A DNA stretch of 64,000 nucleotides. Origin: Palaeococcus pacificus DY20341. GTDB taxonomy: Archaea > Methanobacteriota_B > Thermococci > Thermococcales > Thermococcaceae. The notes beneath the pieces are model-generated. The model was not told where the DNA came from. It worked only from the letters and a program-made list of their open reading frames with translations, and did not search any database. Positions 1-64,000 of this stretch are shown here, one piece after another. Location of the stretch: NCBI RefSeq assembly GCF_000725425.1, contig NZ_CP006019.1, positions 372,001 through 436,000 of the forward strand, written 5' to 3'. Every line of letters begins with the position of its first letter. Positions within the stretch are counted from its first letter, which is position 1. The position numbers and the translations under genes were made by a program.

Positions 1-474
1 GCAAAAACATTCAAAACTTTAAGTGAGATTCAGAGCACCTTTGAAATACCTATGGGAGAAATATATAATCTTGTAGCTCCAGTGAGCGATGAAAACATTG
101 ACACCGCTAAAAGGATGGCCATCCTAAAGGCCTGCCAGAGGATGGAGGTTAAAAAGTTCAAGCGCTACATAATAGCCACATCCAGAGTCTCAGCCTATGA
201 GTCGCTGGCATGCAAAACGTTCCTTCAGCTTGGAGCAGATGTAGCTATAGTTGGTAGCGATAAAGAGGGGGTTAGGATATCTGCGAGGGCCAGGGAGTAT
301 TTGACTAAGAAAGGCCTTCACTTGGGAAAGCTTATGGAGAAAGTTGGCCCAATCATTGAGGGCTCTGGAGGCGGCCACTCAGGTGCTGCCGGTGCTAACG
401 GTAAGAAAAATCTTGATAAGGCTATGAAGTTTTTGGTCAGTGAAATTGAGAAGTTTTTAAAGGCCTTGTCTTAG
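1..474 (+). CDS. DHH-family phosphoesterase, C-terminal part (5' end outside window)
   Basis: The reading frame is open from base 1 (A-K-T-F-K-T...) through the first in-window ATG at 52, so this is the 3' end of a longer gene and not a 140-residue protein. The visible part is a DHHA1-type domain: a small alpha/beta region ending in the hallmark glycine-rich motif GSGGGHSGAAG (around residue 120 of the visible piece), which in DHH/RecJ/NrnA proteins contacts the nucleic-acid or phosphodiester substrate. The catalytic DHH half must lie upstream. Thermococcales carry several RecJ-like and NrnA-like DHH proteins; without the N-terminus I cannot say which this is. The next gene starts 56 bases downstream on the same strand. 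Confidence 0.75.
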   Translation, partial: AKTFKTLSEIQSTFEIPMGEIYNLVAPVSDENIDTAKRMAILKACQRMEVKKFKRYIIATSRVSAYESLACKTFLQLGADVAIVGSDKEGVRISARAREYLTKKGLHLGKLMEKVGPIIEGSGGGHSGAAGANGKKNLDKAMKFLVSEIEKFLKALS

Positions 475-530
475 TGCATGGAAGCTTTAGATTTTTAAGG
501 TGAACGACTAACTTTAGTTAAGGTGGTAGT

Positions 531-863
531 ATGGCAAGATGTCCAATATGCGGAGAGGCTCTGAAGTGGGAGGATTTGATGGAGCAGATGATCGTGCTGG
601 ATAATTTTAAAGCTCTTTTGGATGACAAGGACGCGTTTTTAAGTACCCTCAGTGAGTTTGTGTTTAAGTGCCCCCATTGTGAGGAGGAGTTTTATGGAAA
701 GGCTTTGGATATGAAGGAAGCCAGCAGAGTTTTTGAGCTCTTGAATGACTTTAAAGGGAGCATAGACTATGAGAGAGGTAAGGTTAAATTAAAGCTCACC
801 AACCTCATTGCTCTAGATGTTATGCTTGAGGAGTGGGATAAGAGAGTAGGGCGAGGAAAATGA
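531..863 (+). CDS. Small zinc-ribbon protein, unknown function
   Basis: A 110-residue protein with two CxxC knuckles, CPIC at residues 4-7 and CPHC at 47-50, which would bind one zinc ion in a split ribbon. About 40 helical, acidic residues separate the knuckles, and a C-terminal part of about 60 residues follows. The ATG is preceded by AAGGTGGT, a good ribosome site. Its stop overlaps the start of the next gene (ATGA), so the two are probably translated together. No family is recognised with confidence. Regulatory or RNA/protein-binding roles are possible but not shown by the sequence. Confidence 0.7.
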   Translation: MARCPICGEALKWEDLMEQMIVLDNFKALLDDKDAFLSTLSEFVFKCPHCEEEFYGKALDMKEASRVFELLNDFKGSIDYERGKVKLKLTNLIALDVMLEEWDKRVGRGK

Positions 864-1936
864 TGTTGGATAATATTAAGGCTCTTTTGGGAAAGGGCGA
901 TGTTGATGGGGCACTTAAGCTGGTGCTTTCCTTAAAAGATAGGATGCTAAAGATGGAGCTCCTCACATATATGATTCAGGAGCTTGGTGAGGATTATGTA
1001 GAATATCCAATTCTGCTATCTGAGAGCTTAGCGACAATAGCTTCCCTCGCAGAGGATAGAGATAAAGTTAAGGCTTTGGCCTTGTTGAGCTATGCTCTGG
1101 CTAGTGCAGGCGATGAAAAAAAAGCCGAGAAGTTCATTAAAGAAGCACTGAGCGTTGCTAAAAAGATATACTATCCCATATGGAAAGCCGAAGCTTTGGC
1201 ATATGTAGCTTATTACTTGGGTCTTATCGGAGATACAAAAAGTGCATTTTACTATTTTAACATAGCTTTGGAGACTCTTGAAAAGTCAAATGAGGTGTAT
1301 TCGGCTGTTCTGCCAGTTATGTCGCTAATTGCTGACCTATCGCTTGAAGTTGGGGACTCGCTGGAAACTGAAGAAGCTATTGACTTCTATTCACTATCAA
1401 GACAGATATACACGTCAATGAAGAAATTCGTCAGTGCATCTCAAGTTGAAGAAAAAATCCACATGGTGAAAGAGGCCTTCAAAGAGGGCAGTTTAGCTGT
1501 TAAAAGGGCTCTTGAAAAGGGGGATATTGACAGGGCTATTGCAATTGTTAAGTACCTGTCCCCAGAGGAGAAGGTCGCGGCTCTTTTAGATATCTCCTAT
1601 TGGCTCTTCCTTCATGAAAGAGAGGACTTAGCTAGGACGTTGCTCTCGGATGTCTTTGATATTATGCTCATTAAAAAAATTAAGCCTAATGATTTGGAGC
1701 TGTTCGTAGTTGCATACAAGTTTATTAAGATTGGTCTTCTCGATGAAGCTTTGACAGTAGCGGGTGTTATTGAGGATGTGGATGAGGCATCAAAGATACT
1801 CTCTGAGATTGCGTTGGCCTACGCACGCTTTGGAAATGAAAACAAAGCCTTAAGCATTGCTGAGGCTATTCAAAATGAGGCAATTAAGAAAAAGCTGTTA
1901 AAGAGGTTGGGTGGTGAAGATGTGGGATACGAGTAA
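860..1936 (+). CDS. Helical-repeat (TPR-like) protein, unknown function
   Basis: A 358-residue, almost wholly alpha-helical protein. Repeated segments of the kind '[24 protein letters not shown]', '[15 protein letters not shown]' and '[13 protein letters not shown]' recur at 30-40 residue spacing and resemble TPR or related solenoid repeats that bind partner proteins. There is no signal peptide, membrane segment or catalytic motif. The start overlaps the zinc-ribbon gene by 4 bases (ATGA), and the end overlaps the tRNA-binding gene that follows, so this is the middle of a three-gene operon. An adaptor or scaffold role is inferred from the fold only. Confidence 0.7.
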
Positions 1937-2645
1937 GGACTACCGCTTACTGGTTGCCGAAAAGTCGGTAGAGCTCTTCCTCAAGACAATTGAAGGTGCT
2001 AAATTTAAAGGCAAATGGGATAAAAAGAACGCCGTGAGGCTTGGAAAGGAGATGATACCAGAGCTTCAGGCTCTTAGGTACTCCTATCTTGAGCCAAGTG
2101 CATTGGTGGAAGCTCCGCAGATGAAAGCACTCAAGGAGAAAGCTCAAGGAATAATTGAAGCCCTTGGAGGAGAGGATTGGTACCACCGCTTTTTAGATCT
2201 TGCTGATAGAAATGAACGTGAGAATGTGGAAGAAGCAATAGCTAAAATTCGCTTTTTCCTGAATACAATACTAAACCTCGACAAACGCTTAGCTCTAGGC
2301 AAGATCAACGACCCGATAATAGGCATAGACATCAAAGTCGGTGAAGTTATGAGTGTAGGAAAGCACCCCAACGCTGACAAGCTTCTTGTATGCAATGTCA
2401 ACATTGGTGAGAGGGCAATTACAGTCGTTACGAATGACTTGAGCGTTAAAGACAACGATAGAGTAGCTGTAGCATTGTTGCCGCCAGCCAACTTTAGGGG
2501 CATAACAAGCGAGGGAATGTTTTTGGGGGCTGGAGAAGGCGTGTTAAAGGATGTTAAGGGCGAAGTCGGCGGACTTCCAAAGGGCATACCCTTGGAGGCC
2601 CTCAACGAGGCTAGAAATTTAGTGGAAGCCTTTTTGAAGGCGTGA
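1920..2645 (+). CDS. tRNA-binding (EMAP/Trbp111-like) domain protein
   Basis: The N-terminal 120 residues are helical. From about residue 135 a tRNA-binding OB-fold follows, with the typical run [20 protein letters not shown], then V-N-I-G and a later [13 protein letters not shown] segment. This domain is found at the C-terminus of methionyl- and phenylalanyl-tRNA synthetases and as free tRNA chaperones. The frame can be read from a GTG at 1911, but ATG 1920 sits behind GGTGGTGA and is the better start, giving 241 residues. The gene overlaps the end of the TPR-like gene by 17 bases. A role in binding tRNA or structured RNA is well supported by the domain; the specific partner is unknown. Confidence 0.8.
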
Positions 2646-2670
2646 TTTTCTTTTCTCTTTCCACTCGTTG

Positions 2671-3504
2671 TCAAAGGCACTCTAAGCATTTCTCGTAGTC
2701 CTCCCTGCTCAACCGCCACCCCATTGCTCCAAAGTTTTCCCTTATGTGCTCTTTGCTTCCGGCTTTTGGAATTGCTATCACATTTTCCTTCCATATGAGC
2801 CAGTTTAGGGCAACCTGGGCGGCAGTTCTATTGTATCGCTTTCCTATTTCCCTTAAGCATTGATTTCTAGCTAGTGTTCCCTTTTCTAGGGGAGTGTAAG
2901 CGATTAAAGCCATATCCTCATTTGCCATATACTCTAAAAGCCCTCCTTCCACCCACCTATCTTTGAGCGAATACTTAACCTCGTTTGCCACTATCTCATA
3001 CCGCTTCATGATTTCTTGAGACCTCTTCAGCAGTTCCAAATCAAAATTGCTCGCTCCTATGTACCTTATTATGCCTTCATCAACCAGCTCTTCAAGAGCG
3101 TATAGTGTTTCTTTTATTTTTTCAAAGCTATTTCTTGGCCAGTGGAGGAGGTATAAATCAATATAAGTCCCCAACCGCTTTACGCTTGCCCTTGCAGCTT
3201 TTTTGGCTTTCCCATAGCCAAAGTGTGTTGGCCACACTTTGCTTATGATGAAGATGTCCTCCCGCTCATACCCTTTTATTGCCTCACCAACGAGCTCTTC
3301 GCTGTGACCTGCGCCATAGAATTCGGCCGTATCAATTAGGTTTATCCCTAAGTCGAGGCCATATCGCAGGGCTTCAATACTCTCTCTATCTCGTGAATAG
3401 TCAGGGCTCTCAAAGCCCCCGATTCCCCAAGTACCAAGTCCAATTGCCGAAACTTTGTCTTCACCAATCCTCTTAAGGTCTCTAAAAATTGGTACTCTTC
3501 TCAC
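2671..3504 (-). CDS. Aldo/keto reductase
   Basis: A TIM-barrel NAD(P)H-dependent oxidoreductase reducing aldehydes or ketones. The catalytic tetrad is complete: Asp58 and Tyr63 (LIDTAEFYG), Lys89 (IISKVW) and His121 (LYLLHWP). The C-terminal cofactor region reads IPKAGSKEHIREN, the usual phosphate-binding motif. The frame begins with GTG at 3513, but a second GTG at 3504 lies 4 bases after GGTGAG and is the likelier start (277 residues). The gene converges with the tRNA-binding gene (25-base gap). The substrate cannot be read from sequence. Confidence 0.85.
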   Translation of the reverse strand: MRRVPIFRDLKRIGEDKVSAIGLGTWGIGGFESPDYSRDRESIEALRYGLDLGINLIDTAEFYGAGHSEELVGEAIKGYEREDIFIISKVWPTHFGYGKAKKAARASVKRLGTYIDLYLLHWPRNSFEKIKETLYALEELVDEGIIRYIGASNFDLELLKRSQEIMKRYEIVANEVKYSLKDRWVEGGLLEYMANEDMALIAYTPLEKGTLARNQCLREIGKRYNRTAAQVALNWLIWKENVIAIPKAGSKEHIRENFGAMGWRLSREDYEKCLECL

Positions 3505-3633
3505 AGCTCTCACCTGAAACTAAGTTTTTTCCTATCCTTATTAAGTTTTCATTTAAACGCTAAGTTGTTCATTACAAAAGCTATGCGTCAATTGTTATAA
3601 ACTTTGAAAACCAATTAAATTTAGGTGGCGCTG

Positions 3634-4779
3634 ATGGTGAGTTCATACTTTAAGGGCATTCTCCTCAATCTTGGCTTGGATGAGGAGCGTATTGAAGTTC
3701 TTGAAAATAAAGGGGGTATAGTAGAGGATGAGTTTGAAGGAATGAGATACCTCAGGCTTAAGGATTCTGCGAGGAGTTTGCGAAGGGGCACAGTTGTTTT
3801 TGATGAACACAACATAATTTTAGGATTTCCTCATATAAAACGGGTTGTTCAGCTTGAGAATGGCATAAGGAGGGCGTTTAAACGAAAACCCTTCTACGTC
3901 GAGGAAAAAGTTGATGGCTACAACGTTAGGGTTGCTAAAATTGGAGAAAAGATCTTGGTGTTTACGAGGGGAGGATTCGTTTGCCCCTTTACGACGGAGC
4001 GTATTGAAGACTTCATAACTTTGGATTTCTTTAAGGATTATCCTAACATGGTGTTATGCGGTGAAATGGCAGGGCCTGAAAGTCCCTATTTAGTGGAAGG
4101 CCCTCCATACGTTAAAGAGGACATTCAATTTTTCCTCTTTGACATCCAAGAGAAGAAAACAGGACGCTCTCTTCCTGTAGAGGAGCGATTAAAATTGGCC
4201 GAGGAGTATGGAATTCCGAGCGTTGAAGTCTTTGGTTTGTATGATTTAAGTAGGATAGACGAGCTTCATGCGCTCATTGATCGGCTTACCAAGGAGAAGA
4301 GAGAAGGTATAGTGATGAAGAGTCCGGACATGAAAAAAATCGTCAAATACGTTACTCCTTATGCAAACATTAATGATATCAAAATTGGCGCGAGGATTTT
4401 CTTCGATTTGCCTCACGGCTACTTCATGCAACGTATTAAGAGGCTGGCTTTTTACCTTGCCGAGAGGAAGATTAGAGGAGAAGAGTTTGATGAGTACGCT
4501 AGAGCATTGGGAAAAGTTCTCTTAGAGCCCTTTGTCGAGAGCATATGGGATATTTCGAGCGGTGACGATGAAATAGCGGAACTCTTCACTGTTCGGGTCA
4601 AAAAGCTTGAAACTGCTCATAAAATGGTGACTCACTTCGAAAGACTGCGCTTAAAAATTCACATAGACGACATAGAAGTTCTTGACAATGGTTACTGGAG
4701 GATAACATTCAAACGTGTTTATCCTGATGCAACAAAAGAGATGAGGGAACTTTGGAACGGGCATGCTTTCGTTGATTAG
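3634..4779 (+). CDS. ATP-dependent RNA ligase, Rnl3/Pab1020 family
   Basis: A nucleotidyltransferase that joins RNA ends or circularises RNA. The ligase motif I, EKVDG, puts the adenylated lysine at residue 92. Further motifs are visible: FTRGGF (motif Ia/III area), GEMAGPESPY (motif III), REGIVMKSP (motif IV) and KIVKYV (motif V). Length (381 residues) and the C-terminal dimerisation-type domain match the thermococcal Pab1020 ligases (TIGR01209-like). The ATG at 3634 follows AGGTGGCG; a GTG at 3625 is a weaker alternative. It converges with the RNA-ligase partner gene and the two overlap by 4 bases. Natural substrates in Thermococcales are incompletely known; box C/D RNA circles have been linked to this family. 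Confidence 0.9.
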   Translation: MVSSYFKGILLNLGLDEERIEVLENKGGIVEDEFEGMRYLRLKDSARSLRRGTVVFDEHNIILGFPHIKRVVQLENGIRRAFKRKPFYVEEKVDGYNVRVAKIGEKILVFTRGGFVCPFTTERIEDFITLDFFKDYPNMVLCGEMAGPESPYLVEGPPYVKEDIQFFLFDIQEKKTGRSLPVEERLKLAEEYGIPSVEVFGLYDLSRIDELHALIDRLTKEKREGIVMKSPDMKKIVKYVTPYANINDIKIGARIFFDLPHGYFMQRIKRLAFYLAERKIRGEEFDEYARALGKVLLEPFVESIWDISSGDDEIAELFTVRVKKLETAHKMVTHFERLRLKIHIDDIEVLDNGYWRITFKRVYPDATKEMRELWNGHAFVD

Positions 4780-5363
4780 CTCCATTTTTCAACGAGCTCG
4801 TCTAAAACTTCCTTAAACTTCACAGCATCAACCCACTTAATCCCCATTTTTTGAGCCCACGTTAAAATGCCTACATCGGCAGATACAATCGTTGCATCGA
4901 GCTCTTTGGCTAAAAGGATTAGCTCAAAGTCTTCTTTGCTGTCTACTATCCCCTCTCTCAGAGCACGTCTATAGTTGCGCCTTAGTTTTTGGATAATTCT
5001 GTCTACACTGCTTGTATCGATTACGCTTTCCCTAACGGCAGTTTCCGCTACTCTAAGGCCTTTGTCAATTCTCCTCCTAATGTCTTCTATTAGTTCGTAA
5101 ACCACAAATGCCGGGATTTTAATGTCGTGAACGTTTGGAGGCTTTTTGATTATATAAATCTCAATATCCGGAGAAACTTCTTCCTCTTCAACAAAGTTCA
5201 TAATCTCCCTATGAATGCCGGGAGAAACGTAGAATTCAACGCTCCCAAAAAGCTTCTCAGCATAGTTTAGGAAAGTTTTCATCGCCTCTGTTGGATTTTT
5301 CCCAAACTTTGCTCTCACGTCGGGATTAACGAAAATGCTCGTATCGAGGACAAACCTAATCAT
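4776..5363 (-). CDS. RNA ligase partner protein (PIN-like)
   Basis: A 195-residue protein of the 'RNA ligase partner' family, known only by its association with Rnl3-type ligase genes. It looks like a PIN nuclease: an acidic start (FVLDTSIFVNPD, residues 4-15), an internal acidic segment (SKEDFELILLAKE) and a second acid cluster (TIVSADVGILTWA) that could complete a metal site. ATG 5363 is chosen; a GTG at 5372 is in frame. It is transcribed toward the ligase and overlaps its 3' end by 4 bases, an arrangement that links the two genes without co-transcription. Nuclease activity is inferred, not established. Confidence 0.8.
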   Translation of the reverse strand: MIRFVLDTSIFVNPDVRAKFGKNPTEAMKTFLNYAEKLFGSVEFYVSPGIHREIMNFVEEEEVSPDIEIYIIKKPPNVHDIKIPAFVVYELIEDIRRRIDKGLRVAETAVRESVIDTSSVDRIIQKLRRNYRRALREGIVDSKEDFELILLAKELDATIVSADVGILTWAQKMGIKWVDAVKFKEVLDELVEKWS

Positions 5364-5416
5364 TGCAACCACAAGATTATTTAGGGCTTTAAAGTTTAAA
5401 ATACTTGGTGATGCTT

Positions 5417-6628
5417 ATGAAAGTTGGAGTCGTTTTTGGAGTCAGCGAACTCGCAAATCCCAAGGATTTCGAGAAGAAGACTTCAAAGTTTTTAACTGAA
5501 CTGGCTAATGAGTTTGATGTTGAAGGCGGCATTTTTGTATCAATTAAGAAGGATGTTAAGGATGCTAGAGAGGAAGGAATAGATTTTAACAAAGTTGATG
5601 TTCTCCTCCTGTATCCTTTGACCGGTGGGACTGAAAATGCTCTAAAGGAATTCTCTATCTATAGAAAGCCCATTGTTCTCTTTGGGGATGCTTTCAACAA
5701 CTCCATAGCTGCTGCTGTTGAGCTTAGGGAGTACTTTAGGGAGCATTTGATACCTACTACGATGGTTAAGAGCTTCGATGAGCTTAAGGCCGCTCTTCTC
5801 GGCTACGAAGATATGAAGGAGCTCTTAGGAAAGTTCTTGAAGATGCGTTTAGGCCTCATTGGGCGCGCTTCGCCTTGGCTCATAAACGAGAGCTTTAATC
5901 CCCCTTATGTCCATATAAGCCTGAAGAAGTTTTACGAGTACTACGATAGAGTTACCGACGCAGAAGGGTGGAAGGTCGTCGAGGAGATAGTCGCTAGGGC
6001 TAGGAATATTAAAGAGCCCAGCAGAGAAGACCTCATCAAAGCAGGGAGAATCTATGTGGCATTGAAAAACATAATTGATGACTACAAACTTGATGGATTC
6101 GCGATTGGTTGCTTTGACCTTATAGGTAAAATTAAGGGTACTCCTTGCTTGGCTTTGGCTATGTTCAACGCCCAGGGAATCCCTGCAGCGTGTGAGGGTG
6201 AGCTAAACTCGCTCTTGGGCATGGTGATAGCGCGCAGATTCTTCAACAAGCCGGCTTTTATGGGCAATATAGCAGATTATGGGGAAGATTACATAATTTT
6301 AGCTCACTGCACAGCTCCGTTGATATCTTCGTATGTTTTAAGGTCTCACTTTGAGAGCGGTATAGGCGTTGGTGTTGAAGTCGAGCTTCCAAGAGGTAGG
6401 GCGTCCATCTTAAAGATTAACGGTAGAAAAGCGGTAGTTGCTGGTGTGGAAGTTGTGGACAGGGAGAGGAGCAACTACAGGTGCAGAACGCAGATGAAGC
6501 TTAGGATAGAAGACGCCAGGGAGTTCATAGATGGCACTTTAGGAAACCACCACCTTTTAATCTACGTGGACAGTGAGGAGCTGGCAGACCTTTTAAGCGA
6601 GCTCGGCTTTGAGGTTATGCTCTACTGA
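5417..6628 (+). CDS. L-fucose-isomerase-like protein, function unknown
   Basis: A 403-residue cytosolic protein related to the FucI/AraI isomerase superfamily. The N-terminal Rossmann-like halves (MKVGVVFGVS, DVLLLYPLTGGTE) are followed by superfamily landmarks: ACEGELNSLLGM (metal-binding Glu), AHCTAP, and near the C-terminus GNHHLLIYVD (metal-binding His). True L-fucose isomerases are near 590 residues, so this is a shorter relative and may act on another sugar or sugar phosphate. ATG 5417 follows GGTGAT; the frame also contains TTG 5405, GTG 5408 and ATG 5411. It stands alone, divergent from the PIN-like gene and convergent with a 56-residue gene 4 bases away. Confidence 0.7.
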   Translation: MKVGVVFGVSELANPKDFEKKTSKFLTELANEFDVEGGIFVSIKKDVKDAREEGIDFNKVDVLLLYPLTGGTENALKEFSIYRKPIVLFGDAFNNSIAAAVELREYFREHLIPTTMVKSFDELKAALLGYEDMKELLGKFLKMRLGLIGRASPWLINESFNPPYVHISLKKFYEYYDRVTDAEGWKVVEEIVARARNIKEPSREDLIKAGRIYVALKNIIDDYKLDGFAIGCFDLIGKIKGTPCLALAMFNAQGIPAACEGELNSLLGMVIARRFFNKPAFMGNIADYGEDYIILAHCTAPLISSYVLRSHFESGIGVGVEVELPRGRASILKINGRKAVVAGVEVVDRERSNYRCRTQMKLRIEDAREFIDGTLGNHHLLIYVDSEELADLLSELGFEVMLY

Positions 6629-6632
6629 CTTT

Positions 6633-6803
6633 TCATTTTCTTAATATTCTGGCAAAAAAGCGCTTAATCCTTGTGGATAATGAGACCTTCTCATATTTTT
6701 CTCCAAGTGCCCTCTCTTGCTGGGCCTTCATTATGGCGAGTTTTCTCTCGACTTCTTTAGCTTTGTATCTTGATTCAGGTTCACGGGGAAGAACACCACG
6801 CAT
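6633..6803 (-). CDS. Small basic protein, 56 residues, unknown
   Basis: A short gene that begins MRGVLPREPESRYK and ends RIKRFFARILRK before TGA. The middle (residues 12-40) is a charged amphipathic helix rich in Lys, Glu and Gln, and the tail is strongly basic. The ATG at 6803 is preceded by a near-perfect ribosome site, GGAGGTGGTTG, the best reason to believe the gene. It lies 88 bases downstream of the end of the TRAP permease gene on the same strand and converges with the fucose-isomerase-like gene with only 4 bases between stops. No family is recognised; a nucleic-acid- or ribosome-binding peptide is possible given the charge. Confidence 0.65.
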   Translation of the reverse strand: MRGVLPREPESRYKAKEVERKLAIMKAQQERALGEKYEKVSLSTRIKRFFARILRK

Positions 6804-6891
6804 GCAACCACCTCCATATTTTTGTCAGCATTGCTTAAAAGCTCTACCCTCATTGATAGAAAATGCTAAAGAAAGTAAGAAAAGAGGAAAC

Positions 6892-9171
6892 TCAAACTTT
6901 ATCTCCAAAGACTTTGAGCGCAACTACAATTGCAGCTCCTACTGCTACTGGTATTGGGTGAAGTGTGGCTGATAATATGCCCACTATAACTAAAACTCCC
7001 CTAATCTCTGTCCTTAGATTCTTCTTGAACCATCCGGTTAGTGCTATTGCAAGTATGTACATCACGAGGAGCGTTGCTGCTAGGTCATAGATTACTGTGA
7101 GGGCAGTGCTCAATGTCCAGTTTTCAACCGTTATTAAGAACATCTCTGGGTGTGTGAAGTAGATGTAAGGTCCTATGTATCCCGCTAAGGCGTACTTAAC
7201 CGCGTTTAGGGCTGTCTTCCAAAAGTCTCCTCCAGCTAAAGCTGAACCTGCATAAGAGGCCAAAGCTACAGGTGGTGTTATATCTGCAAGTATCCCAAAG
7301 TAGAACACGAAGAAGTGGGCGGCTAAGAGAGCGATAGGTGTTGCAAATCCTGGCACTGGAGAGCTGTAGGGCTGTAAGCCTAAAACAGCATTGTATATTG
7401 CTGGAGCTGCTACGAGGGAGGTAATAATATAGTTTGCCGTTGTTGGAACACCCATGCCCAGTATCAGGCTGAATATCATGGTTAGCACGAGCAAAAGCCA
7501 TAAGTTCCCGGCTGTGAGGTCAACCAAGCGGTATCCTAAGCTCGTCACTAGTCCTGTCATTGTGAGAACTCCCTGTATTAAGCCCGCGCTTGCAGCTGCG
7601 AGCATAACACTTGAGCTTGTCTTTCCAGCGTCTATCATTGATTCGTATGTGGCAGAATACATCTTTTTTCCTTCCTCAGTCTTTGAAAAGTAGCCCACTA
7701 TTAATGAGAAGACTATTCCTAGGACTCCAGTCATTAAGAGTATCTGCTCTTTCCTCATGCCCAGATATTTTGTCATTGCGATGAAAAGTATGAAGAGTAA
7801 GCTTATGTAGAGCTTTTCGTTCCTCTTCGTTAAGTTTGAGACGAATGAGAGGGCAACGAGGAGGATAGCGAGCAGGAGCAGGATTAATGCTACGGGCTTT
7901 CCTATTTCCCTTCCAGTGAACATAAGCACCGTTGTAAGGAACGCCACACCAACGTAGAACATCTCATGTCCTTCTATCTTGTCCTTTGCAATCCATGACA
8001 CCCAAATTGCTATTCCTAAGGAGGAGATTGCCGATATGTGAGGGGCTATACCCCAAACCAAGGCCACGGTGATTACCAGTATTGGTGAGAGTATGTAGAG
8101 CTTCCTCATAAAGTACCTCAGGGGTGCAAAGTTTTCTCTGGGCATTCCTTTTAATCCTAAGCGCTTTGTTTCAAGGTCTATGAAGAGATAAACTCCTGCA
8201 TAGTATACCAAAGCGGGCAAAACCGCAGCGATGATGAGTTTGTTATAGGGCACCCCTAAAAACTCCGCCATAATGAATGCCGCCGCACCCATGATTGGGG
8301 GCATTAGTTGGCCTCCGGTTGATGCAACGGGCTCAACCGCTCCTGCTATCTCTTTGGGATAGCCGGCTTTTTTCATTAGAGGGATTGTAAAAGTTCCGGT
8401 TGTTAGGACGTTAGCAACACTCGAACCGCTCACCGTACCCATAAGTCCACTTGAAACAACAGCTGCCTTTGCGGGTCCACCTGGGCGGGCACCGAAGAGG
8501 GATATCATGAACTCGGTGATGTAATCGCTCACGCCTATCTTGAGGAGGAATGCTCCAAAGAACACGAAGGCAAAGACGTAGATTGTCATGACGAATAGGG
8601 GAATTCCGAATATTCCCTCATCAAAGTAGAGCTGCTGGGTAAAGCGTATCCAGTTGAAGCCGACTCTGTAGATTCCGTAAATCAAGAACACTGTGACAAC
8701 TGATGGCAAAACCCATCCAAGCACTCTTCTTGTAGCCTCAAGCACGAGGATTATTGCCAAGATTCCGAAGACCACATCGTGCATGTAAACCTCTGCAAAC
8801 TGTGCGTACCTATTGTATACAGCAAAGATGTAGAACATAGATATAACGCTCAAAATTGTGAGTATGTAGTCGTAAAAGGGCACTTTTTTGATGTGTTTCT
8901 CTGTTTTTCTCATTGGATAGAGGAGGTAGGTTATTATGAGGATCATGGCTAGAACAAATGCTTGTCCCTGCTTGCTTTGGAAAGTTGTCTTGAGTATTCC
9001 AATTTCCAGTCCCAGCCTTGAAAATAAGTCGTAGAGTGTATAGTTAAAGTTGAAGATAAACAGTATTTCGTAGATACCAATTAGGACTGCTGCTATTTTT
9101 ATGATCAGTTCAAGCGTTGGGGTAAGGGTTCTCGTTTTTTCCAATACCACACTTACTTTTTCTTCTTCCAT
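6892..9171 (-). CDS. TRAP transporter fused permease (4TM/12TM, DctQM-type)
   Basis: A 759-residue integral membrane protein combining the small and large TRAP membrane subunits, as is typical of TAXI systems. About 18 hydrophobic segments are visible, with TRAP-M motifs such as GLMGTVSGSSVANVLTTG and the repeat-related IFSLILGMGVPTTANY. It should drive ion-coupled uptake of an organic acid or related solute delivered by the TAXI receptor. ATG 9171 lies one base after the DUF1850 gene's stop and follows GGGAGGTG; a longer in-frame N-terminal part lies inside the previous gene and is rejected. It is the last gene of a three-gene operon. Confidence 0.9.
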   Translation of the reverse strand: MEEEKVSVVLEKTRTLTPTLELIIKIAAVLIGIYEILFIFNFNYTLYDLFSRLGLEIGILKTTFQSKQGQAFVLAMILIITYLLYPMRKTEKHIKKVPFYDYILTILSVISMFYIFAVYNRYAQFAEVYMHDVVFGILAIILVLEATRRVLGWVLPSVVTVFLIYGIYRVGFNWIRFTQQLYFDEGIFGIPLFVMTIYVFAFVFFGAFLLKIGVSDYITEFMISLFGARPGGPAKAAVVSSGLMGTVSGSSVANVLTTGTFTIPLMKKAGYPKEIAGAVEPVASTGGQLMPPIMGAAAFIMAEFLGVPYNKLIIAAVLPALVYYAGVYLFIDLETKRLGLKGMPRENFAPLRYFMRKLYILSPILVITVALVWGIAPHISAISSLGIAIWVSWIAKDKIEGHEMFYVGVAFLTTVLMFTGREIGKPVALILLLLAILLVALSFVSNLTKRNEKLYISLLFILFIAMTKYLGMRKEQILLMTGVLGIVFSLIVGYFSKTEEGKKMYSATYESMIDAGKTSSSVMLAAASAGLIQGVLTMTGLVTSLGYRLVDLTAGNLWLLLVLTMIFSLILGMGVPTTANYIITSLVAAPAIYNAVLGLQPYSSPVPGFATPIALLAAHFFVFYFGILADITPPVALASYAGSALAGGDFWKTALNAVKYALAGYIGPYIYFTHPEMFLITVENWTLSTALTVIYDLAATLLVMYILAIALTGWFKKNLRTEIRGVLVIVGILSATLHPIPVAVGAAIVVALKVFGDKV

Positions 9172-9172
9172 T

Positions 9173-9628
9173 TTAGCACCTCCCGAGTATGGCGAATAAG
9201 AATAAACACTTTTTGACTTTAAACTCCATAACAGTTTCCTCTGTAGGCGCAAACACGAGTTTGCTGCCTACTTTTATTTTAGCTTGATTGAAGGGGATAA
9301 ACCAAAAACTGAGGCTTTTTCCAAGGTATATGTTAATTCTCTTCACATAATACCCGTCCTCTGTGTATTGAATGTCCTCTGGAAGCCCAGCTCCAAAGTC
9401 CTTCCACTTCATCTCTACCGCGTATAGGCCGCTGCCGTTAGCTTTAAGAACCTCGACTATTTCGCTCCGCTGAACGCTGTGAATATAGGATATGGTTACT
9501 GTTTTTTCCCCTAAAAGATAAGTATGAGATGAATCTCCATTACTAATGATGAGTACATTAAATGGAAGAATCATAATTATCAGCAGTGTAAAAAAGAAAA
9601 AAATGAGATATTTACTCAAAGGCTTCAC
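9173..9628 (-). CDS. DUF1850 protein of a TAXI-TRAP transporter
   Basis: A 151-residue protein with one N-terminal membrane segment (residues 8-28, FFFFTLLIIMILPFNVLII) and an extracytoplasmic beta-rich domain containing the DUF1850 signature around ISYIHSVQRSEIVEV. DUF1850 proteins occur almost only beside TRAP 4TM/12TM permeases, and their role is unknown; an assembly or gating role at the outer membrane face is plausible. The GTG start at 9628 overlaps the receptor gene's stop (GTGA), and the stop sits one base before the permease ATG, so all three are coupled. Confidence 0.8.
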   Translation of the reverse strand: MKPLSKYLIFFFFTLLIIMILPFNVLIISNGDSSHTYLLGEKTVTISYIHSVQRSEIVEVLKANGSGLYAVEMKWKDFGAGLPEDIQYTEDGYYVKRINIYLGKSLSFWFIPFNQAKIKVGSKLVFAPTEETVMEFKVKKCLFLFAILGRC

Positions 9629-10620
9629 CCTTTGAGCTCGCTTGGAATGCTTAAGCCTTTTTCTTCGTAGTATTTAATTGCTCCGGGGTGGAGCGGAATG
9701 CTCATACCGTCTAATGCTGTGTCAAGGCTTATTGCTTGAGCTTTTTGGTGAACGGCTCTTAAGTCTTCAACTTGCTCAAAGAGTATCTTTGTCATCTCGT
9801 AAACGACATCCTCTGGCAAGTCAGCGCTTACAGCCAGCATAGCTTTAACGGCGACTGTTGGTGTGTCTTCCTCCACACCATTGTAGGTGCCCTTTGGAAC
9901 TATTTGCCTAACATAGAATATGTAGCCCTCATCTTTGAGCTTGTTTAATATGTCATCTGAGATTGGGAGAACCCTCACGGGTGTTTGGACTGCGATTTGG
10001 TTAACGGCTGGAGTTGGGATTCCAGCAACTATAACAGCAGCATCAACTTGGCCGAGTTTCAAGCTTTGTGCGGCCTCACTAAACTTTTGGTTGACCTTTT
10101 CAATGCTGTCCCAAACGCCTGCAGCCTTTAGTATCTGTTCGGCTGCAACTGCGGTACCACTTCCTGGAGCGCCAATTGCAACTTTTTTACCCTTTAGATC
10201 CTCTAAGCTCTTAATATCACTGTCAGCTCTAACTACAAATTGTACTGTCTCAGGATATAAAGCGGCGACACCCTTTAGTTTTTTAATTGAGGTGTCAAAC
10301 ATGTACAAACCGTTGTAGGCATAGTATGCAACATCGTTTTGGAGAATAGCTGCTTGGGCATTTCCATCCTCGATGGCCTTTGCATTTGCAACACTTGCAC
10401 CGCTTGTAACGGCCTCTCCACTGACAACTGTTCCGTACTTATTCAAAAGCTCTGCATACTTTGAGCCAAGTGGGAAGTAAACACCACTAGTACCACCGGT
10501 GTAGATTGTAATTTTCGTTTTTTCAACGGAGCTCGTTGTGGTTTCTCCTTGTTGTGTGCAGCCAGAAACAACCAAACCAAGGGCCAACACAAAAACCAAA
10601 GCCAATGCTTTCCACTTCAT
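9625..10620 (-). CDS. TRAP transporter solute receptor, TAXI family, lipoprotein
   Basis: A 331-residue extracellular binding protein. The N-terminus is a lipoprotein signal with lipobox VVSGC, giving a lipidated Cys21, followed by a Ser/Thr-rich linker. The mature domain starts ITIYTGGTSGVYFPLG, the classical TAXI motif, and continues with GAPGSGTA and a late LHPGAIKYYEEKG helix. It captures the substrate for the permease two genes downstream; TAXI proteins have been linked to glutamate, 2-oxoglutarate or other acids, and sequence cannot decide. It is the first gene of the operon, with ATG 10620 and a 250-base region shared with dtdA upstream. Confidence 0.9.
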   Translation of the reverse strand: MKWKALALVFVLALGLVVSGCTQQGETTTSSVEKTKITIYTGGTSGVYFPLGSKYAELLNKYGTVVSGEAVTSGASVANAKAIEDGNAQAAILQNDVAYYAYNGLYMFDTSIKKLKGVAALYPETVQFVVRADSDIKSLEDLKGKKVAIGAPGSGTAVAAEQILKAAGVWDSIEKVNQKFSEAAQSLKLGQVDAAVIVAGIPTPAVNQIAVQTPVRVLPISDDILNKLKDEGYIFYVRQIVPKGTYNGVEEDTPTVAVKAMLAVSADLPEDVVYEMTKILFEQVEDLRAVHQKAQAISLDTALDGMSIPLHPGAIKYYEEKGLSIPSELKG

Positions 10621-10712
10621 TTCGGTTCCCTCTTACAAATTTTTCAATTTATACATTTGTCTTATTTTACCATAATTCCATATTCCACAGGTTTTCGTTA
10701 TATATTTTACGG

Positions 10713-10728
10713 TTGTAAACTTTTACAA
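10713..10728. promoter_or_regulatory. Perfect 7-bp inverted repeat next to the TRAP operon promoter
   Basis: TTGTAAA-CT-TTTACAA is a perfect inverted repeat with a 2-base centre. A further TTTAC half-site lies immediately to its left (10706-10710). The repeat sits just upstream (relative to the leftward TRAP operon) of an AT-rich TATA-like stretch, TATATATTTTAC at 10699-10710. It lies about 140 bases upstream of dtdA on the other side. Position and symmetry suggest a binding site for a dimeric transcription factor, more likely acting on the TRAP operon. The factor is unknown. Confidence 0.45.
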
Positions 10729-10870
10729 GCAAATAAATGTTTGGTTTTCGATTTAAAGCGGCAAAAATTCTCAAAAATTTCGCCAAATATGCCATATAAA
10801 TTGACATTATAATGTCTATTTGAAGGGCAAACTTTTTTATTGATGGCTAGAATTTGATGTGGGGTTGCCA

Positions 10871-11689
10871 ATGAAAGTTGTAATGACGACAAAAGTGGAT
10901 ATAGCTTCGATGAATATTAAGCAAAAACTGATTGAGAACTTTGGATTTAGGGAGAACGAGATGATTTTTGATGGAAACCAAGTATACAAAAAGAACAACA
11001 TTTTAATCTTGACAACAAACGATGAGATGATTTATTACGATGGACTGGATCTTGAGATTGAAAAGCAGTTAGGTATTAAGCCTGAAATAATTGCATTTGC
11101 TTCGAGGCACTCAAGCAAGCAAAAGCTACCTACTTTGACAACACATGTAACTGGTAATTGGGGAAATGCAATGTTTGGAGGAAAAGACCAAAGTTTGGCA
11201 ATTGCAGAACCTAACGCAATGAAGCTTGCCCTTTTAAAGATGAATGAGCTTAATGATCTTGGATGGACCGTTTGCTATGAATCTACCCACCACGGCCCGA
11301 GTGAGCTGAATGTTCCGTCATTCTTCATAGAGATTGGGAGTAGTGAAGAAGAGTGGAAAAACGATAAAGCCGGTGAAATCCTGGCTGAAACGATAGTTTA
11401 TGTTCTCGATAATTATAAAAAGTCTAAAAACAAAACTGCGATTGGAATCGGCGGTGGGCACTATGCACCAAAGCAAACAAAAGTGGCATTTGAAACTGAT
11501 CTAGCATTTTCACACATAGCCCCAAAATATGCCCATCCGTTGTCAAAAGAAATGCTTTTAAAGGCAATTGAACGAACAGATGGAAAAGTCGAGGCGATTT
11601 ATGTTGATTGGAAGGGCAGCAGAGGAGAAACTCGACAGCTCGCAAAAGCACTTGCTGGGGAGATTGGCATAGAATTTATTAAGGATTAG
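10871..11689 (+). CDS. dtdA: D-aminoacyl-tRNA deacylase, archaeal/plant type (DtdA)
   Basis: Removes D-amino acids wrongly attached to tRNA. The 272-residue protein has the conserved GEK1/DtdA segments: [11 protein letters not shown] at the N-terminus, [20 protein letters not shown], the zinc/active-site region [23 protein letters not shown], and the late [12 protein letters not shown]. The ATG at 10871 gives the family's usual N-terminus; a GTG at 10859 is in frame but unlikely. A TTTTTTATTG box around 10830-10841 is the probable promoter. The gene is monocistronic and divergent from the TRAP operon. Confidence 0.9.
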
Positions 11690-11691
11690 CT

Positions 11692-11705
11692 AAGTTTATA
11701 TATTG
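11692..11705 (+). promoter_or_regulatory. BRE/TATA box of the ftsZ-secE-spt5 cluster
   Basis: AAGTTTATATATTG is a strong archaeal BRE plus TATA element, just after the dtdA stop. Transcription should start about 25 bases downstream, near 11728, leaving a leader of about 35 bases with GGAGGGTG before the ftsZ ATG at 11764. Confidence 0.65.
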
Positions 11706-11763
11706 CTTTGCAACAAAATTTACCAGAATTTTAAATTATGATTTCCCTTGGAGGGTGAAGAAG

Positions 11764-12897
11764 ATGTTAAAGCTGGTTGAAGGTGTGATTGAAAGAACGT
11801 CTGGAGAGGCTAACAAAGCCGAAGAGAAAGTTAACGAGGTGCAAGTTCCAACCTCCGATATAGATGAGGAGCTTAAAAAGCTATTGGAGCAAACACAAGC
11901 AAAAATATATGTTGTCGGCGTTGGTGGTGCTGGCTGTAATACAATCAATAGAATGATGGAAGTTGGTGTTGAAGGAGCGAAGATAATAGGTATTAACACC
12001 GATGCTCAAGATTTGCTTAAAATTAAAGCTGACAGAAAGATATTGATCGGTAAAGAGATAACAAGAGGTTTAGGCGCTGGAAACAATCCAAAAATTGGTG
12101 AAGAAGCTGCTAAAGAAAGTGAGAGAGATATTAGAGACGCATTAGAAGGAGCTGATATGGTCTTCATAACCTGTGGTTTGGGTGGTGGAACAGGAACCGG
12201 TGCTGCTCCTGTCGTGGCAGAGCTCGCCAAAAAAATGGGCGCTTTAACAGTTTCTGTCGTAACACTCCCATTCACCGTTGAGGGAATTAGGAGAATAAAG
12301 AACGCTGAGTATGGTCTTGAGAGACTTAGGAAGAACAGCGATACTGTAATTGTAATTCCAAACGATAAGCTAATGGAAGTCGCTCCAAATCTACCAATTC
12401 ACTTGGCATTCAAGGTTGCTGATGAAATACTCGTTCACTCAGTCAAAGGTATAACCGAGCTCATCACAAAACCAGGTCTAGTCAACCTTGACTTCGCCGA
12501 TGTTAAAGCAGTCATGAAGGACGGCGGAATTGCCATGATAGGCATTGGCGAAAGTGATAGCGAGAAGAGAGCTCAAGAAGCAGCAATACAAGCTTTGAAC
12601 AGCCCGCTATTAGATGTTGATATTAGCGGTGCTAAGGGAGCTTTGATAAGCATAAGCGGTAGTGATGTTAAGCTTGAAGAGGCACAACAGATAATAGAGC
12701 AAGTTACAAGCAAACTCGATCCAGAGGCTCAAATGATTTGGGGAATTCAGCTTGATCCAGAACTTTCAAAGACAATTAGGGTCATGATTGTCGTCAGCGG
12801 TGTCAATTCACCATATGCCGTTACAGAGGAAAAACCAATGCTCATTGAGGAAGAAGGAGAAAGAAGGGCAATTAAATTAGATATTGAAGAGCTTTAA
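11764..12897 (+). CDS. ftsZ: Cell division protein FtsZ (FtsZ1 type)
   Basis: Tubulin-like GTPase forming the cytokinetic ring. The tubulin signature [10 protein letters not shown], the nucleotide-binding [14 protein letters not shown], and the T7 synergy loop ([11 protein letters not shown]) that supplies the catalytic acid are all present. The 377-residue protein has an N-terminal extension of about 35 charged residues before the core and an acidic C-terminal tail ([16 protein letters not shown]). ATG 11764 is preceded by GGAGGGTG; GTG 11755 is in frame but is part of that ribosome site. It is the first gene of the cluster leading into secE, spt5 and the ribosomal stalk genes. Confidence 0.95.
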
Positions 12898-12926
12898 TCT
12901 CTTTCATGATTTTTGGAGGGGTGAGC

Positions 12927-13121
12927 ATGGCAGAAGAAGGGTTCACGGAAAAACTTAAAAACTTCCTAGGAGAGTCCAAAAGGGTTTTGTTAGTTACAAA
13001 AAAACCGAGCACCAAAGAGTTTAAAATGGCAGCAAAAATCACTGGGCTTGGAATGCTGTTAATTGGTGCTATCGGAATGATAATTAGAATTGTTGGGACG
13101 CTAATAACTGGCGGTAGCTAA
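12927..13121 (+). CDS. secE: Protein translocase SecE/Sec61 gamma subunit
   Basis: A 64-residue tail-anchored protein. An amphipathic cytosolic helix (FTEKLKNFLGESKRVLLVTKKPS) is followed by the conserved KEFKMAAK motif and one membrane helix (ITGLGMLLIGAIGMIIRIVGTLI). It clamps the SecY channel. ATG 12927 follows GGAGGGGTGAGC; the longer frame from 12906 would add seven residues that lie in the ribosome site. It lies between ftsZ and spt5, its usual archaeal position. Confidence 0.95.
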   Translation: MAEEGFTEKLKNFLGESKRVLLVTKKPSTKEFKMAAKITGLGMLLIGAIGMIIRIVGTLITGGS

Positions 13122-13141
13122 ATAACGTTTAGGTGATCAAA

Positions 13142-13594
13142 ATGAGCAAGATCTTTGCAGTAAGGGTCACTGTCGGTCAGGAGGAGAATGTGGCTAGCTT
13201 GATTTATAGTAAGGCCAAAACATACAACATTCCGGTATTTGCAATATTAGCCCCAAGCAAGGTTAAAGGTTATATATTTATTGAAGCTGAGAGTAAAAGC
13301 GCCGTTGATGAGGCGATTAAGGGTATTAGGCACGCTAAGGGAACTCTCCCCGGAGAAGTGTCTTTTGGTGAAATTGAACACTTCCTTGAGGAGAGGCCAA
13401 GCGTCAGTGGGTTTGAGCCTGGAGATATTGTTGAGCTCATAGCCGGCCCGTTCAAGGGCGAAAAAGCTAAAGTCGTTCGTGTTGATGAGGCCAAAGATGA
13501 AATTGTCGTTGAGCTTATAGGTGCAATAGTCCCAATACCCGTTACCGTGAAGGGTGAATACGTTAGACTTATAAGCAAACGTTCAAACCAATAG
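13142..13594 (+). CDS. spt5: Transcription elongation factor Spt5 (NusG homologue)
   Basis: A 150-residue processivity factor that binds the RNA polymerase clamp. The NGN domain occupies residues 1-85 ([23 protein letters not shown]...YIFIEAES) and a KOW domain follows ([29 protein letters not shown]). ATG 13142 is preceded by AGGTGATC. The gene lies 20 bases after secE and 15 bases before rpl11, the same order as bacterial secE-nusG-rplK. Confidence 0.95.
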
Positions 13595-13609
13595 CCAGAG
13601 GTGAGTTAA

Positions 13610-14101
13610 ATGCCACAAGTAGTTGAAGTATTAGTTGAGGGTGGTAAAGCTACTCCTGGTCCACCACTAGGACCTGCAATTGGTCCATTAGGATTAAACG
13701 TCATGCAAGTCGTTCAAAAGATCAACGAAGCAACAAAGGACTTTGCGGGAATGCAAGTTCCAGTGAAGGTCATAGTCACGGACCCAAAGAAGAAGACATT
13801 TGAGATTGAAGTGGGTAAGCCACCAGTTAGCCAGCTCATAAAGAAGGAGCTTGGACTTGCCAAAGGTTCAGATGCTCCAAGGAGCAACATAGTTGGCGAC
13901 TTGCCAATCGAGAAGGCAATAGCTATCGCAAAGACAAAGATGGATCAAATGCTTGCAACTGACTTGAAAGCAGCTACCAAAGAGGTCATTGGAACAGCAT
14001 TAAGCATGGGTGTCACTGTAGATGGTAAAGATCCAAAGCAAGTTCAAAAAGAGATTGACGAAGGCCTCTACGATGAGGTATTTGCAAAGGAGGAGCAATA
14101 G
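13610..14101 (+). CDS. rpl11: Ribosomal protein L11 (uL11)
   Basis: A component of the GTPase-associated centre of the large subunit. The N-terminal domain has the proline-rich [20 protein letters not shown] run, and the C-terminal RNA-binding domain contains the conserved [25 protein letters not shown] helix region. Its 163 residues match archaeal L11. The ATG follows GAGGTGAG. A T-rich stretch after the stop (TCTCCTCTTTTTAC) may end some transcripts before rpl1. Confidence 0.97.
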
Positions 14102-14184
14102 AAAAGTTTAAAAATCTCCTCTTTTTACGAAACTTTTGATTTTTGGTTCAACTTAAATCATAAAAAAGTTGGGAGGTCTAAGAG

Positions 14185-14835
14185 ATGGCCTTTGAAAGGC
14201 AAAAACTCGCGGAAGCGGTGAAGGAGGCTAAAGCCCGGGCCAAGCCGCGTAACTTCACGCAGACCGTCGAAGTGGCAGTAAACCTCAAGGATGTCGACTT
14301 AAAGAAGCCTGAGAATAGGTTTAAGCTTGAGGTTATGCTGCCCCACGGGAGAGGTAAGGAAGTTAAGATCGCGGTCATCGCTGATGGAGCCGTTGCCGAG
14401 GCGGCTAAAAAGCTCGGGCTCGATGTGATTAGTGGAGAGAAGTTAGAGGAATTAAGTAGCAATTCAAGAGAGGCTAGGAAACTTGCAAGGAAGTACGACT
14501 TCTTCATAGCTGCAGCACCATTGATGCCAAAGATTGGTAGATACTTGGGTAGGTTCTTGGGTCCAAGAAACAAGATGCCAGTAGTAGTCCCACCAACCAT
14601 GACTAATTTAGAGCCAATAGTTAACAAGCTTAAGAAGACAGTGAGGATACAATTGAAGAACAACCCAGTTATCCACGCTCCAATCGGTATGGAAGATATG
14701 GACGATGACAAATTGGCTGAGAACATGGAGGCAGTGATAACTGCAATCCTCAACAAGCTCGAGAGAGGAGAGAACCAAGTAAAGTCAGTGTACGTCAAAA
14801 CCACCATGGGGCCTGCTGTAAAGGTAGAGAGGTGA
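14185..14835 (+). CDS. rpl1: Ribosomal protein L1 (uL1)
   Basis: The L1-stalk protein of the large subunit, 216 residues. Typical segments are [22 protein letters not shown] at the N-terminus, the mid-domain [17 protein letters not shown] hinge, and [16 protein letters not shown] at the end. The ATG is preceded by GGGAGGTC. The 83-base gap after rpl11 is the largest within the ribosomal part of the cluster. In methanogens L1 represses its own mRNA by binding near the start of its own coding region. Confidence 0.97.
14215..14248 (+). promoter_or_regulatory. Candidate L1 autoregulatory RNA element inside rpl1
   Basis: Beginning 30 bases into rpl1 the RNA can form a nested structure: outer stem GCGG (14215-14218) with CCGC (14245-14248), and an inner hairpin GGCT-AA-AGCC (14226-14235), leaving unequal loops on the two sides. 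An asymmetric internal loop between short helices is the general shape of known L1 sites, and the distance of about 30 bases from the ATG matches the methanogen L1 operon. The local GC-richness may equally reflect codon choice, so this is a hypothesis. Confidence 0.25.
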
Positions 14836-14840
14836 GGTAA

Positions 14841-15860
14841 ATGGCCCACGTAGCTGAATGGAAAAAGAAGGAAGTTGAAGAGTTGGCTAACCTCATCAAA
14901 AGCTATCCAGTGATAGCTTTGGTTAACGTTGCTGATGTTCCAGCTTACCCATTGTCCAAAATGAGAGAGACCCTTAAGGAGCAAGGTGTTCTCAGGGTTT
15001 CAAGGAACACACTCATTGATCTCGCAATCAAGAAAGCCGCTCAGGATATTGGAAAACCAGAGCTTGAAGAACTTGCAAAGCACATCCAAGGTGGAGCTGC
15101 CATCCTTGCAACGAACATAAACCCATTCAAGCTCTACAAGTTCCTCCAAGAGAGCAAGAAGCCAGCTCCTGCTAAGCCTGGTGCAGTGGTAAACAAAGAT
15201 GTCGTTATTCCCGCAGGGCCAACATCATTAGCTCCCGGTCCTGTTGTTGGTGAGATGCAAGCTTTAGGAATCCCTGCAAGGATTGAAAAGGGTAAGGTTA
15301 GCATTCAAAAGGAGACAGTCGTTTTAAAAGCTGGCGAGACTATTACTCCTCAATTAGCCAACATCTTGAACAAGCTCGGTATAGAGCCTCTTGAAGTAGG
15401 TCTCGAGCTGTTGGCAGCTTACGAGGATGGATTAGTTTACGGCCCAGATGTCTTGGCTATTGATGAGGAGCAATACATCCAAATGCTCCAACAAGCCTAC
15501 ATGCACGCATTCAACTTGTCAGTTAACGTTGCCTATCCAACAAAGCAAACCATCGAGGCTATTATACAAAAGGCATTCATGGGCGCAAAGAACGTTGCAG
15601 TGGAAGCAAACTATATTACGAAAGACACTGCTGGCGACATACTTGGCAAGGCATTCAGGGTTGCTTTGCTCATAGCTCAAGAGTTGCCAGAGGACTTGCT
15701 TGACGAGAAGACCAAAGAGCTTTTAAACCAACAAGCTCAATTAGCTGTTGCCGCTCAACCTCAACCACAAGAGGAGAAGGTTGAGGAAGCTGAAGAGGAA
15801 GAGGAGGAAGAAAAAGAGGAAGAGGAGGCCCTCGCAGGATTGGGGGCATTGTTTGGTTGA
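14841..15860 (+). CDS. rpl10: Ribosomal protein L10 (uL10, P0)
   Basis: The base of the ribosomal stalk. The 339-residue protein has the rRNA-binding domain ([28 protein letters not shown]), the archaeal insertion domain, long helices that bind L12 dimers, and a Glu-rich tail ending LAGLGALFG, the same tail as L12 and the site that recruits elongation factors. It starts 5 bases after the rpl1 stop, behind GAGGTAA. Confidence 0.97.
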
Positions 15861-15925
15861 TTCCCTTTCCATTTCCCTCGTATCGAGAATAAGTGAAAAA
15901 TAAAGATAATTTGGAGGTGCAAAAG

Positions 15926-16240
15926 ATGGAGTACGTGTATGCTGCTTTGTTATTACACGCCGCTGGTAAGGAGATAAACGAGGAGAACATCAAGGCTATC
16001 TTGCAAGCTGCTGGTGTTGAGGCTGACGACGCTAGAGTTAAAGCTTTAGTTGCAGCTCTTGATGGCGTTAACATCGAAGAGGTTATTGAAAAGGCTGCCA
16101 TGCCAGTAGCAGTTGCCGCAGCTCCAGCTGCTGCTCCAGCTGCAGCTGAAGAGGCACCAGCTGCCGAGGAAGAGGAAGAAGAAGAGGAAGAGGAGAAGGA
16201 AGAAGAGGCTCTCGCTGGACTTGGAGCCCTCTTCGGCTGA
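15926..16240 (+). CDS. rpl12: Ribosomal protein L12 (archaeal P1/P2 type)
   Basis: A 104-residue stalk protein. It begins [18 protein letters not shown], the archaeal dimerisation domain, then has an Ala-rich hinge and a highly acidic tail ending [13 protein letters not shown]. The start chosen is ATG 15926 with TTGGAGGTG upstream; an in-frame ATG at 15893 would add 11 residues not seen in the family. It ends the ribosomal cluster. Confidence 0.97.
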
Positions 16241-16247
16241 AGGGCTC
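16224..16247 (+). terminator. Hairpin spanning the rpl12 stop, probable cluster terminator
   Basis: GAGCCCT (16224-16230) and AGGGCTC (16241-16247) form a perfect 7-bp stem around a 10-base loop that includes the TGA stop. A pyrimidine-rich TTCCTTATTTCCTCTC tract follows. Archaeal termination depends mainly on the T tract, so the stem may also protect the mRNA end. Confidence 0.45.
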
Positions 16248-16334
16248 TTCCTTATTTCCTCTCTATTTCAACTTTTCTGAGCATTTAATCGCAAAGCTTA
16301 TTATGAGGTGCTTGTATTTTCTTATGTGAGAGCT

Positions 16335-17093
16335 ATGGATGAAGTTCTGCCTCCTGATTTGCAGAAGAAGAGGGAAAAAGGAATTGATGAGTATCTTTCT
16401 CAAGGTTTTGACTTCGTAATATCCCACCCTAAAATTTTAGCTCCATTTGTCCCGGGGATTTTAGCCACTCTTGCTTATTTGGTGTATATTTTTAAAGCTC
16501 TTCCAAGCGTAGCTTCGTTGTTTCGTCCTACTTCAGAGGCTTTAATCTTCTTTGCCTCAAAGTCGTTCATATTTTGGTCAATAGTAGTCGCTTTATTCGT
16601 TACCATATCCTCATTAATAGGCATGGTCGCCATAGCTTACTACCTCTTAAAAGAGGCGGATTATAATAAAGCCTTCAAAGCAGGGCTTGGGAAGCTTCCA
16701 ATTGCTCTCTTGAACTTGATAGTTCTAATAGTACTTCTTATGCTCCCATTTGGCGTCTTGGTTTTCATCAAGTCCATCGCCCTTATTATAATTATCTCCC
16801 TCTTGATATCTATTTTGGCAGTGCCGCCCATCTTCTTCCTTCCCGCTCTGATAGTGGAGAAATCCTTCGTTGTTTTAGATGTCTTCATTATCTACAAAAA
16901 CACCTTTAGGGATAGCATTATTTTGGGAGTTCTCTATTCTTTAATATCCTCTGCAGCACAGTCTTTAATCCCAGTCGCTGGTTCTCTGCTCAATTTTCTA
17001 ATAGTTCTCCCCGCATTTACAGCAGTTTACGCCATGCTTTATGAAGATTGGAAGGAGAAAGACCATAAAGCCAGCGAGGAGGTTGTTTATTAA
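16335..17093 (+). CDS. Multipass membrane protein, unknown function
   Basis: A 252-residue protein with a cytosolic N-terminal stretch of about 30 charged residues (MDEVLPPDLQKKREKGIDEYLSQG) followed by about five or six hydrophobic helices, several very Ile/Leu-rich. The pattern resembles archaeal DUF-type membrane proteins with duplicated helix pairs (compare bacterial glycerophosphodiester-phosphodiesterase-linked membrane domains), but no catalytic residues are visible. ATG 16335 has GTGAGAG upstream; the longer frame from GTG 16308 is less likely. It stands alone after the ribosomal cluster. Confidence 0.65.
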   Translation: MDEVLPPDLQKKREKGIDEYLSQGFDFVISHPKILAPFVPGILATLAYLVYIFKALPSVASLFRPTSEALIFFASKSFIFWSIVVALFVTISSLIGMVAIAYYLLKEADYNKAFKAGLGKLPIALLNLIVLIVLLMLPFGVLVFIKSIALIIIISLLISILAVPPIFFLPALIVEKSFVVLDVFIIYKNTFRDSIILGVLYSLISSAAQSLIPVAGSLLNFLIVLPAFTAVYAMLYEDWKEKDHKASEEVVY

Positions 17094-17184
17094 TTTAGTT
17101 ATATCACATTGGGGCTTTAATATCCTCTCTTTAGCCTCCTTAATTTCTAGGTGGAATTGAATAGAAAACAATAAAAAAGCAGCG

Positions 17185-17655
17185 TTAAGCCTTCCTCCTT
17201 TTAGACAAAGCTAAGTGCTGGCTTCCCTGGTAGCTTCCCCTATATGGTCTGCTTGAGGGGCTTTCCAAACGGTGAAAAGCTATCTGGACGAAGCGCTCGC
17301 CATACTCAAGGACAACTTCATCCTCCGAGGAGTTGAAGAGCGCTAGCGTTAGGTTCCCGTCCCATCCCGGGTCAACCCACGCGAAGCTCCCAAGAATTCC
17401 TTCCCTCGCAAACGTACTCCTCAGCCTCATATCCCCCATTACATTGTCAGGTAGCTTAATTCGCTCAAGTGTTAAAATTAGCGCATGCCCTTTTGGAGGT
17501 ATGACCACTTTTCCCGTCTCCTCAACGTTGATGAACTCTCCATTGACCATTGCTTCTCGTCCCACTCTCAAATCGTAGCCTGCAGGTTGGAGAGACTTCT
17601 CATTGAACGGCTCAATTAAAATTTCCTTTGATATTTTATGATCCGGCAAAATCAT
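17185..17655 (-). CDS. dut: dUTPase of the dCTP deaminase superfamily
   Basis: Converts dUTP to dUMP, keeping uracil out of DNA. The 156-residue protein has the superfamily motifs QPAGYDLRVG (residues 23-32), RSTFAREGILGSFAWVDPGWDGNLTLALFN (79-108) and the C-terminal nucleotide-closing tail RPYRGSYQGSQHL. In dCTP deaminases the position equivalent to Ala105 (in 'LTLAL') is the catalytic glutamate of 'LE', so deamination is unlikely and the archaeal dUTPase branch fits better. ATG 17655 follows GGTGGT. It diverges from the tRNA-Arg gene, with promoters within about 45 bases of each other. Confidence 0.85.
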   Translation of the reverse strand: MILPDHKISKEILIEPFNEKSLQPAGYDLRVGREAMVNGEFINVEETGKVVIPPKGHALILTLERIKLPDNVMGDMRLRSTFAREGILGSFAWVDPGWDGNLTLALFNSSEDEVVLEYGERFVQIAFHRLESPSSRPYRGSYQGSQHLALSKRRKA

Positions 17656-17703
17656 TTTACCACCGCAAGCTTTATGTAAAGCTTAAGGTTATAACTCTTT
17701 TGC

Positions 17704-17781
17704 GGGCCCGTGGCCTAGTCTGGATAGGGCGCCGGCCTTCGGAGCCGGTAGTCGCGGGTTCAAATCCCGCCGGGCCCGCCA
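17704..17781 (+). tRNA. tRNA-Arg (UCG)
   Basis: A complete cloverleaf: acceptor stem GGGCCCG/CGGGCCC, D-arm GCCTAGTCTGGATAGGGC, anticodon stem CCGGC/GCCGG with loop CTTCGGA (anticodon TCG, reading CGA), variable TAGTC, T-stem GCGGG/CCCGC with TTCAAAT loop, discriminator G and an encoded CCA. There is no intron. The very high stem GC content is typical of hyperthermophiles. A TTAAGGTTATAA element at about 17682-17693 is the probable promoter. Confidence 0.95.
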
Positions 17782-17924
17782 GATTATACTACTCTAATGA
17801 ATTTGAGGTTTATGCACTTAATAAGCTCCATAATTTCTCCTATAAAACGAAACATAACCTTTAAGAGCTGTTTTGCCTCTGTTTCGGTAAATCAGTGCCT
17901 TCTAGACTTAGGAGGTGTGATAAA

Positions 17925-19217
17925 ATGAATACAAAATGGGCTGGAATAATTGGCTTAATTTTATTACTTCTAACAATACCCGTAGAAGCAAAAGAAGTCC
18001 AAATTGGAGTTCTTGAAAAAGAATATATTGTCTTATCAACAGCATCTATGAAACTCACCAACACAGGTATAAACATAGATGTTCCTATAACTACCTTTTA
18101 CGCCGTAAACATCACAACCGCATATTACACCCCTCTAAAGGACTATAAAGTAACTTATGCAGTTTATGAAGGACAAAGGAAAATAATTTGGGCTCCACCA
18201 ATGAACTCCTCAAAACTAATACCAAAATACAATGACTCGGTGTATCTGCCGGAAGACTTGAAAAACATTACTAAAGAACTCGCAGAAACCAGCGATACTA
18301 TCGCAGAATTCGCTTGGAAGGTCTCGTGGTTTGTACACACCAACATTACATACAGTGACCAACGTTTTTCCGCCGAAAGAAGGCTTATATTTGACTTTGA
18401 CAAATACCACCAAGACAAATTATTGCAAGAAATCTGGCAAAAGAAAAAAGGCGTTTGTAGACATAAGGCCTTACTTATGGTTCGCATGCTGGAATATGTG
18501 GGCGTTGAGGCAGAGTATGTTGGAGGTTATGCTCTAGCCACGATTCAGGGGGAACATGAGTTTATACCATCTGAAGAACTTGATACCATCTCAGAGCTCA
18601 TCAAGTTTTCTACCCACACAGGCTTCGGACACGCGTGGGTTTTAGTTCATGATCCCAACGTAGGTTGGTATCCTCTTGATCCAACAAGGCAGCGAGATCC
18701 GCTTCACCCAATAAGATACGATAACATCGCTGTTTACAAAGGGGAGTACAAAGCATTTGCTCCAGATAGCATCCCCATGTTTAGGCTTGAAAAGCTCGCC
18801 GATATCACGAGTGACGTAAACGCAGTTAGATACAGAAATGTAAAAATCATAGAGTCCAACAACACTGGTATTATTGTGTATAACCCTAAGAAAGGTCAAA
18901 TTGACTACTTACAGGGAGGTTATGCTTGGGTTGTACCTCAATATTTTAATTGGAGCTTTGAAAATGAGTTTGAGAGTGTATCCACAACGAGCATTGATGT
19001 CTATCACTATAATAACAAGTATTATGTGAAAATAGGTGGGATACAGCTTCCGCTTTATTTTACTAGAAAAAACCGAGTAGTAAATCCGATAACAAAGGAA
19101 GGGGAATACTATGTGTACGAGGATTTGTTAGTTATTAGGGGCAAGGCGTATTTTTCGACGCCCTTTTATGTGCTTGTAGTACCTGTTATAGAAGGTCATC
19201 CACCAGGAATTCAGTGA
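17925..19217 (+). CDS. Exported transglutaminase-like cysteine protease-fold protein
   Basis: A 430-residue protein with an N-terminal signal peptide (MNTKWAGIIGLILLLLTIPVEAK, cleavage likely after VEA). The central transglutaminase-like domain has a complete triad: Cys178 in KKGVCRHKA, His236 in GHAW and Asp252 in WYPLDPTR. A beta-rich region of about 180 residues follows. Archaeal members are thought to act as surface proteases or cross-linking enzymes; the substrate is unknown. ATG 17925 follows GGAGGTGTGAT. The gene stands alone between tRNA-Arg and a long gene-free stretch. Confidence 0.8.
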   Translation: MNTKWAGIIGLILLLLTIPVEAKEVQIGVLEKEYIVLSTASMKLTNTGINIDVPITTFYAVNITTAYYTPLKDYKVTYAVYEGQRKIIWAPPMNSSKLIPKYNDSVYLPEDLKNITKELAETSDTIAEFAWKVSWFVHTNITYSDQRFSAERRLIFDFDKYHQDKLLQEIWQKKKGVCRHKALLMVRMLEYVGVEAEYVGGYALATIQGEHEFIPSEELDTISELIKFSTHTGFGHAWVLVHDPNVGWYPLDPTRQRDPLHPIRYDNIAVYKGEYKAFAPDSIPMFRLEKLADITSDVNAVRYRNVKIIESNNTGIIVYNPKKGQIDYLQGGYAWVVPQYFNWSFENEFESVSTTSIDVYHYNNKYYVKIGGIQLPLYFTRKNRVVNPITKEGEYYVYEDLLVIRGKAYFSTPFYVLVVPVIEGHPPGIQ

Positions 19218-19640
19218 ATCACTTTTTCTTTTTACAATTTCTCTCATACTGTGAGTGCTTGAGAGCATGTGTTGGCTGTTTTTAAAATTTTGGCACATCT
19301 AAGCTGTTAAAAATCTCTCGTAATTGGTCGTTAAAATCCAAGATTTTTCTTTTTAACTCTTATTTTTGGACTATTTTTATAGTCTCTGCATCACCAACTC
19401 CTTTTGTAGCACCTCCATTCTTGGTACTTCAAATCCTTAAATTTTCGACAATCGTTTAAAGTTTGATATACGTCATATTCCATCATTAAAGGCCTCATCT
19501 AGATAGGGCCTTCTATGTCCAAGATTATTTTTGTATGTGGGTAACTTATCTATGCACCTACCGAAAATTTTGCGATTGTTTACTCAATTATACTAATCCG
19601 CCCATAAGCCTCAAGAAGCCCGTAAAATGCTAATTTAACC
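19218..19640. other. Long AT-rich gene-free stretch upstream of the histone gene
   Basis: About 420 bases without a convincing ORF on either strand, exceptional in this packed window. It contains T-tracts after the transglutaminase-like gene (likely terminators). On the minus strand a GGAGGTG motif near 19421-19430 leads only into a 13-codon frame. I found no tRNA, C/D-box pair or repeat. It may hold a small RNA, a decayed gene or extended regulation of the abundant histone gene. Confidence 0.4.
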
Positions 19641-19656
19641 AAAAAGCTTATATATC
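19641..19656 (+). promoter_or_regulatory. BRE/TATA box of the histone gene
   Basis: AAAAAGCTTATATATC is a strong BRE/TATA combination. Transcription should start near 19680, leaving a leader of about 25 bases with GGAGGTG ahead of the ATG at 19707. Confidence 0.7.
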
Positions 19657-19706
19657 TTTAAATCTAAAAAGGGTATTGAAAAACCTTTAGATGGAGGTGT
19701 TGAGGC

Positions 19707-19907
19707 ATGGAGTTACCAATTGCCCCAATTGATAGGTTGATTAGGAAGGCCGGCGCTGAGAGGGTTAGCGAAGACGCCGCTAAGATTTTGGCTGAGTACT
19801 TGGAGGACTACGCTATTGAACTCGCTAAGAAGGCCAACGAGTTCGCTAGACACGCCGGAAGGAAGACCGTTAAGGCCGAGGACATTAAGTTGGCCATCAA
19901 GGCCTGA
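19707..19907 (+). CDS. Archaeal histone
   Basis: A 66-residue minimal histone fold that dimerises and wraps DNA. It begins [21 protein letters not shown] and ends [17 protein letters not shown], with the three helices and the conserved R-T/K-T loop residues (GRKTVKAED). There are no tails. The ATG is preceded by GGAGGTGTTGAGGC and a strong TATA box, consistent with high expression. Codon choice (GCC, GAG, AAG) is more GC-biased than the neighbours, as expected for an abundant protein. Confidence 0.97.
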
Positions 19908-19987
19908 TTTCTCTTCCTTTTGTCCTTTTTCTAATCTTGCTTTTAAAGTCCTAAACATTTTTAAGCCCTTTTCTGGACTCTTAAAAC

Positions 19988-21256
19988 ATGCATGAAATAG
20001 CTATAAGAATGACCAAAAGGAATCACAATGCCTTCGTTCATCTTTTGGGAGCTCTGGAAAGTCAGGGTTTTGACCTAGGTGAAATTTTAGTCACGAAGAA
20101 CTTTGAGGACATCTTGAATGCCAGACCGAAGGTGGTTCTATACTCATTCTATACTGAGGAGATCTGGGATGTTGAGAGAGAGGTTAAAATTCTCCGTGAG
20201 AAAACAAATGCTCTCCTAATAGCTGGTGGATATCACGCCACAGCAATGCCTAAGCACACTCTGAGGTTCTTTGACATTGCTGTCATTGGAGAAGGGGAGG
20301 AAGTAATTTTTCAGCTTTTAAACACACTAAAGAAAAGTGAGTTTAGGATAACAGAAAACTTGCTCAATGTACGAGGTTTAGCCTTTTATTTGAAGGGGGA
20401 ATTCGTGTTCACTGGCTTTGCTAAAGTAGACGACTTTACTAAATTTCCTCCCTTTGCAGAGAGCTTGAGATACATAGCTCCAATTGAGATAAGTAGGGGA
20501 TGCCCATTCGCGTGCTACTATTGCCAAACGCCCTATCTTAAAGGTTTTAGAATGCGCCACAGGCCAATAGATCAAATAGTTAAGTATTCGAGGAGAATGC
20601 GGGATATGCGCTACATAACCCCAAATGCTTTCGCATACGGTTCGCCTGGAGGAGTTTTAAGGCTTGACAAGCTTGAGGCCCTTTTAAAGGCACTTCAACC
20701 GCTTAGAAAAGAAGGTCGTAGGCTCTTCTATGGGACATTTCCAAGTGAAGTAAGGCCTGAGTTTATAAAGCCTGAGACTCTCGAGCTCCTCATCAAGTAT
20801 GCGGACAACCGTAGGCTTGCCATTGGAGCTCAAACGGGCGATGAGGAGATGCTTAAAAAGATTCACCGTGTTCACACGGTTTCTCACGTTGCTGAGGCTG
20901 TGGAGTATATGCTTGAGTATGGACTTAAACCAGTTGTGGACTTTATAGTGGGCCTTCCCGGTGAGAGTGAGGAGAGCCAGAGAAAGAGCATTGAATTCAT
21001 GAAATGGATTATGAGCAAAGGGGGGAAGGTTAGAGCCCATTATTTCATGCCTCTGCCGGGAACACCATTTGCTAGGTGCAAGCCTTCACCACTAAGCAAG
21101 GAGATGAAGCGCTTTTTGGGCCAGATGGCTGCTAAAGGAAAAATAGAGGGCTCATGGGGAACTCAAATTGAGCTCTCAAAGAAGCTTCAGCGCTTAATTG
21201 AAGAGTTTTATGAAGAACCTATGAGCTACGTTGGTAGTGTTAACGAAGTCTGCTGA
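19988..21256 (+). CDS. B12-binding-domain radical SAM protein (MJ_1487-like family)
   Basis: A 422-residue protein with an N-terminal Rossmann-like cobalamin-binding-type domain (about residues 1-140, including LLIAGGYHATAMPKHTL and IAVIGEGEE) and a radical SAM barrel carrying the 4Fe-4S motif GCPFACYYC with cysteines at 172, 176 and 179. The pattern and length fit the archaeal MJ_1487 family of unknown reaction. The canonical DxHxxG cobalamin histidine motif is not obvious, so B12 binding is uncertain. It is a single gene after the histone, with no pathway context. Confidence 0.8.
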   Translation: MHEIAIRMTKRNHNAFVHLLGALESQGFDLGEILVTKNFEDILNARPKVVLYSFYTEEIWDVEREVKILREKTNALLIAGGYHATAMPKHTLRFFDIAVIGEGEEVIFQLLNTLKKSEFRITENLLNVRGLAFYLKGEFVFTGFAKVDDFTKFPPFAESLRYIAPIEISRGCPFACYYCQTPYLKGFRMRHRPIDQIVKYSRRMRDMRYITPNAFAYGSPGGVLRLDKLEALLKALQPLRKEGRRLFYGTFPSEVRPEFIKPETLELLIKYADNRRLAIGAQTGDEEMLKKIHRVHTVSHVAEAVEYMLEYGLKPVVDFIVGLPGESEESQRKSIEFMKWIMSKGGKVRAHYFMPLPGTPFARCKPSPLSKEMKRFLGQMAAKGKIEGSWGTQIELSKKLQRLIEEFYEEPMSYVGSVNEVC

Positions 21257-21328
21257 GCATAAGCTTTTAAACTCCTAAGCATCATGCTTTTTTAAGTGAC
21301 TACTTCTAATTATTTGGAGGTGTGAGAT

Positions 21329-23551
21329 ATGGTAGTTAAAGAATGTCCAGAGTGCCATGGAAGTGGAAAGATAAAGACTGGCGAGGAAGAGTGTAAAGTA
21401 TGTGAGGGATGGGGTTACGTTCCTGCTGATTTTAAGCTCGATAAGCAGCTTAAGGGGTATAGGAACCTGGATTATTTTGGAGTTGATGATGAAGTTGATG
21501 AAATTCCTTGCCCCGAGTGCCATGGCAAAGGGACTGTTCCAGTTTACAGTGATTGCCCAACGTGTGGAGGCACGGGCAGAGTTTTGGCCTGTGACGTCTG
21601 TGGAAAAGTTAAAGAGGCGTGGGAGCCTGGAATGGAGACTACTTGGATATGCCCAGAGTGCGAGAGGAAGTTTAAGATTGTCTATGTCCTTGACAACACC
21701 TGCGACTACGAAGATGTTGAAGTGGGCAACGCGTATAAAGGGATCATCGATAGAGTAGAGCGCTTTGGTGTTTTTGTTAAATTAAACAAGCATGTTGTAG
21801 GTCTTGTGAAGCGGAAAGACCTTCTTGGTGGGAAGGAGTATAAACCCGGCGAGGAGATACTCGTTCAAGCTCTCGACGTTAGGCCCGATAGAAATGAGGT
21901 CGATCTAATTGAATCTGCTCTAAAAAGGTATCGTGAGGTTCTCGTTAAGAAAGAACTCCCCTTAATGGATATAGGTGAGCTGAGCAAAGACATGGCAGGT
22001 AGAACCGTTAGGTTTAGGGGCAAAGTAACACAAATTCAAGTCACAGGCGGTCCGACGGTATTCACAATAAGTGATGGAACGGGCATAACCTGGGCTGCAG
22101 CATTTGAGGCTCCTGGTGTTAGAGCGTATCCCAAGATAGAAGTTGGGGACATAGTGGAGGTCATTGGAAAAGTGTCTTTCCACGCTGGAGAAATCCAAAT
22201 CGAAGTTAGCGACATGATCAGGCTTTGGGGGCCAGAGGCAGCAGAAGTAAAGCGCAGAATTGAGGAAGCGCTTAATGAAAAGGCGAAGCCAGAAGATGTT
22301 GGCTTCCTCGTGAAGAGCGAAGTGCTGGAAAAGCTGAAACCTAAGATTATGGAAGCTGCTTTTATGATTAGAAAGGCTATCTATGAGGGAAGACCTATCC
22401 TATTAAGGCACCACGCGGATGCAGATGGCTACACTTCAGGCTTAGCTCTGGAGAGCGCTATAATACCACTCCTTAAGGAGGTTTCTCCGGATCCCGATGC
22501 CGAGTGGCACCTCTTTAAGCGCAGGCCCTCTAAAGCACCGTTTTATGAGCTCGAAGACGTCTTAAAGGATATAATCTTCGCGGTTGAGGACTCAAAGAAG
22601 TTCGGAGAAGAGTTACCTTTAGTCGTTATAGTTGATAACGGTGGGACAACAGAAGATATACCAGCGTACAAGCGTTTAAAAGCCTATGGAGTCCCAATAG
22701 TTGTGGTAGATCACCACGACCCGCGCGATTTTATTGCTGAGGACAAAGCCGCTGTAGATGAGTATGTGAATGTGCATGTCAATCCTCATTTAGTTAAGCG
22801 CGGCTACTATGAGCTAACAGCGGGAATGATTGCCACGGAGCTCGCGCGCTTCATCTACCCGCCCGTTGAGGACAAGATTAAACATTTGCCCGCGATAGCG
22901 GGAACAGGTGATAGGAGCGATGCACCTGAGTTTGAGCAGTACAAGAGGATTGCAAAGGAAGCCAAGGGCTTAGACGATGATGACCTCAAGAAGATTGCTG
23001 AGGTAATAGACCACGAGGCTTATTATTGGAAGTTCATGGATGGAAAAGGCATTATAGAAGAGCTCCTCCTTTTGAGCGGGAACTTGCAGAGGCATAGGTG
23101 GTTAATAGATGCAATCTACCCAGAGGTCAAGGCAAAGCAAGAGAAGGCATTGAAAGCCTCGCTCCCACACGTCAAGAGCGTTGTACTGCCTAACGGCATA
23201 CGCTTCAACACGATTGACATTGAATTGTATGCGCCAAAGTTTGAATATCCCGCCCCAGGAAAGCTGAGCGGACTGATCCACGACCACTTCAAAGAGAAAT
23301 ACGGCGAAGAAAGCCCAATACTCACTTTAGCCTATGGCCCAGACTTTGCCGTTGTGCGTGCAAGCGATGGAATGGCACAATACAACTTCGACTTAAACGT
23401 CATAATTCCTGCACTCCAAGAGAAGCTCCCAGATGCAGGTATTGAAGGGGGAGGCCACAGCTTCGCAGGATCAATAAAGTTCTTCGAAGGAAAGAGGAAG
23501 GAAGTGTTAGAAGAGTTTGCTAAGCAGGTTGTGAAGCTTAAGAGACAATAG
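21329..23551 (+). CDS. RecJ-like DHH exonuclease with Zn-finger, S1 and OB domains (probable HAN)
   Basis: A 740-residue nuclease with an unusual domain chain. Residues 1-105 hold DnaJ-type zinc fingers (CxxCxGxG repeats plus CDVCG and CPECE). Residues 125-200 form an S1 RNA/DNA-binding domain (GIIDRVERFGVFVKL), and 215-300 an OB-fold (GRTVRFRGKVTQIQV). From 350 the DHH core has HADADG at about 361 and DHHDPR at about 461, with the DHHA1 motif GGGHSFAG near 707. All metal-binding residues are intact. This architecture matches the second RecJ-like protein of Thermococcales described as the Hef-associated nuclease in stalled-fork repair; that identity is from memory of the family. ATG 21329 follows GGAGGTGTGA. 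Confidence 0.8.
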   Translation: MVVKECPECHGSGKIKTGEEECKVCEGWGYVPADFKLDKQLKGYRNLDYFGVDDEVDEIPCPECHGKGTVPVYSDCPTCGGTGRVLACDVCGKVKEAWEPGMETTWICPECERKFKIVYVLDNTCDYEDVEVGNAYKGIIDRVERFGVFVKLNKHVVGLVKRKDLLGGKEYKPGEEILVQALDVRPDRNEVDLIESALKRYREVLVKKELPLMDIGELSKDMAGRTVRFRGKVTQIQVTGGPTVFTISDGTGITWAAAFEAPGVRAYPKIEVGDIVEVIGKVSFHAGEIQIEVSDMIRLWGPEAAEVKRRIEEALNEKAKPEDVGFLVKSEVLEKLKPKIMEAAFMIRKAIYEGRPILLRHHADADGYTSGLALESAIIPLLKEVSPDPDAEWHLFKRRPSKAPFYELEDVLKDIIFAVEDSKKFGEELPLVVIVDNGGTTEDIPAYKRLKAYGVPIVVVDHHDPRDFIAEDKAAVDEYVNVHVNPHLVKRGYYELTAGMIATELARFIYPPVEDKIKHLPAIAGTGDRSDAPEFEQYKRIAKEAKGLDDDDLKKIAEVIDHEAYYWKFMDGKGIIEELLLLSGNLQRHRWLIDAIYPEVKAKQEKALKASLPHVKSVVLPNGIRFNTIDIELYAPKFEYPAPGKLSGLIHDHFKEKYGEESPILTLAYGPDFAVVRASDGMAQYNFDLNVIIPALQEKLPDAGIEGGGHSFAGSIKFFEGKRKEVLEEFAKQVVKLKRQ

Positions 23552-23679
23552 CATCTCTTCTCTTTTTGCTTATTCTCTAATTAATGAATAATTTGGAAAT
23601 GAGCTAACTTCTTTGGGATTTTGATTTGGGGACTTAACCCTTTTATACGTTTAACCCAAAATTCTCATTGGTGGTAGCC

Positions 23680-23898
23680 ATGTTCATGGCAGAGTTTAAA
23701 CTTAGATTTGGCTCAAGAAAGTGGTATGTTAGAAGGGTTGTCGAGGCTGAAAGTCTTGAAGAAGCAAAGCAATTAGCGGAGCGTTATGTTAAGAGCATCA
23801 ACAAGGGCGAGGTAAAGTGGGAGCTCAACGATGTTTACGAGCTTGAAAAGCCGCTTACAATAACAAAAGAGATGGTAGAGAAACTTGAGAAAGCTTAG
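23680..23898 (+). CDS. Small conserved-looking protein, 72 residues, unknown
   Basis: Begins MFMAEFKLRFGSRKWYVRRVVEAESLEEAK and ends MVEKLEKA: a strand-helix-strand-helix pattern with no cysteines or membrane segment, like many small archaeal alpha/beta proteins. ATG 23680 lies 4 bases after GGTGGT; ATG 23686 is a possible alternative. A TTTTATACG box at about 23641 could be the promoter. It converges with the MFS gene with a 4-base overlap. No function can be assigned. Confidence 0.65.
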   Translation: MFMAEFKLRFGSRKWYVRRVVEAESLEEAKQLAERYVKSINKGEVKWELNDVYELEKPLTITKEMVEKLEKA

Positions 23899-25079
23899 CT
23901 TTTCTCTTCTTTCACCCCTATCATAAGCAGCATCGCCAAAAAGCTCATGAGTGCTGCATAGAGGAAAGCGTATTTTAGCGAAAAACTCTGCCACAGCCAT
24001 CCCGCTATAACTGAAGCTGGGAACACAAAGACGCCAAAGACGGTGTGGTAAGCTCCTATTACAGTGCCCTTCTCGAAGTCTTTAGCAAGGTCTGCCATGT
24101 AAGCTCTTGGTATGGTGTCTTCTATCGCCATGTAAAGGCCGTAAAGAACAAAGGCGAGCAAAAGCATAGGCAAGTCCTTGGCATAGGCAAACGTCAGAGC
24201 GGCTAGCGTAGCTACGCCAAATCCAGCAGTGATTACGCTCTTTTTGCTCACCCTGTCCGAGTAAACCCCGATAGGATAAGCGGCGAATGCATAAATTGCG
24301 TTGAAGAGTGCATAAAAGCCCAAGCTCTGCACGATCGAATAGCCGAGTTCCTCTGCCTTCCAGAGTGTAAACGCATAACTATACCTTCCCAACGCACCAA
24401 TGGCAATGACGACTAAAAACAGCCTTAAGTTCCTGCTCTTTAAAGCGGAAATCCCCTTTATCTTCTTTTTAACTTCTTTTCCTGTATCTTTAACGAGCAG
24501 GAGCACGATTAAAACTCCTAAAAGCCCGGGGATAGCGGAGATGAGGAACACTCTTCTATAGGCTTCAAGAGTAGAGTACTTTGAGAGCCAAGCTAAGAGT
24601 CCAATCGCGACCAAGGGCCCAGCAACTGCTCCTAGGGTGTCCATCATCCTGTGGAAGCCGAAGGATTTGCCGCTCTTCCCTTTTTCACTTGACTCCGCTA
24701 TCAGTGCATCCCTCGGTGCAGTTCTAATGCCCTTTCCCACTCTATCGAGGACCCTAAGTGAAAGGAAGCCGAGCCACCCTCTCGTAAATGCCAGTGCACC
24801 CTTCGAGATTGTCGATAAAGTATATCCGAGCGCAACAAAGAACTTCCTCTCCCTAAAGCGGTCGCTTATGTAGCCAAAGAGCACCTTAAAGAGTGAGCTT
24901 AAACTCTCTATGAGGCCCATTATCGAGCCACTCATCACTTTTCCAACCCTCAAGATGTCTGTGAGATAAGTGGGCACTATAGGTGCAATCATTTCGCTGC
25001 TCATATCATTGAGAAAGCTGACAATTCCGAGCAAAAAGACGTTCCAGCTTATTCCAAGGATTTTCTTCTCTTTATTCAT
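23895..25079 (-). CDS. MFS transporter, probable drug/solute efflux
   Basis: A 394-residue major facilitator with about 12 membrane helices. The MFS signature between helices 2 and 3 reads LFGYISDRFRERKF, and the second-half equivalent PIGVYSDRVSKK is also visible, as is the GKGIRTAPRDALIAES segment seen in drug-type exporters. ATG 25079 follows GGTGATTGTG and overlaps the end of the PadR regulator gene (ATGAATAA). The pair is an operon in which PadR most likely senses a compound exported by this protein. Confidence 0.85.
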   Translation of the reverse strand: MNKEKKILGISWNVFLLGIVSFLNDMSSEMIAPIVPTYLTDILRVGKVMSGSIMGLIESLSSLFKVLFGYISDRFRERKFFVALGYTLSTISKGALAFTRGWLGFLSLRVLDRVGKGIRTAPRDALIAESSEKGKSGKSFGFHRMMDTLGAVAGPLVAIGLLAWLSKYSTLEAYRRVFLISAIPGLLGVLIVLLLVKDTGKEVKKKIKGISALKSRNLRLFLVVIAIGALGRYSYAFTLWKAEELGYSIVQSLGFYALFNAIYAFAAYPIGVYSDRVSKKSVITAGFGVATLAALTFAYAKDLPMLLLAFVLYGLYMAIEDTIPRAYMADLAKDFEKGTVIGAYHTVFGVFVFPASVIAGWLWQSFSLKYAFLYAALMSFLAMLLMIGVKEEKS

Positions 25080-25380
25080 CACAATCACCCAAAATCTCCT
25101 TTGAGAGCTCCATAACTTTCTTTTTGCCTTCCTCTAGCACTTCACGCCCTCTGGGTGTTATCTCGTAAAAGCGAACCCTCTTCCCGTTCTCTACTTTCCA
25201 ACAGCTCTTTAAAAGGCCCATATCTTCCATTTTATGGAGTAGGGGATAGAGAGTTCCAGGGCTCACGTTATATCCGTGTCTCCTAAGTTCTTCCATCATG
25301 AAAACGCCGCTTATTGGTTCTTTGCTTGCATGGTGGAGTATATGGAGACCCATGAATCCTCTTAAAATTTGGCGAATCAT
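25072..25380 (-). CDS. PadR-family transcriptional repressor
   Basis: A 102-residue winged-helix regulator: ILRGFMGLHILHHASKEPISGVFMMEELRRHGYNVSPGTLYPLLHKMEDMGLL is a typical PadR DNA-binding domain with the YPLLHKME recognition helix, followed by a short dimerisation helix (EEGKKKVMELSKEIL). ATG 25380 is chosen because it lies at a normal distance from the promoter and after ATCGGTG; the longer frame from 25434 would run through the TATA box. Palindromic sites cover its own start, pointing to autorepression. Confidence 0.85.
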   Translation of the reverse strand: MIRQILRGFMGLHILHHASKEPISGVFMMEELRRHGYNVSPGTLYPLLHKMEDMGLLKSCWKVENGKRVRFYEITPRGREVLEEGKKKVMELSKEILGDCDE

Positions 25381-25408
25381 ATCGAACACCGATATCGAAT
25401 TTCGATAT
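25379..25408 (-). promoter_or_regulatory. PadR operator over the transcription and translation start
   Basis: ATATCGAA (25392-25399), a central T, and TTCGATAT (25401-25408) form a perfect 17-base palindrome. A third copy of the half-site, ATATCGAA, lies at 25379-25386 and overlaps the padR start codon. On the coding strand a TATA box (CTTTTTATACC, about 25412-25422) lies just upstream, so a bound dimer would cover the start of transcription. This is the expected layout for repression of the padR-MFS operon by its own product. Confidence 0.65.
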
Positions 25409-25454
25409 TGAGGTATAAAAAGTTTGCTAGCCAATGGGTTGATAAAAAGGAAAA

Positions 25455-25844
25455 TTAACTCTCAAGCACATGCTTTTCCAAAACATAGCAGTGGAAAGTT
25501 CCTTCAAAGACCTTCTCGTCCCTTTGGTTGAAAACTTCAACAAAAACAAGCTTTTTCTTTCCTAAATCCTCTTTGACTTTTGCCTTGGCTAAAAGCTCAT
25601 CGCCAACTTTCACGGGCTTGGTAAACTTTACTTCCGCCTTTCCAAGCACTACTGTAGGCTCGTTAACGGCCAGCATTGCTGCATAATCGGCCAATCCAAA
25701 AGTGAAGCCCCCGTGTACAAGGCCATACCCATCGACCGTCATTTCTTTCATGGTTTTTAGTCTAATCTCCGCATAGCCCTCTTCGATTTTCAAGGGCTCC
25801 CCGACCAAGCTTTTGGATGTCATCAAGTGTGTTCTCTGCTCCAT
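25455..25844 (-). CDS. Hotdog-fold thioesterase (PaaI-like)
   Basis: A 129-residue single hotdog domain: the long helix VHGGFTFGLADYAAMLAVN (His-Gly-Gly start and an acidic residue within) is followed by a four-strand sheet (AEVKFTKPVKVGDELLAKAKV, KKLVFVEVFNQ, VFEGTFHCYVL). PaaI/YdiI-like members hydrolyse acyl- or aryl-CoA thioesters. ATG 25844 follows GGTGATGCT. It stands alone upstream of the DUF2240 gene (divergent) and next to the padR promoter; the substrate is unknown. Confidence 0.8.
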   Translation of the reverse strand: MEQRTHLMTSKSLVGEPLKIEEGYAEIRLKTMKEMTVDGYGLVHGGFTFGLADYAAMLAVNEPTVVLGKAEVKFTKPVKVGDELLAKAKVKEDLGKKKLVFVEVFNQRDEKVFEGTFHCYVLEKHVLES

Positions 25845-25944
25845 AGCATCACCCAACAGTACTCTACCTCAGAGGTTAAAGCTCTAACTCCCGTCGAAGC
25901 ACAAAGGTTTTATCCTTTTTTGACAAGTTTAGTGTGGTGAAAGT

Positions 25945-26334
25945 GTGGAGAGTCTTAAGCAAGCTGTTGCCCTAAAGGGCTCAAACGAGTTTGGCAGGCA
26001 GGAGCTTGTGGCAATTTTATCATTCAAACTCGGCCTAATGGCTCCGAAGGAAGCGAAGGAGCTCATTAGTTCCGCTATTGAAGATGGCATCATTGAAGTT
26101 AGGGATGATACTCTTGTTGTCCATTTAGAGCGTGCAGAAGAAAAAAAGAGGGATGTATTCAAAGAGATGGTTACTTACATTGCTGAAGCTTTGGGCTGGG
26201 ATAAGGAAGAAGTTCTTGAAGAAATAAATGTATTTGCAGAGCGTTATGGAAATTTGGATAAAAAGCTTGTAGCTTACCTCTATGGCATTGACAAAGGTTT
26301 AGACATGTCAGTGTTTAAAGATATGATTGAATGA
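25945..26334 (+). CDS. DUF2240-family protein
   Basis: A 129-residue archaeal protein with two helical halves: a winged-helix-like first half (FGRQELVAILSFKLGLMAPKEAKELISSAIEDGIIEVRDDTLVVH) and a second helical half (VFKEMVTYIAEALGWDKEEVLEEIN...KLVAYLYGIDKGLDM). This matches the DUF2240 family, whose function is unknown. The GTG start follows GGTGAAA. It lies directly upstream of a Toprim protein and DnaG on the same strand, although the Toprim gene seems to have its own promoter. Confidence 0.75.
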   Translation: MESLKQAVALKGSNEFGRQELVAILSFKLGLMAPKEAKELISSAIEDGIIEVRDDTLVVHLERAEEKKRDVFKEMVTYIAEALGWDKEEVLEEINVFAERYGNLDKKLVAYLYGIDKGLDMSVFKDMIE

Positions 26335-26341
26335 CAAAATG

Positions 26342-26348
26342 TTTATAA
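26342..26348 (+). promoter_or_regulatory. TATA box of the leaderless Toprim gene
   Basis: TTTATAA lies with its centre about 25 bases upstream of the ATG at 26370, and no ribosome site precedes that ATG. Transcription would therefore start at or next to the start codon, giving a leaderless mRNA that continues into dnaG. Confidence 0.5.
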
Positions 26349-26369
26349 GCTCTTTTAAACCCCTTCATC

Positions 26370-26759
26370 ATGACGGCTATGTTGCCCGAAAACTATAAAA
26401 GATTTGAACTCCTTATAGAAAAATTGCGAGACTTTGGTGGCGTAATCATTGTTGAAGGAAGGCGAGACGAGGTGGCTTTAAGGAAATTGGGGGTCGAAAC
26501 GGGGATAATAAAGCTTTCCCGCTTACCACTGTCTGAAATTGCCTTAATCGCTTCGCAACATCACGAAGTCATGATATTAACGGATTTGGATAGAAAAGGT
26601 GAAGAGTTGGCAAAAAAATTGGCTTCCTATTTGGAAGGATACAAGTGTAGAGTAGACATGGAGACAAGAAAAGAGCTCAAGAGAATTGCAAAAAAGGACA
26701 TTAAGGGCATAGAAGACTTGTATGGCCTGTATATAAGGGCTATAAATTCCCGTTTCTGA
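26370..26759 (+). CDS. Small Toprim-domain protein (UPF0292-like)
   Basis: A 129-residue stand-alone Toprim domain, the fold used by primases, topoisomerases and OLD nucleases. The conserved glutamate is in IIVEGRRDEVALRKLG (around residue 30) and the metal-binding DxD in MILTDLDRKGEEL (around residue 75). A basic helical C-terminus follows. It is 21-102 bases upstream of dnaG, depending on the dnaG start, and almost certainly co-transcribed with it. A role with DnaG or in RNA processing is inferred from this context; the biochemical activity is unknown to me. Confidence 0.8.
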   Translation: MTAMLPENYKRFELLIEKLRDFGGVIIVEGRRDEVALRKLGVETGIIKLSRLPLSEIALIASQHHEVMILTDLDRKGEELAKKLASYLEGYKCRVDMETRKELKRIAKKDIKGIEDLYGLYIRAINSRF

Positions 26760-26861
26760 CCCCCTTTAGGAGGGATTAAATTGAAGAGGAAAAAGGTGGT
26801 AATGCAGCACTTACTTGAAAAAACCGCTAAGCATGCAAGAAAAAAAGAGGGTGGTGCTATC

Positions 26862-28181
26862 ATGGCAGGAAAAGATGAATTTGGAACGACAAAATATGTA
26901 GTTTACGCCGAATTTGAAGCTAACGGTGTTGTTGAAAGACCCGACGTTGTTGGTGCTATTTTTGGTCAAACTGAGGGTCTGCTTGGAGATGATTTAGATT
27001 TAAGAGAGCTTCAAAAAACCGGAAGAATTGGTAGGATAAAGGTTGATGTTCACACAAAATCCGGAAAAACCTATGGAACAATAACTGTTCCTTCAAGCTT
27101 AGATAGAGTTGAAACCGCTATTTTAGCAGCTGCACTTGAGACTATCGATAGAGTAGGGCCATGTGAAGCGAGAATAAGCGTCACAAGAATAGAGGATGTA
27201 AGAGCAACCAAGAGAAAGTACATAGTTGAGAGAGCTAAGGAAATACTCGAGAGCCTCATGGAGGAGGAAATTCCAGAGAGCCAAGAGCTTACTGACGAGG
27301 TTAAGAAAGCAGTTAGAGCCAAAGAACTAATCGAATATGGTCCAGAAAATCTCCCAGCGGGTCCGCATGTACCGTTCTCTGACTCAATTATAGTTGTTGA
27401 AGGTAGGGCGGACGTTTTGAACCTCCTCAAGCACGGAATTAAAAACGCAATAGCCGTTGAGGGAACATCAATACCGGAGACAATAATTAAACTCAGCAAG
27501 GAGAGAATCGTCACGGCGTTCACTGATGGGGATAGAGGTGGAGAGCTGATCCTTAAGGAACTCCTCCAAGTTGCTGATGTGGACTATGTCGCAAGAGCTC
27601 CTGAAGGAAAAGAAGTGGAAGAGCTTACTAAGAAGGAGATTGTTAAGTCCCTTAGGAGCAAAGTTCCAGCAGAGCAGGTCATTAACGACATATTCTACAA
27701 GGGGAAGAACTTCTATGAAGTAATCAAAGAGAAGAATCGCGAGAAAGAAAGGGCAAGCTATGAGGCTAAAGTAGAGAAGCCGCAAAAGCTCGTGCACCCA
27801 CAGCCTGCTAGGGAAGTTAGAGTAGAACCAAAGGCGGAAGTTAAAGAAGAAAAGCAAGAGCGCTTTGTTAAACCAATCCAGCGCGCTTCAAAGCCTTCAG
27901 AGCTTGACAAGTTTAAGGAGTACATAGAGAAGGTCAAAACTGATTCAGTTGCAATCCTATTGGATCAGGAAAACAACATGCTGGCAGAGATACCTGTTAG
28001 GGACTTAATATCAACCCTAAACGAAAAAGAAGGCATAAACACAGTAGTATTCAACGGAATAATAACTCAAAGGCTCATAGACTTGGTCAGTGAGAAGGGC
28101 GTTAAGTACCTCATCGGCGCCAGAAAGGCCAACGTCGTTAGAAGGCCCATAGATTTGAAGATACTCACTTTTGCTGAGTGA
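26862..28181 (+). CDS. dnaG: Archaeal DnaG-like primase / exosome subunit
   Basis: A bacterial-type Toprim primase homologue that in archaea is mainly a subunit of the RNA exosome. The N-terminal archaeal domain reads KYVVYAEFEANGVVERPDVVGAIFGQTEGLLGDDLDLRELQ. The Toprim core follows with IIVVEGRADVLNLLKHGIKNAIAVEG and TAFTDGDRGGELILKEL. A charged linker and a C-terminal domain (PVRDLISTLNEKEGINTVVFNG) complete it. ATG 26862 follows GAGGGTGGTG, giving 439 residues. A TTG at 26781 behind AGGAGGGATT is also in frame and would add 27 residues (466 in all); both have good ribosome sites. Confidence 0.93.
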   Translation: MAGKDEFGTTKYVVYAEFEANGVVERPDVVGAIFGQTEGLLGDDLDLRELQKTGRIGRIKVDVHTKSGKTYGTITVPSSLDRVETAILAAALETIDRVGPCEARISVTRIEDVRATKRKYIVERAKEILESLMEEEIPESQELTDEVKKAVRAKELIEYGPENLPAGPHVPFSDSIIVVEGRADVLNLLKHGIKNAIAVEGTSIPETIIKLSKERIVTAFTDGDRGGELILKELLQVADVDYVARAPEGKEVEELTKKEIVKSLRSKVPAEQVINDIFYKGKNFYEVIKEKNREKERASYEAKVEKPQKLVHPQPAREVRVEPKAEVKEEKQERFVKPIQRASKPSELDKFKEYIEKVKTDSVAILLDQENNMLAEIPVRDLISTLNEKEGINTVVFNGIITQRLIDLVSEKGVKYLIGARKANVVRRPIDLKILTFAE

Positions 28182-28216
28182 GTACCTTTCTTTTCTTATA
28201 CTTCATTATCTTTTCT

Positions 28217-28229
28217 GAAAAAATTTAAA
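28217..28229 (+). promoter_or_regulatory. TATA box of a leaderless small membrane protein gene
   Basis: The AT-rich run AAAAAATTTAAAT is centred about 26 bases upstream of ATG 28251. As no ribosome site is present, a leaderless transcript is likely. Confidence 0.35.
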
Positions 28230-28250
28230 TTCGAAATGGTCTATTATTGC

Positions 28251-28424
28251 ATGAAAAACGAAGATATCAAGCTCCTCCTTTTGGGTATTACTTTAATTCT
28301 CTTTGGCATAAGTCTAGAATTGGCTCCTTTCTCCAACCGTAGCTTGTTGGGCGTAGTTGTTTCTACATTTGGGGTTATACTTGCCTTTTTCGGTGCTGTA
28401 GAAACTTCAAGCGAAGAAGGTTAG
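28251..28424 (+). CDS. Small two-helix membrane protein, unknown
   Basis: A 57-residue protein, MKNEDIKLLLLGITLILFGISLELAP..., with two hydrophobic helices (about 7-24 and 33-50) separated by a short polar turn containing NRS and ending in an acidic tail. An ATG at 28236 is also in frame, but 28251 fits better with the upstream TATA-like box and a leaderless message. It sits between dnaG and gltX. Small membrane proteins like this are common in Thermococcales and no function can be read. Confidence 0.6.
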   Translation: MKNEDIKLLLLGITLILFGISLELAPFSNRSLLGVVVSTFGVILAFFGAVETSSEEG

Positions 28425-28474
28425 CTGGGCAAGGTTTATAACTTCCCATCCCTTTCTCCAATTAGGTGAGGAAA

Positions 28475-30196
28475 ATGAGTGTGGAAGAGCTTATATTGAA
28501 GTATGCGCTCATCAATGCCGTTCAGCACGATGGGAAGGCTAATCCCAAAGCAGTGATAGGCAAAGTCTTGGGAGAAAATCCTGAGTTAAGGCCAAAGGCG
28601 AGAGAGATTATCCCCCTCGTTAATGAGACAATTGAAAAAGTAAACGCCATGAGCAGGGAAGAGCAGGAGGCAAAGCTTAAAGAAATTTATCCCGAGTTTT
28701 TTGAGGTAAAGAAGGAGAAAAAGGAAGAGAAAAAGGGACTGCCACCGCTACCAAAGGCGGAGAAAGGAAAAGTGATCACAAGGTTTGCTCCAAATCCTGA
28801 TGGTGTTTTTCACTTAGGCAATGCGAGAGCGGCTATATTAAGCCATGAATATGCACGCATATATGGCGGAAAGTTTATTCTTCGCTTTGATGACACAGAT
28901 CCGAAGGTCAAGAGACCCGAGCCTATCTTTTATGAGTGGATTCTCGAGGACTTAGAGTGGCTCGGCATGAAGCCGGATGAGATTCACTGTGCGAGCGATA
29001 GGCTTGAGCTCTATTATGAGTATGCGGAGAAGCTCCTAAAGATGGGAAAGGCTTACGTCTGTACCTGCGACCCTGCGGAATACAAAAAGCTTAGGGACGG
29101 AGGAAAAGCCTGCCCCCACCGCGAGCTTCCTCCGGAAGTTCAGCTTGAGGAATGGAAGAAGATGCTTGATGGCACATACAAGGAAGGAGATGCGGTAGTT
29201 AGGATTAAAACCGATTTAAGCCACCCAAACCCTGCGGTTAGGGACTGGCCCGCTTTGCGCATCATTGACAATCCAAACCATCCGAGAACGGGAGATAAGT
29301 ATAGGGTTTGGCCCCTCTACAACTTTGCCTCAGCTATTGATGACCACGAGCTGGGTGTTACACACATTTTTAGAGGCCAAGAGCATGCAGAAAACGAGAC
29401 ACGCCAAAGATATCTTTACGAGTATCTTGGTTGGGAGTATCCGGAGGCGGTTCATCACGGAAGATTATCCATTGAAGGCGTTGTTTTGAGCAAGTCCAAG
29501 ACGAGAAAGGGAATTGAAGAAGGAAAATATCTTGGCTGGGATGATCCAAGGCTTGGAACGATTAGAGCCTTGAGGAGGAGAGGCATTAAGCCTGAAGCAA
29601 TTAAAGAGATAATCATTGAAGTAGGCCTCAAGAGGAGTGATACAACAATAAGCTGGGACAACTTAGCGGCTATCAACAGAAAGCTTGTCGATCCAGTGGC
29701 GAATAGGTACTTCTTCGTTGCGGAGCCTATTCCAATGGAGGTTAAAGGTTTCGATGAAGAGTTCATAGCGAAGATTCCGCTCCACCCAGACCACCCTGAG
29801 AGAGGTGTTAGAGAGCTAAAGTTCACCCCAGGAAAGCCAATCTACATCTCGAAGGATGACCTAGAATTGCTCAAGAAGAGCGAGTATATCCGCTTGAAAG
29901 ACCTCTTCAACGTTAAGCTCATAGAGGTAAGCGAGGAGAAAATAGTTGCGGAGTTTGACAGCGTTGAGTATGAGAAGGCCAGGGAGAACAGGTGGCACAT
30001 GATTCACTGGGTTCCCGAAGGAAAGCCCTGTGAGGTGTTAATACCAATCGGGGACGAGCTGATTGTTAAAGAGGGGCTACTCGAAAGCGATGCTGATGTT
30101 AAGGTGGACGAAGTAGTGCAGTTCGAACGCTTTGGCTTCGTAAGGATTGACGCCATAGAAGGAGAGAAAATCAAGGCAGTATTTGCCCACAAGTGA
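28475..30196 (+). CDS. gltX: Glutamyl-tRNA synthetase, archaeal type
   Basis: A class I synthetase charging tRNA-Glu (and probably tRNA-Gln in archaea, with later amidation). The 573-residue protein has the roughly 100-residue helical N-terminal extension typical of archaeal/eukaryotic-type GluRS. The HIGH motif follows, RFAPNPDGVFHLGN; the FDDTDPKVKRPEP loop and the KMSKS equivalent VLSKSKTRK are visible. The C-terminal anticodon-binding half is all beta, as in archaeal GluRS and GlnRS. ATG 28475 follows AGGTGAGG; an in-frame GTG at 28466 is part of that site. Confidence 0.95.
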   Translation: MSVEELILKYALINAVQHDGKANPKAVIGKVLGENPELRPKAREIIPLVNETIEKVNAMSREEQEAKLKEIYPEFFEVKKEKKEEKKGLPPLPKAEKGKVITRFAPNPDGVFHLGNARAAILSHEYARIYGGKFILRFDDTDPKVKRPEPIFYEWILEDLEWLGMKPDEIHCASDRLELYYEYAEKLLKMGKAYVCTCDPAEYKKLRDGGKACPHRELPPEVQLEEWKKMLDGTYKEGDAVVRIKTDLSHPNPAVRDWPALRIIDNPNHPRTGDKYRVWPLYNFASAIDDHELGVTHIFRGQEHAENETRQRYLYEYLGWEYPEAVHHGRLSIEGVVLSKSKTRKGIEEGKYLGWDDPRLGTIRALRRRGIKPEAIKEIIIEVGLKRSDTTISWDNLAAINRKLVDPVANRYFFVAEPIPMEVKGFDEEFIAKIPLHPDHPERGVRELKFTPGKPIYISKDDLELLKKSEYIRLKDLFNVKLIEVSEEKIVAEFDSVEYEKARENRWHMIHWVPEGKPCEVLIPIGDELIVKEGLLESDADVKVDEVVQFERFGFVRIDAIEGEKIKAVFAHK

Positions 30197-30359
30197 GCTC
30201 TTCTCTTTTTTCATTTCAGTTGAAATTGTGAGAACTTCCTTTCTCAACTAGCTATAATTTTACGAAATTTTAGTTCTCCTCGTCTTTTATTCACTTCCCA
30301 ATTTTGTCCAGAAATGCTTAAAAATTGTTTACTCATCTGCTACTCACGGAGGTGGAGTA

Positions 30360-31106
30360 ATGCTCAAAGTTGAGGATCTCAATGTCACTGTGGAGGGTAA
30401 GGATATCCTTAAAGGTGTGAACTTGGAAGTTGGAAGAAAGGAGTTTCACGTCATCATGGGTCCTAACGGAAGCGGAAAGTCAACCTTAGCCCTAACAATA
30501 GCAGGCCATCCAAAATATACTGTAAAAAATGGCAAAATATACTTTGAGGGGGAGGATATAACTGCACTGTCGCCAAATGAGAGAGCAAAAAGAGGCATAT
30601 TCCTGGCATTTCAGCATCCTGAGGAAGTTGAAGGTGTTAAAATTGTGGAGTTCCTTCAAACCGTGCTCAACAAGGTTAAAGGCGTTGACTTGGCAGAGGC
30701 CTACGAAATGATTATGGAAAAGCTCAAAGATGTTTGGTTTAGGGAGGATATGCTTGCAAGATACATAAATGTCGGTTTTTCAGGGGGAGAGAGAAAGAGG
30801 TTTGAAATTCTCCAAGCCCTTCTTTTGGAGCCGAAGCTCTTAATTTTGGATGAGCCCGACAGCGGCGTCGATATTGACTCATTAAGCGTAATATCGAAAA
30901 AGATTGAGGAGCTTTACGAAAAAGGGACGTCAGTTCTCTTGATAACGCACTACGGGAGAATTCTCCAACACCTAGATCCAAGCATCCTTAGAGTGCACAT
31001 TGTGAAGGATGGAAAGATCGTGATGAGCGGCGGGGCCGAACTTATAGGTGAGATTGAGGAGAGGGGCTTCCAAAAGATTTTTGAGGAGTGTGGATGCGAT
31101 GAGTGA
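30360..31106 (+). CDS. sufC: Fe-S cluster assembly ATPase SufC
   Basis: A 248-residue ABC-type ATPase that drives Fe-S cluster assembly with SufB. Walker A is GPNGSGKST, the Q-loop FQHPEEVEG, the signature FSGGERKRFEI and Walker B LLILDEPDSGVD, followed by the switch histidine THYGR. The length and the GERKR signature are typical of SufC rather than transport ABC proteins. The ATG follows GGAGGTGG. Its 3' end overlaps sufB by 8 bases. Confidence 0.95.
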   Translation: MLKVEDLNVTVEGKDILKGVNLEVGRKEFHVIMGPNGSGKSTLALTIAGHPKYTVKNGKIYFEGEDITALSPNERAKRGIFLAFQHPEEVEGVKIVEFLQTVLNKVKGVDLAEAYEMIMEKLKDVWFREDMLARYINVGFSGGERKRFEILQALLLEPKLLILDEPDSGVDIDSLSVISKKIEELYEKGTSVLLITHYGRILQHLDPSILRVHIVKDGKIVMSGGAELIGEIEERGFQKIFEECGCDE

Positions 31107-32427
31107 AACCTTAACGATTAAAGATGCGAAGGCCATTATAGAAAACCAAATTGAGGAGCTCGCAAAAAGGAATAAAGAGCCGGAGTGGGTGACTAAGCTC
31201 AGATATAAAGGTTTGGAAGCCTTTGAGACCGCTCCTTACAGTGATCCAGTGCTTCCAAATCTACTTGACTTTATAGCCAAAGCTGAAGAAGTTCCAATTT
31301 CTGAAATTAGGAGCCTAGAGGATTTGCCACCAGAGATGAAAGCCCTTTTGGATAGATTGGGTATAAGCGAGGTCGAGCAAAAATACATCGCGGGCCTGGC
31401 GGTTCAAAGCGACACGGGTGTTATCTACAATGAGTTCTTAAAGCAGTGGGAGAAGAAAGGACTAATCATGACCTCTATGGAGGAGGCTGTGAAGAGATTT
31501 CCAATAGTCAAGGAGCACTTTATGAAGCTTTTCAGCCCTGGTGAGAACAAGCTTACAGCTTACCACACGGCCGTTTGGAACGGTGGTGTCTTCCTCTATG
31601 TTAAAGAGGGCCTCAAAGTTCCATTCCCACTTCACCTGTTCTTCCTAATCCAAGAGAGCTCCTTAGCCCAAGCACCTCACATTGTGATCCTCGCTGAGAA
31701 AAACAGTGAAGTTCACCTAATTGAAGGATGTACATCGCCCGTTTTAGTTAAGCATTCGCTTCACTTGGACATGACCGAAGCTTACCTTCATGAGGGAGCA
31801 AGTGTAAAGCTCAGTGTCCTCCAGAACTGGCCAGAGTATGTCCACACAAGACCAATGACGCGGGCTAAGATAGGAAAAAACGCCCAGTTCATAAACACCA
31901 CCGTTGGTCTTGGAAGCGGAAAGTCCAACATAGCCAACCCCAAGTACTGGGTCGACGAAGGGGGTTATGTAGAGCTCAACGGCATACTTTTAGGTCAAAA
32001 AGACTTCTACGTCGATTTGGGAGGAGAGATGTACCTCCAAGGTAAGGGTGCGAGGGGAATAAATGCGAGCAAAGCTGTGATAATGGACGAGTCAACCGTG
32101 ATTACGCGGGGTATCATTCATGCCCAAGCTCCAAAGACAAAAGGGCACATAAGCTGTGACGCTCTGCTCATGAGCGATAAGGCAAAGATGGAGACTTATC
32201 CCGGCCTTGTATCGAGAGTGGACGATGCCGAACTTAGCCACGAGGCTGCTATTGGTAAGATAAAGGAGGAGGAGCTTTTCTACCTAATGAGCCGCGGCTT
32301 AAGCGAAGAGGAAGCGACACAGCTTATCGTTAGGGGATTCCTTGAGCCACTCCTTAAGGACATCCCAATGGAGTTTGTTGTCGAGATAAGGAAGATAATC
32401 GAGCTGGCGGTAAGTGGAGGAATGTAA
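31099..32427 (+). CDS. sufB: Fe-S cluster assembly scaffold SufB/SufD family
   Basis: A 442-residue SufB/SufD-family scaffold. The core right-handed beta-helix is visible (HIVILAEKNSEVHLIEGCTSP, AQFINTTVGLGSGKSN, GRGINASKAVIMDESTVI-type repeats), and the C-terminal region contains the conserved ISCDALLMSDKAKMETYPGL and AELSHEAAIGKI segments. ATG 31099 overlaps the sufC stop, so the pair is translationally coupled. Archaea commonly keep only SufB and SufC; no sufS or sufE lies nearby. The frame also extends upstream into sufC, which is rejected. Confidence 0.92.
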   Translation: MSETLTIKDAKAIIENQIEELAKRNKEPEWVTKLRYKGLEAFETAPYSDPVLPNLLDFIAKAEEVPISEIRSLEDLPPEMKALLDRLGISEVEQKYIAGLAVQSDTGVIYNEFLKQWEKKGLIMTSMEEAVKRFPIVKEHFMKLFSPGENKLTAYHTAVWNGGVFLYVKEGLKVPFPLHLFFLIQESSLAQAPHIVILAEKNSEVHLIEGCTSPVLVKHSLHLDMTEAYLHEGASVKLSVLQNWPEYVHTRPMTRAKIGKNAQFINTTVGLGSGKSNIANPKYWVDEGGYVELNGILLGQKDFYVDLGGEMYLQGKGARGINASKAVIMDESTVITRGIIHAQAPKTKGHISCDALLMSDKAKMETYPGLVSRVDDAELSHEAAIGKIKEEELFYLMSRGLSEEEATQLIVRGFLEPLLKDIPMEFVVEIRKIIELAVSGGM

Positions 32428-32571
32428 CCCTTCTATTTTCTTTTTGATTTGGTTTTAATTTGCTATGCTTTTTGTTCGTTTCTAAAACCCTTGATCTATG
32501 CTTGATATTTTATATTTGGACATTATTCCACATAAAAAGACATTAAAGGTCTAAAAGCTTCAAAACTGTTT

Positions 32572-32588
32572 GTTTTAAACCTAATGTT
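32572..32588 (+). promoter_or_regulatory. SurR-type redox operator upstream of the mbx operon
   Basis: GTT-TTA-AAC-CTAAT-GTT matches exactly the published Pyrococcus SurR consensus GTTn3AACn5GTT. It ends 8 bases before the BRE/TATA element of the operon. SurR is the sulfur-responsive thiol-switch regulator that controls hydrogenase and mbx genes in Thermococcales. Here it would link transcription of the sulfane-sulfur reductase to sulfur availability; activation or repression cannot be decided from position alone. Confidence 0.65.
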
Positions 32589-32596
32589 CTTTTAAT

Positions 32597-32608
32597 AAAG
32601 CTTATAAA
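32597..32608 (+). promoter_or_regulatory. BRE/TATA box of the mbx operon
   Basis: AAAGCTTATAAA is a strong BRE/TATA element in the 255-base gap before the operon. Transcription should start near 32632, leaving a leader of about 50 bases with GGAGGG before the first ATG at 32683. Confidence 0.6.
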
Positions 32609-32682
32609 CATATATTCTAAATCAAAGGTTAAAGAGGTTGAATGTAAAAAGTTTCAAATTTGAATTTACGGAGGGTTGATGA

Positions 32683-33189
32683 ATGGGAGAAGCAAGCAAA
32701 ATAAGCCGCTATCTCTACACCGTAATCGTGCTTTTTATAATTTGGATGTTCTTAACAAGCAGTTTAGACCCACAGGAACTTGAAATTGGATTGATACTTT
32801 CCTTAATCGTGGGAGCGCTAACGTACGAAGTCTTCACTGAAAAGGGTCTGGCCAACCTCCATCCAAAAAGGGTTGCCTATGCCATAGCTTACATACCCTA
32901 CTTCATCTGGGCTATGATTATGGCAAACCTTGATGTTGCTTACAGAGTTCTTCACCCTAAAAGGCCAATAAACCCAGGAATTGTTGAGGCAAAAACTGTT
33001 CTAAAGAACGACCTTGGAAAGCTCGCTTTGGCCAACTCAATAACTCTAACACCAGGAACGATAACGCTCGATGTTAAAGAAGATAGATACTTCATCCACT
33101 GGATCGATGTAACGGATGAGAGTGTTGAAGGTGCTTCTAAGGCAATCACAGAACCTTTTGAAAAGTTCTTGAAGGTGATATTCCCATGA
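32683..33189 (+). CDS. mbxA: Mbx/MBS subunit A (MnhE-like)
   Basis: First gene of the membrane-bound sulfane-sulfur reductase operon. The 168-residue protein resembles the E subunit of Mrp/Mnh Na+/H+ antiporters: two or three N-terminal membrane helices (YTVIVLFIIWMFLTSS, ELEIGLILSLIVGALTYEVF, YIPYFIWAMIMANLDVAYRVL) and a cytosolic C-terminal domain with NSITLTPGTITLDV. It forms part of the sodium-translocating module that turns electron flow into an ion gradient. The ATG follows GGAGGG, and the stop overlaps mbxB. Confidence 0.9.
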   Translation: MGEASKISRYLYTVIVLFIIWMFLTSSLDPQELEIGLILSLIVGALTYEVFTEKGLANLHPKRVAYAIAYIPYFIWAMIMANLDVAYRVLHPKRPINPGIVEAKTVLKNDLGKLALANSITLTPGTITLDVKEDRYFIHWIDVTDESVEGASKAITEPFEKFLKVIFP

Positions 33190-33440
33190 TAGGACTTGAA
33201 GTTTATCTCGTGCTAATAGGCATAGCGACACTCTTAAGCATGTATCGCTTTTTCAAGGGGCCAACGACAGTTGACCGCTTAGTAGCTGTTGATATCATGA
33301 CCACAATAACCACGGGACTGATGGTTCTCTTTGCGCTCTACTACAAGAGGGCAATATTCCTTGATGTGGCTTTAGTCTACGCTGTGTTGGCATTCTTGGG
33401 AGTGATAGCGTTTGCAAGGTACTTGGAGGGAGGACTATGA
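33186..33440 (+). CDS. mbxB: Mbx/MBS subunit B (MnhF-like)
   Basis: An 84-residue protein with three membrane helices, homologous to MnhF/MrpF (MYRFFKGPTTVDRLVAVDIMTT is the conserved loop with the Asp-Arg pair). It overlaps mbxA by 4 bases and mbxC by 4 bases (ATGA), so translation is coupled throughout. It belongs to the antiporter-like module of the complex. Confidence 0.9.
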   Translation: MIGLEVYLVLIGIATLLSMYRFFKGPTTVDRLVAVDIMTTITTGLMVLFALYYKRAIFLDVALVYAVLAFLGVIAFARYLEGGL

Positions 33441-33814
33441 GTGCTGCTGCAATAATAGGCGAGTTTTTGGTGCTCTTCGGAGCAATATTCTATGTCCTTT
33501 CATCGCTCGGTCTCATTAGAATGCCCGATGTTTACAATAGAATGCAGACTGCTACTAAGAGCGCAACTTTAGGTTCACTCGGCGTCATAGTGGGAGTTGG
33601 CATTTGGGCTATATCCAACGTAAACAGCTACGCATGGCTTCCAAAGACCATAGTTATAGCAGTGTTTTTGCTCTTGACCAACCCAATAAGCGCTCACGCC
33701 TTGATTAGAGCAGCCTACAAGAGCGGCATTCCACTTTGGGAGAGGAGCGTAGTGGACAAGTACAAGGAGGCTTTGGAGAGAGAGGGTAAGGAGATGAAGG
33801 AGGGAGAGCAATGA
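33437..33814 (+). CDS. mbxC: Mbx/MBS subunit C (MnhG-like)
   Basis: A 125-residue, three-helix protein of the MnhG/MrpG family, with the conserved SSLGLIRMPDVYNRMQTATKSATLGSLGV segment and the LTNPISAHALIRAAYKSG motif near the end of the third helix. It overlaps both neighbours by 4 bases. It is part of the membrane ion-translocation module. Confidence 0.9.
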   Translation: MSAAAIIGEFLVLFGAIFYVLSSLGLIRMPDVYNRMQTATKSATLGSLGVIVGVGIWAISNVNSYAWLPKTIVIAVFLLLTNPISAHALIRAAYKSGIPLWERSVVDKYKEALEREGKEMKEGEQ

Positions 33815-34086
33815 TAGAGTGGGTGTCCTATTTTATAGTCGCCCTCATGATTATATCCGCAATATTTGCCGTTGAATGGAAGGACTTGTTAGCGGCAGTT
33901 GTTGGAATGGCCGCTGTAAGCTTGTTCGCTTCAATAGCGTTCTTCTTCCTTCAAGCACCGGATGTGGCAATGACTGAAGCAGCTATAGGCGCGGCAATGA
34001 GTGCTGCCGTATTCATATTCGCAATTAAGAGGACTCAAAGGTATGAGAGCGAAGAAGAAGGCACAGGATGGTGGGTAAGATGGTGA
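33811..34086 (+). CDS. mbxD: Mbx/MBS subunit D (MbhD/DUF4040-like)
   Basis: A 91-residue, three-helix protein equivalent to MbhD and to a short segment of MnhA (AVVGMAAVSLFASIAFFFLQAPDVAMTEAAIGA). The acidic residues in the last membrane helix (APDVAMTEA) are the conserved ones proposed for ion movement. The stop overlaps the next gene's start by 7 bases. Confidence 0.85.
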   Translation: MIEWVSYFIVALMIISAIFAVEWKDLLAAVVGMAAVSLFASIAFFFLQAPDVAMTEAAIGAAMSAAVFIFAIKRTQRYESEEEGTGWWVRW

Positions 34087-34796
34087 AGAGGGCTTTAGCC
34101 ATAATAACACTCCTGCTCATCGGTTTTTGGCTCGCTAAGGGGCTTGTGGGAGTTCCATTTGGCGAGGATAAAATGCTGGTCGGTGAATACTATTTAGAGA
34201 ACGTTAAAGAGCAAACAGGTGCTGTAAACGCTGTGACAGCTGTTGTCGTCAACTACAGAGGTTTTGATACTCTTGGAGAAGTTACCGTCTTATTCATCGC
34301 TTCAACAGGCGTTGGTGCTTTACTATGGAGAAGAAAGAAAGAGAGGAGTGCTAAGAGCGAAGGAAGCGTAGTATTAACTGCAGGGGCTAAGATGCTGTTG
34401 CCCTTCATAATGCTCTTTGGTGCATACATATTTGTCCATGGTCACTTAACCCCTGGAGGGGGATTCCCAGGCGGTGCAACGGTAGCTACAGCATTCTTAA
34501 TGCTCTACTTGGCCTTTAAGGAGTATGAGATTGACCACAAGGTCTTTGAGCCACTTGAAGGACTTGCTGGTGTTGGCTACGTCACCGTTGGTCTCATAGG
34601 CTTAGCAATAGGTGGCTACTTCCTCTTCGATTGGATATGGCAAACTTGGCAGTTCGGCCACGAAAACATAGGAAGGCTCTTCAGTGCTGGTTTTATCCCA
34701 ATAATCTACACACTAATTGGAATAAAGGTAGGAACTGAGCTTACGGGAATTGTTGACAACATGATTAAAGAAGAGCCCAAGGGGGGAGGGCAATGA
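34080..34796 (+). CDS. Mbx/MBS fused MbhE-MbhF (MnhB) subunit
   Basis: A 238-residue protein. Residues 1-85 correspond to MbhE (membrane helix, then VNAVTAVVVNYRGFDTLGEVTVLFIASTGVGALL), and residues 95-225 to MnhB/MbhF (GAKMLLPFIMLFGAYIFVHGHLTPGGGFPGGATVA, SAGFIPIIYTLIGIKVGTEL). In the related hydrogenase Mbh these are two separate genes, so the single gene marks the Mbx/MBS branch. ATG 34080 follows GGTGGGTAAG; ATG 34068 is a less likely start. In published nomenclature it may be called mbxF or mbsE. Confidence 0.85.
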   Translation: MVKRALAIITLLLIGFWLAKGLVGVPFGEDKMLVGEYYLENVKEQTGAVNAVTAVVVNYRGFDTLGEVTVLFIASTGVGALLWRRKKERSAKSEGSVVLTAGAKMLLPFIMLFGAYIFVHGHLTPGGGFPGGATVATAFLMLYLAFKEYEIDHKVFEPLEGLAGVGYVTVGLIGLAIGGYFLFDWIWQTWQFGHENIGRLFSAGFIPIIYTLIGIKVGTELTGIVDNMIKEEPKGGGQ

Positions 34797-35137
34797 TTAG
34801 CGTTTACTACTTCGGTGCGATCTCGCTAATCCTAATCGGTCTCTATGCAATCTTAACGAAGAGAAACATACTGAAGATGTTAGTAGGTTTGAGCATAATG
34901 GAGACTGGAGTTAACTTGCTCCTAATAAGCGTTGGCTATGTTAGAGGAAAAAGTGCTCCAATTTTGAGCGAGGGTGTAAGTGCTAACCAAGCCGTTGACC
35001 CAATTCCTCAAGCTTTAGTTCTCACGGCAATCGTTATTGGCGTTGCTACAACTGCTTTGGCCTTGAGCGTTGCTATAAACTTGTATGAGAGATACAAGAC
35101 ACTCGACGTTGAAAAAATTAGGGGGTTGAGAGGATGA
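34793..35137 (+). CDS. mbxG: Mbx/MBS subunit G (MnhC/NuoK-like)
   Basis: A 114-residue, three-helix homologue of MnhC and NuoK, carrying the conserved glutamate in GLSIMETGVNLLLIS and the second conserved segment DPIPQALVLTAIVIGVATTALALSVAI. These residues are part of the ion path in complex-I-like enzymes. It overlaps the genes on both sides by 4 bases. Confidence 0.92.
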   Translation: MISVYYFGAISLILIGLYAILTKRNILKMLVGLSIMETGVNLLLISVGYVRGKSAPILSEGVSANQAVDPIPQALVLTAIVIGVATTALALSVAINLYERYKTLDVEKIRGLRG

Positions 35138-36618
35138 GTCAGTACGCTGCACTTCTCATTGCTCTACCGCTAATGGGTGCATTCCTTATTCCAATACTCA
35201 AAAAAATCAGCAGGAGTGCTATAATGCCCTTCTTAGCATTTGTCACATTAGTGCAGACAGGGATAGCAGCTTGGGTGTTTAAAGAGGTTTACACAACAGG
35301 AAAACCAATAATAATCATGGCTGGAGGCTTTAGGCCACCTGTTGGAATCAACCTATACATAGGACACTTTGCTTCACTCTTCGTGTTCATAGTGGCTTTA
35401 GTTTCATTCCTAATGGTTATATTCAGCATGAAATCAATTAAAGTTGAGCCAAAGGACAAGTATGCGATGCTCTTCCTCCTGCTCATGCTTGGAGCAACGG
35501 GAATGATTGCAACTGGAGATATATTCAACCTCTTCGTTTTCATGGAGATAACTGCAATAAGTGCCTACGCTTTAACGGCCTATAATAAGAGTGGAGAAGC
35601 TAGCGATGCTGCAATGAAATACATAATCTTGGGGGGCATAGGTTCAAGCTTCTTCCTCGTCGGCATAGCCCTACTCTACGGAAGCCTCGGCACGCTCAAC
35701 TTAGCTCAAATTGGCCAGCTTGCCCAATTAATGGACCCAACAGTAGCACAGGTTGCTTTAGGTTTGATAGTCCTTGGCTTAGCTGTTGAGGCAGAGATAT
35801 TCCCATTAAACGCTTGGGCACCCGATGCCTATCAAGCAGCTCCACACCCAATCACCACAATGTTCTCAGCGTTTGTTGTTAAGGCCTCACTATATGCTAT
35901 GGCGAGAATACTCTACCTAACAAGCGCAGTGAGCTCTTGGGGTAATGTTTTAAACCTACTAATAATTCTCGGAACTCTAACGGTAATTATCGGTGAGCTT
36001 TCGGCTTTGAGGCAGACCAACGTTAAGAGAATGTTCGCCTACTCGAGTATAGCCCAAGTGGGCTTTATAGCAGTTGGCTTTGCCCTTGGGACTCAAGCAG
36101 GTGTAAATGCTAGCGTGTTCCACATGGTGAACCATGCGATAGTGAAAGCTCTTATGTTCCTAGCGGTTGGCTACGTTGCTCTCGAGCTTGGAGGAGTAAG
36201 CTTAGAAGACTTCAGAGGCTTAGGAAAGAGGATGCCATTAACAGCCTTCGCAATAACTGTTGGAGCGATAAGCATCATTGGAATTCCACTCTTTAACGTC
36301 TTCTGGAGCAAGATGCAGTTGGTTATGGCTGCATTGGAAGCTGGCAAGACGGGAGTAATTGCATTAATCCTCGGTGCGAGCTTGGTGGAGGCGGTCTATT
36401 ACATAAGGTTGATACACACAATGTGGTTTGAAGGCGAGGGAGAGAAAATCGGCGAAGACACATTACTCGGCACAATTATGCTGCTTTTAGTGGCATTGGT
36501 TATCATAATAGGAATCTATCCCGACGCGGTCTGGCAGATAGTCCAAAAAGCTGGAAAGGACATCTTCGATGTCGCGAGCTATGTTAAAAATGTTCCACTA
36601 ATGGGGGTGAGCCCATGA
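35134..36618 (+). CDS. mbxH: Mbx/MBS subunit H (MnhD/NuoN-like antiporter)
   Basis: A 494-residue protein with about 14 membrane helices of the proton-conducting NuoL/M/N-MnhD family. Visible landmarks are GDIFNLFVFMEITAISAYALTAY (helix with conserved Glu), EIFPLNAWAPDAYQAAPHPI (broken helix lysine/aspartate region), RQTNVKRMFAYSSIAQVGFI (conserved Lys) and HMVNHAIVKALMFLAVGY. It is one of two antiporter-like subunits in the operon, and it overlaps its neighbours by 4 bases. Which of the two is H or H' in the published naming is not certain from here. Confidence 0.92.
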   Translation: MSQYAALLIALPLMGAFLIPILKKISRSAIMPFLAFVTLVQTGIAAWVFKEVYTTGKPIIIMAGGFRPPVGINLYIGHFASLFVFIVALVSFLMVIFSMKSIKVEPKDKYAMLFLLLMLGATGMIATGDIFNLFVFMEITAISAYALTAYNKSGEASDAAMKYIILGGIGSSFFLVGIALLYGSLGTLNLAQIGQLAQLMDPTVAQVALGLIVLGLAVEAEIFPLNAWAPDAYQAAPHPITTMFSAFVVKASLYAMARILYLTSAVSSWGNVLNLLIILGTLTVIIGELSALRQTNVKRMFAYSSIAQVGFIAVGFALGTQAGVNASVFHMVNHAIVKALMFLAVGYVALELGGVSLEDFRGLGKRMPLTAFAITVGAISIIGIPLFNVFWSKMQLVMAALEAGKTGVIALILGASLVEAVYYIRLIHTMWFEGEGEKIGEDTLLGTIMLLLVALVIIIGIYPDAVWQIVQKAGKDIFDVASYVKNVPLMGVSP

Positions 36619-38468
36619 ACGAGTTAGTTGTAATGGTCATCGCGCCCCTTTTAGCAGGAGTACTTGCTTGGCTCTTAGATGTGAGGGGCATTAAAGAAGC
36701 GCTTGGCGTTTTAGGTGCTGCTGTCCCATTGGGGTATGCTGCAGTGCTCTACGAGAGAGCGGGAGAAGGAATTAACGTTGCTTACACTTTGGGAGGCTTT
36801 CAAATTACATTCGCATTAAACCAGCTCAGCTGGTTTTTCATTGGAATAGCTGCATTGGTTGGCTTTACAGCAGTGCTCGCAATGGTTTCAACAGCTAAAA
36901 GCTCTTACGAGTGGCTCTTTGCATTAATGAGCTTAAGCGGTGTGCTCGGAGTATTCCTAGCGAATGACCTGATGACCTTCTTCATATTCTGGGAAATCAT
37001 GACGTTCGCTTCCTTCATGATGGTGCTTAAGTACAACAAGGGAGCATCACTCAAGTACTTCCTCTTGAGCGTCTTTGGCGCTTACGCAATGCTAATAGCG
37101 ATAGGCATAATATACGCAAAGCTCGGAACCTTTGAGTTCTCGGCAGTGCAGCAGGCCATGTATAGAGATGCCTACGCTGTAATGCTCGGAGGCCAGGGTC
37201 TCTTTACCAAAGGTGAAACCGCTTTGATATACCTGCTCTTCATAATAGCCTTTGGTGTAAAGGCCGGAGCATTTCCGCTCCACGTGTGGGCACCTGATGC
37301 CTATAGCGAGACGAACCAGAGCTATACTTCCTTCTTCAGCGGTGCTCTAAGCAAGGCGGGAGTTTACGGCTTCATCTTAATGTACATCCTAATGGGTGCC
37401 AAGCTCACCTATGAGTTCGGAGCGTTTAGGAGCACCACAAAGTTTGGCTATATAATAGCATTCATTGGAGGCCTAACAATCGTCGTAGGGGGACTACTCG
37501 CAGCCCTCCAAGAGGACATAAGGAAGCTCTTTGCCTATTCGAGCATAAGCCAGCTCGGTTATATCCTCGTAGGTATAGGCGTTGGAACGGCTTTGAGCAT
37601 GCAGGCAGCATTATTCCATGCTTTGAGCCACGCCCTATTCAAAGGCCTCTTTTTCCTAATAGTGGCTACAATTGTTTACAGAACTGGAAAGACGGAATTC
37701 AAGGACATGGGCGGCTTGGCTGAAAAGATGCCCTTCACATTTGCAATGGCATTCATAGCCATCTTAAGCTTGGCAGGAATTCCGCCATTGGTTGGATTCG
37801 CGAGCAAGTGGGTTCTCTTTGAGGCTGTAATAAGTCAAAACCTCCCAATATTGGGCGGCTTCGTGTTCTTTGGTAGTGCAATAGGTTTCGTTTACCTCAT
37901 TAGGTTCACCTATGCCGTTTGGTTTGGCCAAAGACCTACGGACTTGGACGACACTAAGGACGCTCCACTTCCAATGGCCATAGCGATGGGTATATTAGCC
38001 CTCGGCAACGTGCTCTTTGGAATTGCGCCAGGATTAGTAGCAAGAGAGCTCAACAAAATCTTTGGAAGGGAAGTGATAGGAGGGACGCTCTACGTGCTTG
38101 ACCTCGGCTTTGGAAAGTACAACGCATTGCTCTTGACGATTTGGCTCGTTATAGGCATAATAATAGCAGGAATCGTGTACTTCATGGGTGCAAAGGTTAG
38201 AAGAATTCCCGTTACCGACACTTACCAAGCAGGTAACCCGATAACCATGGATTATAACTTAACGATAAGGAGGAACTTCTTCCTTCCGCTTAAAGAAACG
38301 TTGGCCTTCTGGCTTAGGATGAGCTTTGACAGGCTCTACAGGGATGTGGGAAGGTATGTGGAAGACTTAGCCGAAACTTTGAGGAGCTACATCTACAACG
38401 GAAATGTCCAAAGCTATGCATGGTATTTGGCCATAGTGCTCTTAATCCTAGCATTATGGGGGGTGTGA
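36615..38468 (+). CDS. mbxH': Mbx/MBS subunit H' (second MnhD/NuoL-like antiporter)
   Basis: A 617-residue second antiporter-like subunit. It has the same core (NDLMTFFIFWEIMTFASFMMVLKYN, GAFPLHVWAPDAYSETNQSY, QEDIRKLFAYSSISQLGYI, HALSHALFKGLFFLIVATIVY) plus a C-terminal extension of about 120 residues. The extension contains a charged stretch (TDTYQAGNPITMDYN), a long amphipathic region and a last membrane helix (AWYLAIVLLILALWGV). The extension resembles the lateral helix that ties antiporter subunits together in complex I. The presence of two MnhD-like genes distinguishes Mbx from the hydrogenase Mbh. Confidence 0.92.
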   Translation: MNELVVMVIAPLLAGVLAWLLDVRGIKEALGVLGAAVPLGYAAVLYERAGEGINVAYTLGGFQITFALNQLSWFFIGIAALVGFTAVLAMVSTAKSSYEWLFALMSLSGVLGVFLANDLMTFFIFWEIMTFASFMMVLKYNKGASLKYFLLSVFGAYAMLIAIGIIYAKLGTFEFSAVQQAMYRDAYAVMLGGQGLFTKGETALIYLLFIIAFGVKAGAFPLHVWAPDAYSETNQSYTSFFSGALSKAGVYGFILMYILMGAKLTYEFGAFRSTTKFGYIIAFIGGLTIVVGGLLAALQEDIRKLFAYSSISQLGYILVGIGVGTALSMQAALFHALSHALFKGLFFLIVATIVYRTGKTEFKDMGGLAEKMPFTFAMAFIAILSLAGIPPLVGFASKWVLFEAVISQNLPILGGFVFFGSAIGFVYLIRFTYAVWFGQRPTDLDDTKDAPLPMAIAMGILALGNVLFGIAPGLVARELNKIFGREVIGGTLYVLDLGFGKYNALLLTIWLVIGIIIAGIVYFMGAKVRRIPVTDTYQAGNPITMDYNLTIRRNFFLPLKETLAFWLRMSFDRLYRDVGRYVEDLAETLRSYIYNGNVQSYAWYLAIVLLILALWGV

Positions 38469-38471
38469 AGG

Positions 38472-39401
38472 ATGATAGAGACTGCTTTAAAAGCTCTCTT
38501 TATTTTACTCTATGCGACATTCGTTGGATTCATGTTCATGGGAATAATTAGGATAGTGACTGCTAGGGTTCACAGGAGGGTTGGACCTCCAATCTACCAG
38601 CCCATTTTGGATACTCTCAAACTCCTCGGAAAGAAAGAGAACATTACTCACGGTCTAATCTACGACTTCGGTGTAATCTATGCCTTAGGAGCTACAATAC
38701 TAGCCCTAATGTTCATTCCTCTAGGTGGCGTTGGAATCTTGAGGGCCTATGGAGACTTAATCCTAATTACGTTCCTCCTTGAGATACCCATGCTTGGAAT
38801 AATGTTCGCCGCAATGAGCTCAGGAAATCCATGGGCGGGCTTAGGTGCTCAAAGAGCACTATTAACGCTCTTGGCAATTCAAGTACCACTTGGCTTTGCA
38901 ATAGTTGCCTTAGCAGAATTTTACGGCACATTCAGTACTTATCAAATAGTTGCAGCCCAGCAGGCTATGGGATGGAGTATAACTCATCTTCCACTGCTCT
39001 TAGCGGCAATAGCATATGACTTAGTGCTCCAAGCAATGTTTGGAAAGGAGCCATTCGACATAATGATTGCTCCTGGTGAGATTTCCCTTGGTCCAATGGT
39101 CGAGTTTGGTGGAAAGCACATGGGGATACTCCAAATCCAGCACGCCATAGCACTCTTCGCTGAGACACTGTTCTTCGCGAACATATTCCTTGGAGGAGCA
39201 GTTGTTACAGTGTTTGCAAGCCCAATACTCAACACAATAGCGAGCTTGGCAATACTCCTCGTTAAGCAAATAGCCGTGCTCCTAATAGCCACTCTAATGG
39301 CCACCATATTCCCAAGGTTCACGATTGACCAAGCTGCAAAGTTCTACTGGAAGTGGCCCACCATATTAGCCGCATTAGGAGCTGTGTTAGCAAGCCTTTA
39401 G
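38472..39401 (+). CDS. mbxM: Mbx/MBS subunit M (NuoH/ND1-like)
   Basis: A 309-residue, eight-helix homologue of NuoH/ND1, the membrane subunit that contacts the peripheral arm. Conserved regions are RIVTARVHRRVGPPIYQPILDTLKLLGKKEN (near residues 27-57) and the acidic loop KEPFDIMIAPGEISLGPMVEFGGKHMG. It starts 3 bases after mbxH' and is the first of the five complex-I-like genes. Confidence 0.93.
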   Translation: MIETALKALFILLYATFVGFMFMGIIRIVTARVHRRVGPPIYQPILDTLKLLGKKENITHGLIYDFGVIYALGATILALMFIPLGGVGILRAYGDLILITFLLEIPMLGIMFAAMSSGNPWAGLGAQRALLTLLAIQVPLGFAIVALAEFYGTFSTYQIVAAQQAMGWSITHLPLLLAAIAYDLVLQAMFGKEPFDIMIAPGEISLGPMVEFGGKHMGILQIQHAIALFAETLFFANIFLGGAVVTVFASPILNTIASLAILLVKQIAVLLIATLMATIFPRFTIDQAAKFYWKWPTILAALGAVLASL

Positions 39402-39412
39402 GGGGTGAAAAA

Positions 39413-39982
39413 ATGGTTGATTGGCGTCTCTTTGAACCTTTATTTAATTATGCGAGAAAGAAGAGCATGTGGATTGTGGCATTTTGTACTGGGTGTGGCG
39501 GAATTGAAATGCCCCCATTAATGACGTCAAGATATGATTTAGAGCGTTTCGGTATGATGCCCAATCCAGCACCTAGAATGGCCGACCTATTCCTAATCAC
39601 GGGATATGTAACTCCAAAGACACTAAAGAGAATCATCATAACCTACGAGATGCAGCCCGATCCAAAGTACGTTATGGCCCACGGCTCATGCCCACTCAAC
39701 GGCGGTCCCTATTGGGACTCCTACAACGCAATCAAACACCTCGACAAGTACATTCCTGTCGATGTTGTTATAGCGGGATGTATGCCAAGGCCAGAGGCTG
39801 TCATGGATGGAATAAACAAGATGATGGAAATGATTGAGAACGGAACTGCGGATGGATGGAAGCGCTACAAGGAGAACTATGAGTGGTATAAGAAAAACCA
39901 GGATGAGCTGTTTGGTGAAGGCTGGAGGGAAAGAGAAGCAAGGAGGTGGCTCCCATGGCTGATGGACAAGAAGAAGGAGTGA
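39413..39982 (+). CDS. mbxJ: Mbx/MBS subunit J (NuoB-like, Fe-S)
   Basis: A 189-residue small subunit that binds the proximal 4Fe-4S cluster. The four ligands are visible: Cys25 and Cys28 (FCTGCGG), Cys93 (GSCPLNGG) and Cys123 (AGCMPRP). ATG 39413 follows GGGGGTGAAA; an ORF extending upstream into mbxM is rejected. Its 3' end overlaps mbxK by 28 bases. It passes electrons from subunit N toward the active site formed with subunit L. Confidence 0.93.
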   Translation: MVDWRLFEPLFNYARKKSMWIVAFCTGCGGIEMPPLMTSRYDLERFGMMPNPAPRMADLFLITGYVTPKTLKRIIITYEMQPDPKYVMAHGSCPLNGGPYWDSYNAIKHLDKYIPVDVVIAGCMPRPEAVMDGINKMMEMIENGTADGWKRYKENYEWYKKNQDELFGEGWREREARRWLPWLMDKKKE

Positions 39983-40503
39983 AGACTATGAGGGAAGAAA
40001 CTATTATCCAAAAAATCCTTGAAAAGGCCCCTTATGCTGAGGGTAAAGTTAGGAGAGAGAGGAGAATTGAGTTTAAAATCCCGGCTGAAAGGATAAGGGA
40101 CTTCCTCATGCTCCTCAAAGAGAAGGACTTCGAAAGCATGATGCAGATAACGGTGGTGGACTGGCCAAACGATGGCGAATACGAGCTGGTCTACCAAATG
40201 TGGAGCTACACCCATGCAGTTCACGCCTTCGTTAAGACGAGAATTCCAAGGGATTTAGATAAAGCGAGGATGCCAACAGTTAGAGACATCTATCCCGTAG
40301 CAGAGACTTATGAGAGAGATGCCCACGACTTCTTTGGCGTCTACTTTGAAGGCAATGACAAGATGGAGATGCCTTGGATTCTCGACGATACAGAGCAAGG
40401 CCTATTCCCTTACAGAAAAGACTTCGATTGGATTGGCTATGTGAAGAAGAAGTACAAAATCTTAGACAGATTCGATGAGGATAAGGACAACTATGTGATT
40501 TGA
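39955..40503 (+). CDS. mbxK: Mbx/MBS subunit K (NuoC-like)
   Basis: A 182-residue homologue of NuoC (30-kDa subunit), with the diagnostic motif MPTVRDIYPVAETYERDAHDFFGVYFEGN followed by the C-terminal FPYRKDF segment. ATG 39955, just behind AGGAGGTGG within the mbxJ coding region, is the best start; a later ATG at 39988 is possible. It stabilises the peripheral arm together with subunit L. Confidence 0.92.
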   Translation: MADGQEEGVKTMREETIIQKILEKAPYAEGKVRRERRIEFKIPAERIRDFLMLLKEKDFESMMQITVVDWPNDGEYELVYQMWSYTHAVHAFVKTRIPRDLDKARMPTVRDIYPVAETYERDAHDFFGVYFEGNDKMEMPWILDDTEQGLFPYRKDFDWIGYVKKKYKILDRFDEDKDNYVI

Positions 40504-40513
40504 GGTGAGAAGG

Positions 40514-41683
40514 ATGGAGAACGAACTAATTAGGGAAGCGAGAGAGAATGGGATGGAGCTCCTCCCCATAGATAAGGATACCTACGAATTGTTCTTTGGT
40601 CCACAGCACATGGCTACCGAGAACTTTAGCTTAATCCTCAAAATGGACGGTCATAGGGTAGTTAAGGCGATAGCAAATCCAGGCTTCCTCCATAGGGGAT
40701 TTGAGAAGCTCGCGGAGTTTAGGCCTTGGCACACAAACATAGCCATGCTCTTGAGAATATGTGTCCCTGAACCAGATGTCCCAGAGAACATATACTCAAT
40801 GGCCGTTGATGAGCTTATGGGATGGGAAGTCCCCGAGAGAGCTCAATGGATTAGGACAACAGTCCTTGAGATGGCAAGGGTAAGCTCATACCTCTTTTGG
40901 ACAATGGGACTCTCATTTAAGCTTGGTGTCTACACTGCAGGACAATGGGCCGCTGCATATAGGGAAAGATTAATGGCGCTCTTTGAGCAGCTCACTGGTG
41001 GTAGAGTTTACCACATTTACACAATCCCCGGAGGAGTTAGAAGAGACATCCCGGGCGACAAGTGGTTGAGGCAGCTCAAAGATACGGTTGAGTACATAAA
41101 AAGCAAGCTCAAGGACTTTGACCACCTCGTCTTTGAGAACTACGTAACCTACAGAAGGCTTGAGGGAATTGGTGTTATGGACAAGAAGTTCGCCTTAGCG
41201 GAAGGCGTAACAGGGCCGAACTTAAGAGCTACAGGCGTTGCGGCCGATGTAAGAAAGCTCGATCCCTACTTGCTTTACCCAGAGCTTGACTTTGAAGTGC
41301 CTGTCCTTAAAGAGGGAGACGCTCTTGCGAGGGCTTTGGTGAGGAGGTTTGAGCTTGAGCAAGACTTGTACATATTAGAACAACTCCTCGAAATGGGGCC
41401 GCCGAGCGGCGATTACAAGGTTAACGACCCAAGACTCAAGGCGCTGCCGAGGCTCAAAGTGCCAGCTGGAGATGCCTACGCTCACGTGGAAGCAACCGTC
41501 GGTGACTTTGGGGCATATGTGGTTAGCGACGGCAAGAATAAGCCCTACAGAGTGCAGATTAGAGGTCCAAGCATAGCTCATGGAATTAGAGTTTTAGAGC
41601 AGCTCGTCGAAGGAGCGAGGATAGCAGATGTTCCAGTTATATTGATGAGCTTAGGAAACTGTCCACCAGATATAGATAGGTGA
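40514..41683 (+). CDS. mbxL: Mbx/MBS large subunit L (NuoD-like, lacks NiFe cysteine pairs)
   Basis: A 389-residue homologue of [NiFe]-hydrogenase large subunits and NuoD. In hydrogenases two CxxC motifs hold the NiFe centre. Here the first reads RICVPE (Cys83 kept, Glu86 replacing the second cysteine) and the last reads NCPPD (Cys383 kept, Asp386 replacing the second). A NiFe site therefore cannot form, consistent with the Mbx enzyme reducing sulfane sulfur/polysulfide instead of protons. Other NuoD regions are intact (GPQHMATENFSL, GFLHRGFEKLAE). ATG 40514 follows GAGGTGAGA. Confidence 0.93.
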   Translation: MENELIREARENGMELLPIDKDTYELFFGPQHMATENFSLILKMDGHRVVKAIANPGFLHRGFEKLAEFRPWHTNIAMLLRICVPEPDVPENIYSMAVDELMGWEVPERAQWIRTTVLEMARVSSYLFWTMGLSFKLGVYTAGQWAAAYRERLMALFEQLTGGRVYHIYTIPGGVRRDIPGDKWLRQLKDTVEYIKSKLKDFDHLVFENYVTYRRLEGIGVMDKKFALAEGVTGPNLRATGVAADVRKLDPYLLYPELDFEVPVLKEGDALARALVRRFELEQDLYILEQLLEMGPPSGDYKVNDPRLKALPRLKVPAGDAYAHVEATVGDFGAYVVSDGKNKPYRVQIRGPSIAHGIRVLEQLVEGARIADVPVILMSLGNCPPDIDR

Positions 41684-41688
41684 TGCTC

Positions 41689-42288
41689 ATGGAGAAAGTT
41701 AAGATTAAGGTTGCTCCAGAGGAAAAGGTTAAGAAAAAGCCTTCATTCCTCAAACCCTGGCTTGGAGTGAGGTATTTATTCAAGAAGCCGGTTACGATTA
41801 AAATCCCTCAAGAAAAGACTCAAATAGCCGAGAAGTACCGCGGCTTCCACACTCTCAACTGGAAGACGTGTATAGGGTGTAACATGTGCGGTCAGATATG
41901 TCCTGCCAGGGCAATAGAGATGACATGGATTGAAGGTGAGAAGAGGGCCCATCCAAAGATAGACTATGGAAGGTGTACGTTCTGTGAGTTCTGTGTGGAT
42001 GTGTGTCCAACAGGGGCTTTGGGCTTTGTGGAGCACTATATGCTAACGAAGCCATGGCGTGAGGAAGAGCTTGAGATGTTCAACTGGGTTCCATTACCTG
42101 AGGAAAAGGTTAGGAAGTTCAAGGACTACAGACACCCAGTGGAAAAGATAGAAAAGCTTGAGGACGGCGTGGTTAGGTACACCCTTAGAGACGGCGAAGT
42201 CTTTGAGTTTAAGATATTGGGCTACGGAATGAAGCCTCCAAACCCTCCGACACCAAAGAATGAGGAGAAAAAAGAGGAAAGTGCCTAA
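41689..42288 (+). CDS. mbxN: Mbx/MBS subunit N (NuoI-like ferredoxin subunit)
   Basis: A 199-residue protein with two complete 4Fe-4S motifs, CIGCNMCGQICP and CTFCEFCVDVCP, homologous to NuoI/MbhN. It is the likely entry point for electrons from reduced ferredoxin. The N-terminal basic stretch (KVKIKVAPEEKVKKKPS) and Lys/Glu-rich tail are typical. ATG 41689 follows AGGTGATGCTC. It is the last of 13 operon genes; T-rich sequence after the stop (TTTTCTTTAATTTTCC) probably ends the transcript. Confidence 0.93.
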   Translation: MEKVKIKVAPEEKVKKKPSFLKPWLGVRYLFKKPVTIKIPQEKTQIAEKYRGFHTLNWKTCIGCNMCGQICPARAIEMTWIEGEKRAHPKIDYGRCTFCEFCVDVCPTGALGFVEHYMLTKPWREEELEMFNWVPLPEEKVRKFKDYRHPVEKIEKLEDGVVRYTLRDGEVFEFKILGYGMKPPNPPTPKNEEKKEESA

Positions 42289-42392
42289 TAAGGCCTATTT
42301 TCTTTAATTTTCCTCTCTTGGTATTTAGTTCACCTGTTTTAGCATTAGAAAAACGAAATTAATACCCGCAAAAATGGAATAAAAATCAAAAG

Positions 42393-44897
42393 TCAGAACT
42401 CAAAAAAGCCCTTCCATTTGATCAACCCAAGCAAGAACTTGTAGGGCAGCTTGTCGTGGTGTGGGTACACTCTAATGGCGTAGTGCCAGCACGGGTTTCC
42501 TAAGTTTTTGAGAGCGTTTCCTTCGTATTTGTATTTCCATCTGCCATTTCCGAGCTCTTGAGGGTGTCTGAGCTCTATTATGTAGGGCTTTTCTATCATA
42601 TATCCTTCCGCTTTAACTCCATAGTACATCTCAACTTTAACGTCCTCTGGGCTTAGCCCGTCGAGATTGACCACAACCTCAACGCTTCTTGCATTTTGTG
42701 TGGTAATGCCCTCTATCTTCACTCTGTCCCACGATGAGAAGACTTTTTCCTTCCACTCCGCCAGCTCTCTAGCCCACTTGAACCCATCTTTCTTAAGCCA
42801 AATTCCGTGCTCCATAGCCTTTGTGTAGAATTTTGTCATGTACTCTTTTAGCATTCTGTGGGTGCTAAAGAGAGGTGCTATAGTCTTTATGCTTTCTTTC
42901 ATCATCTCTGTCCATTTTTCCCTGTTTTCGTAGTATGTTGGGATTACTTCCTTTTCTAGGAGCTCGTATAAGCTTTGGGCATCTCTATAGTCGTCCTCTT
43001 CACTCTCAGGTTCTGTTGTTTCGTCTCCTATCACCCATCCGTTCTTTCCATTATATCCCTCGACCCACCAGCCATCGTATGTACTTAAGTTAAGCACACC
43101 GTTGAGTCCGGCTTTCATGCCGCTCGTTCCGCTTGCTTCTAGCGGCCTTCTGGGATTGTTTAACCAAACATCAACTCCAGCTACCATCAATCTTGCGGAG
43201 CCCATGTCATAGTTCTCAAAGACAATTATTTTCCCTTTAAATTCGGGCATTTGTGAAACTTCATAGACTTTCCTAAGGAATTCTTTCCCAGCGTCGTCTC
43301 TTGGATGGGCTTTTCCGGCAAAGACGATGTAGACGGGTTTCTCTGGATTGTTAACTATTTTCTTAAGCCTCTCAAGGTCACTTAATAACAGCGTGGCTCT
43401 TTTGTAAGTTGCAAACCTTCTCGCAAAGCCTATTATCAAGGCGTTTTCATCTATCTCGGGAATTGGTTCATTTATACCTAAGCGCTTATTCCTTCTCATT
43501 ATCTTCCTCTGTATGAGCTTAATGAAATCCTTCTTTGCTTTTAAGTGAGCCTCCCAGAGCTCTTCATCGGGGATAACTTCAACAGCATACCAAATGCCCT
43601 CTAAGTTTATATGATCCCTCCAAACTTTGCCCATGTATCTATCGTAGAGCCTTGCTATGGCATTGTGAACCCAAGTTAACGTGTGCACACCGTTTGTTAT
43701 CCCTTCTATAGGCATTTCATCTAGTGGGATCTCTTTCCATAAGTTCTTCCACATCTTCTTTGAGACCTCTGCATGGAGTTTGCTGACACCATTCACAAAG
43801 TTTGAGGTTCTTATGGCTAAAAGCGTCATGTTAAATTCTTTGTCGTTTTTATCGGTTTTGCCTAGAGACAGGAATTTTTCCTTTGGAAGTCCTTCAAAGA
43901 ACTTCTCAAGCTTTTTCTCCACGAGTTCAATGGGGAATTTATCATGACCTGCAGGAACGGGAGTATGGGTTGTGAAAACACTCGTCCCCCTCACAACCTC
44001 TAAAGCCTCTTCGAAAGTTAGGCCTTCTTCCATGTATCTCCTTATTCTCTCAAAGTTTGCAAAGGCGGGATGGCCTTCATTTAAGTGGATTACTCCAGCC
44101 TCAATTTTTAAAGCCTCCAAAAGTTTCATTCCTCCTATCCCAAGAAGAATCTCTTGGCTGACTCTGTTGTTCATCTCTGGGTTGTAGAGGTAGTCGCAGG
44201 TAATTCTGTCCTCTGGAGGATTCTCCTCGATGTCAGTATCTAGAAGATAGAGTTTTACCCTACCCACGTTTACTTCGAAAACCCTTGCATAAATGATTTT
44301 GTTGTCTATGGGAACCTCAATCAAAAGCAGCTCTCCATTTTCTTTGCGAACTGGCTTCATTGGCATTTCTACGGGGTTGTAAAGGGGGAACACTTCAATT
44401 TGCTTACCATCCTTGTCTATTTCTTGTTTGAAGTATCCATGCTTGTAGAGGAGTCCTATTGCAATGAACGGTAGTCCCAAATCGCTCGCCGTCTTAACAT
44501 GATCTCCCGCGAGAATTCCTAAACCTCCTGAATAAATTGGCAGGCTTTTGCTTATGCCGTACTCCATACAGAGATAGACTATGGGTTTGTCCCACTTTGG
44601 GTAGTTGGTAGAGAACCAAGTGTTTTTCTCGTTCATGTACCTCTCAAATTTGTCCATCACAAATTCGTACAGGTCTATGAACTTTTCATCCTTTGCAAGT
44701 TCATTTAAACGCTCTTCATCAACGTCGAGGAGGAGCTTTACAGGATTTTTATATTCCCTCCAGTGCTCGGAATCTATATGTCCCCACAGTGAAGTTGCTC
44801 TCCTAGACCAGCTCCACCAATAGTTATAAGCCAACTCTAGTAGACCCTTAATATTTTCAGGGAGCTTTGATTCAATCTTGCTCTTTATCTCTTCCAT
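42393..44897 (-). CDS. malP: Alpha-glucan (maltodextrin) phosphorylase
   Basis: An 834-residue GT35-type phosphorylase that releases glucose-1-phosphate from glycogen, starch or maltodextrins. The pyridoxal-phosphate region is visible as EASGTSGMKAGLNGVLNLS, and upstream catalytic segments include YSGGLGILAGDHVKTASDLG, HLNEGHPAFANFERIRR and FARRFATYKRATLLL. The length and an extended C-terminal region match the archaeal/Thermotoga-type enzymes. ATG 44897 follows GAGGTGATT. It stands alone, and its promoter has a degenerate copy of the Thermococcales glycolytic motif. Confidence 0.93.
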   Translation of the reverse strand: MEEIKSKIESKLPENIKGLLELAYNYWWSWSRRATSLWGHIDSEHWREYKNPVKLLLDVDEERLNELAKDEKFIDLYEFVMDKFERYMNEKNTWFSTNYPKWDKPIVYLCMEYGISKSLPIYSGGLGILAGDHVKTASDLGLPFIAIGLLYKHGYFKQEIDKDGKQIEVFPLYNPVEMPMKPVRKENGELLLIEVPIDNKIIYARVFEVNVGRVKLYLLDTDIEENPPEDRITCDYLYNPEMNNRVSQEILLGIGGMKLLEALKIEAGVIHLNEGHPAFANFERIRRYMEEGLTFEEALEVVRGTSVFTTHTPVPAGHDKFPIELVEKKLEKFFEGLPKEKFLSLGKTDKNDKEFNMTLLAIRTSNFVNGVSKLHAEVSKKMWKNLWKEIPLDEMPIEGITNGVHTLTWVHNAIARLYDRYMGKVWRDHINLEGIWYAVEVIPDEELWEAHLKAKKDFIKLIQRKIMRRNKRLGINEPIPEIDENALIIGFARRFATYKRATLLLSDLERLKKIVNNPEKPVYIVFAGKAHPRDDAGKEFLRKVYEVSQMPEFKGKIIVFENYDMGSARLMVAGVDVWLNNPRRPLEASGTSGMKAGLNGVLNLSTYDGWWVEGYNGKNGWVIGDETTEPESEEDDYRDAQSLYELLEKEVIPTYYENREKWTEMMKESIKTIAPLFSTHRMLKEYMTKFYTKAMEHGIWLKKDGFKWARELAEWKEKVFSSWDRVKIEGITTQNARSVEVVVNLDGLSPEDVKVEMYYGVKAEGYMIEKPYIIELRHPQELGNGRWKYKYEGNALKNLGNPCWHYAIRVYPHHDKLPYKFLLGLIKWKGFFEF

Positions 44898-44921
44898 ACG
44901 AATCACCTCTACATGCTATAT

Positions 44922-44938
44922 ACTCATTGGCAGTGATA
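44922..44938 (-). promoter_or_regulatory. Degenerate Thermococcales glycolytic motif (TGM) at malP
   Basis: The Tgr regulator's motif is TATCACn5GTGATA. Read on the malP strand this site is TATCAC-TGCCA-ATGAGT: one half perfect and the other matching at three of six positions. It lies just downstream of the likely TATA element (CCTTTTAATG, about 44939-44948), the position at which Tgr represses glycolytic and sugar-degrading genes. Moderate support only, because half the palindrome is imperfect. Confidence 0.4.
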
Positions 44939-45118
44939 CATTAAAAGGGTTTTGGAAATGACGTGGAGAGGACTTCCTTAGTTTTTTCGTGTCTTTACAA
45001 ACTTAAAGGCACAAAAAGGAATTTAGGGATGGCAGAAATTCTTTAAGCTTTCGCTTCATGATTATTTAATGGCTAAAGATTTTAAGTTTCAATGGAGGAA
45101 CTTTCTATGGTGGGAGCC

Positions 45119-45877
45119 ATGTTCGCCGAGATTTTAACCATTGGAGATGAGCTTTTAAGCGGTCACACAATTGATAGTAACTCAGCTTTCATAGCTCAAA
45201 AGCTTACGGAGAGAGGGTATTGGGTTAAGCGAAAAACTACCGTGGGTGATGATGTAAAGGAGATAGTGGCCGCTGTGAGTGAGATACTCCAAAGAAGGCC
45301 AGAGTTGCTAGTTATCTCTGGGGGATTGGGTCCTACGCATGACGATGTAACCGCTTTGGCCGTTGCTGAGGCTCTAAAGAAGGAACTCCTTTTAAATGAA
45401 GAAGCATTGAGAAGAATTGAATCGTTTTATAAGAGCCTTTATGAAAGGGGATTAATTGATGATCCCGACTTAAATGATGCGCGCAGAAAGATGGCCTACA
45501 TTCCGGAAGGGGCAGAGCTTTTGAGAAATGAGGTAGGCGCTGCTCCAGGCTTCTACATCCAAAAAGGCCCTACTAAAATCTTTGTGCTCCCAGGGATGCC
45601 GAAGGAAATGAAGGCGATGCTTGAGAATGAAGTGCTCCCCAGGATAGCAGGAAAAAGATTCATCCAAAAGAAACTCTTGGCAGAGATTACGGACGAATCA
45701 AAGCTCGCCCCAATATTAAGCGAGGCCATAGAAAAGTTTGGAGTTAGGATACACTCCTCTCCTAAGGGCTTTGGGCGATACATCGGGATAATAATCTTTG
45801 GTGAGAATGAAGAGATTATAGAAAATGCTAAAAGGTTCATGGAGGAAAAGGGCATAGTATTTGAGCAGGGATGGTGA
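45119..45877 (+). CDS. CinA-like / molybdopterin-binding-domain protein
   Basis: A 252-residue protein of the MoCF-biosynthesis fold related to the N-terminal half of bacterial CinA, annotated in archaea as NMN-deamidase-related. Motifs: FAEILTIGDELLSGHTIDSNSAFIAQKL at the N-terminus, ISGGLGPTHDDVTALAVAEAL, and GAAPGFYIQKGPTKIFVLPGMPKEM. The C-terminal deamidase domain of CinA is absent, so only the pyrophosphatase-like part is present. ATG 45119 follows GGTGGGAG and gives the family's usual N-terminus; ATGs at 45092 and 45107 are in frame. The next gene starts 4 bases after the stop. Confidence 0.85.
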   Translation: MFAEILTIGDELLSGHTIDSNSAFIAQKLTERGYWVKRKTTVGDDVKEIVAAVSEILQRRPELLVISGGLGPTHDDVTALAVAEALKKELLLNEEALRRIESFYKSLYERGLIDDPDLNDARRKMAYIPEGAELLRNEVGAAPGFYIQKGPTKIFVLPGMPKEMKAMLENEVLPRIAGKRFIQKKLLAEITDESKLAPILSEAIEKFGVRIHSSPKGFGRYIGIIIFGENEEIIENAKRFMEEKGIVFEQGW

Positions 45878-45881
45878 TTAA

Positions 45882-46709
45882 ATGCTTCCATCTGAGGTTC
45901 AAGCTATACTTGAAGAGATGCGAGAGGAAAGGGTTAGAGGTGCTTCATATCTGGCTAAAAAAGGTGCGGAGGCATACATAACGCTGGCCGGGCTTTTAAG
46001 TGGCGACGAACTTTTAGAGGCTCTTAATGAGCTTAGCAGAGAGATAAAAGGAGTTAATCCGGCGATGGCTTCACTTTACAACCTAACGCGCTTTATTCCC
46101 CATTCTCCCAACTCGTTGATTGTTAAGACCAAGGCTGAGGAGTTTATAAAGCTGAGCGATGAAGCTAAGAGAGAGATTGGCAACATCGGGAGCGAGCTTA
46201 TAGATGAAGGAGATGTGATAATCACACACTCATTTTCTTCGACGGTTTTGGAGATTTTTAAGGTTGCAATCAAAAAAGGCAAGCGCTTTAAAGTTATCCT
46301 AACGGAGAGCGCTCCTGACTATGAGGGCTTAGCTTTAGCTAAGGAGCTTGAAGCTATTGGAGTTCCATTTGAAGTAATCACCGATGCCCAGCTTGGCTTG
46401 TTTGCGAAAAATGCCACATTCGCTCTAGTAGGTGCAGACAATATTACTCAAGATGGGAGCGTTATTAATAAGGCGGGCACATATCTTTTAGCTTTAGCCT
46501 GCCACGACAACGGTGTTCCCTTTTATGCGGCAGCGGAGAGCTTTAAAATCCATCCAGAGTTAGAAGCTGGAGAAGTTGAAATAGTCGAGAGAAAGTTTAA
46601 AAGAAACCACTTCTTGATAAGAAATTACCTCTTTGATGTGACTCCTTGGCGTTATGTAAGAGGTATAATAACAGAGCTGGGGATTTTGGTGCCGCCCAAA
46701 GAGCTGTAG
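45882..46709 (+). CDS. eIF2B-alpha/beta/delta-like protein
   Basis: A 275-residue member of the eIF2B/ribose-1,5-bisphosphate isomerase/MtnA superfamily. An N-terminal helical domain is followed by a Rossmann-like core with GDVIITHSFSSTVLEIFKVA, VILTESAPDYEGLALAKELEAIG, LVGADNITQDGSVINKAGTYLLALA and FYAAAESFK. The ADNI...GSVINKAGT run is the diagnostic superfamily motif. At 275 residues it is shorter than archaeal ribose-1,5-bisphosphate isomerase (about 320) and fits the group annotated as archaeal eIF2B-like. Whether it acts in translation or in metabolism cannot be decided. The ATG follows GGTGATT. Confidence 0.8.
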   Translation: MLPSEVQAILEEMREERVRGASYLAKKGAEAYITLAGLLSGDELLEALNELSREIKGVNPAMASLYNLTRFIPHSPNSLIVKTKAEEFIKLSDEAKREIGNIGSELIDEGDVIITHSFSSTVLEIFKVAIKKGKRFKVILTESAPDYEGLALAKELEAIGVPFEVITDAQLGLFAKNATFALVGADNITQDGSVINKAGTYLLALACHDNGVPFYAAAESFKIHPELEAGEVEIVERKFKRNHFLIRNYLFDVTPWRYVRGIITELGILVPPKEL

Positions 46710-46719
46710 ATATTCCTCA

Positions 46720-47052
46720 TTAACTTTTTCTCTTCCTGATCTTTCGGTTAAATCTTGGCAGTTCACCATGCTTTTTACTATATCCATCTAAAAGAGCTTT
46801 TTGCCTTTTTTCCGCTTCATCTATGTTCTCTGTTACTTCATACCGAAAATACGATGCTCCCATTATTGGATCAGAGCCAGATGGTAGATGCGTTAAAAGT
46901 TCATCCCTAAGATTCCCTACTCCTACATATAAAATCTCTCCATTTCCACTTATAAGCTCGTAGACCCCATAAAGATTCACAGCCTCTCTAAATATGTCTT
47001 CTTTAGTAAATTTAAACCAACCTTTCGCAATTGTCGTTTTTAACCCCTCCAA
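46720..47052 (-). CDS. Single-domain GIY-YIG nuclease-like protein
   Basis: About 110 residues forming one GIY-YIG domain: GVYELIS...ILYVGVG supplies the name motif, NLRDELLTHL the catalytic arginine, DEAEKRQKALLDGY the conserved glutamate and PRFNRK the final asparagine. All key positions therefore seem present. The domain is used by repair and homing nucleases and by tRNA/RNA enzymes. The start is uncertain: TTG 47052 is the only start codon upstream of the domain, and the best ribosome site (GGAGGGG) lies just inside the frame. It converges with the eIF2B-like gene. Confidence 0.65.
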   Translation of the reverse strand: MEGLKTTIAKGWFKFTKEDIFREAVNLYGVYELISGNGEILYVGVGNLRDELLTHLPSGSDPIMGASYFRYEVTENIDEAEKRQKALLDGYSKKHGELPRFNRKIRKRKS

Positions 47053-47056
47053 ACTT

Positions 47057-47068
47057 GTATGATCATAC
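47057..47068. promoter_or_regulatory. 12-bp palindrome GTATGATCATAC upstream of the GIY-YIG gene
   Basis: A perfect palindrome placed between a TATA-like element (ATTATATAG on the minus strand, about 47080-47090) and the GIY-YIG frame. It is made of the two half-sites GTATGA and TCATAC, which are also the half-sites of the bacterial NikR operator, although there they are 16 bases apart. A nikR gene lies 1.7 kb away. It probably marks an operator; which protein binds is open. Confidence 0.35.
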
Positions 47069-47319
47069 TTTCTTTTGATTCTATATAATACTATCCTTAA
47101 GATTTGTTAGGAACGTTAAAAATGAAACCCAATCATAGAGATTTTAAACGGGATGTATGAACGAAACATGTAAAAATCTTCATAAGTTCAGCGTTTAGCT
47201 AAGTGGCTTGGGAAGGCTTTGGCACATTAGTCTGCTTTTTTCTTTTATTTTAATATGTGCATTTTTGACCAGCATTCTGTTGTAGAGTGAGCACTTAATA
47301 TGATATCGAGGTGAGTGAG

Positions 47320-47430
47320 ATGTTTGATGTTAAGAGCTTGAAGTTTTGGAAGAAAGTGAGCAAAGATGAGAGTGAAGTTGTGAGAGCCTACGCTCAAAAA
47401 GACGCTCTGCAGTTTAGGCGGATGATGTGA
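47320..47430 (+). CDS. Possible 36-residue ORF, unknown
   Basis: The frame starts MFDVKSLKFWKKVSKDES and ends QFRRMM before TGA. The ATG has a good ribosome site, GAGGTGAGTGAG, and a TTATTTTAATATG stretch near 47250 could be a promoter. It converges with the DUF835 gene 30 bases further on. It may be a genuine small basic protein or the leftover N-terminus of a longer gene. No family is recognised. Confidence 0.35.
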   Translation: MFDVKSLKFWKKVSKDESEVVRAYAQKDALQFRRMM

Positions 47431-47460
47431 GTTGACCCTTTCATTTTTAACCTAAAAACC

Positions 47461-48528
47461 TCACCCGAGGATTCTCTTTAGTATTGCCATCTCTTTTTTC
47501 TTCCAGCTTTTCTCATCGAGTGCAATAACCACGACCCCATCGTTTATAAGAGCGAAGTCCCTCAGGGTAGAAAGGAACCTCACTATTGTCTCAAAATTGT
47601 TGTACACCACAAGGTATTCGAGACAGTCAATCACCACAACGCCCCTGATACCTTTTTCCCGGCCCTCTCTCAGGTACTTGTTGGCCAGCTCAAGCATGTA
47701 CGGGAGGTTTGTGGGGGAGATCGTGTCCTTTCCCTGTGTGTTCGTGATGAAGTACTTCCTCCAGGCCTCCGGCACATTCAGGTTTCTCACAAAAGCCAGC
47801 ACAGGGAAGTCCTTCAGCTCCTCCTTAATCTCATTGTACTCCTCAGAGCTGACAAACCTCGTACCCGGTTTGAGCTGGACTTTCACCCTGACCTTTCCTT
47901 TGAAGAAGAGGAACTCTCTCGAAATCGCAAGCTTTAACATGAAATATGCTGAAAGTACTGGGGCAGTGACTTCAAGAATTTCTATCATGTTGTTAATGGG
48001 TTCTGCGATTAAAGCGATTGGTCTCATCACCATATAGAATAACCCGTACGCTATCAGCGACAGACCTAAAAAGAGAGCATTTTTTCCTAAGTTATTTTTT
48101 AAGTCAATGAAGATAACACCACTCCCCATAACGTAAAATCCAGCTAGACCTATCGTTATCATCTCAACAAAATGCCAGTCTACAGGTATTCCGAGTACCC
48201 TTAGAGAGATGGTATAAACAGGGAATGCTATCAAGGCAAGGGGAACATAGATAGGTGGTATGTTCTCTTGCAGGTCATGTTTAGTGATATAAGTTACCAT
48301 ACCGTAGTAAATCAACATTGCAAAGGCAGTATAGCCTAAGATTACGGCATCTCCAATCCCGAGAATCTCAAATATGTTCTCAAATGCACTGAAGAACCAC
48401 GCAATTCCCCAGTAGAACAGCGCCTTTATTCTGTATTTAAGGTAGTAAGTGATCAATACGCCTCCAATTACCAAACTAAATGGAATTGAGAGAAGGTGCT
48501 CAAAATTACCATATACCAAGTTCCACAT
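47461..48528 (-). CDS. Membrane protein with C-terminal DUF835 domain
   Basis: A 355-residue protein with about seven N-terminal membrane helices (residues 5-200) and a cytosolic C-terminal domain from about 215. There FPVLAFVRNLNVPEAWR, GVVVIDCLEYLVVYNNFETIVRFLSTLRDFALINDGVVVIALDE matches DUF835, a RecA/ATPase-like fold family without clear Walker motifs that is abundant in Thermococcales. ATG 48528 follows GGAGGGG. A paralogue with the same layout ends the window (63186 onward). Function unknown; a sensing role has been suggested for such membrane-DUF835 proteins. Confidence 0.75.
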   Translation of the reverse strand: MWNLVYGNFEHLLSIPFSLVIGGVLITYYLKYRIKALFYWGIAWFFSAFENIFEILGIGDAVILGYTAFAMLIYYGMVTYITKHDLQENIPPIYVPLALIAFPVYTISLRVLGIPVDWHFVEMITIGLAGFYVMGSGVIFIDLKNNLGKNALFLGLSLIAYGLFYMVMRPIALIAEPINNMIEILEVTAPVLSAYFMLKLAISREFLFFKGKVRVKVQLKPGTRFVSSEEYNEIKEELKDFPVLAFVRNLNVPEAWRKYFITNTQGKDTISPTNLPYMLELANKYLREGREKGIRGVVVIDCLEYLVVYNNFETIVRFLSTLRDFALINDGVVVIALDEKSWKKKEMAILKRILG

Positions 48529-48616
48529 TATATGCCCCTCCACGGCAATTCAAACACACGGAAAAGAGGTTCAAAAGCACCGCCCCTTCTCTGCATCTCT
48601 GTGGCATTGAATGTGT

Positions 48617-48693
48617 TGGAGCCGGGACCGGGATTTGAACCCGGGACCTGCGGATTACGAGTCCGCCGCCCTACCGAGCTAGGCTACCCCGGC
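48617..48693 (-). tRNA. tRNA-Thr (CGU)
   Basis: On the minus strand: acceptor GCCGGGG/TCCCGGC (last pair G-U), D-arm GCCTAGCTCGGTAGGGC, anticodon stem GCGGA/TCCGC with loop CTCGTAA (anticodon CGT, reading ACG), variable AGGTC, T-stem CCGGG/CCCGG with TTCAAAT loop, discriminator T and encoded CCA. There is no intron. A TTATAAACT element at about 48720-48728 is the probable promoter. Confidence 0.95.
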
Positions 48694-48737
48694 ACCCAAA
48701 AGATTAGGATGGTAGAGAGTTTATAACTTTTTCGAAA

Positions 48738-49154
48738 TTAGACGAGCTCTCTCCCAGTAGTGCTCATAACGAGCTTTCCGTGTTTAACTCCTTTTAGGCT
48801 AATGAGCCTTTCAGCTATAGTTTTCACATCGCTGGCGCGCCCTTTAACAATTATTACTTCAAGACAGTTGTGCTCATCCATATGCACGTGGACGCTCGAG
48901 ACTATATTATTAACGTAGTCATGCTGCATTTCAAGGAGCTCTTCAACGACATCAGCTTCATCATGGTTGTAGACTATTGTTATCGTCCCGGCCACCTCTT
49001 CGTTCCCGACTTCCCACTCGTGCCTCACTATAAAATCTCTAATTAAGTCTCTAATGGCCTCGCTTCTATTGGCATAGCCCTTTTCCTCTATTATATCATC
49101 GAACTTTTTTAGCAAATCTTCAGGAATTGAAACACCAAAGCGCACAATCTTCAT
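48738..49154 (-). CDS. nikR: Nickel-responsive regulator NikR
   Basis: A 138-residue nickel sensor. Residues 1-45 form a ribbon-helix-helix DNA-binding domain ([38 protein letters not shown]). The ACT-like C-terminal domain carries the nickel ligands His78 (MQHDY), His89 and His91 (VHVHM) and Cys97 (HNCLE). It would repress nickel uptake or nickel-enzyme genes when nickel is sufficient. ATG 49154 follows GGTGGGAG; the longer frame from 49178 runs into the promoter. No nickel transporter is adjacent. Confidence 0.95.
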
Positions 49155-49227
49155 GCTCCCACCAATGGATATTAGCACTTCTTCTTTAAAAAATTAAGCG
49201 TTATAAAAAAAAGGGAAATGGGAAAAC

Positions 49228-50553
49228 TCATTTTCCGGCAATCCTTACGTTCTCAAAGGCTATGGATGGAGATACCACAGTACCCATGAATGGAATTACC
49301 TTCTGCTCTTTGCTTATGTCATATACTTGGTTTAAGAGGTCGTAGATGTTGCCGCTCATCATGAAGACTGTTGAGCCTTTAACTTCACCGTTCTCTATTA
49401 TAAACGCTGGATTCGCAACGACGGCAAAGTTTCCGTTGTCTGGATTGCTTGAGTGGGCCCCTTGGAAGCTATTAATGAGGTAGCCGTGCTCTATCTCGCG
49501 TATCATGTCCTCCAAGCTCTTCTTACCGTTCTCGATAACCGTGTTGTGCATGCCTATGCTTATTCCCCCTGTGGCTAAGCTCCTAACGCCATTGCCCGTG
49601 CTTTCAGTTCCGTAAATCTTGGCCCAGTAGTTATCCCATATGAACCCTTTGAACTTTCCATTCTCAATTAGCGCATTTTTCCTCGTTGGAACGCCTTCAT
49701 CATCAGCTATAACAGGGTTTAAGCTGAGCTCATGGAATGGATCGTCGTAAATTGTTAAAAGTTCACTCGCCACGCTTTCACCGATTTTGTTGGCTAGGGG
49801 CGTTGTCTCTTTGATTAGGCGTTCACCCTTAAATGCCGGAAAGAGTGCAAAGCTCAGGAGCATTGAGATTGCCCACGGCTCAACAATCACCTTAGCTTCC
49901 TCTGTTCTGCTCTTCTCAACTTTATAGGCCCATTTTACTTTCTGCGCAGCATTTTCTACAACTTTTTCTACATCTAAGTTCAAGCTAAGCTTTGCATCGA
50001 GGTCAAAAATTCCTGGGGTGACGTTCCCTTCCTTCATCCCAACGAGCTCAAAGTAGATGTAAGCACCGCCCCCTTTCTGAACGACGTTGATTCCCTGGGA
50101 GTTTAGGATTTGGCTCTCCCTCCACTCAACTCCCCCGCCACCACCTGCAACGATTATGTTCTTGTCCTCTTCTAAAGCCAGCTTAATGCCTTTTTTAGCA
50201 AGCTCGACAAAGTACTCGGGGGAAACTTCCTTTAGCGCAGTGTCAATCTTTTTTGGCTTGGCATATTTTCCGGGCCCCGGGAGGGAGTCCCACTGCTCAT
50301 CTCTGCTGTTGAGCTTTGCCATTTTGTATGCCTGCTCTATAGCTTTCTTTATCTCTTCCTTGTTTTCACTGTCAATTATTGCCAAACCCAAGCGCTTATC
50401 TTTAATACCCCTAATAACAGCAACTGTCCTCTGCCTAACGCTCGAGAGAGAAAGCTCGTTAAGCTCGATGTTTACGCTTACGTCTCTCTTTCTATAAATG
50501 GCAATCTCAAGCTCGTCAAAAAACTTTTCACCGTATCTAACAAGCTCCTCCAT
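49228..50553 (-). CDS. tldE: TldE/PmbA-type partner of the TldD metalloprotease
   Basis: A 441-residue TldD/PmbA-family protein lacking the HExxxH metal site: the corresponding region reads EPWAISMLLSFALFPAFKG. TldE subunits form heterodimers with the catalytic TldD subunit, which opens a cavity for peptide substrates. ATG 50553 follows GGGTGATTG and overlaps the tldD stop region, so the pair is an operon in the order tldD-tldE. In bacteria the pair processes modified peptides such as microcins; the archaeal substrate is unknown. Confidence 0.88.
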   Translation of the reverse strand: MEELVRYGEKFFDELEIAIYRKRDVSVNIELNELSLSSVRQRTVAVIRGIKDKRLGLAIIDSENKEEIKKAIEQAYKMAKLNSRDEQWDSLPGPGKYAKPKKIDTALKEVSPEYFVELAKKGIKLALEEDKNIIVAGGGGGVEWRESQILNSQGINVVQKGGGAYIYFELVGMKEGNVTPGIFDLDAKLSLNLDVEKVVENAAQKVKWAYKVEKSRTEEAKVIVEPWAISMLLSFALFPAFKGERLIKETTPLANKIGESVASELLTIYDDPFHELSLNPVIADDEGVPTRKNALIENGKFKGFIWDNYWAKIYGTESTGNGVRSLATGGISIGMHNTVIENGKKSLEDMIREIEHGYLINSFQGAHSSNPDNGNFAVVANPAFIIENGEVKGSTVFMMSGNIYDLLNQVYDISKEQKVIPFMGTVVSPSIAFENVRIAGK

Positions 50554-50558
50554 TTCAA

Positions 50559-51929
50559 TCACCCGATTATAATCCCTTTATCAAAGCGCATATGAGGCCC
50601 ACCAGAGCTTACATAAGCACTCTGTCCCTTGCCACAGCGACCCATCTCGAGGCCAAAGTCTTTTCCAACAGCGCTAATTTCCTTCAAAGCTTCGATAGCA
50701 ATCCCACTTATGGAGGTATCCCTTATAGGCTTCGTAATCTCGCCATTCTCTATGATGTATCCCTCTTGTACTCCCACTTGGAATGCTGAGTTGAGCTGTG
50801 CTTGTCCTCCTCTAAAGTCAACCACATAGTAGCCGAACTTAATGTTCTCTATGAGTTCCTCAAAGGAGTGATCACCGGGCTCAAAGATTGTGTTGCGCAT
50901 CCTAATTATTGGCGGATAAGTGTAGTTCTCGGCCCTAGCGTGGCCGTTTGGCTCCATTCCCCACTTATGAGCATATTCGCGGTTGAGCATTATCTCTTTC
51001 AAAATCCCGTTCTCTATGATGTGTATGTCCTTAACCGGAACACCCTCATCGTCGTACTTATCGTTTCCAAAGCCTCCCTCAACGATGCGTTCGCTCATGG
51101 TGACGTATTCAGGGGCGATTTGTTTTCCAATCAGCTCTTTGAAAGGTGAGTTTATGGTTAAATCTGCCTCCGCTAAGTGCCCCAAAGCTTCGTGGGCTAT
51201 AATTCCAACTACTATTGGCCCCGCAACTATTGGGAATTCTCCTCTCTTTGGAGCGACTCCGTCAAGCTGAGAGTGAACCTTCCTCAAAACTCTCTTGGCA
51301 ACTTCATCATTTGGCTCCCTCTCGCTGAAGAGCTCCCATCCAAAGTCAACTGCTCCTACTTCATCTCTCGCCGCTGCAAGCTTGTCTCCTTCTTTTCCTG
51401 TTGCCCAGACGTACTGCCATACATAGTTGAGCTCCCAAGTGATGTTTGTCCCTTCGTTTGTTAGGAGAATTTTCTCGCCGCTCGCGTCTTCATATCTGAG
51501 CTGTGTTGATTTAATGGCTTTATCCTCTTTTAGGAGTTTTTCTAATTCCCTTAAGTGCTCAACTTTTTCATCTATGCTGATCTCGGCAGGTTTAACTTTC
51601 ATCTTGCTCTTGACGAAGTCTTCGTATGTTTTTATCTCTGCCAGCTGAATTTTTTCCTTTTTGGACTGTGCTGTTGCTTTTGCAAGCTTGTAGGCTTCTT
51701 CAATAGCTTTGGTTAAGTCATCCAAGCGGTTTGTTGAAGAGAAACCCCACGCCCCATCTGCTAAAACTCTAATAGCAACTCCTCTTTGAACTTTGCCTGT
51801 AAATGTGGTAAAAGTCCCGTCTTTGAGCTCCAATGTGTTTTTCTTGATGCTTTCGTATCTCAGCTCAATGTATTCGGCTTTTAAATTGTCCATCGCCCAA
51901 TTTAAGGCGTCTTCCAATCTTTCGTGCAT
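50559..51929 (-). CDS. tldD: TldD-type zinc metalloprotease
   Basis: A 456-residue catalytic subunit with the metal-binding motif HEALGHLAEAD (HExxxH), an N-terminal ELRYESIKKNTLELKDGTF region, and the C-terminal GRCGKGQSAYVSSGGPHMRF motif that supplies a conserved cysteine. ATG 51929 follows AGGTGATAGCT. It is the first gene of the tldD-tldE operon, divergent from the cupin gene. The pair is widespread in archaea and was shown to be peptide-degrading in Sulfolobus. Confidence 0.9.
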   Translation of the reverse strand: MHERLEDALNWAMDNLKAEYIELRYESIKKNTLELKDGTFTTFTGKVQRGVAIRVLADGAWGFSSTNRLDDLTKAIEEAYKLAKATAQSKKEKIQLAEIKTYEDFVKSKMKVKPAEISIDEKVEHLRELEKLLKEDKAIKSTQLRYEDASGEKILLTNEGTNITWELNYVWQYVWATGKEGDKLAAARDEVGAVDFGWELFSEREPNDEVAKRVLRKVHSQLDGVAPKRGEFPIVAGPIVVGIIAHEALGHLAEADLTINSPFKELIGKQIAPEYVTMSERIVEGGFGNDKYDDEGVPVKDIHIIENGILKEIMLNREYAHKWGMEPNGHARAENYTYPPIIRMRNTIFEPGDHSFEELIENIKFGYYVVDFRGGQAQLNSAFQVGVQEGYIIENGEITKPIRDTSISGIAIEALKEISAVGKDFGLEMGRCGKGQSAYVSSGGPHMRFDKGIIIG

Positions 51930-52080
51930 AGCTATCACCTAAAATTCTAAATTGAATCCTTCTCTAAATTCTAGCGTTCTCCAGATATAAAAGGGTTTTG
52001 CGCAAATTTGAACACTAAAATGTCCGTCTTAACGAAGCCTTTTTAGAGAAGTAAAAAAGAGTTACTTATGGTGAAAAAAG

Positions 52081-52422
52081 ATGAAAGCTAACTGTGGTGA
52101 ATTTATTGACAGGGGAACTTATAGAAAGTGCCCTCTATTCAAAGGGGAGCTTCCGGATAACAGCTTCGCCCAAATAGTTGAGATCAAGCCAAAACAAACT
52201 GTTGCAAGGCATTATCATAAAGAACAGTATGAGCTCTTCTACATTATAAGCGGCGAGGCAAAGCTTGGGATTGGTGAAGAGACGTATGAGACAAAGCCGG
52301 GAGATATATATCTGGTGAAGCCGGGAACTATTCACTGGGTCGCTAATGAAAGCAACGAACCTTTTAGGCTCTTTGTGGTCAAGCTAAACTACTCTGGCGA
52401 TGATAGCGTCTGGCTGAAATGA
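52081..52422 (+). CDS. Cupin-domain protein
   Basis: A 113-residue single-cupin beta-barrel. The two metal-binding motifs are present: HYHKEQYELFYIISGEAKLGIG (His, His and Glu) and PGDIYLVKPGTIHWVANES (third His). This is often a metal-dependent dioxygenase, isomerase or sugar-binding fold; the small size leaves it open. Start ATG 52081 follows GGTGAAAA. It stands alone between the divergent tldD and a rhomboid-like gene. Confidence 0.85.
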   Translation: MKANCGEFIDRGTYRKCPLFKGELPDNSFAQIVEIKPKQTVARHYHKEQYELFYIISGEAKLGIGEETYETKPGDIYLVKPGTIHWVANESNEPFRLFVVKLNYSGDDSVWLK

Positions 52423-52499
52423 GGGGTTACTTTTTTATTTTCTTTTTAACAAGAAACATAACGATAAATATATATGGATTCTGAAACAGAGATATACTT

Positions 52500-53321
52500 A
52501 TGTCAGTGTTAACGGAAAAGAGAAAGCCCTTTGCTAAGATTTTTGTATCTATTATCATTGTTATGATACTCTTTTACTTGGCGCCTGATTGGGTTCAAAG
52601 AAAGCTGGCCCTCAATTACCGAACGTTTTCCTTTTTGAACTCGTTTGACTTTTTGCGACTGTATACAATGCACTTTGTTCATAAAAAAGCCCGTCATCTT
52701 TTGGGAAATCTCATACCCTTTATCGTTGTGTTTCCCATGCTTTATTATCTTGCAGAGGCTAGTGATGATTTAATAACCTTCAAGCGCTTTCTGTTTTTCA
52801 CGCTCGTGCTTCTTCCTCCAGTGTTGGCTCTCGTAGACCTTCCAATCCTAAGAGCATATGGGTTCGTATATGGAATGGGTTTTTCGGGCATAGATATGGC
52901 TTTTGTTGGTGCTTTACCTTATTTCACTGGCCGCTATCTTAAAAGGAAGCTGAACTTTGATGTTTCCCCGATTTTATTAACGCAATCTCTCCTTCTGTTT
53001 TTCACAGCAGTGATTGCATATATTTATGGGATGGTTGTTGTATGGGTTGCTCTTCTGATAGGCACACTTTCAATGCTCGTTGCTCCAGTAAAAACTGCTT
53101 TTGAAGAGTATGATAAAATGTTTGGTAAGAATGCAAGAAGGTTTAAGTGTTCAGTATTTTTCTTTATTTTGCTTTCTATGGGTGTTAGTTTGCCTGTGAT
53201 ATGGGGAGCTTTCCCCAAACAGCTTACAGAAAGCTTTGGTCTTGTTGATGTTGTGCTTCACTACCTCGGTCTTTTCAGCACACTTTATATATTTCCCCTT
53301 ATTAATGAGAAGCTCTCATAA
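52500..53321 (+). CDS. Rhomboid-like intramembrane protein
   Basis: A 273-residue protein with six to seven membrane helices and the residue pattern of rhomboid proteases: His66 and Asn70 in RHLLGNLIPF (oxyanion and structural positions), Ser129 in GMGFSGID (GxSG catalytic motif) and His254 in VLHYLGLFS (catalytic base in the last helix). Spacing is consistent with a Ser-His dyad, but the rest of the sequence is divergent and family membership needs testing. The ATG at 52500 has no ribosome site; a TATA-like AAATATATAT at 52466-52475 suggests a near-leaderless message. Confidence 0.6.
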   Translation: MSVLTEKRKPFAKIFVSIIIVMILFYLAPDWVQRKLALNYRTFSFLNSFDFLRLYTMHFVHKKARHLLGNLIPFIVVFPMLYYLAEASDDLITFKRFLFFTLVLLPPVLALVDLPILRAYGFVYGMGFSGIDMAFVGALPYFTGRYLKRKLNFDVSPILLTQSLLLFFTAVIAYIYGMVVVWVALLIGTLSMLVAPVKTAFEEYDKMFGKNARRFKCSVFFFILLSMGVSLPVIWGAFPKQLTESFGLVDVVLHYLGLFSTLYIFPLINEKLS

Positions 53322-53966
53322 TAGCTCCCCGAATAGTAAATCTTCCTTTTTACCTCCTGCTTTTTTAAAAACTTTTTCGCTCCATCTAATTTTCCCAACA
53401 CTCTTAGGCTCATGAGAATCACTTGCAAAAGTTAACTTAACCCCTCGCTTAATGCAGAGTTTTATGAAATCCAAGTCAGGAACGTTATAACGTGAGCTTA
53501 TCTCAAAGGCCTTGCCGTGCTCTTCTGCAAGTGCTATTACCTCTCTGAGCTCTTCCTCACTTGGATGGCCTATGTATGGAAATACGTTACCGAAATGACC
53601 TATTATGTCAATATTTTTGTCTTGAATAGCGAGCTTTACAAGCTCTACGTACTTCCAGGATTCACCAACTCCAAACCAAAAATGGACTGAGGCAATTGCG
53701 TAGTCGAGTCTCTTCCTAATATCATCGGTTATATCAACACCCGTCTCCATTATGTTTGCCTCTATCCCGGCTAAAACCACTATCTCACTCTCTTCTTTAG
53801 CCCGTTTTATATCTCTCAGGTAGTGGTTTAGGTTTGTGAAGCTTAAGTAGTGGATGTGGTCGCTTATTCCCACAAGCTTAATGCCGTGCATTTCGGCGTA
53901 GGCCACGTTGTCCAGAACATCCCCAATGCCGTCTGAAAACTTAGTATGCGTGTGCAAATCCATCAT
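53316..53966 (-). CDS. PHP-domain phosphoesterase
   Basis: A 216-residue metal-dependent phosphoesterase of the PHP family. The metal ligands are complete: DLHTHTKFSDG at the N-terminus, GISDHIHYL, an acidic AGIEANIMETG, ASVHFWFG, IIGHFGN and FASDSHEP. Stand-alone PHP proteins include histidinol phosphatases and nucleotide or polynucleotide phosphoesterases. The first ATG (53966) lies about 25 bases after an AAGCTTTTTAAG box with no ribosome site, suggesting a leaderless start; a GTG at 54002 is in frame but lies upstream of that box. It converges with the rhomboid-like gene (6-base overlap). Confidence 0.85.
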   Translation of the reverse strand: MMDLHTHTKFSDGIGDVLDNVAYAEMHGIKLVGISDHIHYLSFTNLNHYLRDIKRAKEESEIVVLAGIEANIMETGVDITDDIRKRLDYAIASVHFWFGVGESWKYVELVKLAIQDKNIDIIGHFGNVFPYIGHPSEEELREVIALAEEHGKAFEISSRYNVPDLDFIKLCIKRGVKLTFASDSHEPKSVGKIRWSEKVFKKAGGKKEDLLFGELL

Positions 53967-54017
53967 GATAAAAAATAGAAGAGACGACTTAAAAAGCTTC
54001 ACTACTTACGAAACAGG

Positions 54018-55247
54018 TCAGACCGTTGCTTCCCCAGCTTCGGTGCCGACGCTCATAACAATCTCCTTGAAGTTGATGTAGTAATAGGCCAAGGCAATGA
54101 GGCTTAGGATAACTAAGATAGCCACGAGGTTTGAAACATCGACGATGTCGAGGAGGGGTCCGATGAGTGCCATTCCAAGTGGTGTCGTCGCAAGTATCGC
54201 CGTCTCAAATGCTGAGAAAAATCTAGCACGAACTTCGTTGGGGACGGCCTTCTGGAGCTTTGTGGTAATGGGGACGTTTACCATGGTGTTGAAAAAGCCA
54301 AAAGCGGTGAATGTCCCGATGAGCATTGGATATGCAGTTCCTTTGAAATACGGATGTGCCGCTGCTGCTAGGACGAATAAGCACAGGAGCTGTGCGAGGA
54401 GGGCCTTAAACAATAGATTCTCGGAGGACTCTTTGAGCTTTCCAGCTATGATGATATTTCCTGCCAAAGCTCCAACTGTTGCAGCAGTCTCGATGCTCCC
54501 GAACTGGACGGATGAAAAGCCAAGGACTACCCGCGATACATAGGGGAGAACGACTGCAAACACGGGATTGAGGAGGGTGTTTAGGATTATTGCAAAGCTC
54601 ACGAGGATCATAAGGCTCCGGGAGTCCTTTATAAACCTAAATCCTTCACGCATCTCACTCCAGACTTCAGCCAGGCTTGAGAGCTCCTTTGTTTCCCAGC
54701 GGTACTCAATGAGTGTCTCGAACAGCCCTGAGCCTAAGAAGCTGGCGGCGTTTATCATAATTGCTAATTTTATTCCTCCAAGAGCATAGATAAGTCCACC
54801 AACAACCGGTCCTACCATGCGGATTATGAGTCCCCCGCTCTGGAGCATTGAGTTGGCTTGGGCCAGCTGTTCCTTTTTCACAAGGTCGGGGAACATCCCT
54901 GATATGCCCGCTGCGAAGAATGAGCCCATTATGCTCATGATAACCTGAACCACGAGGAGGCTCCTTAAGTCAAGCAGATTGAGGGTGATAACTCCGAAGA
55001 GCAGAACACCCCTCGCAATGTCAAGCCACACCATTAACGCTTTTCTGTTGTACCTGTCTCCGATTACCCCTGCGATGGGGTTTACGAGGAGCCTCGGAAT
55101 GAGTTCCGCCATCACGAAAAGGCCCATCATCGTCCCGCTGCCGGTCTTATCGAGGACATAGAGCGGCACAGCTATGTCTTGAATAACCCAGCCTGCCTGA
55201 GATATCCATCTGCCAACTGCATAGAGCCAGAAGTTTTTATTGAGCAT
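54018..55247 (-). CDS. MFS transporter (multidrug/siderophore-exporter-like)
   Basis: A 409-residue, 12-helix transporter. The signature IAGVIGDRYNRKALMVWLDIARG lies between helices 2 and 3, and the N-terminus LYAVGRWISQAGWVIQDIAVPLYVLDKTGSG is typical of the EntS/MFS_3 group of exporters. The ATG follows GGTGGTAAAA. It is the last gene of a four-gene leftward operon that starts with an ArsR regulator. The substrate is unknown; the ArsR context suggests inducible export. Confidence 0.85.
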   Translation of the reverse strand: MLNKNFWLYAVGRWISQAGWVIQDIAVPLYVLDKTGSGTMMGLFVMAELIPRLLVNPIAGVIGDRYNRKALMVWLDIARGVLLFGVITLNLLDLRSLLVVQVIMSIMGSFFAAGISGMFPDLVKKEQLAQANSMLQSGGLIIRMVGPVVGGLIYALGGIKLAIMINAASFLGSGLFETLIEYRWETKELSSLAEVWSEMREGFRFIKDSRSLMILVSFAIILNTLLNPVFAVVLPYVSRVVLGFSSVQFGSIETAATVGALAGNIIIAGKLKESSENLLFKALLAQLLCLFVLAAAAHPYFKGTAYPMLIGTFTAFGFFNTMVNVPITTKLQKAVPNEVRARFFSAFETAILATTPLGMALIGPLLDIVDVSNLVAILVILSLIALAYYYINFKEIVMSVGTEAGEATV

Positions 55248-55276
55248 TTTTTACCACCGGTTCCATGTTAGAGTGG

Positions 55277-55387
55277 TCAGTTGCAATTACATTTGTGCGC
55301 AGTGGTGATCAGACTAAACATCTCTAAATCACCATTCGCGACGTTTATCACTACCTCGCTAACGCCGTTGAACTCTATGATACTCAT
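55277..55387 (-). CDS. Possible 36-residue ORF between membrane protein and MFS genes
   Basis: MSIIEFNGVSEVVINVANGDLEM... ends HKCNCN before TGA. The ATG overlaps the stop of the preceding membrane-protein gene as ATGA, the same coupling used elsewhere in this operon, but there is no clear ribosome site. It fills the only gap in the operon. It could be a small peptide, or a beta-strand remnant cut off from the upstream protein by an old mutation. Confidence 0.3.
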   Translation of the reverse strand: MSIIEFNGVSEVVINVANGDLEMFSLITTAHKCNCN

Positions 55388-56685
55388 CCTATGAATGTCA
55401 TGAGCTCATCTAAGAGCTCCTTGACTTTCTTGGCAACCCTTATTTTGTCTATGCCGAGCCCGTCAATCAGCTCCGCACTCTGCTCGTCCGCTATCTCCTT
55501 CGCCTTTTCAAGAACTAGTTTAAAGGCATGCTCATCTTCTATCGTGTAGCTCCTTCCACCGCTCCTTATCTTCACTTTACCATCGCGGGCTGAGATAACT
55601 ATGTCCTCTATCGAAACCTTTGCCTTCCTTTTGCCGACGGTAATAGCCACGTCACTGGTCTTCAATGACACGTATTTTCTTCCAACGGTCAGGCTTTCAT
55701 TTCCGCTCGTGTACTTGACATACTCAGGAGAAACCTTCAGCGTGAATTCCTCAGTTTTTATTGTCATCCTATCCCCAAACTTGGAAAGTCTGAAGCCGTT
55801 GTTTAGCTCAGCTATTGTAAAGCCCTCCCCTTTGATTATGCCGGGACTTCCTTCTTTAATCTTCATCGGGCCGATTTTAACATTGCTTCCCTCTGGCGTC
55901 TCGAGAACCTCCAAGAAGGGCATCTTAACGTACGTGAAGTCCTCACTTTCATAGACCTTTATTATTCCGAGGTCAACCACATCTCCTCTCTTGTATCCCC
56001 TGTACAGCCTGTTCGGGTTGAGTAACCTTTCCATACGTTTGGCAAATTCCCTATCGCCCTCCACTTTCCTGCCTCCAAGCTCCTCCCTTGTCCATACTGC
56101 TACTGGTGAAGAAAGGGAGCGCTTTATATTTCCTATTGGCGTTTCCGCTTCAACCTCAACTTCTCCGTCTATAACATAGCCTACTCTCTTTTTTCCGAAC
56201 TTTATTGGATATGCTTTTCCCTCTCCTCTGAGGATGACTCCATCCAGTTCTGTCTCATCAAAAGCGTAGGCCTTCTTATCCACCCGGATATCGAATCTCT
56301 CAACATCCACTTTTCCTACAAAGAATCCCGCTAAAGCAAGGACTACCGAGTAGGCAAATGCCTTTCCAGCCCAGCCTTCAAAAGCAGGGTTTAATCCAAT
56401 GTATTTCGCGAAGAACAGGAACACCGCCACGAGAAATGCTCCCTTAGCTAAGGCAAATATTACCGACGAGACCGTAATTCCAAACCATTTCCCTGCTCCC
56501 AATAGCTCACCCAAAACTATGAGGCCTATTATGGCAAGCGTCAGCTGATAGTCGTACTTTTCCAAATCCAGCCATCCCTTTAAAAGCCAAACCACGAGCA
56601 CTATGAACGTGAAAGACCTCACATATTCTTTAAGCCTGAATCTGAGGCTGTCCTCTTCCATTACATACCTCCACATAACGCTCAT
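55384..56685 (-). CDS. Membrane-anchored beta-rich protein, unknown
   Basis: A 433-residue protein with about four N-terminal membrane helices (residues 28-125) and then about 270 residues rich in short beta strands with a repeated 10-15-residue rhythm (GDRMTIKTEEFTLKVSPEYVKYTSGNESLTVGRKYVSLKT...). This resembles a beta-solenoid or DUF4097-like adhesin fold. A short helical tail ends it. ATG 56685 overlaps the ArsR stop (ATGA) and has GGGGAGGTGG upstream; ATG 56661 after GGAGGT is an alternative. Its function is probably tied to the ArsR signal. Confidence 0.65.
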   Translation of the reverse strand: MSVMWRYVMEEDSLRFRLKEYVRSFTFIVLVVWLLKGWLDLEKYDYQLTLAIIGLIVLGELLGAGKWFGITVSSVIFALAKGAFLVAVFLFFAKYIGLNPAFEGWAGKAFAYSVVLALAGFFVGKVDVERFDIRVDKKAYAFDETELDGVILRGEGKAYPIKFGKKRVGYVIDGEVEVEAETPIGNIKRSLSSPVAVWTREELGGRKVEGDREFAKRMERLLNPNRLYRGYKRGDVVDLGIIKVYESEDFTYVKMPFLEVLETPEGSNVKIGPMKIKEGSPGIIKGEGFTIAELNNGFRLSKFGDRMTIKTEEFTLKVSPEYVKYTSGNESLTVGRKYVSLKTSDVAITVGKRKAKVSIEDIVISARDGKVKIRSGGRSYTIEDEHAFKLVLEKAKEIADEQSAELIDGLGIDKIRVAKKVKELLDELMTFIG

Positions 56686-57095
56686 TCTTCCACCTCCCCT
56701 AAAGCGACTATAATCTCCAAAAGCCTGAGCAAAAGCCTTCCATTCTCCGTAATTTCATAAGCCTCCCTGCTCCTAACCATCCTCGTCCTCTTGAGAAGTT
56801 TGAGATGATGAGAAACCGTCGGAGACTCAACGCCTAAAGCTTCTTTAAGCTCCTTGAAGGTCATTGGCCTCTTTGAGAGCATTCTCAAAATTTTAATTCT
56901 GTCCGCATTGGCTAAGCTCTTGAGGACTTTTGCTGCTTTTTCCTCATCGAGTTCAAGGGCTCCTTTTTCAAGCTTCTCTCTAAGGCGCTGCTTTATTGAA
57001 ATCATTACTTCATCTACTGGGCTTTCCTCTATACTCTCCTCAAGCACCTCCAAACGCTTCTTAAGTTCCTCAAGCTGCCTTTTCAAATCCTCCAT
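56682..57095 (-). CDS. ArsR-family winged-helix regulator
   Basis: A 137-residue regulator with an N-terminal coiled coil (residues 1-35, LKRQLEELKKRLEVLEESIEES) and an ArsR winged helix from about residue 60: LKSLANADRIKILRMLSKRPMTFKELKEALGVESPTVSHHLKLLKRTRMV. The metal-binding CxCxxC of classical ArsR is absent, so the signal is something else. ATG 57095 follows GGTGAAG. Palindromes over its promoter suggest autoregulation of the whole operon. Confidence 0.85.
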   Translation of the reverse strand: MEDLKRQLEELKKRLEVLEESIEESPVDEVMISIKQRLREKLEKGALELDEEKAAKVLKSLANADRIKILRMLSKRPMTFKELKEALGVESPTVSHHLKLLKRTRMVRSREAYEITENGRLLLRLLEIIVALGEVEE

Positions 57096-57106
57096 CTTCA
57101 CCACGG

Positions 57107-57136
57107 TACAAACTTTTGTAGTACAATTTTCTGTAC
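57107..57136 (-). promoter_or_regulatory. Tandem palindromic operator of the ArsR operon
   Basis: Two adjacent inverted repeats: TACAAA-CT-TTTGTA (57107-57120) and GTACA-ATTTTC-TGTAC (57121-57136), sharing TACA/TGTA half-sites. They lie downstream of the TATA box (57153-57165, read leftward) and cover the predicted transcription start and leader. This is the expected position for repression of the ArsR operon. The divergent ABC transporter gene starts 110 bases to the right. Confidence 0.6.
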
Positions 57137-57245
57137 TAAACTAGTGTGATTGGTATATAAAAATTTATCGCTTCCCCGAGTTAGGGTAGTAACATAAAAG
57201 CAAGGTTTATTAATAAAACTTCATCACTTAATTATGGTGAGTAGA

Positions 57246-58007
57246 ATGATTGAAGTTGATGGCCTCGTTAAAAAGTTTGGGGATACCTTGGCGATCGATG
57301 GAATAAGCTTCACTGTTTACGATGGTGAGATTTATGGTCTTCTTGGGCCTAATGGAAGCGGTAAAAGCACCACAATGAAAATTCTCTCTGGAATTTTAAG
57401 GCCGACTGAAGGAAAAGTTCTCGTTGGGGGGATAGATGTTGCAAAGAACCCCTTGGAAGTCAAGAAAATAGTTGGCTATGTCCCAGAGACGCCCATCCTC
57501 TACGAGAGTCTAACACCAAGCGAACTCTTCAATTTTGTGGGCAGTATTAGGGGCATTCCAAAGAATAAACTCGAAGAGCGGGTGAACTACTTCGTTAAAG
57601 CCTTTGGCATAGAGGAGTATCTGGAGCAGTTTATAGGCACTTTGAGCTTTGGAACCCAGCAGAAGGTCTCTCTAATAACTGCTCTCCTTCATGATCCTCA
57701 TGTGTTGATTTTGGATGAAGCTATGAACGGTTTGGATCCAAAAACGGCGAGGATTTTGAGGGAGCTTTTGCTCGAGTTTAAGCGTGAGGGAAGGAGTATA
57801 GTATTTTCGACGCACGTTTTGCCTTTGGCCGAAATGATATGCGATAGAATTGGCGTGATTTACAAGGGAAAAATAATAGCTGAAGGGACGATAAACGAGC
57901 TGAAGGAAAAAGCTCACGAGGAGAACCTGGAGGACATCTTTTTAAAGCTAACAGAGAGCAAAGATGAAATCTATGGTATAGTTCAAGCTCTAAAAGAGAG
58001 CCTGTAG
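57246..58007 (+). CDS. ABC transporter ATP-binding protein
   Basis: A 253-residue ABC ATPase of the ABC-2 exporter type. Walker A is GPNGSGKST, the signature LSFGTQQKV (a variant of LSGGQ), Walker B VLILDEAMNGLD, and the switch FSTHVLPLAE. ATG 57246 follows GGTGAGTAGA; ATG 57234 is less likely. The permease gene starts 8 bases after the stop. It diverges from the ArsR operon, and both may respond to the same signal. Confidence 0.9.
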   Translation: MIEVDGLVKKFGDTLAIDGISFTVYDGEIYGLLGPNGSGKSTTMKILSGILRPTEGKVLVGGIDVAKNPLEVKKIVGYVPETPILYESLTPSELFNFVGSIRGIPKNKLEERVNYFVKAFGIEEYLEQFIGTLSFGTQQKVSLITALLHDPHVLILDEAMNGLDPKTARILRELLLEFKREGRSIVFSTHVLPLAEMICDRIGVIYKGKIIAEGTINELKEKAHEENLEDIFLKLTESKDEIYGIVQALKESL

Positions 58008-58015
58008 GTGGGAGA

Positions 58016-59506
58016 ATGTTCGAAATCGTGCGGATACTTTACAAAGAGCTTCACTATCAAATTGTAAAGCGGAACCCGATTGTGGCAAATGATGAGAAGA
58101 AGTTCAAGCAGCAGCTTAAAACCGCACTCAGCGTTAAGCGCAACATTGGCTTCCAATCCTTGGCCTTCTTGGCCTTTGGTGCTTTCTCTGCTGTTAGCTT
58201 AGCTCTTTCATCGAACAAATACGTTATGGCTTCCCTTCTGGTTTCACTTGCGTTAATCCCATTCATATTTTCGCTCTATGTGACGGCAGTCCAATCTTCT
58301 TATGTGCTTTCGGTGGGTCTCTTTGAGCCGCTAAAAACGCTCCCAATAAGGGTAGGAGCTCTCTACTTAAGCGAACTTCTGTTCTTGGATCTAATCCCTG
58401 CAATGGCAATTGTTTTGCCTAGCGTAGCCGTTCTTGCTGTTAAGTTTCCAGTAAGTGCATTTTTAGTGTTGCTTTGGATGCTTATGGGAGTGCTCGCAGG
58501 TCACACAATAGGATTGGTCATATTAACTTTCTTTGGCTTGAGAATAAGTGTGGGAAAGAGCAGAGGACACTCCATAAAAAGCTTTTTGAAAATAGTGGCG
58601 CTCTTCCTCTTCATGAGCCTGTTCTATGCCCTCTACTATATACAGGAATACCTAGTGGAGAACAGCGAAAAAGTGGCGGCGATAATTGGAAGGTACTCCC
58701 TCGCCTATCCTTTTACGGTAGCCTCGGTTTTTGAGCCCATTAAAAGCTTCCTTCTTCTGGCAGGTTATGCAGCTTTTTTGGCTCCTATCTACTATTTCAC
58801 ACTTAAGAAAGTTTGGGAAAGAGTTTTGGAGCCTCAGCTCATATCCGAAAGAGCGAAAAGCGCGAAGTTTAAAGCATCAGCTGGAGGAAAAGTCTTTACG
58901 CTGCTCCTAAAGGATCTGAGGATAATTTTTAGGAAAACAGCAATGCTCACGGGCTTTTTAGTTCCCCTCTACATTGTTATGCCCCAACTTTTCATTGTTA
59001 TAAAAGAAGGAAAGTTCTCGGTAACCCATGCGATGGCGCTCTTCTTTGCGGTTGGCCTTTTTACCACGGCGGGAGCAGATGCCGTCTTAAAGGTTGAAGG
59101 AAAAGTTTTGGACTTTCTAAGGACTCTCCCACTTGATAAGAACGCCTATGCCGTCGGTAAAGCCCTCTCAATGAGTGTAGTCCCTTCAGCTATTACTCTC
59201 TTAGTGTTTGCTGTTGCGTACTACTTCAACGGAAGCGAAGCACTCTATTTGCTTCCCTATACGTTCCTGCTTCCTTTGACAGCTTCACTCACGACGATGT
59301 TCTACTTCTTCCATTATGAGGGCAATGAAATAGGTGTCCCTGAAGTGACATTTGCTCACATAATACTCCTCTTTATACTTGTAGGAATGCTCTTTGCTAT
59401 CATAGGCATTCCTCCTCTCCTAATAGCTACGCCACTGGGCTATTTTGTAAGCTATGCCATTGCAGCAGTGCTCTTAGGCTTGCTTCTCTTTTCAATGAGG
59501 CGTTAG
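58016..59506 (+). CDS. ABC-2 type transporter permease
   Basis: A 496-residue membrane protein with about 12 hydrophobic helices and a long cytosolic N-terminal helix (residues 1-40, KELHYQIVKRNPIVANDEKKFKQQ). The two halves look like a duplicated six-helix ABC-2 unit, each starting with a charged segment (LKDLRIIFRKTAMLTGF at about residue 298). It pairs with the ATPase upstream to form an exporter. The ATG follows GGTGGGAGA. The substrate is unknown. Confidence 0.85.
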   Translation: MFEIVRILYKELHYQIVKRNPIVANDEKKFKQQLKTALSVKRNIGFQSLAFLAFGAFSAVSLALSSNKYVMASLLVSLALIPFIFSLYVTAVQSSYVLSVGLFEPLKTLPIRVGALYLSELLFLDLIPAMAIVLPSVAVLAVKFPVSAFLVLLWMLMGVLAGHTIGLVILTFFGLRISVGKSRGHSIKSFLKIVALFLFMSLFYALYYIQEYLVENSEKVAAIIGRYSLAYPFTVASVFEPIKSFLLLAGYAAFLAPIYYFTLKKVWERVLEPQLISERAKSAKFKASAGGKVFTLLLKDLRIIFRKTAMLTGFLVPLYIVMPQLFIVIKEGKFSVTHAMALFFAVGLFTTAGADAVLKVEGKVLDFLRTLPLDKNAYAVGKALSMSVVPSAITLLVFAVAYYFNGSEALYLLPYTFLLPLTASLTTMFYFFHYEGNEIGVPEVTFAHIILLFILVGMLFAIIGIPPLLIATPLGYFVSYAIAAVLLGLLLFSMRR

Positions 59507-59859
59507 CAAGTGATGTGAAACACTCCCAAAACTTTCTTCTCCTCCTTTCTAAGTTCGTTGAAGAGCTTTATTGCTTCGGGAGTTGGTTTTTCTACAATTT
59601 CTTTGTCCCTTACAAGGTCTCTACTCTCTGGTAGGAGACTTAAAGCTCCGTACATGCCAGTGCCGACTACCAAAACGTCGAATTCTTCCTTTAAGTATTC
59701 CCTCAGTTCATCAGGATCGAACTTATGGCTTGTGCCGTGCTTTCCTTTAGATATCTCTTTCTTCCTTCTCTCCACGCTGCCAGAAGGGTAAATAACAATG
59801 TCGTACTTATATTCCCTACCATCGAACCAAATTCGTCCAAACTCAACTTTCTCAATCAT
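59503..59859 (-). CDS. Mth938-like domain protein
   Basis: A 118-residue protein of the Mth938/DUF498 family, the fold of human AAMDC and NDUFAF3. The core reads [26 protein letters not shown]...[16 protein letters not shown]. The molecular function is not established. It overlaps the dph6 stop by 4 bases (ATGA) and so is translated together with that gene, and it converges with the ABC permease (4-base overlap). Confidence 0.85.
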
Positions 59860-60536
59860 TCTTTCGCCTCCAAATGGGCTTTTTTAACACTCAAAAGGCC
59901 GGAGTAAGAATACTCATCAAAGATTTTCTCAACTTCATCAAAAACTATTCTAGCTTTGAAAAATGGCGCATCCCTAACGAACGTCTCAAACTCTCCCCCT
60001 TCACCAGCTATATGGAGTTTATACTTTTCATGAAGCCTTTCGAGCTCTTCTATTGCCTTTTTATCTATCCTTCTGCCGAGCCATCGCTTATCGAGGCCGT
60101 ATGCGTAAACGCCTACTATCACGACGTCAAAGCCTGCTATAACCATATCCTCCAGCAAAGTCTTTGGATTCTTGTGCCAAAGCGGAGTGTAGCTCTTCAG
60201 ACCGAGCTCCTCGCAAACGCGCTCAATCCTCACCCTTTGGTACTCGCTTTCAACAGCTCCGGCGACTACTCCATCGATATCCAAAGGCTCCAAAACGCGC
60301 TTTAGGTCCTCGACTTCCTTCTCCTTTTCACCGCTTGTTATGCCCTTTATGAGAGGTATACCTATTGCCTTTGCTTGGAGATCCGTTAGGTGGATGTTTG
60401 GGACGTGGTACATGTAGCTTTCATCGCTCTCGGAGTGCATGCTCACTAAGTATTTCACATCGAAACCCATCTGCATCGCCCAATAGAGAGCATACGTAGA
60501 GTCTTTGCCACCTGAAAAGAGGGCCGCTATTTTCAT
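59856..60536 (-). CDS. dph6: Diphthine-ammonia ligase (Dph6)
   Basis: A 226-residue ATP-pyrophosphatase that completes diphthamide on elongation factor 2. The PP-loop is [13 protein letters not shown] (residues 8-20), and further family landmarks are [33 protein letters not shown] and the C-terminal [19 protein letters not shown], the diagnostic Dph6 motif. ATG 60536. It is the first gene of a pair with the Mth938-like protein. Other diphthamide genes are not in the window. Confidence 0.92.
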
Positions 60537-60622
60537 TTTTCCACCGCCTTTTAATTGGAGCTTAAAGTATTAAGGATTTTCCACGGCAAATTTTTTTAAA
60601 CGTTTAGATGTGAGCTTTAACC

Positions 60623-61507
60623 ATGAACATCTATGAGATGTTGTTCCTAATAACAATGGGATTTGCCTTAAAAAAGATTTTAAAAGAAGATAAGCCATTT
60701 ATTTGGCTTAAAGAGCTATCAAATAACTTTCTCCTTACGCTATTCGTGTTCTCGAATGTAGCTTCTAAAGACTTAGCCTACTTATTGAGGATAAAAATCG
60801 TCTTTATCTACGTATTCTTGGTAATCGGCTTAAGCCTCGTTGCCTCATATCTCTACGGCCTCAAGCTTAAAGATGAGAAGTGGCGCGGCGCGCTCATAAT
60901 CCTCTCAATTTATCCGAATACCGTTGCGTTAGGCTTTCCAATAGCGAGCCTCTTTTTGAAGGACTTAACGCCCGTAATCCTCTATGCGAGCACGAACACT
61001 CTCATAGTTCTCCCTGTGGCAACTTTTATAGCGGCACACTACTCCACGGGAGGAGCCTCCTTAAAGGAAAGCCTTCTAAAAGCTCTAAAGTTTCCACCAA
61101 CGAGCGCCAATCTATTAGCTCTGGCTTTGGTTCTCCTTGGGATTAGACTTCCGGACGGATTCTTAACGCTGTTGAACAAAATCGGCTGGTGGAGCATCCC
61201 CGCTCTCTTGATATACTTCGGCTCACGCATAAACCTCCAAAAGTTTGAGTGGAGAAAGCTGGGAGAAGTCGGGCTCTTTAGAGTTGCAGTTCCATTCCTC
61301 TTTGTGTTCTTAACTCTTAATTCGCCGAGAGAAATTTTCTACGCTATTTTAGTGGAAGCTTCAATGCCTCCTGCAATAATGGCTAACGCTATTTTGGCTC
61401 GATACAGGCTTAGGGAAGAGGAGGCAATTGGTGTTACGGTTATTCTAACTCTTTTAGTCTTGACGCTCTTCTTAGTGTTGAAGGCTCTCATAAGCGTTAA
61501 CTTTTAA
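60623..61507 (+). CDS. AEC-family transporter
   Basis: A 294-residue membrane protein with about ten hydrophobic helices, the pattern of the auxin efflux carrier/bile-acid-related AEC family. Typical features are the broken helix SIYPNTVALGFPIASLFL and, in the second half, ASMPPAIMANAILARYRL. AEC proteins move malate, other carboxylates or related anions. The ATG at 60623 has no strong ribosome site; a TTTTTTTAAACG box about 25 bases upstream suggests a short or leaderless message. It diverges from dph6. Confidence 0.85.
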   Translation: MNIYEMLFLITMGFALKKILKEDKPFIWLKELSNNFLLTLFVFSNVASKDLAYLLRIKIVFIYVFLVIGLSLVASYLYGLKLKDEKWRGALIILSIYPNTVALGFPIASLFLKDLTPVILYASTNTLIVLPVATFIAAHYSTGGASLKESLLKALKFPPTSANLLALALVLLGIRLPDGFLTLLNKIGWWSIPALLIYFGSRINLQKFEWRKLGEVGLFRVAVPFLFVFLTLNSPREIFYAILVEASMPPAIMANAILARYRLREEEAIGVTVILTLLVLTLFLVLKALISVNF

Positions 61508-61539
61508 GTGTCCTTTGCATCATTCTACATGGTGGTGCC

Positions 61540-62286
61540 ATGCACGAGCTCTATACTATTTTGGCCAGATACTATGATGTGATTTATAGGGACTATGCTG
61601 AGCGAATTCCCGAAACAATAATTTTCGTTGAAGAAGTCTTTAGAAAGGATGCCAAAAGGGAAGTTAGGAAAATTTTAGACTTAGCCTGTGGTACGGGAAT
61701 CCCAACTCTTGAACTGGCAAAGAGAGGCTACGATGTTGTTGGATTGGATCTTCATGAGGAGATGCTCGAGATTGGGAAGAAAAAGAGCCAAAAATTGGGT
61801 TTGAGCGTTCAGTTTATCCAAGGGGATGCATCTAAGCTGGACTTTAGAGAGGAGTTCGATGCTATTACTATGTTCTTTTCCAGCATAACCTATTTTGACG
61901 AGGAAAAAATTGGAGAGCTCTTTGCTTCCGTGAATAGGGCCTTAAAAGAGGGAGGCGTTTTCATAGCGGACTTTCCATATTGGTTTATACCAAGGAGAGA
62001 GCCCTATGTGTGGGATGTTGAAAACGGGGATGAGAGGCTAATTATAACTGACTGGCGTGAATTGGAGAATGCAGCTCAAAAGCTTCATTTTAAACGGGTG
62101 GTGCAGATTTTAAAGCCGAACGGAGAAGTTAGGGCCTTTTATGTGCACGACATTCTAAATGTTTATACACCGAGGGAGATGAGGCTGTTGGCAAAGGATT
62201 ACTTCAACGAAATTAAGATTTATGGCGATTTGAAGAGGAAGCTTGGAAAGAAAGCGGGGAGATTTTGGCTAGTCGCGGTTAAATAG
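61540..62286 (+). CDS. Class I SAM-dependent methyltransferase
   Basis: A 248-residue methyltransferase. Motif I is ILDLACGTGIPTLELAKRGYDVVGLDLHEEML, and motifs II/III follow as IQGDASKLDFREEFDAITMFF and NRALKEGGVFIADF. The Rossmann fold is complete and the target may be a small molecule, as no RNA-binding domain is attached. The ATG follows GGTGGTGCC. It converges with and overlaps the HAD gene by 8 bases. Confidence 0.88.
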   Translation: MHELYTILARYYDVIYRDYAERIPETIIFVEEVFRKDAKREVRKILDLACGTGIPTLELAKRGYDVVGLDLHEEMLEIGKKKSQKLGLSVQFIQGDASKLDFREEFDAITMFFSSITYFDEEKIGELFASVNRALKEGGVFIADFPYWFIPRREPYVWDVENGDERLIITDWRELENAAQKLHFKRVVQILKPNGEVRAFYVHDILNVYTPREMRLLAKDYFNEIKIYGDLKRKLGKKAGRFWLVAVK

Positions 62287-62968
62287 TGTTGTCTAGTTTA
62301 TTCTTTGAATTTTTCTTCATCACAAGCTCCCAAAGCTCCCACAAATCCTTAACGTGATAATCCGCTTCTCCAATGAAGTTATCAAATCTTAAGGCCTGCA
62401 CTGCCTTCACATTCGCTCTGTGGGCTGCTAGAACGTCCGAGTATGAATCTCCAACAACTAGCGCCTCATTTGGTTGCACTCCAAGGGCTTTGAGGGCTTT
62501 TTCTATGAGGTACGGGTTGGGCTTAGCACCATCTAAGTAGGAGTAGTCCTTGCCAAACACCACATCAAAGTATTTTTTCAAGTCAAAGAGCTCCAAAACG
62601 AACTCCGTGCACTCTTGAGAAGCGTTGCTAACAGCCGCTAATTTTAATCCGAACTTCTTAAGCTCTCCGAGGGCATCAACATCAGGAAATGTCTTTATCT
62701 TCCCTTCTTTCGCAGCTGCCTTTCTATATTTGAGCTTTGCCTCATCTATGGCCTTCCAAAATTCCACGTGGTTAACTCCAAATACTTCAACATAGCTCCT
62801 TGGGAGCTCTCCTATAACCATTTTTCGGTATGTTTCGAAGTCCAAGTCTAGGCCGAGCTCTGCTATCTCGGGTTTTCCCCACTTCTCGAACCACTTCCTT
62901 GAGTTGTAGCCTTCGTAGTAAACGAGAGTCTCATCGACGTCAAAAATTATGCCCTTTATAATCACCAC
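62279..62968 (-). CDS. HAD-family phosphatase
   Basis: A 229-residue haloacid-dehalogenase-type hydrolase. Motif I is IIFDVDETLVYYEG (Asp nucleophile and DxDxT), motif II the Ser/Thr in LAAVSNASQ, motif III the Lys in LDGAKPNPYLIEKAL, and motif IV VVGDSYSDVLAA. A helical cap lies between motifs I and II. Many such enzymes are phosphoglycolate- or nucleotide-phosphatase-like. The start is GTG 62968 or the adjacent GTG 62965, since no ATG is available. Confidence 0.88.
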   Translation of the reverse strand: MVIIKGIIFDVDETLVYYEGYNSRKWFEKWGKPEIAELGLDLDFETYRKMVIGELPRSYVEVFGVNHVEFWKAIDEAKLKYRKAAAKEGKIKTFPDVDALGELKKFGLKLAAVSNASQECTEFVLELFDLKKYFDVVFGKDYSYLDGAKPNPYLIEKALKALGVQPNEALVVGDSYSDVLAAHRANVKAVQALRFDNFIGEADYHVKDLWELWELVMKKNSKNKLDNTI

Positions 62969-63185
62969 CCATTGAGTTTTTGGAATGCTAAATTTTAAGT
63001 TTATCTCAGAATATGGAATTTTGGGAGACTAGGATGAGATGACAAAAACTCAAAATGCTCGTATTGCATTAAACAAAAAGAAGAGCCTCAGACAAGGCCG
63101 GTATCTTCATCAAGTCCGGTGGTTAATCCTTCGTCATTGGCTACTAAATCATGGTTTTAGATAGGTTAAAAGCATTCCGATTCTA

Positions 63186-64000
63186 TTAACTCACTTCATC
63201 TATCAACGGGAGCTCCCTCTTGAGTAGTGCCACCTCATTTTTAGTTAAAAACTCCTCTTCTAGTACTAAAAGCACTGTGGCATTGTTTGTTAAGGCGTAA
63301 TCTTTAAGGGTTGTTATGAATTTGAACATGGCTTCAAAGCCGTTCTCTAGAGCTAAGTATTCAAAGGCGTCGAATAGTACAATCTTGTTTGTTTCATCTT
63401 TTTTCATAAAATTAACTAGGAGGGAAATCAAATACGGGAGCCTTGTTGGATGGATGTTCCCTTCTCCTTCCACTTTAGTAATCCACAAAACCGGCGTTTT
63501 TTCAACTTTCAGCTCTTTCTTAATCTGTGCCGGATGTGTTCTTGAAATTATTAAACCGGCTCTTCCGTGAAGAAGTCTCAAAAAGAGAGCATAGGCTTTT
63601 CTTCGGTTGTTGCATATATACACGCCTGTGGGGGCTTTGATTTTTGCCATTTCTCCGGCCCCAAATTCAACTACCGGTATTAGCTCATATCTCCTTAAAA
63701 CCGAGTTTATAATATTGAGCCATCCGGCTAGAAGAAACATCAGTGCAATGAGAAAGAGGATATTACCGAGGGCATGAATAGTATATATGCGCTCATCAAT
63801 GGAGATATTTCCTACATCTCTTATGTCCAGTGATAAGAACACAGACCTTGCTAGGATAGCAAAAAACCAGCCTATCATCATGTAATCGTAAGCTCTTTCA
63901 AGTTGAGGATAATGCTGGATAAATGAACGCCTATACTTGAGACTTATAATCAATGTCACTAATAATACAAGTTCAATGGAGAATGCAACTATTAACGCCA
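63186..64000 (-). CDS. Membrane protein with DUF835 domain, 5' end outside window
   Basis: The frame stays open to the end of the window: beyond the GTG at 63959 it reads back into another hydrophobic helix (ALIVAFSIELVLLV), so the N-terminus is missing. The visible part has three or more membrane helices and a C-terminal DUF835 domain with GVYICNNRRKAYALFLRLL, GLIISRTHPAQIKKEL, KIVLFDAFEYLALENGFEAMFKFITTLKDYALTNNATVLLVLEEEFL. It is a paralogue of the gene at 47461-48528, with the same order of helices and domain. Function unknown. Confidence 0.75.
   Translation of the reverse strand, partial: ALIVAFSIELVLLVTLIISLKYRRSFIQHYPQLERAYDYMMIGWFFAILARSVFLSLDIRDVGNISIDERIYTIHALGNILFLIALMFLLAGWLNIINSVLRRYELIPVVEFGAGEMAKIKAPTGVYICNNRRKAYALFLRLLHGRAGLIISRTHPAQIKKELKVEKTPVLWITKVEGEGNIHPTRLPYLISLLVNFMKKDETNKIVLFDAFEYLALENGFEAMFKFITTLKDYALTNNATVLLVLEEEFLTKNEVALLKRELPLIDEVS

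Follow-up and report, generated by a model that had tools for sequence, protein, structure and literature searches.

A divergent rhomboid-like protein of Palaeococcus pacificus and its archaeal relatives with a lengthened stretch between the presumed catalytic serine and histidine

Introduction

A 273-residue protein encoded by Palaeococcus pacificus DY20341 in all likelihood represents a divergent archaeal branch of the rhomboid superfamily and works as an intramembrane serine protease, as judged from residue conservation and a predicted model. Rhomboids are usually seen as a six-helix core to which helices are added terminally; a branch whose extra helices separate the catalytic residues would reveal the degree of stretching that the core tolerates without loss of activity. 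The organism is a hyperthermophile, and its proteins may suit structural work; the branch also provides a handle on the roles of archaeal rhomboids, for which PMC11985538 describes the natural substrates as yet to be found. We did not find the branch described in the literature searched, which lay outside subscription papers and supplements, and we make no claim that it is unpublished.

Results

The gene lies in the 64,000-nucleotide stretch of P. pacificus DNA analysed here (the window), at 52500..53321 on the + strand with an ATG start and a TAA stop, just where an earlier note made from the sequence had placed it. Its GC fraction is 0.389, compared with 0.438 for the whole window. An AT-rich, TATA-like stretch at 52464..52477 (+), about 30 nt 5' of the ATG as read from the sequence, is possibly the gene's own promoter and would leave a very short leader. 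The DY20341 genome forms a single contig of 1,859,370 bases, the size given for strain DY20341T in PMC4574382. Upstream on the same strand stands a gene for a short protein (52081-52422), cupin-like by appearance; in the congener G002, a gene for a relative of this protein (L052 7804-8142) lies directly downstream of the rhomboid gene, so that both rhomboid-carrying genomes of the genus have this neighbour, on opposite sides.

The earlier note had read rhomboid motifs in the translation, and all of them are found at the positions it gave: HLLGN with His66 and Asn70, GFSG with Ser129, and VLHYLG with His254. To gauge their conservation, we aligned the window protein with 35 relatives that are 15-48% identical to it. 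His61, His66, Asn70, Gly127, Phe128, Ser129 and His254 are invariant in the eight closest Thermococcaceae sequences, and Asn70, Pro106, Gly127, Ser129 and His254 remain so in all 36 proteins. The oxyanion-side motif H61-x4-H66-xxx-N70 (52680..52709, +), where the second core helix begins, keeps each of its two histidines in 34/36 proteins; both exceptions, L102 (4917-5819) and L105 (4794-5672), come from two genomes of one genus and lack both histidines while retaining the Asn, the Ser and the late His. For the oxyanion role of this HxxxN motif we presume equivalence with GlpG. GFSG (52878..52889, +) carries the presumed nucleophile Ser129 (codon 52884-52886), and its second glycine, G130, is kept in 25 proteins and altered in 11. 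An F238-P239 signature (53211..53216, +; F in 28/36, P in 35/36) precedes the helix of H254-Y-L-G257 (53259..53270, +), the last one, in which His254 is the presumed catalytic base and G257 is kept in 35/36. At one compared position the 16 canonical archaeal rhomboids show F in 7, A in 6 and S in 3, and that residue alone is therefore no mark of the branch.

Because the key residues are invariant both in the eight closest relatives and across the 36 proteins, the motifs are not there by chance, and constraint at exactly the catalytic positions among proteins so dissimilar argues for activity. The window protein by itself has no Pfam match, even at E<=10, and no sequence match in the PDB, but its relatives do pass the curated 22.6-bit cut-off of the Pfam Rhomboid family PF01694. 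G019 (25.2 bits), G029, G110 and G022 exceed it, as do two haloarchaeal members with 29.6 and 30.5 bits, while G014 scores just below, and 14 of the 36 aligned members match PF01694 at E<=1e-4. In a profile-profile comparison (hhalign), an 18-sequence family profile and the 16 canonical archaeal rhomboids gave an alignment of 80 columns (E 1.9e-7, probability 93.7), in which H66, N70 and S129 face their canonical counterparts H, N and S; a narrower eight-sequence profile aligned over just 29 columns, with a probability of 79.0. Searched against PDB sequences, the family profile found no rhomboid, only weak stretches of cytochrome oxidase and KdpD.

We then compared the predicted fold with known structures. 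An AlphaFold2 model built on eight related sequences reached a pLDDT of 84.6 and a pTM of 0.84, with helices at residues 64-87, 130-151, 157-175, 179-237 and 245-272. In agreement with the earlier note's placement of the motifs in membrane helices, His66 and Asn70 fall in helix 64-87 and His254 in helix 245-272 of this predicted model, with Ser129 just before helix 130-151. The best VIA-align match was GlpG (Z 11.8, 172/182 residues, rmsd 3.3), and ranks 1-31 were all GlpG or iRhom1, followed by a non-rhomboid row at Z 6.2; helical bundles can attain middling Z values by chance in this comparison. The top five Foldseek rows were likewise GlpG, at probabilities of 0.84-1.00 and an E-value for GlpG of only 0.041. 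A fold unrelated to GlpG, which the earlier note had named as an outcome that would speak against its proposal, is thus not what the model predicts. That the protein is an unrelated polytopic membrane protein bearing rhomboid motifs by chance is barely credible: the missing Pfam match and the Foldseek E-value could be cited for it, yet it is opposed by the relatives above the PF01694 cut-off, the profile-profile match and a fold match over nearly all of GlpG. We rejected this reading on the conservation in 36/36 proteins and the Pfam-level relatives.

The same data bear on activity. A rhomboid pseudoprotease of the iRhom or Derlin kind, which binds membrane proteins without cutting them, would account for the divergence outside the motifs, for the loss of H61 and H66 in L102 and L105 and for the presence of iRhom1 among the fold matches (Z 10.1), but the presumed catalytic Ser and His never vary in proteins whose identity to the window protein falls as low as 15%, which makes such a function quite improbable. 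Loss of Ser129 or His254 in close homologues, which the earlier note would have counted against itself, was seen in none of the 36 proteins. Its suggestion of an inactive relative finds no support in a GlpG-like predicted fold with both residues kept throughout; its principal proposal, a divergent rhomboid of an archaeal branch, is borne out by the relatives above the PF01694 cut-off, by the GlpG fold match and by a branch with support of 100/100 (see below).

The protein departs from canonical rhomboids in the stretch between Ser and His. The distance from Ser129 to His254, on which the earlier note does not comment, is 125 residues, roughly double the canonical one, and the corresponding spacing is 110-142 residues in all 36 long proteins versus 46-69 in the 16 canonical archaeal rhomboids. 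Hydrophobic peaks in this interval number three or four in 31 of the long proteins and two in the other five, compared with none to two in 16/16 canonical sequences. This difference in spacing fits about two added membrane helices between the catalytic residues. From the spacing and the hydropathy, we place an extra hydrophobic region at residues 179-237 (53034..53210, +), with hydrophobic parts at about 179-199 and 218-237 joined by a charged link. The model draws the region as a single 59-residue helix, which is probably a bent pair, because two hydrophobic stretches are split there by a charged one; an exact hairpin is putative. We take these observations to mean that the protein has some eight membrane helices and that the added pair follows the Ser helix and precedes the His helix, either before or after the fifth core helix. 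Such a count, estimated from spacing and hydropathy, lies outside the usual rhomboid topology classes of 6, 6+1 or 1+6 transmembrane segments, as set out in PMC12615303. These classes are no strict requirement, since UBAC2, TMEM115, RBL9 and Rho1 are superfamily members whose predicted topology deviates too, according to the same paper.

A tree of core pieces places the 36 long proteins on one side and the 16 canonical archaeal rhomboids apart from them with support of 100/100. Profile similarity governed the choice of its rows, and several terminal branches are long; what the tree describes is a separation from these 16 canonical rows rather than the phylogeny of rhomboids as a whole.

Full-length relatives occur in Thermococcaceae and in many other archaeal families. 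With the window protein as query, matches were found in 9/94 Thermococcaceae genomes, as eight intact genes and, in G005, as pieces in different frames. A profile of the eight gave matches in 10/115 genomes of the phylum, the tenth (G010) covering just 33 C-terminal positions, and a profile of 18 gave matches at E<=1e-3 in 41/396 archaeal genomes. By hand count, 26 of these 41 have full-length intact matches (8 Thermococcaceae and 18 others); G005 has a broken close copy and a more distant second one, and the matches in the remaining genomes are incomplete or broken and may in some cases be canonical rhomboids. A tblastn search of 72,556 plasmid records yielded ten matches, all haloarchaeal, seven of them with at least 80% query cover; no match was found in phage records by tblastn. 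The earlier note had thought that the branch might be unrecognised, which does not hold for two of the ten haloarchaeal plasmid relatives, labelled 'rhomboid family intramembrane serine protease', and holds for the other eight, labelled 'hypothetical protein'. Broken, second or partial copies lie at L011 4273-5095, L062 and L107 4947-5771: the copy in Thermococcus sp. JdFR-02 (L011 4273-5095) is a broken close one whose place is the same as that of the match in G005, and G005 also carries the more distant second member.

The window genome itself gave no match to a canonical rhomboid. Within Thermococcaceae, 69/94 genomes have a canonical rhomboid, a number obtained from the 72 genomes matched in the canonical search by subtracting three in which nothing but the long gene was matched. 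Of the 25 genomes that lack a canonical match, 7 carry the long gene (one of the seven being G005, with its broken close copy), compared with 2 of the 69 that have such a match (Fisher p 0.0011), and the figures become 7/16 versus 2/58 (p 0.00018) when only genomes that are >=90% complete and <=5% contaminated are considered. This complementary pattern is not independent of kinship, because whole genera are without the canonical gene. Most genomes of the genera g1, g4, g5 and g6 have no canonical match and nearly all of g2 and g3 have one; some Thermococcaceae genomes carry neither the canonical nor the long rhomboid.

Gene contexts vary, and no conserved partner emerged across the 39 clustered loci (9 Thermococcaceae, 10 plasmid, 20 other). 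At 6/9 Thermococcaceae loci the rhomboid gene adjoins a divergently transcribed gene for a multi-helix membrane protein (L047 5850-6953, L048 7876-9171, L050 6026-6943, L051 7854-8807, L053 6071-6940 and L011 3179-4213); these neighbours are fast-evolving and fall into three groups with no clear similarity between groups, and none adjoins the window rhomboid. In two related genomes (L094 3190-5900, L105 3523-7448) the rhomboid gene lies directly against one that by appearance encodes a putative type I restriction specificity subunit.

Near three haloarchaeal members, related secreted proteins are encoded (L065 854-2059, L067 4952-5848, L069 2960-4066) that combine C-terminal hydrophobic segments with a linker in which Gly, Ser and acidic residues abound; at L067 the secreted-protein gene adjoins the rhomboid gene, three bases upstream. 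We regard these proteins as candidate substrates.

The secreted proteins shared by these loci also speak for a sorting enzyme that resembles rhombosortases and clips C-terminal membrane anchors off a set of surface proteins instead of acting as a general rhomboid. The best NCBIfam model is the rhombosortase model TIGR03902, matched by 8/8 close relatives at E<=1 (best 4.1e-9) and by 15/36 members at E<=1e-3. Its equivalog cut-off of 84 bits is nevertheless far above the 17 bits of the window protein and the <=35.8 bits of ten others scanned singly, and a simple scan of the window found no C-anchored secreted protein. A His four residues past the catalytic Ser is described as the rhombosortase signature in PMC3237569; this His is absent in 36/36 proteins, which have S (15), A (10), M (4), G (4) or L (3) at Ser+4. 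Membership in the rhombosortases was rejected on the score below 84 bits and the lack of His at Ser+4, and a rhombosortase-like sorting role is in our estimate unlikely.

Discussion

Our preferred reading is a rhomboid-superfamily enzyme that is active as an intramembrane serine protease. In this reading, Ser129 would attack a peptide bond in the substrate's membrane helix, at its extracytoplasmic end, with His254 acting as the base, and His66 together with Asn70 would stabilise the oxyanion, while the inserted helical pair may pack beside the core and shape substrate entry. The most likely role in the cell is the cutting or release of surface or membrane proteins, which we favour because of the secreted neighbours and of the deletion phenotypes of Haloferax volcanii, in which, according to PMC11985538, motility, adhesion, biofilm and shape all change on deletion of the rhomboid Rho1. 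A broader joint reading, which we put forward tentatively and hold to be rather doubtful as a whole, is that the inserted pair serves as a dedicated dock or gate for substrates, that the enzyme cuts C-anchored surface proteins, whose genes adjoin its own in some haloarchaea, that the gene has spread sporadically, including on plasmids, and that it replaces the canonical rhomboid in part of Thermococcaceae.

Among known systems, GlpG of E. coli and H. influenzae, whose family PF01694 (Rhomboid) we take to be MEROPS S54, resembles the window protein in predicted fold over 172/182 residues and in the order HxxxN, GxSG and His followed by Gly, but it lacks the roughly two putative extra helices and has no detectable sequence match to it. 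We take the Ser-to-His spacing of GlpG to be about 53 residues (S201 to H254), against 125 in the window protein. The 16 canonical archaeal rhomboids, those of Thermococcales included, have HxxxxHxxxN, GxSG and His-xx-G in common with the branch and match its profile (E 1.9e-7), whereas they have the shorter spacing and the other side of the tree, and the window genome has no match to them. The rhombosortase model TIGR03902 is the best NCBIfam match and covers the part up to the Ser helix, but the long proteins exceed this 154-position model between Ser and His. H. volcanii Rho1 (HVO_1474), likened to the window protein here by published description, is an archaeal rhomboid reported to have nine transmembrane segments (PMC4343526), and PMC12615303 calls its topology far from usual.
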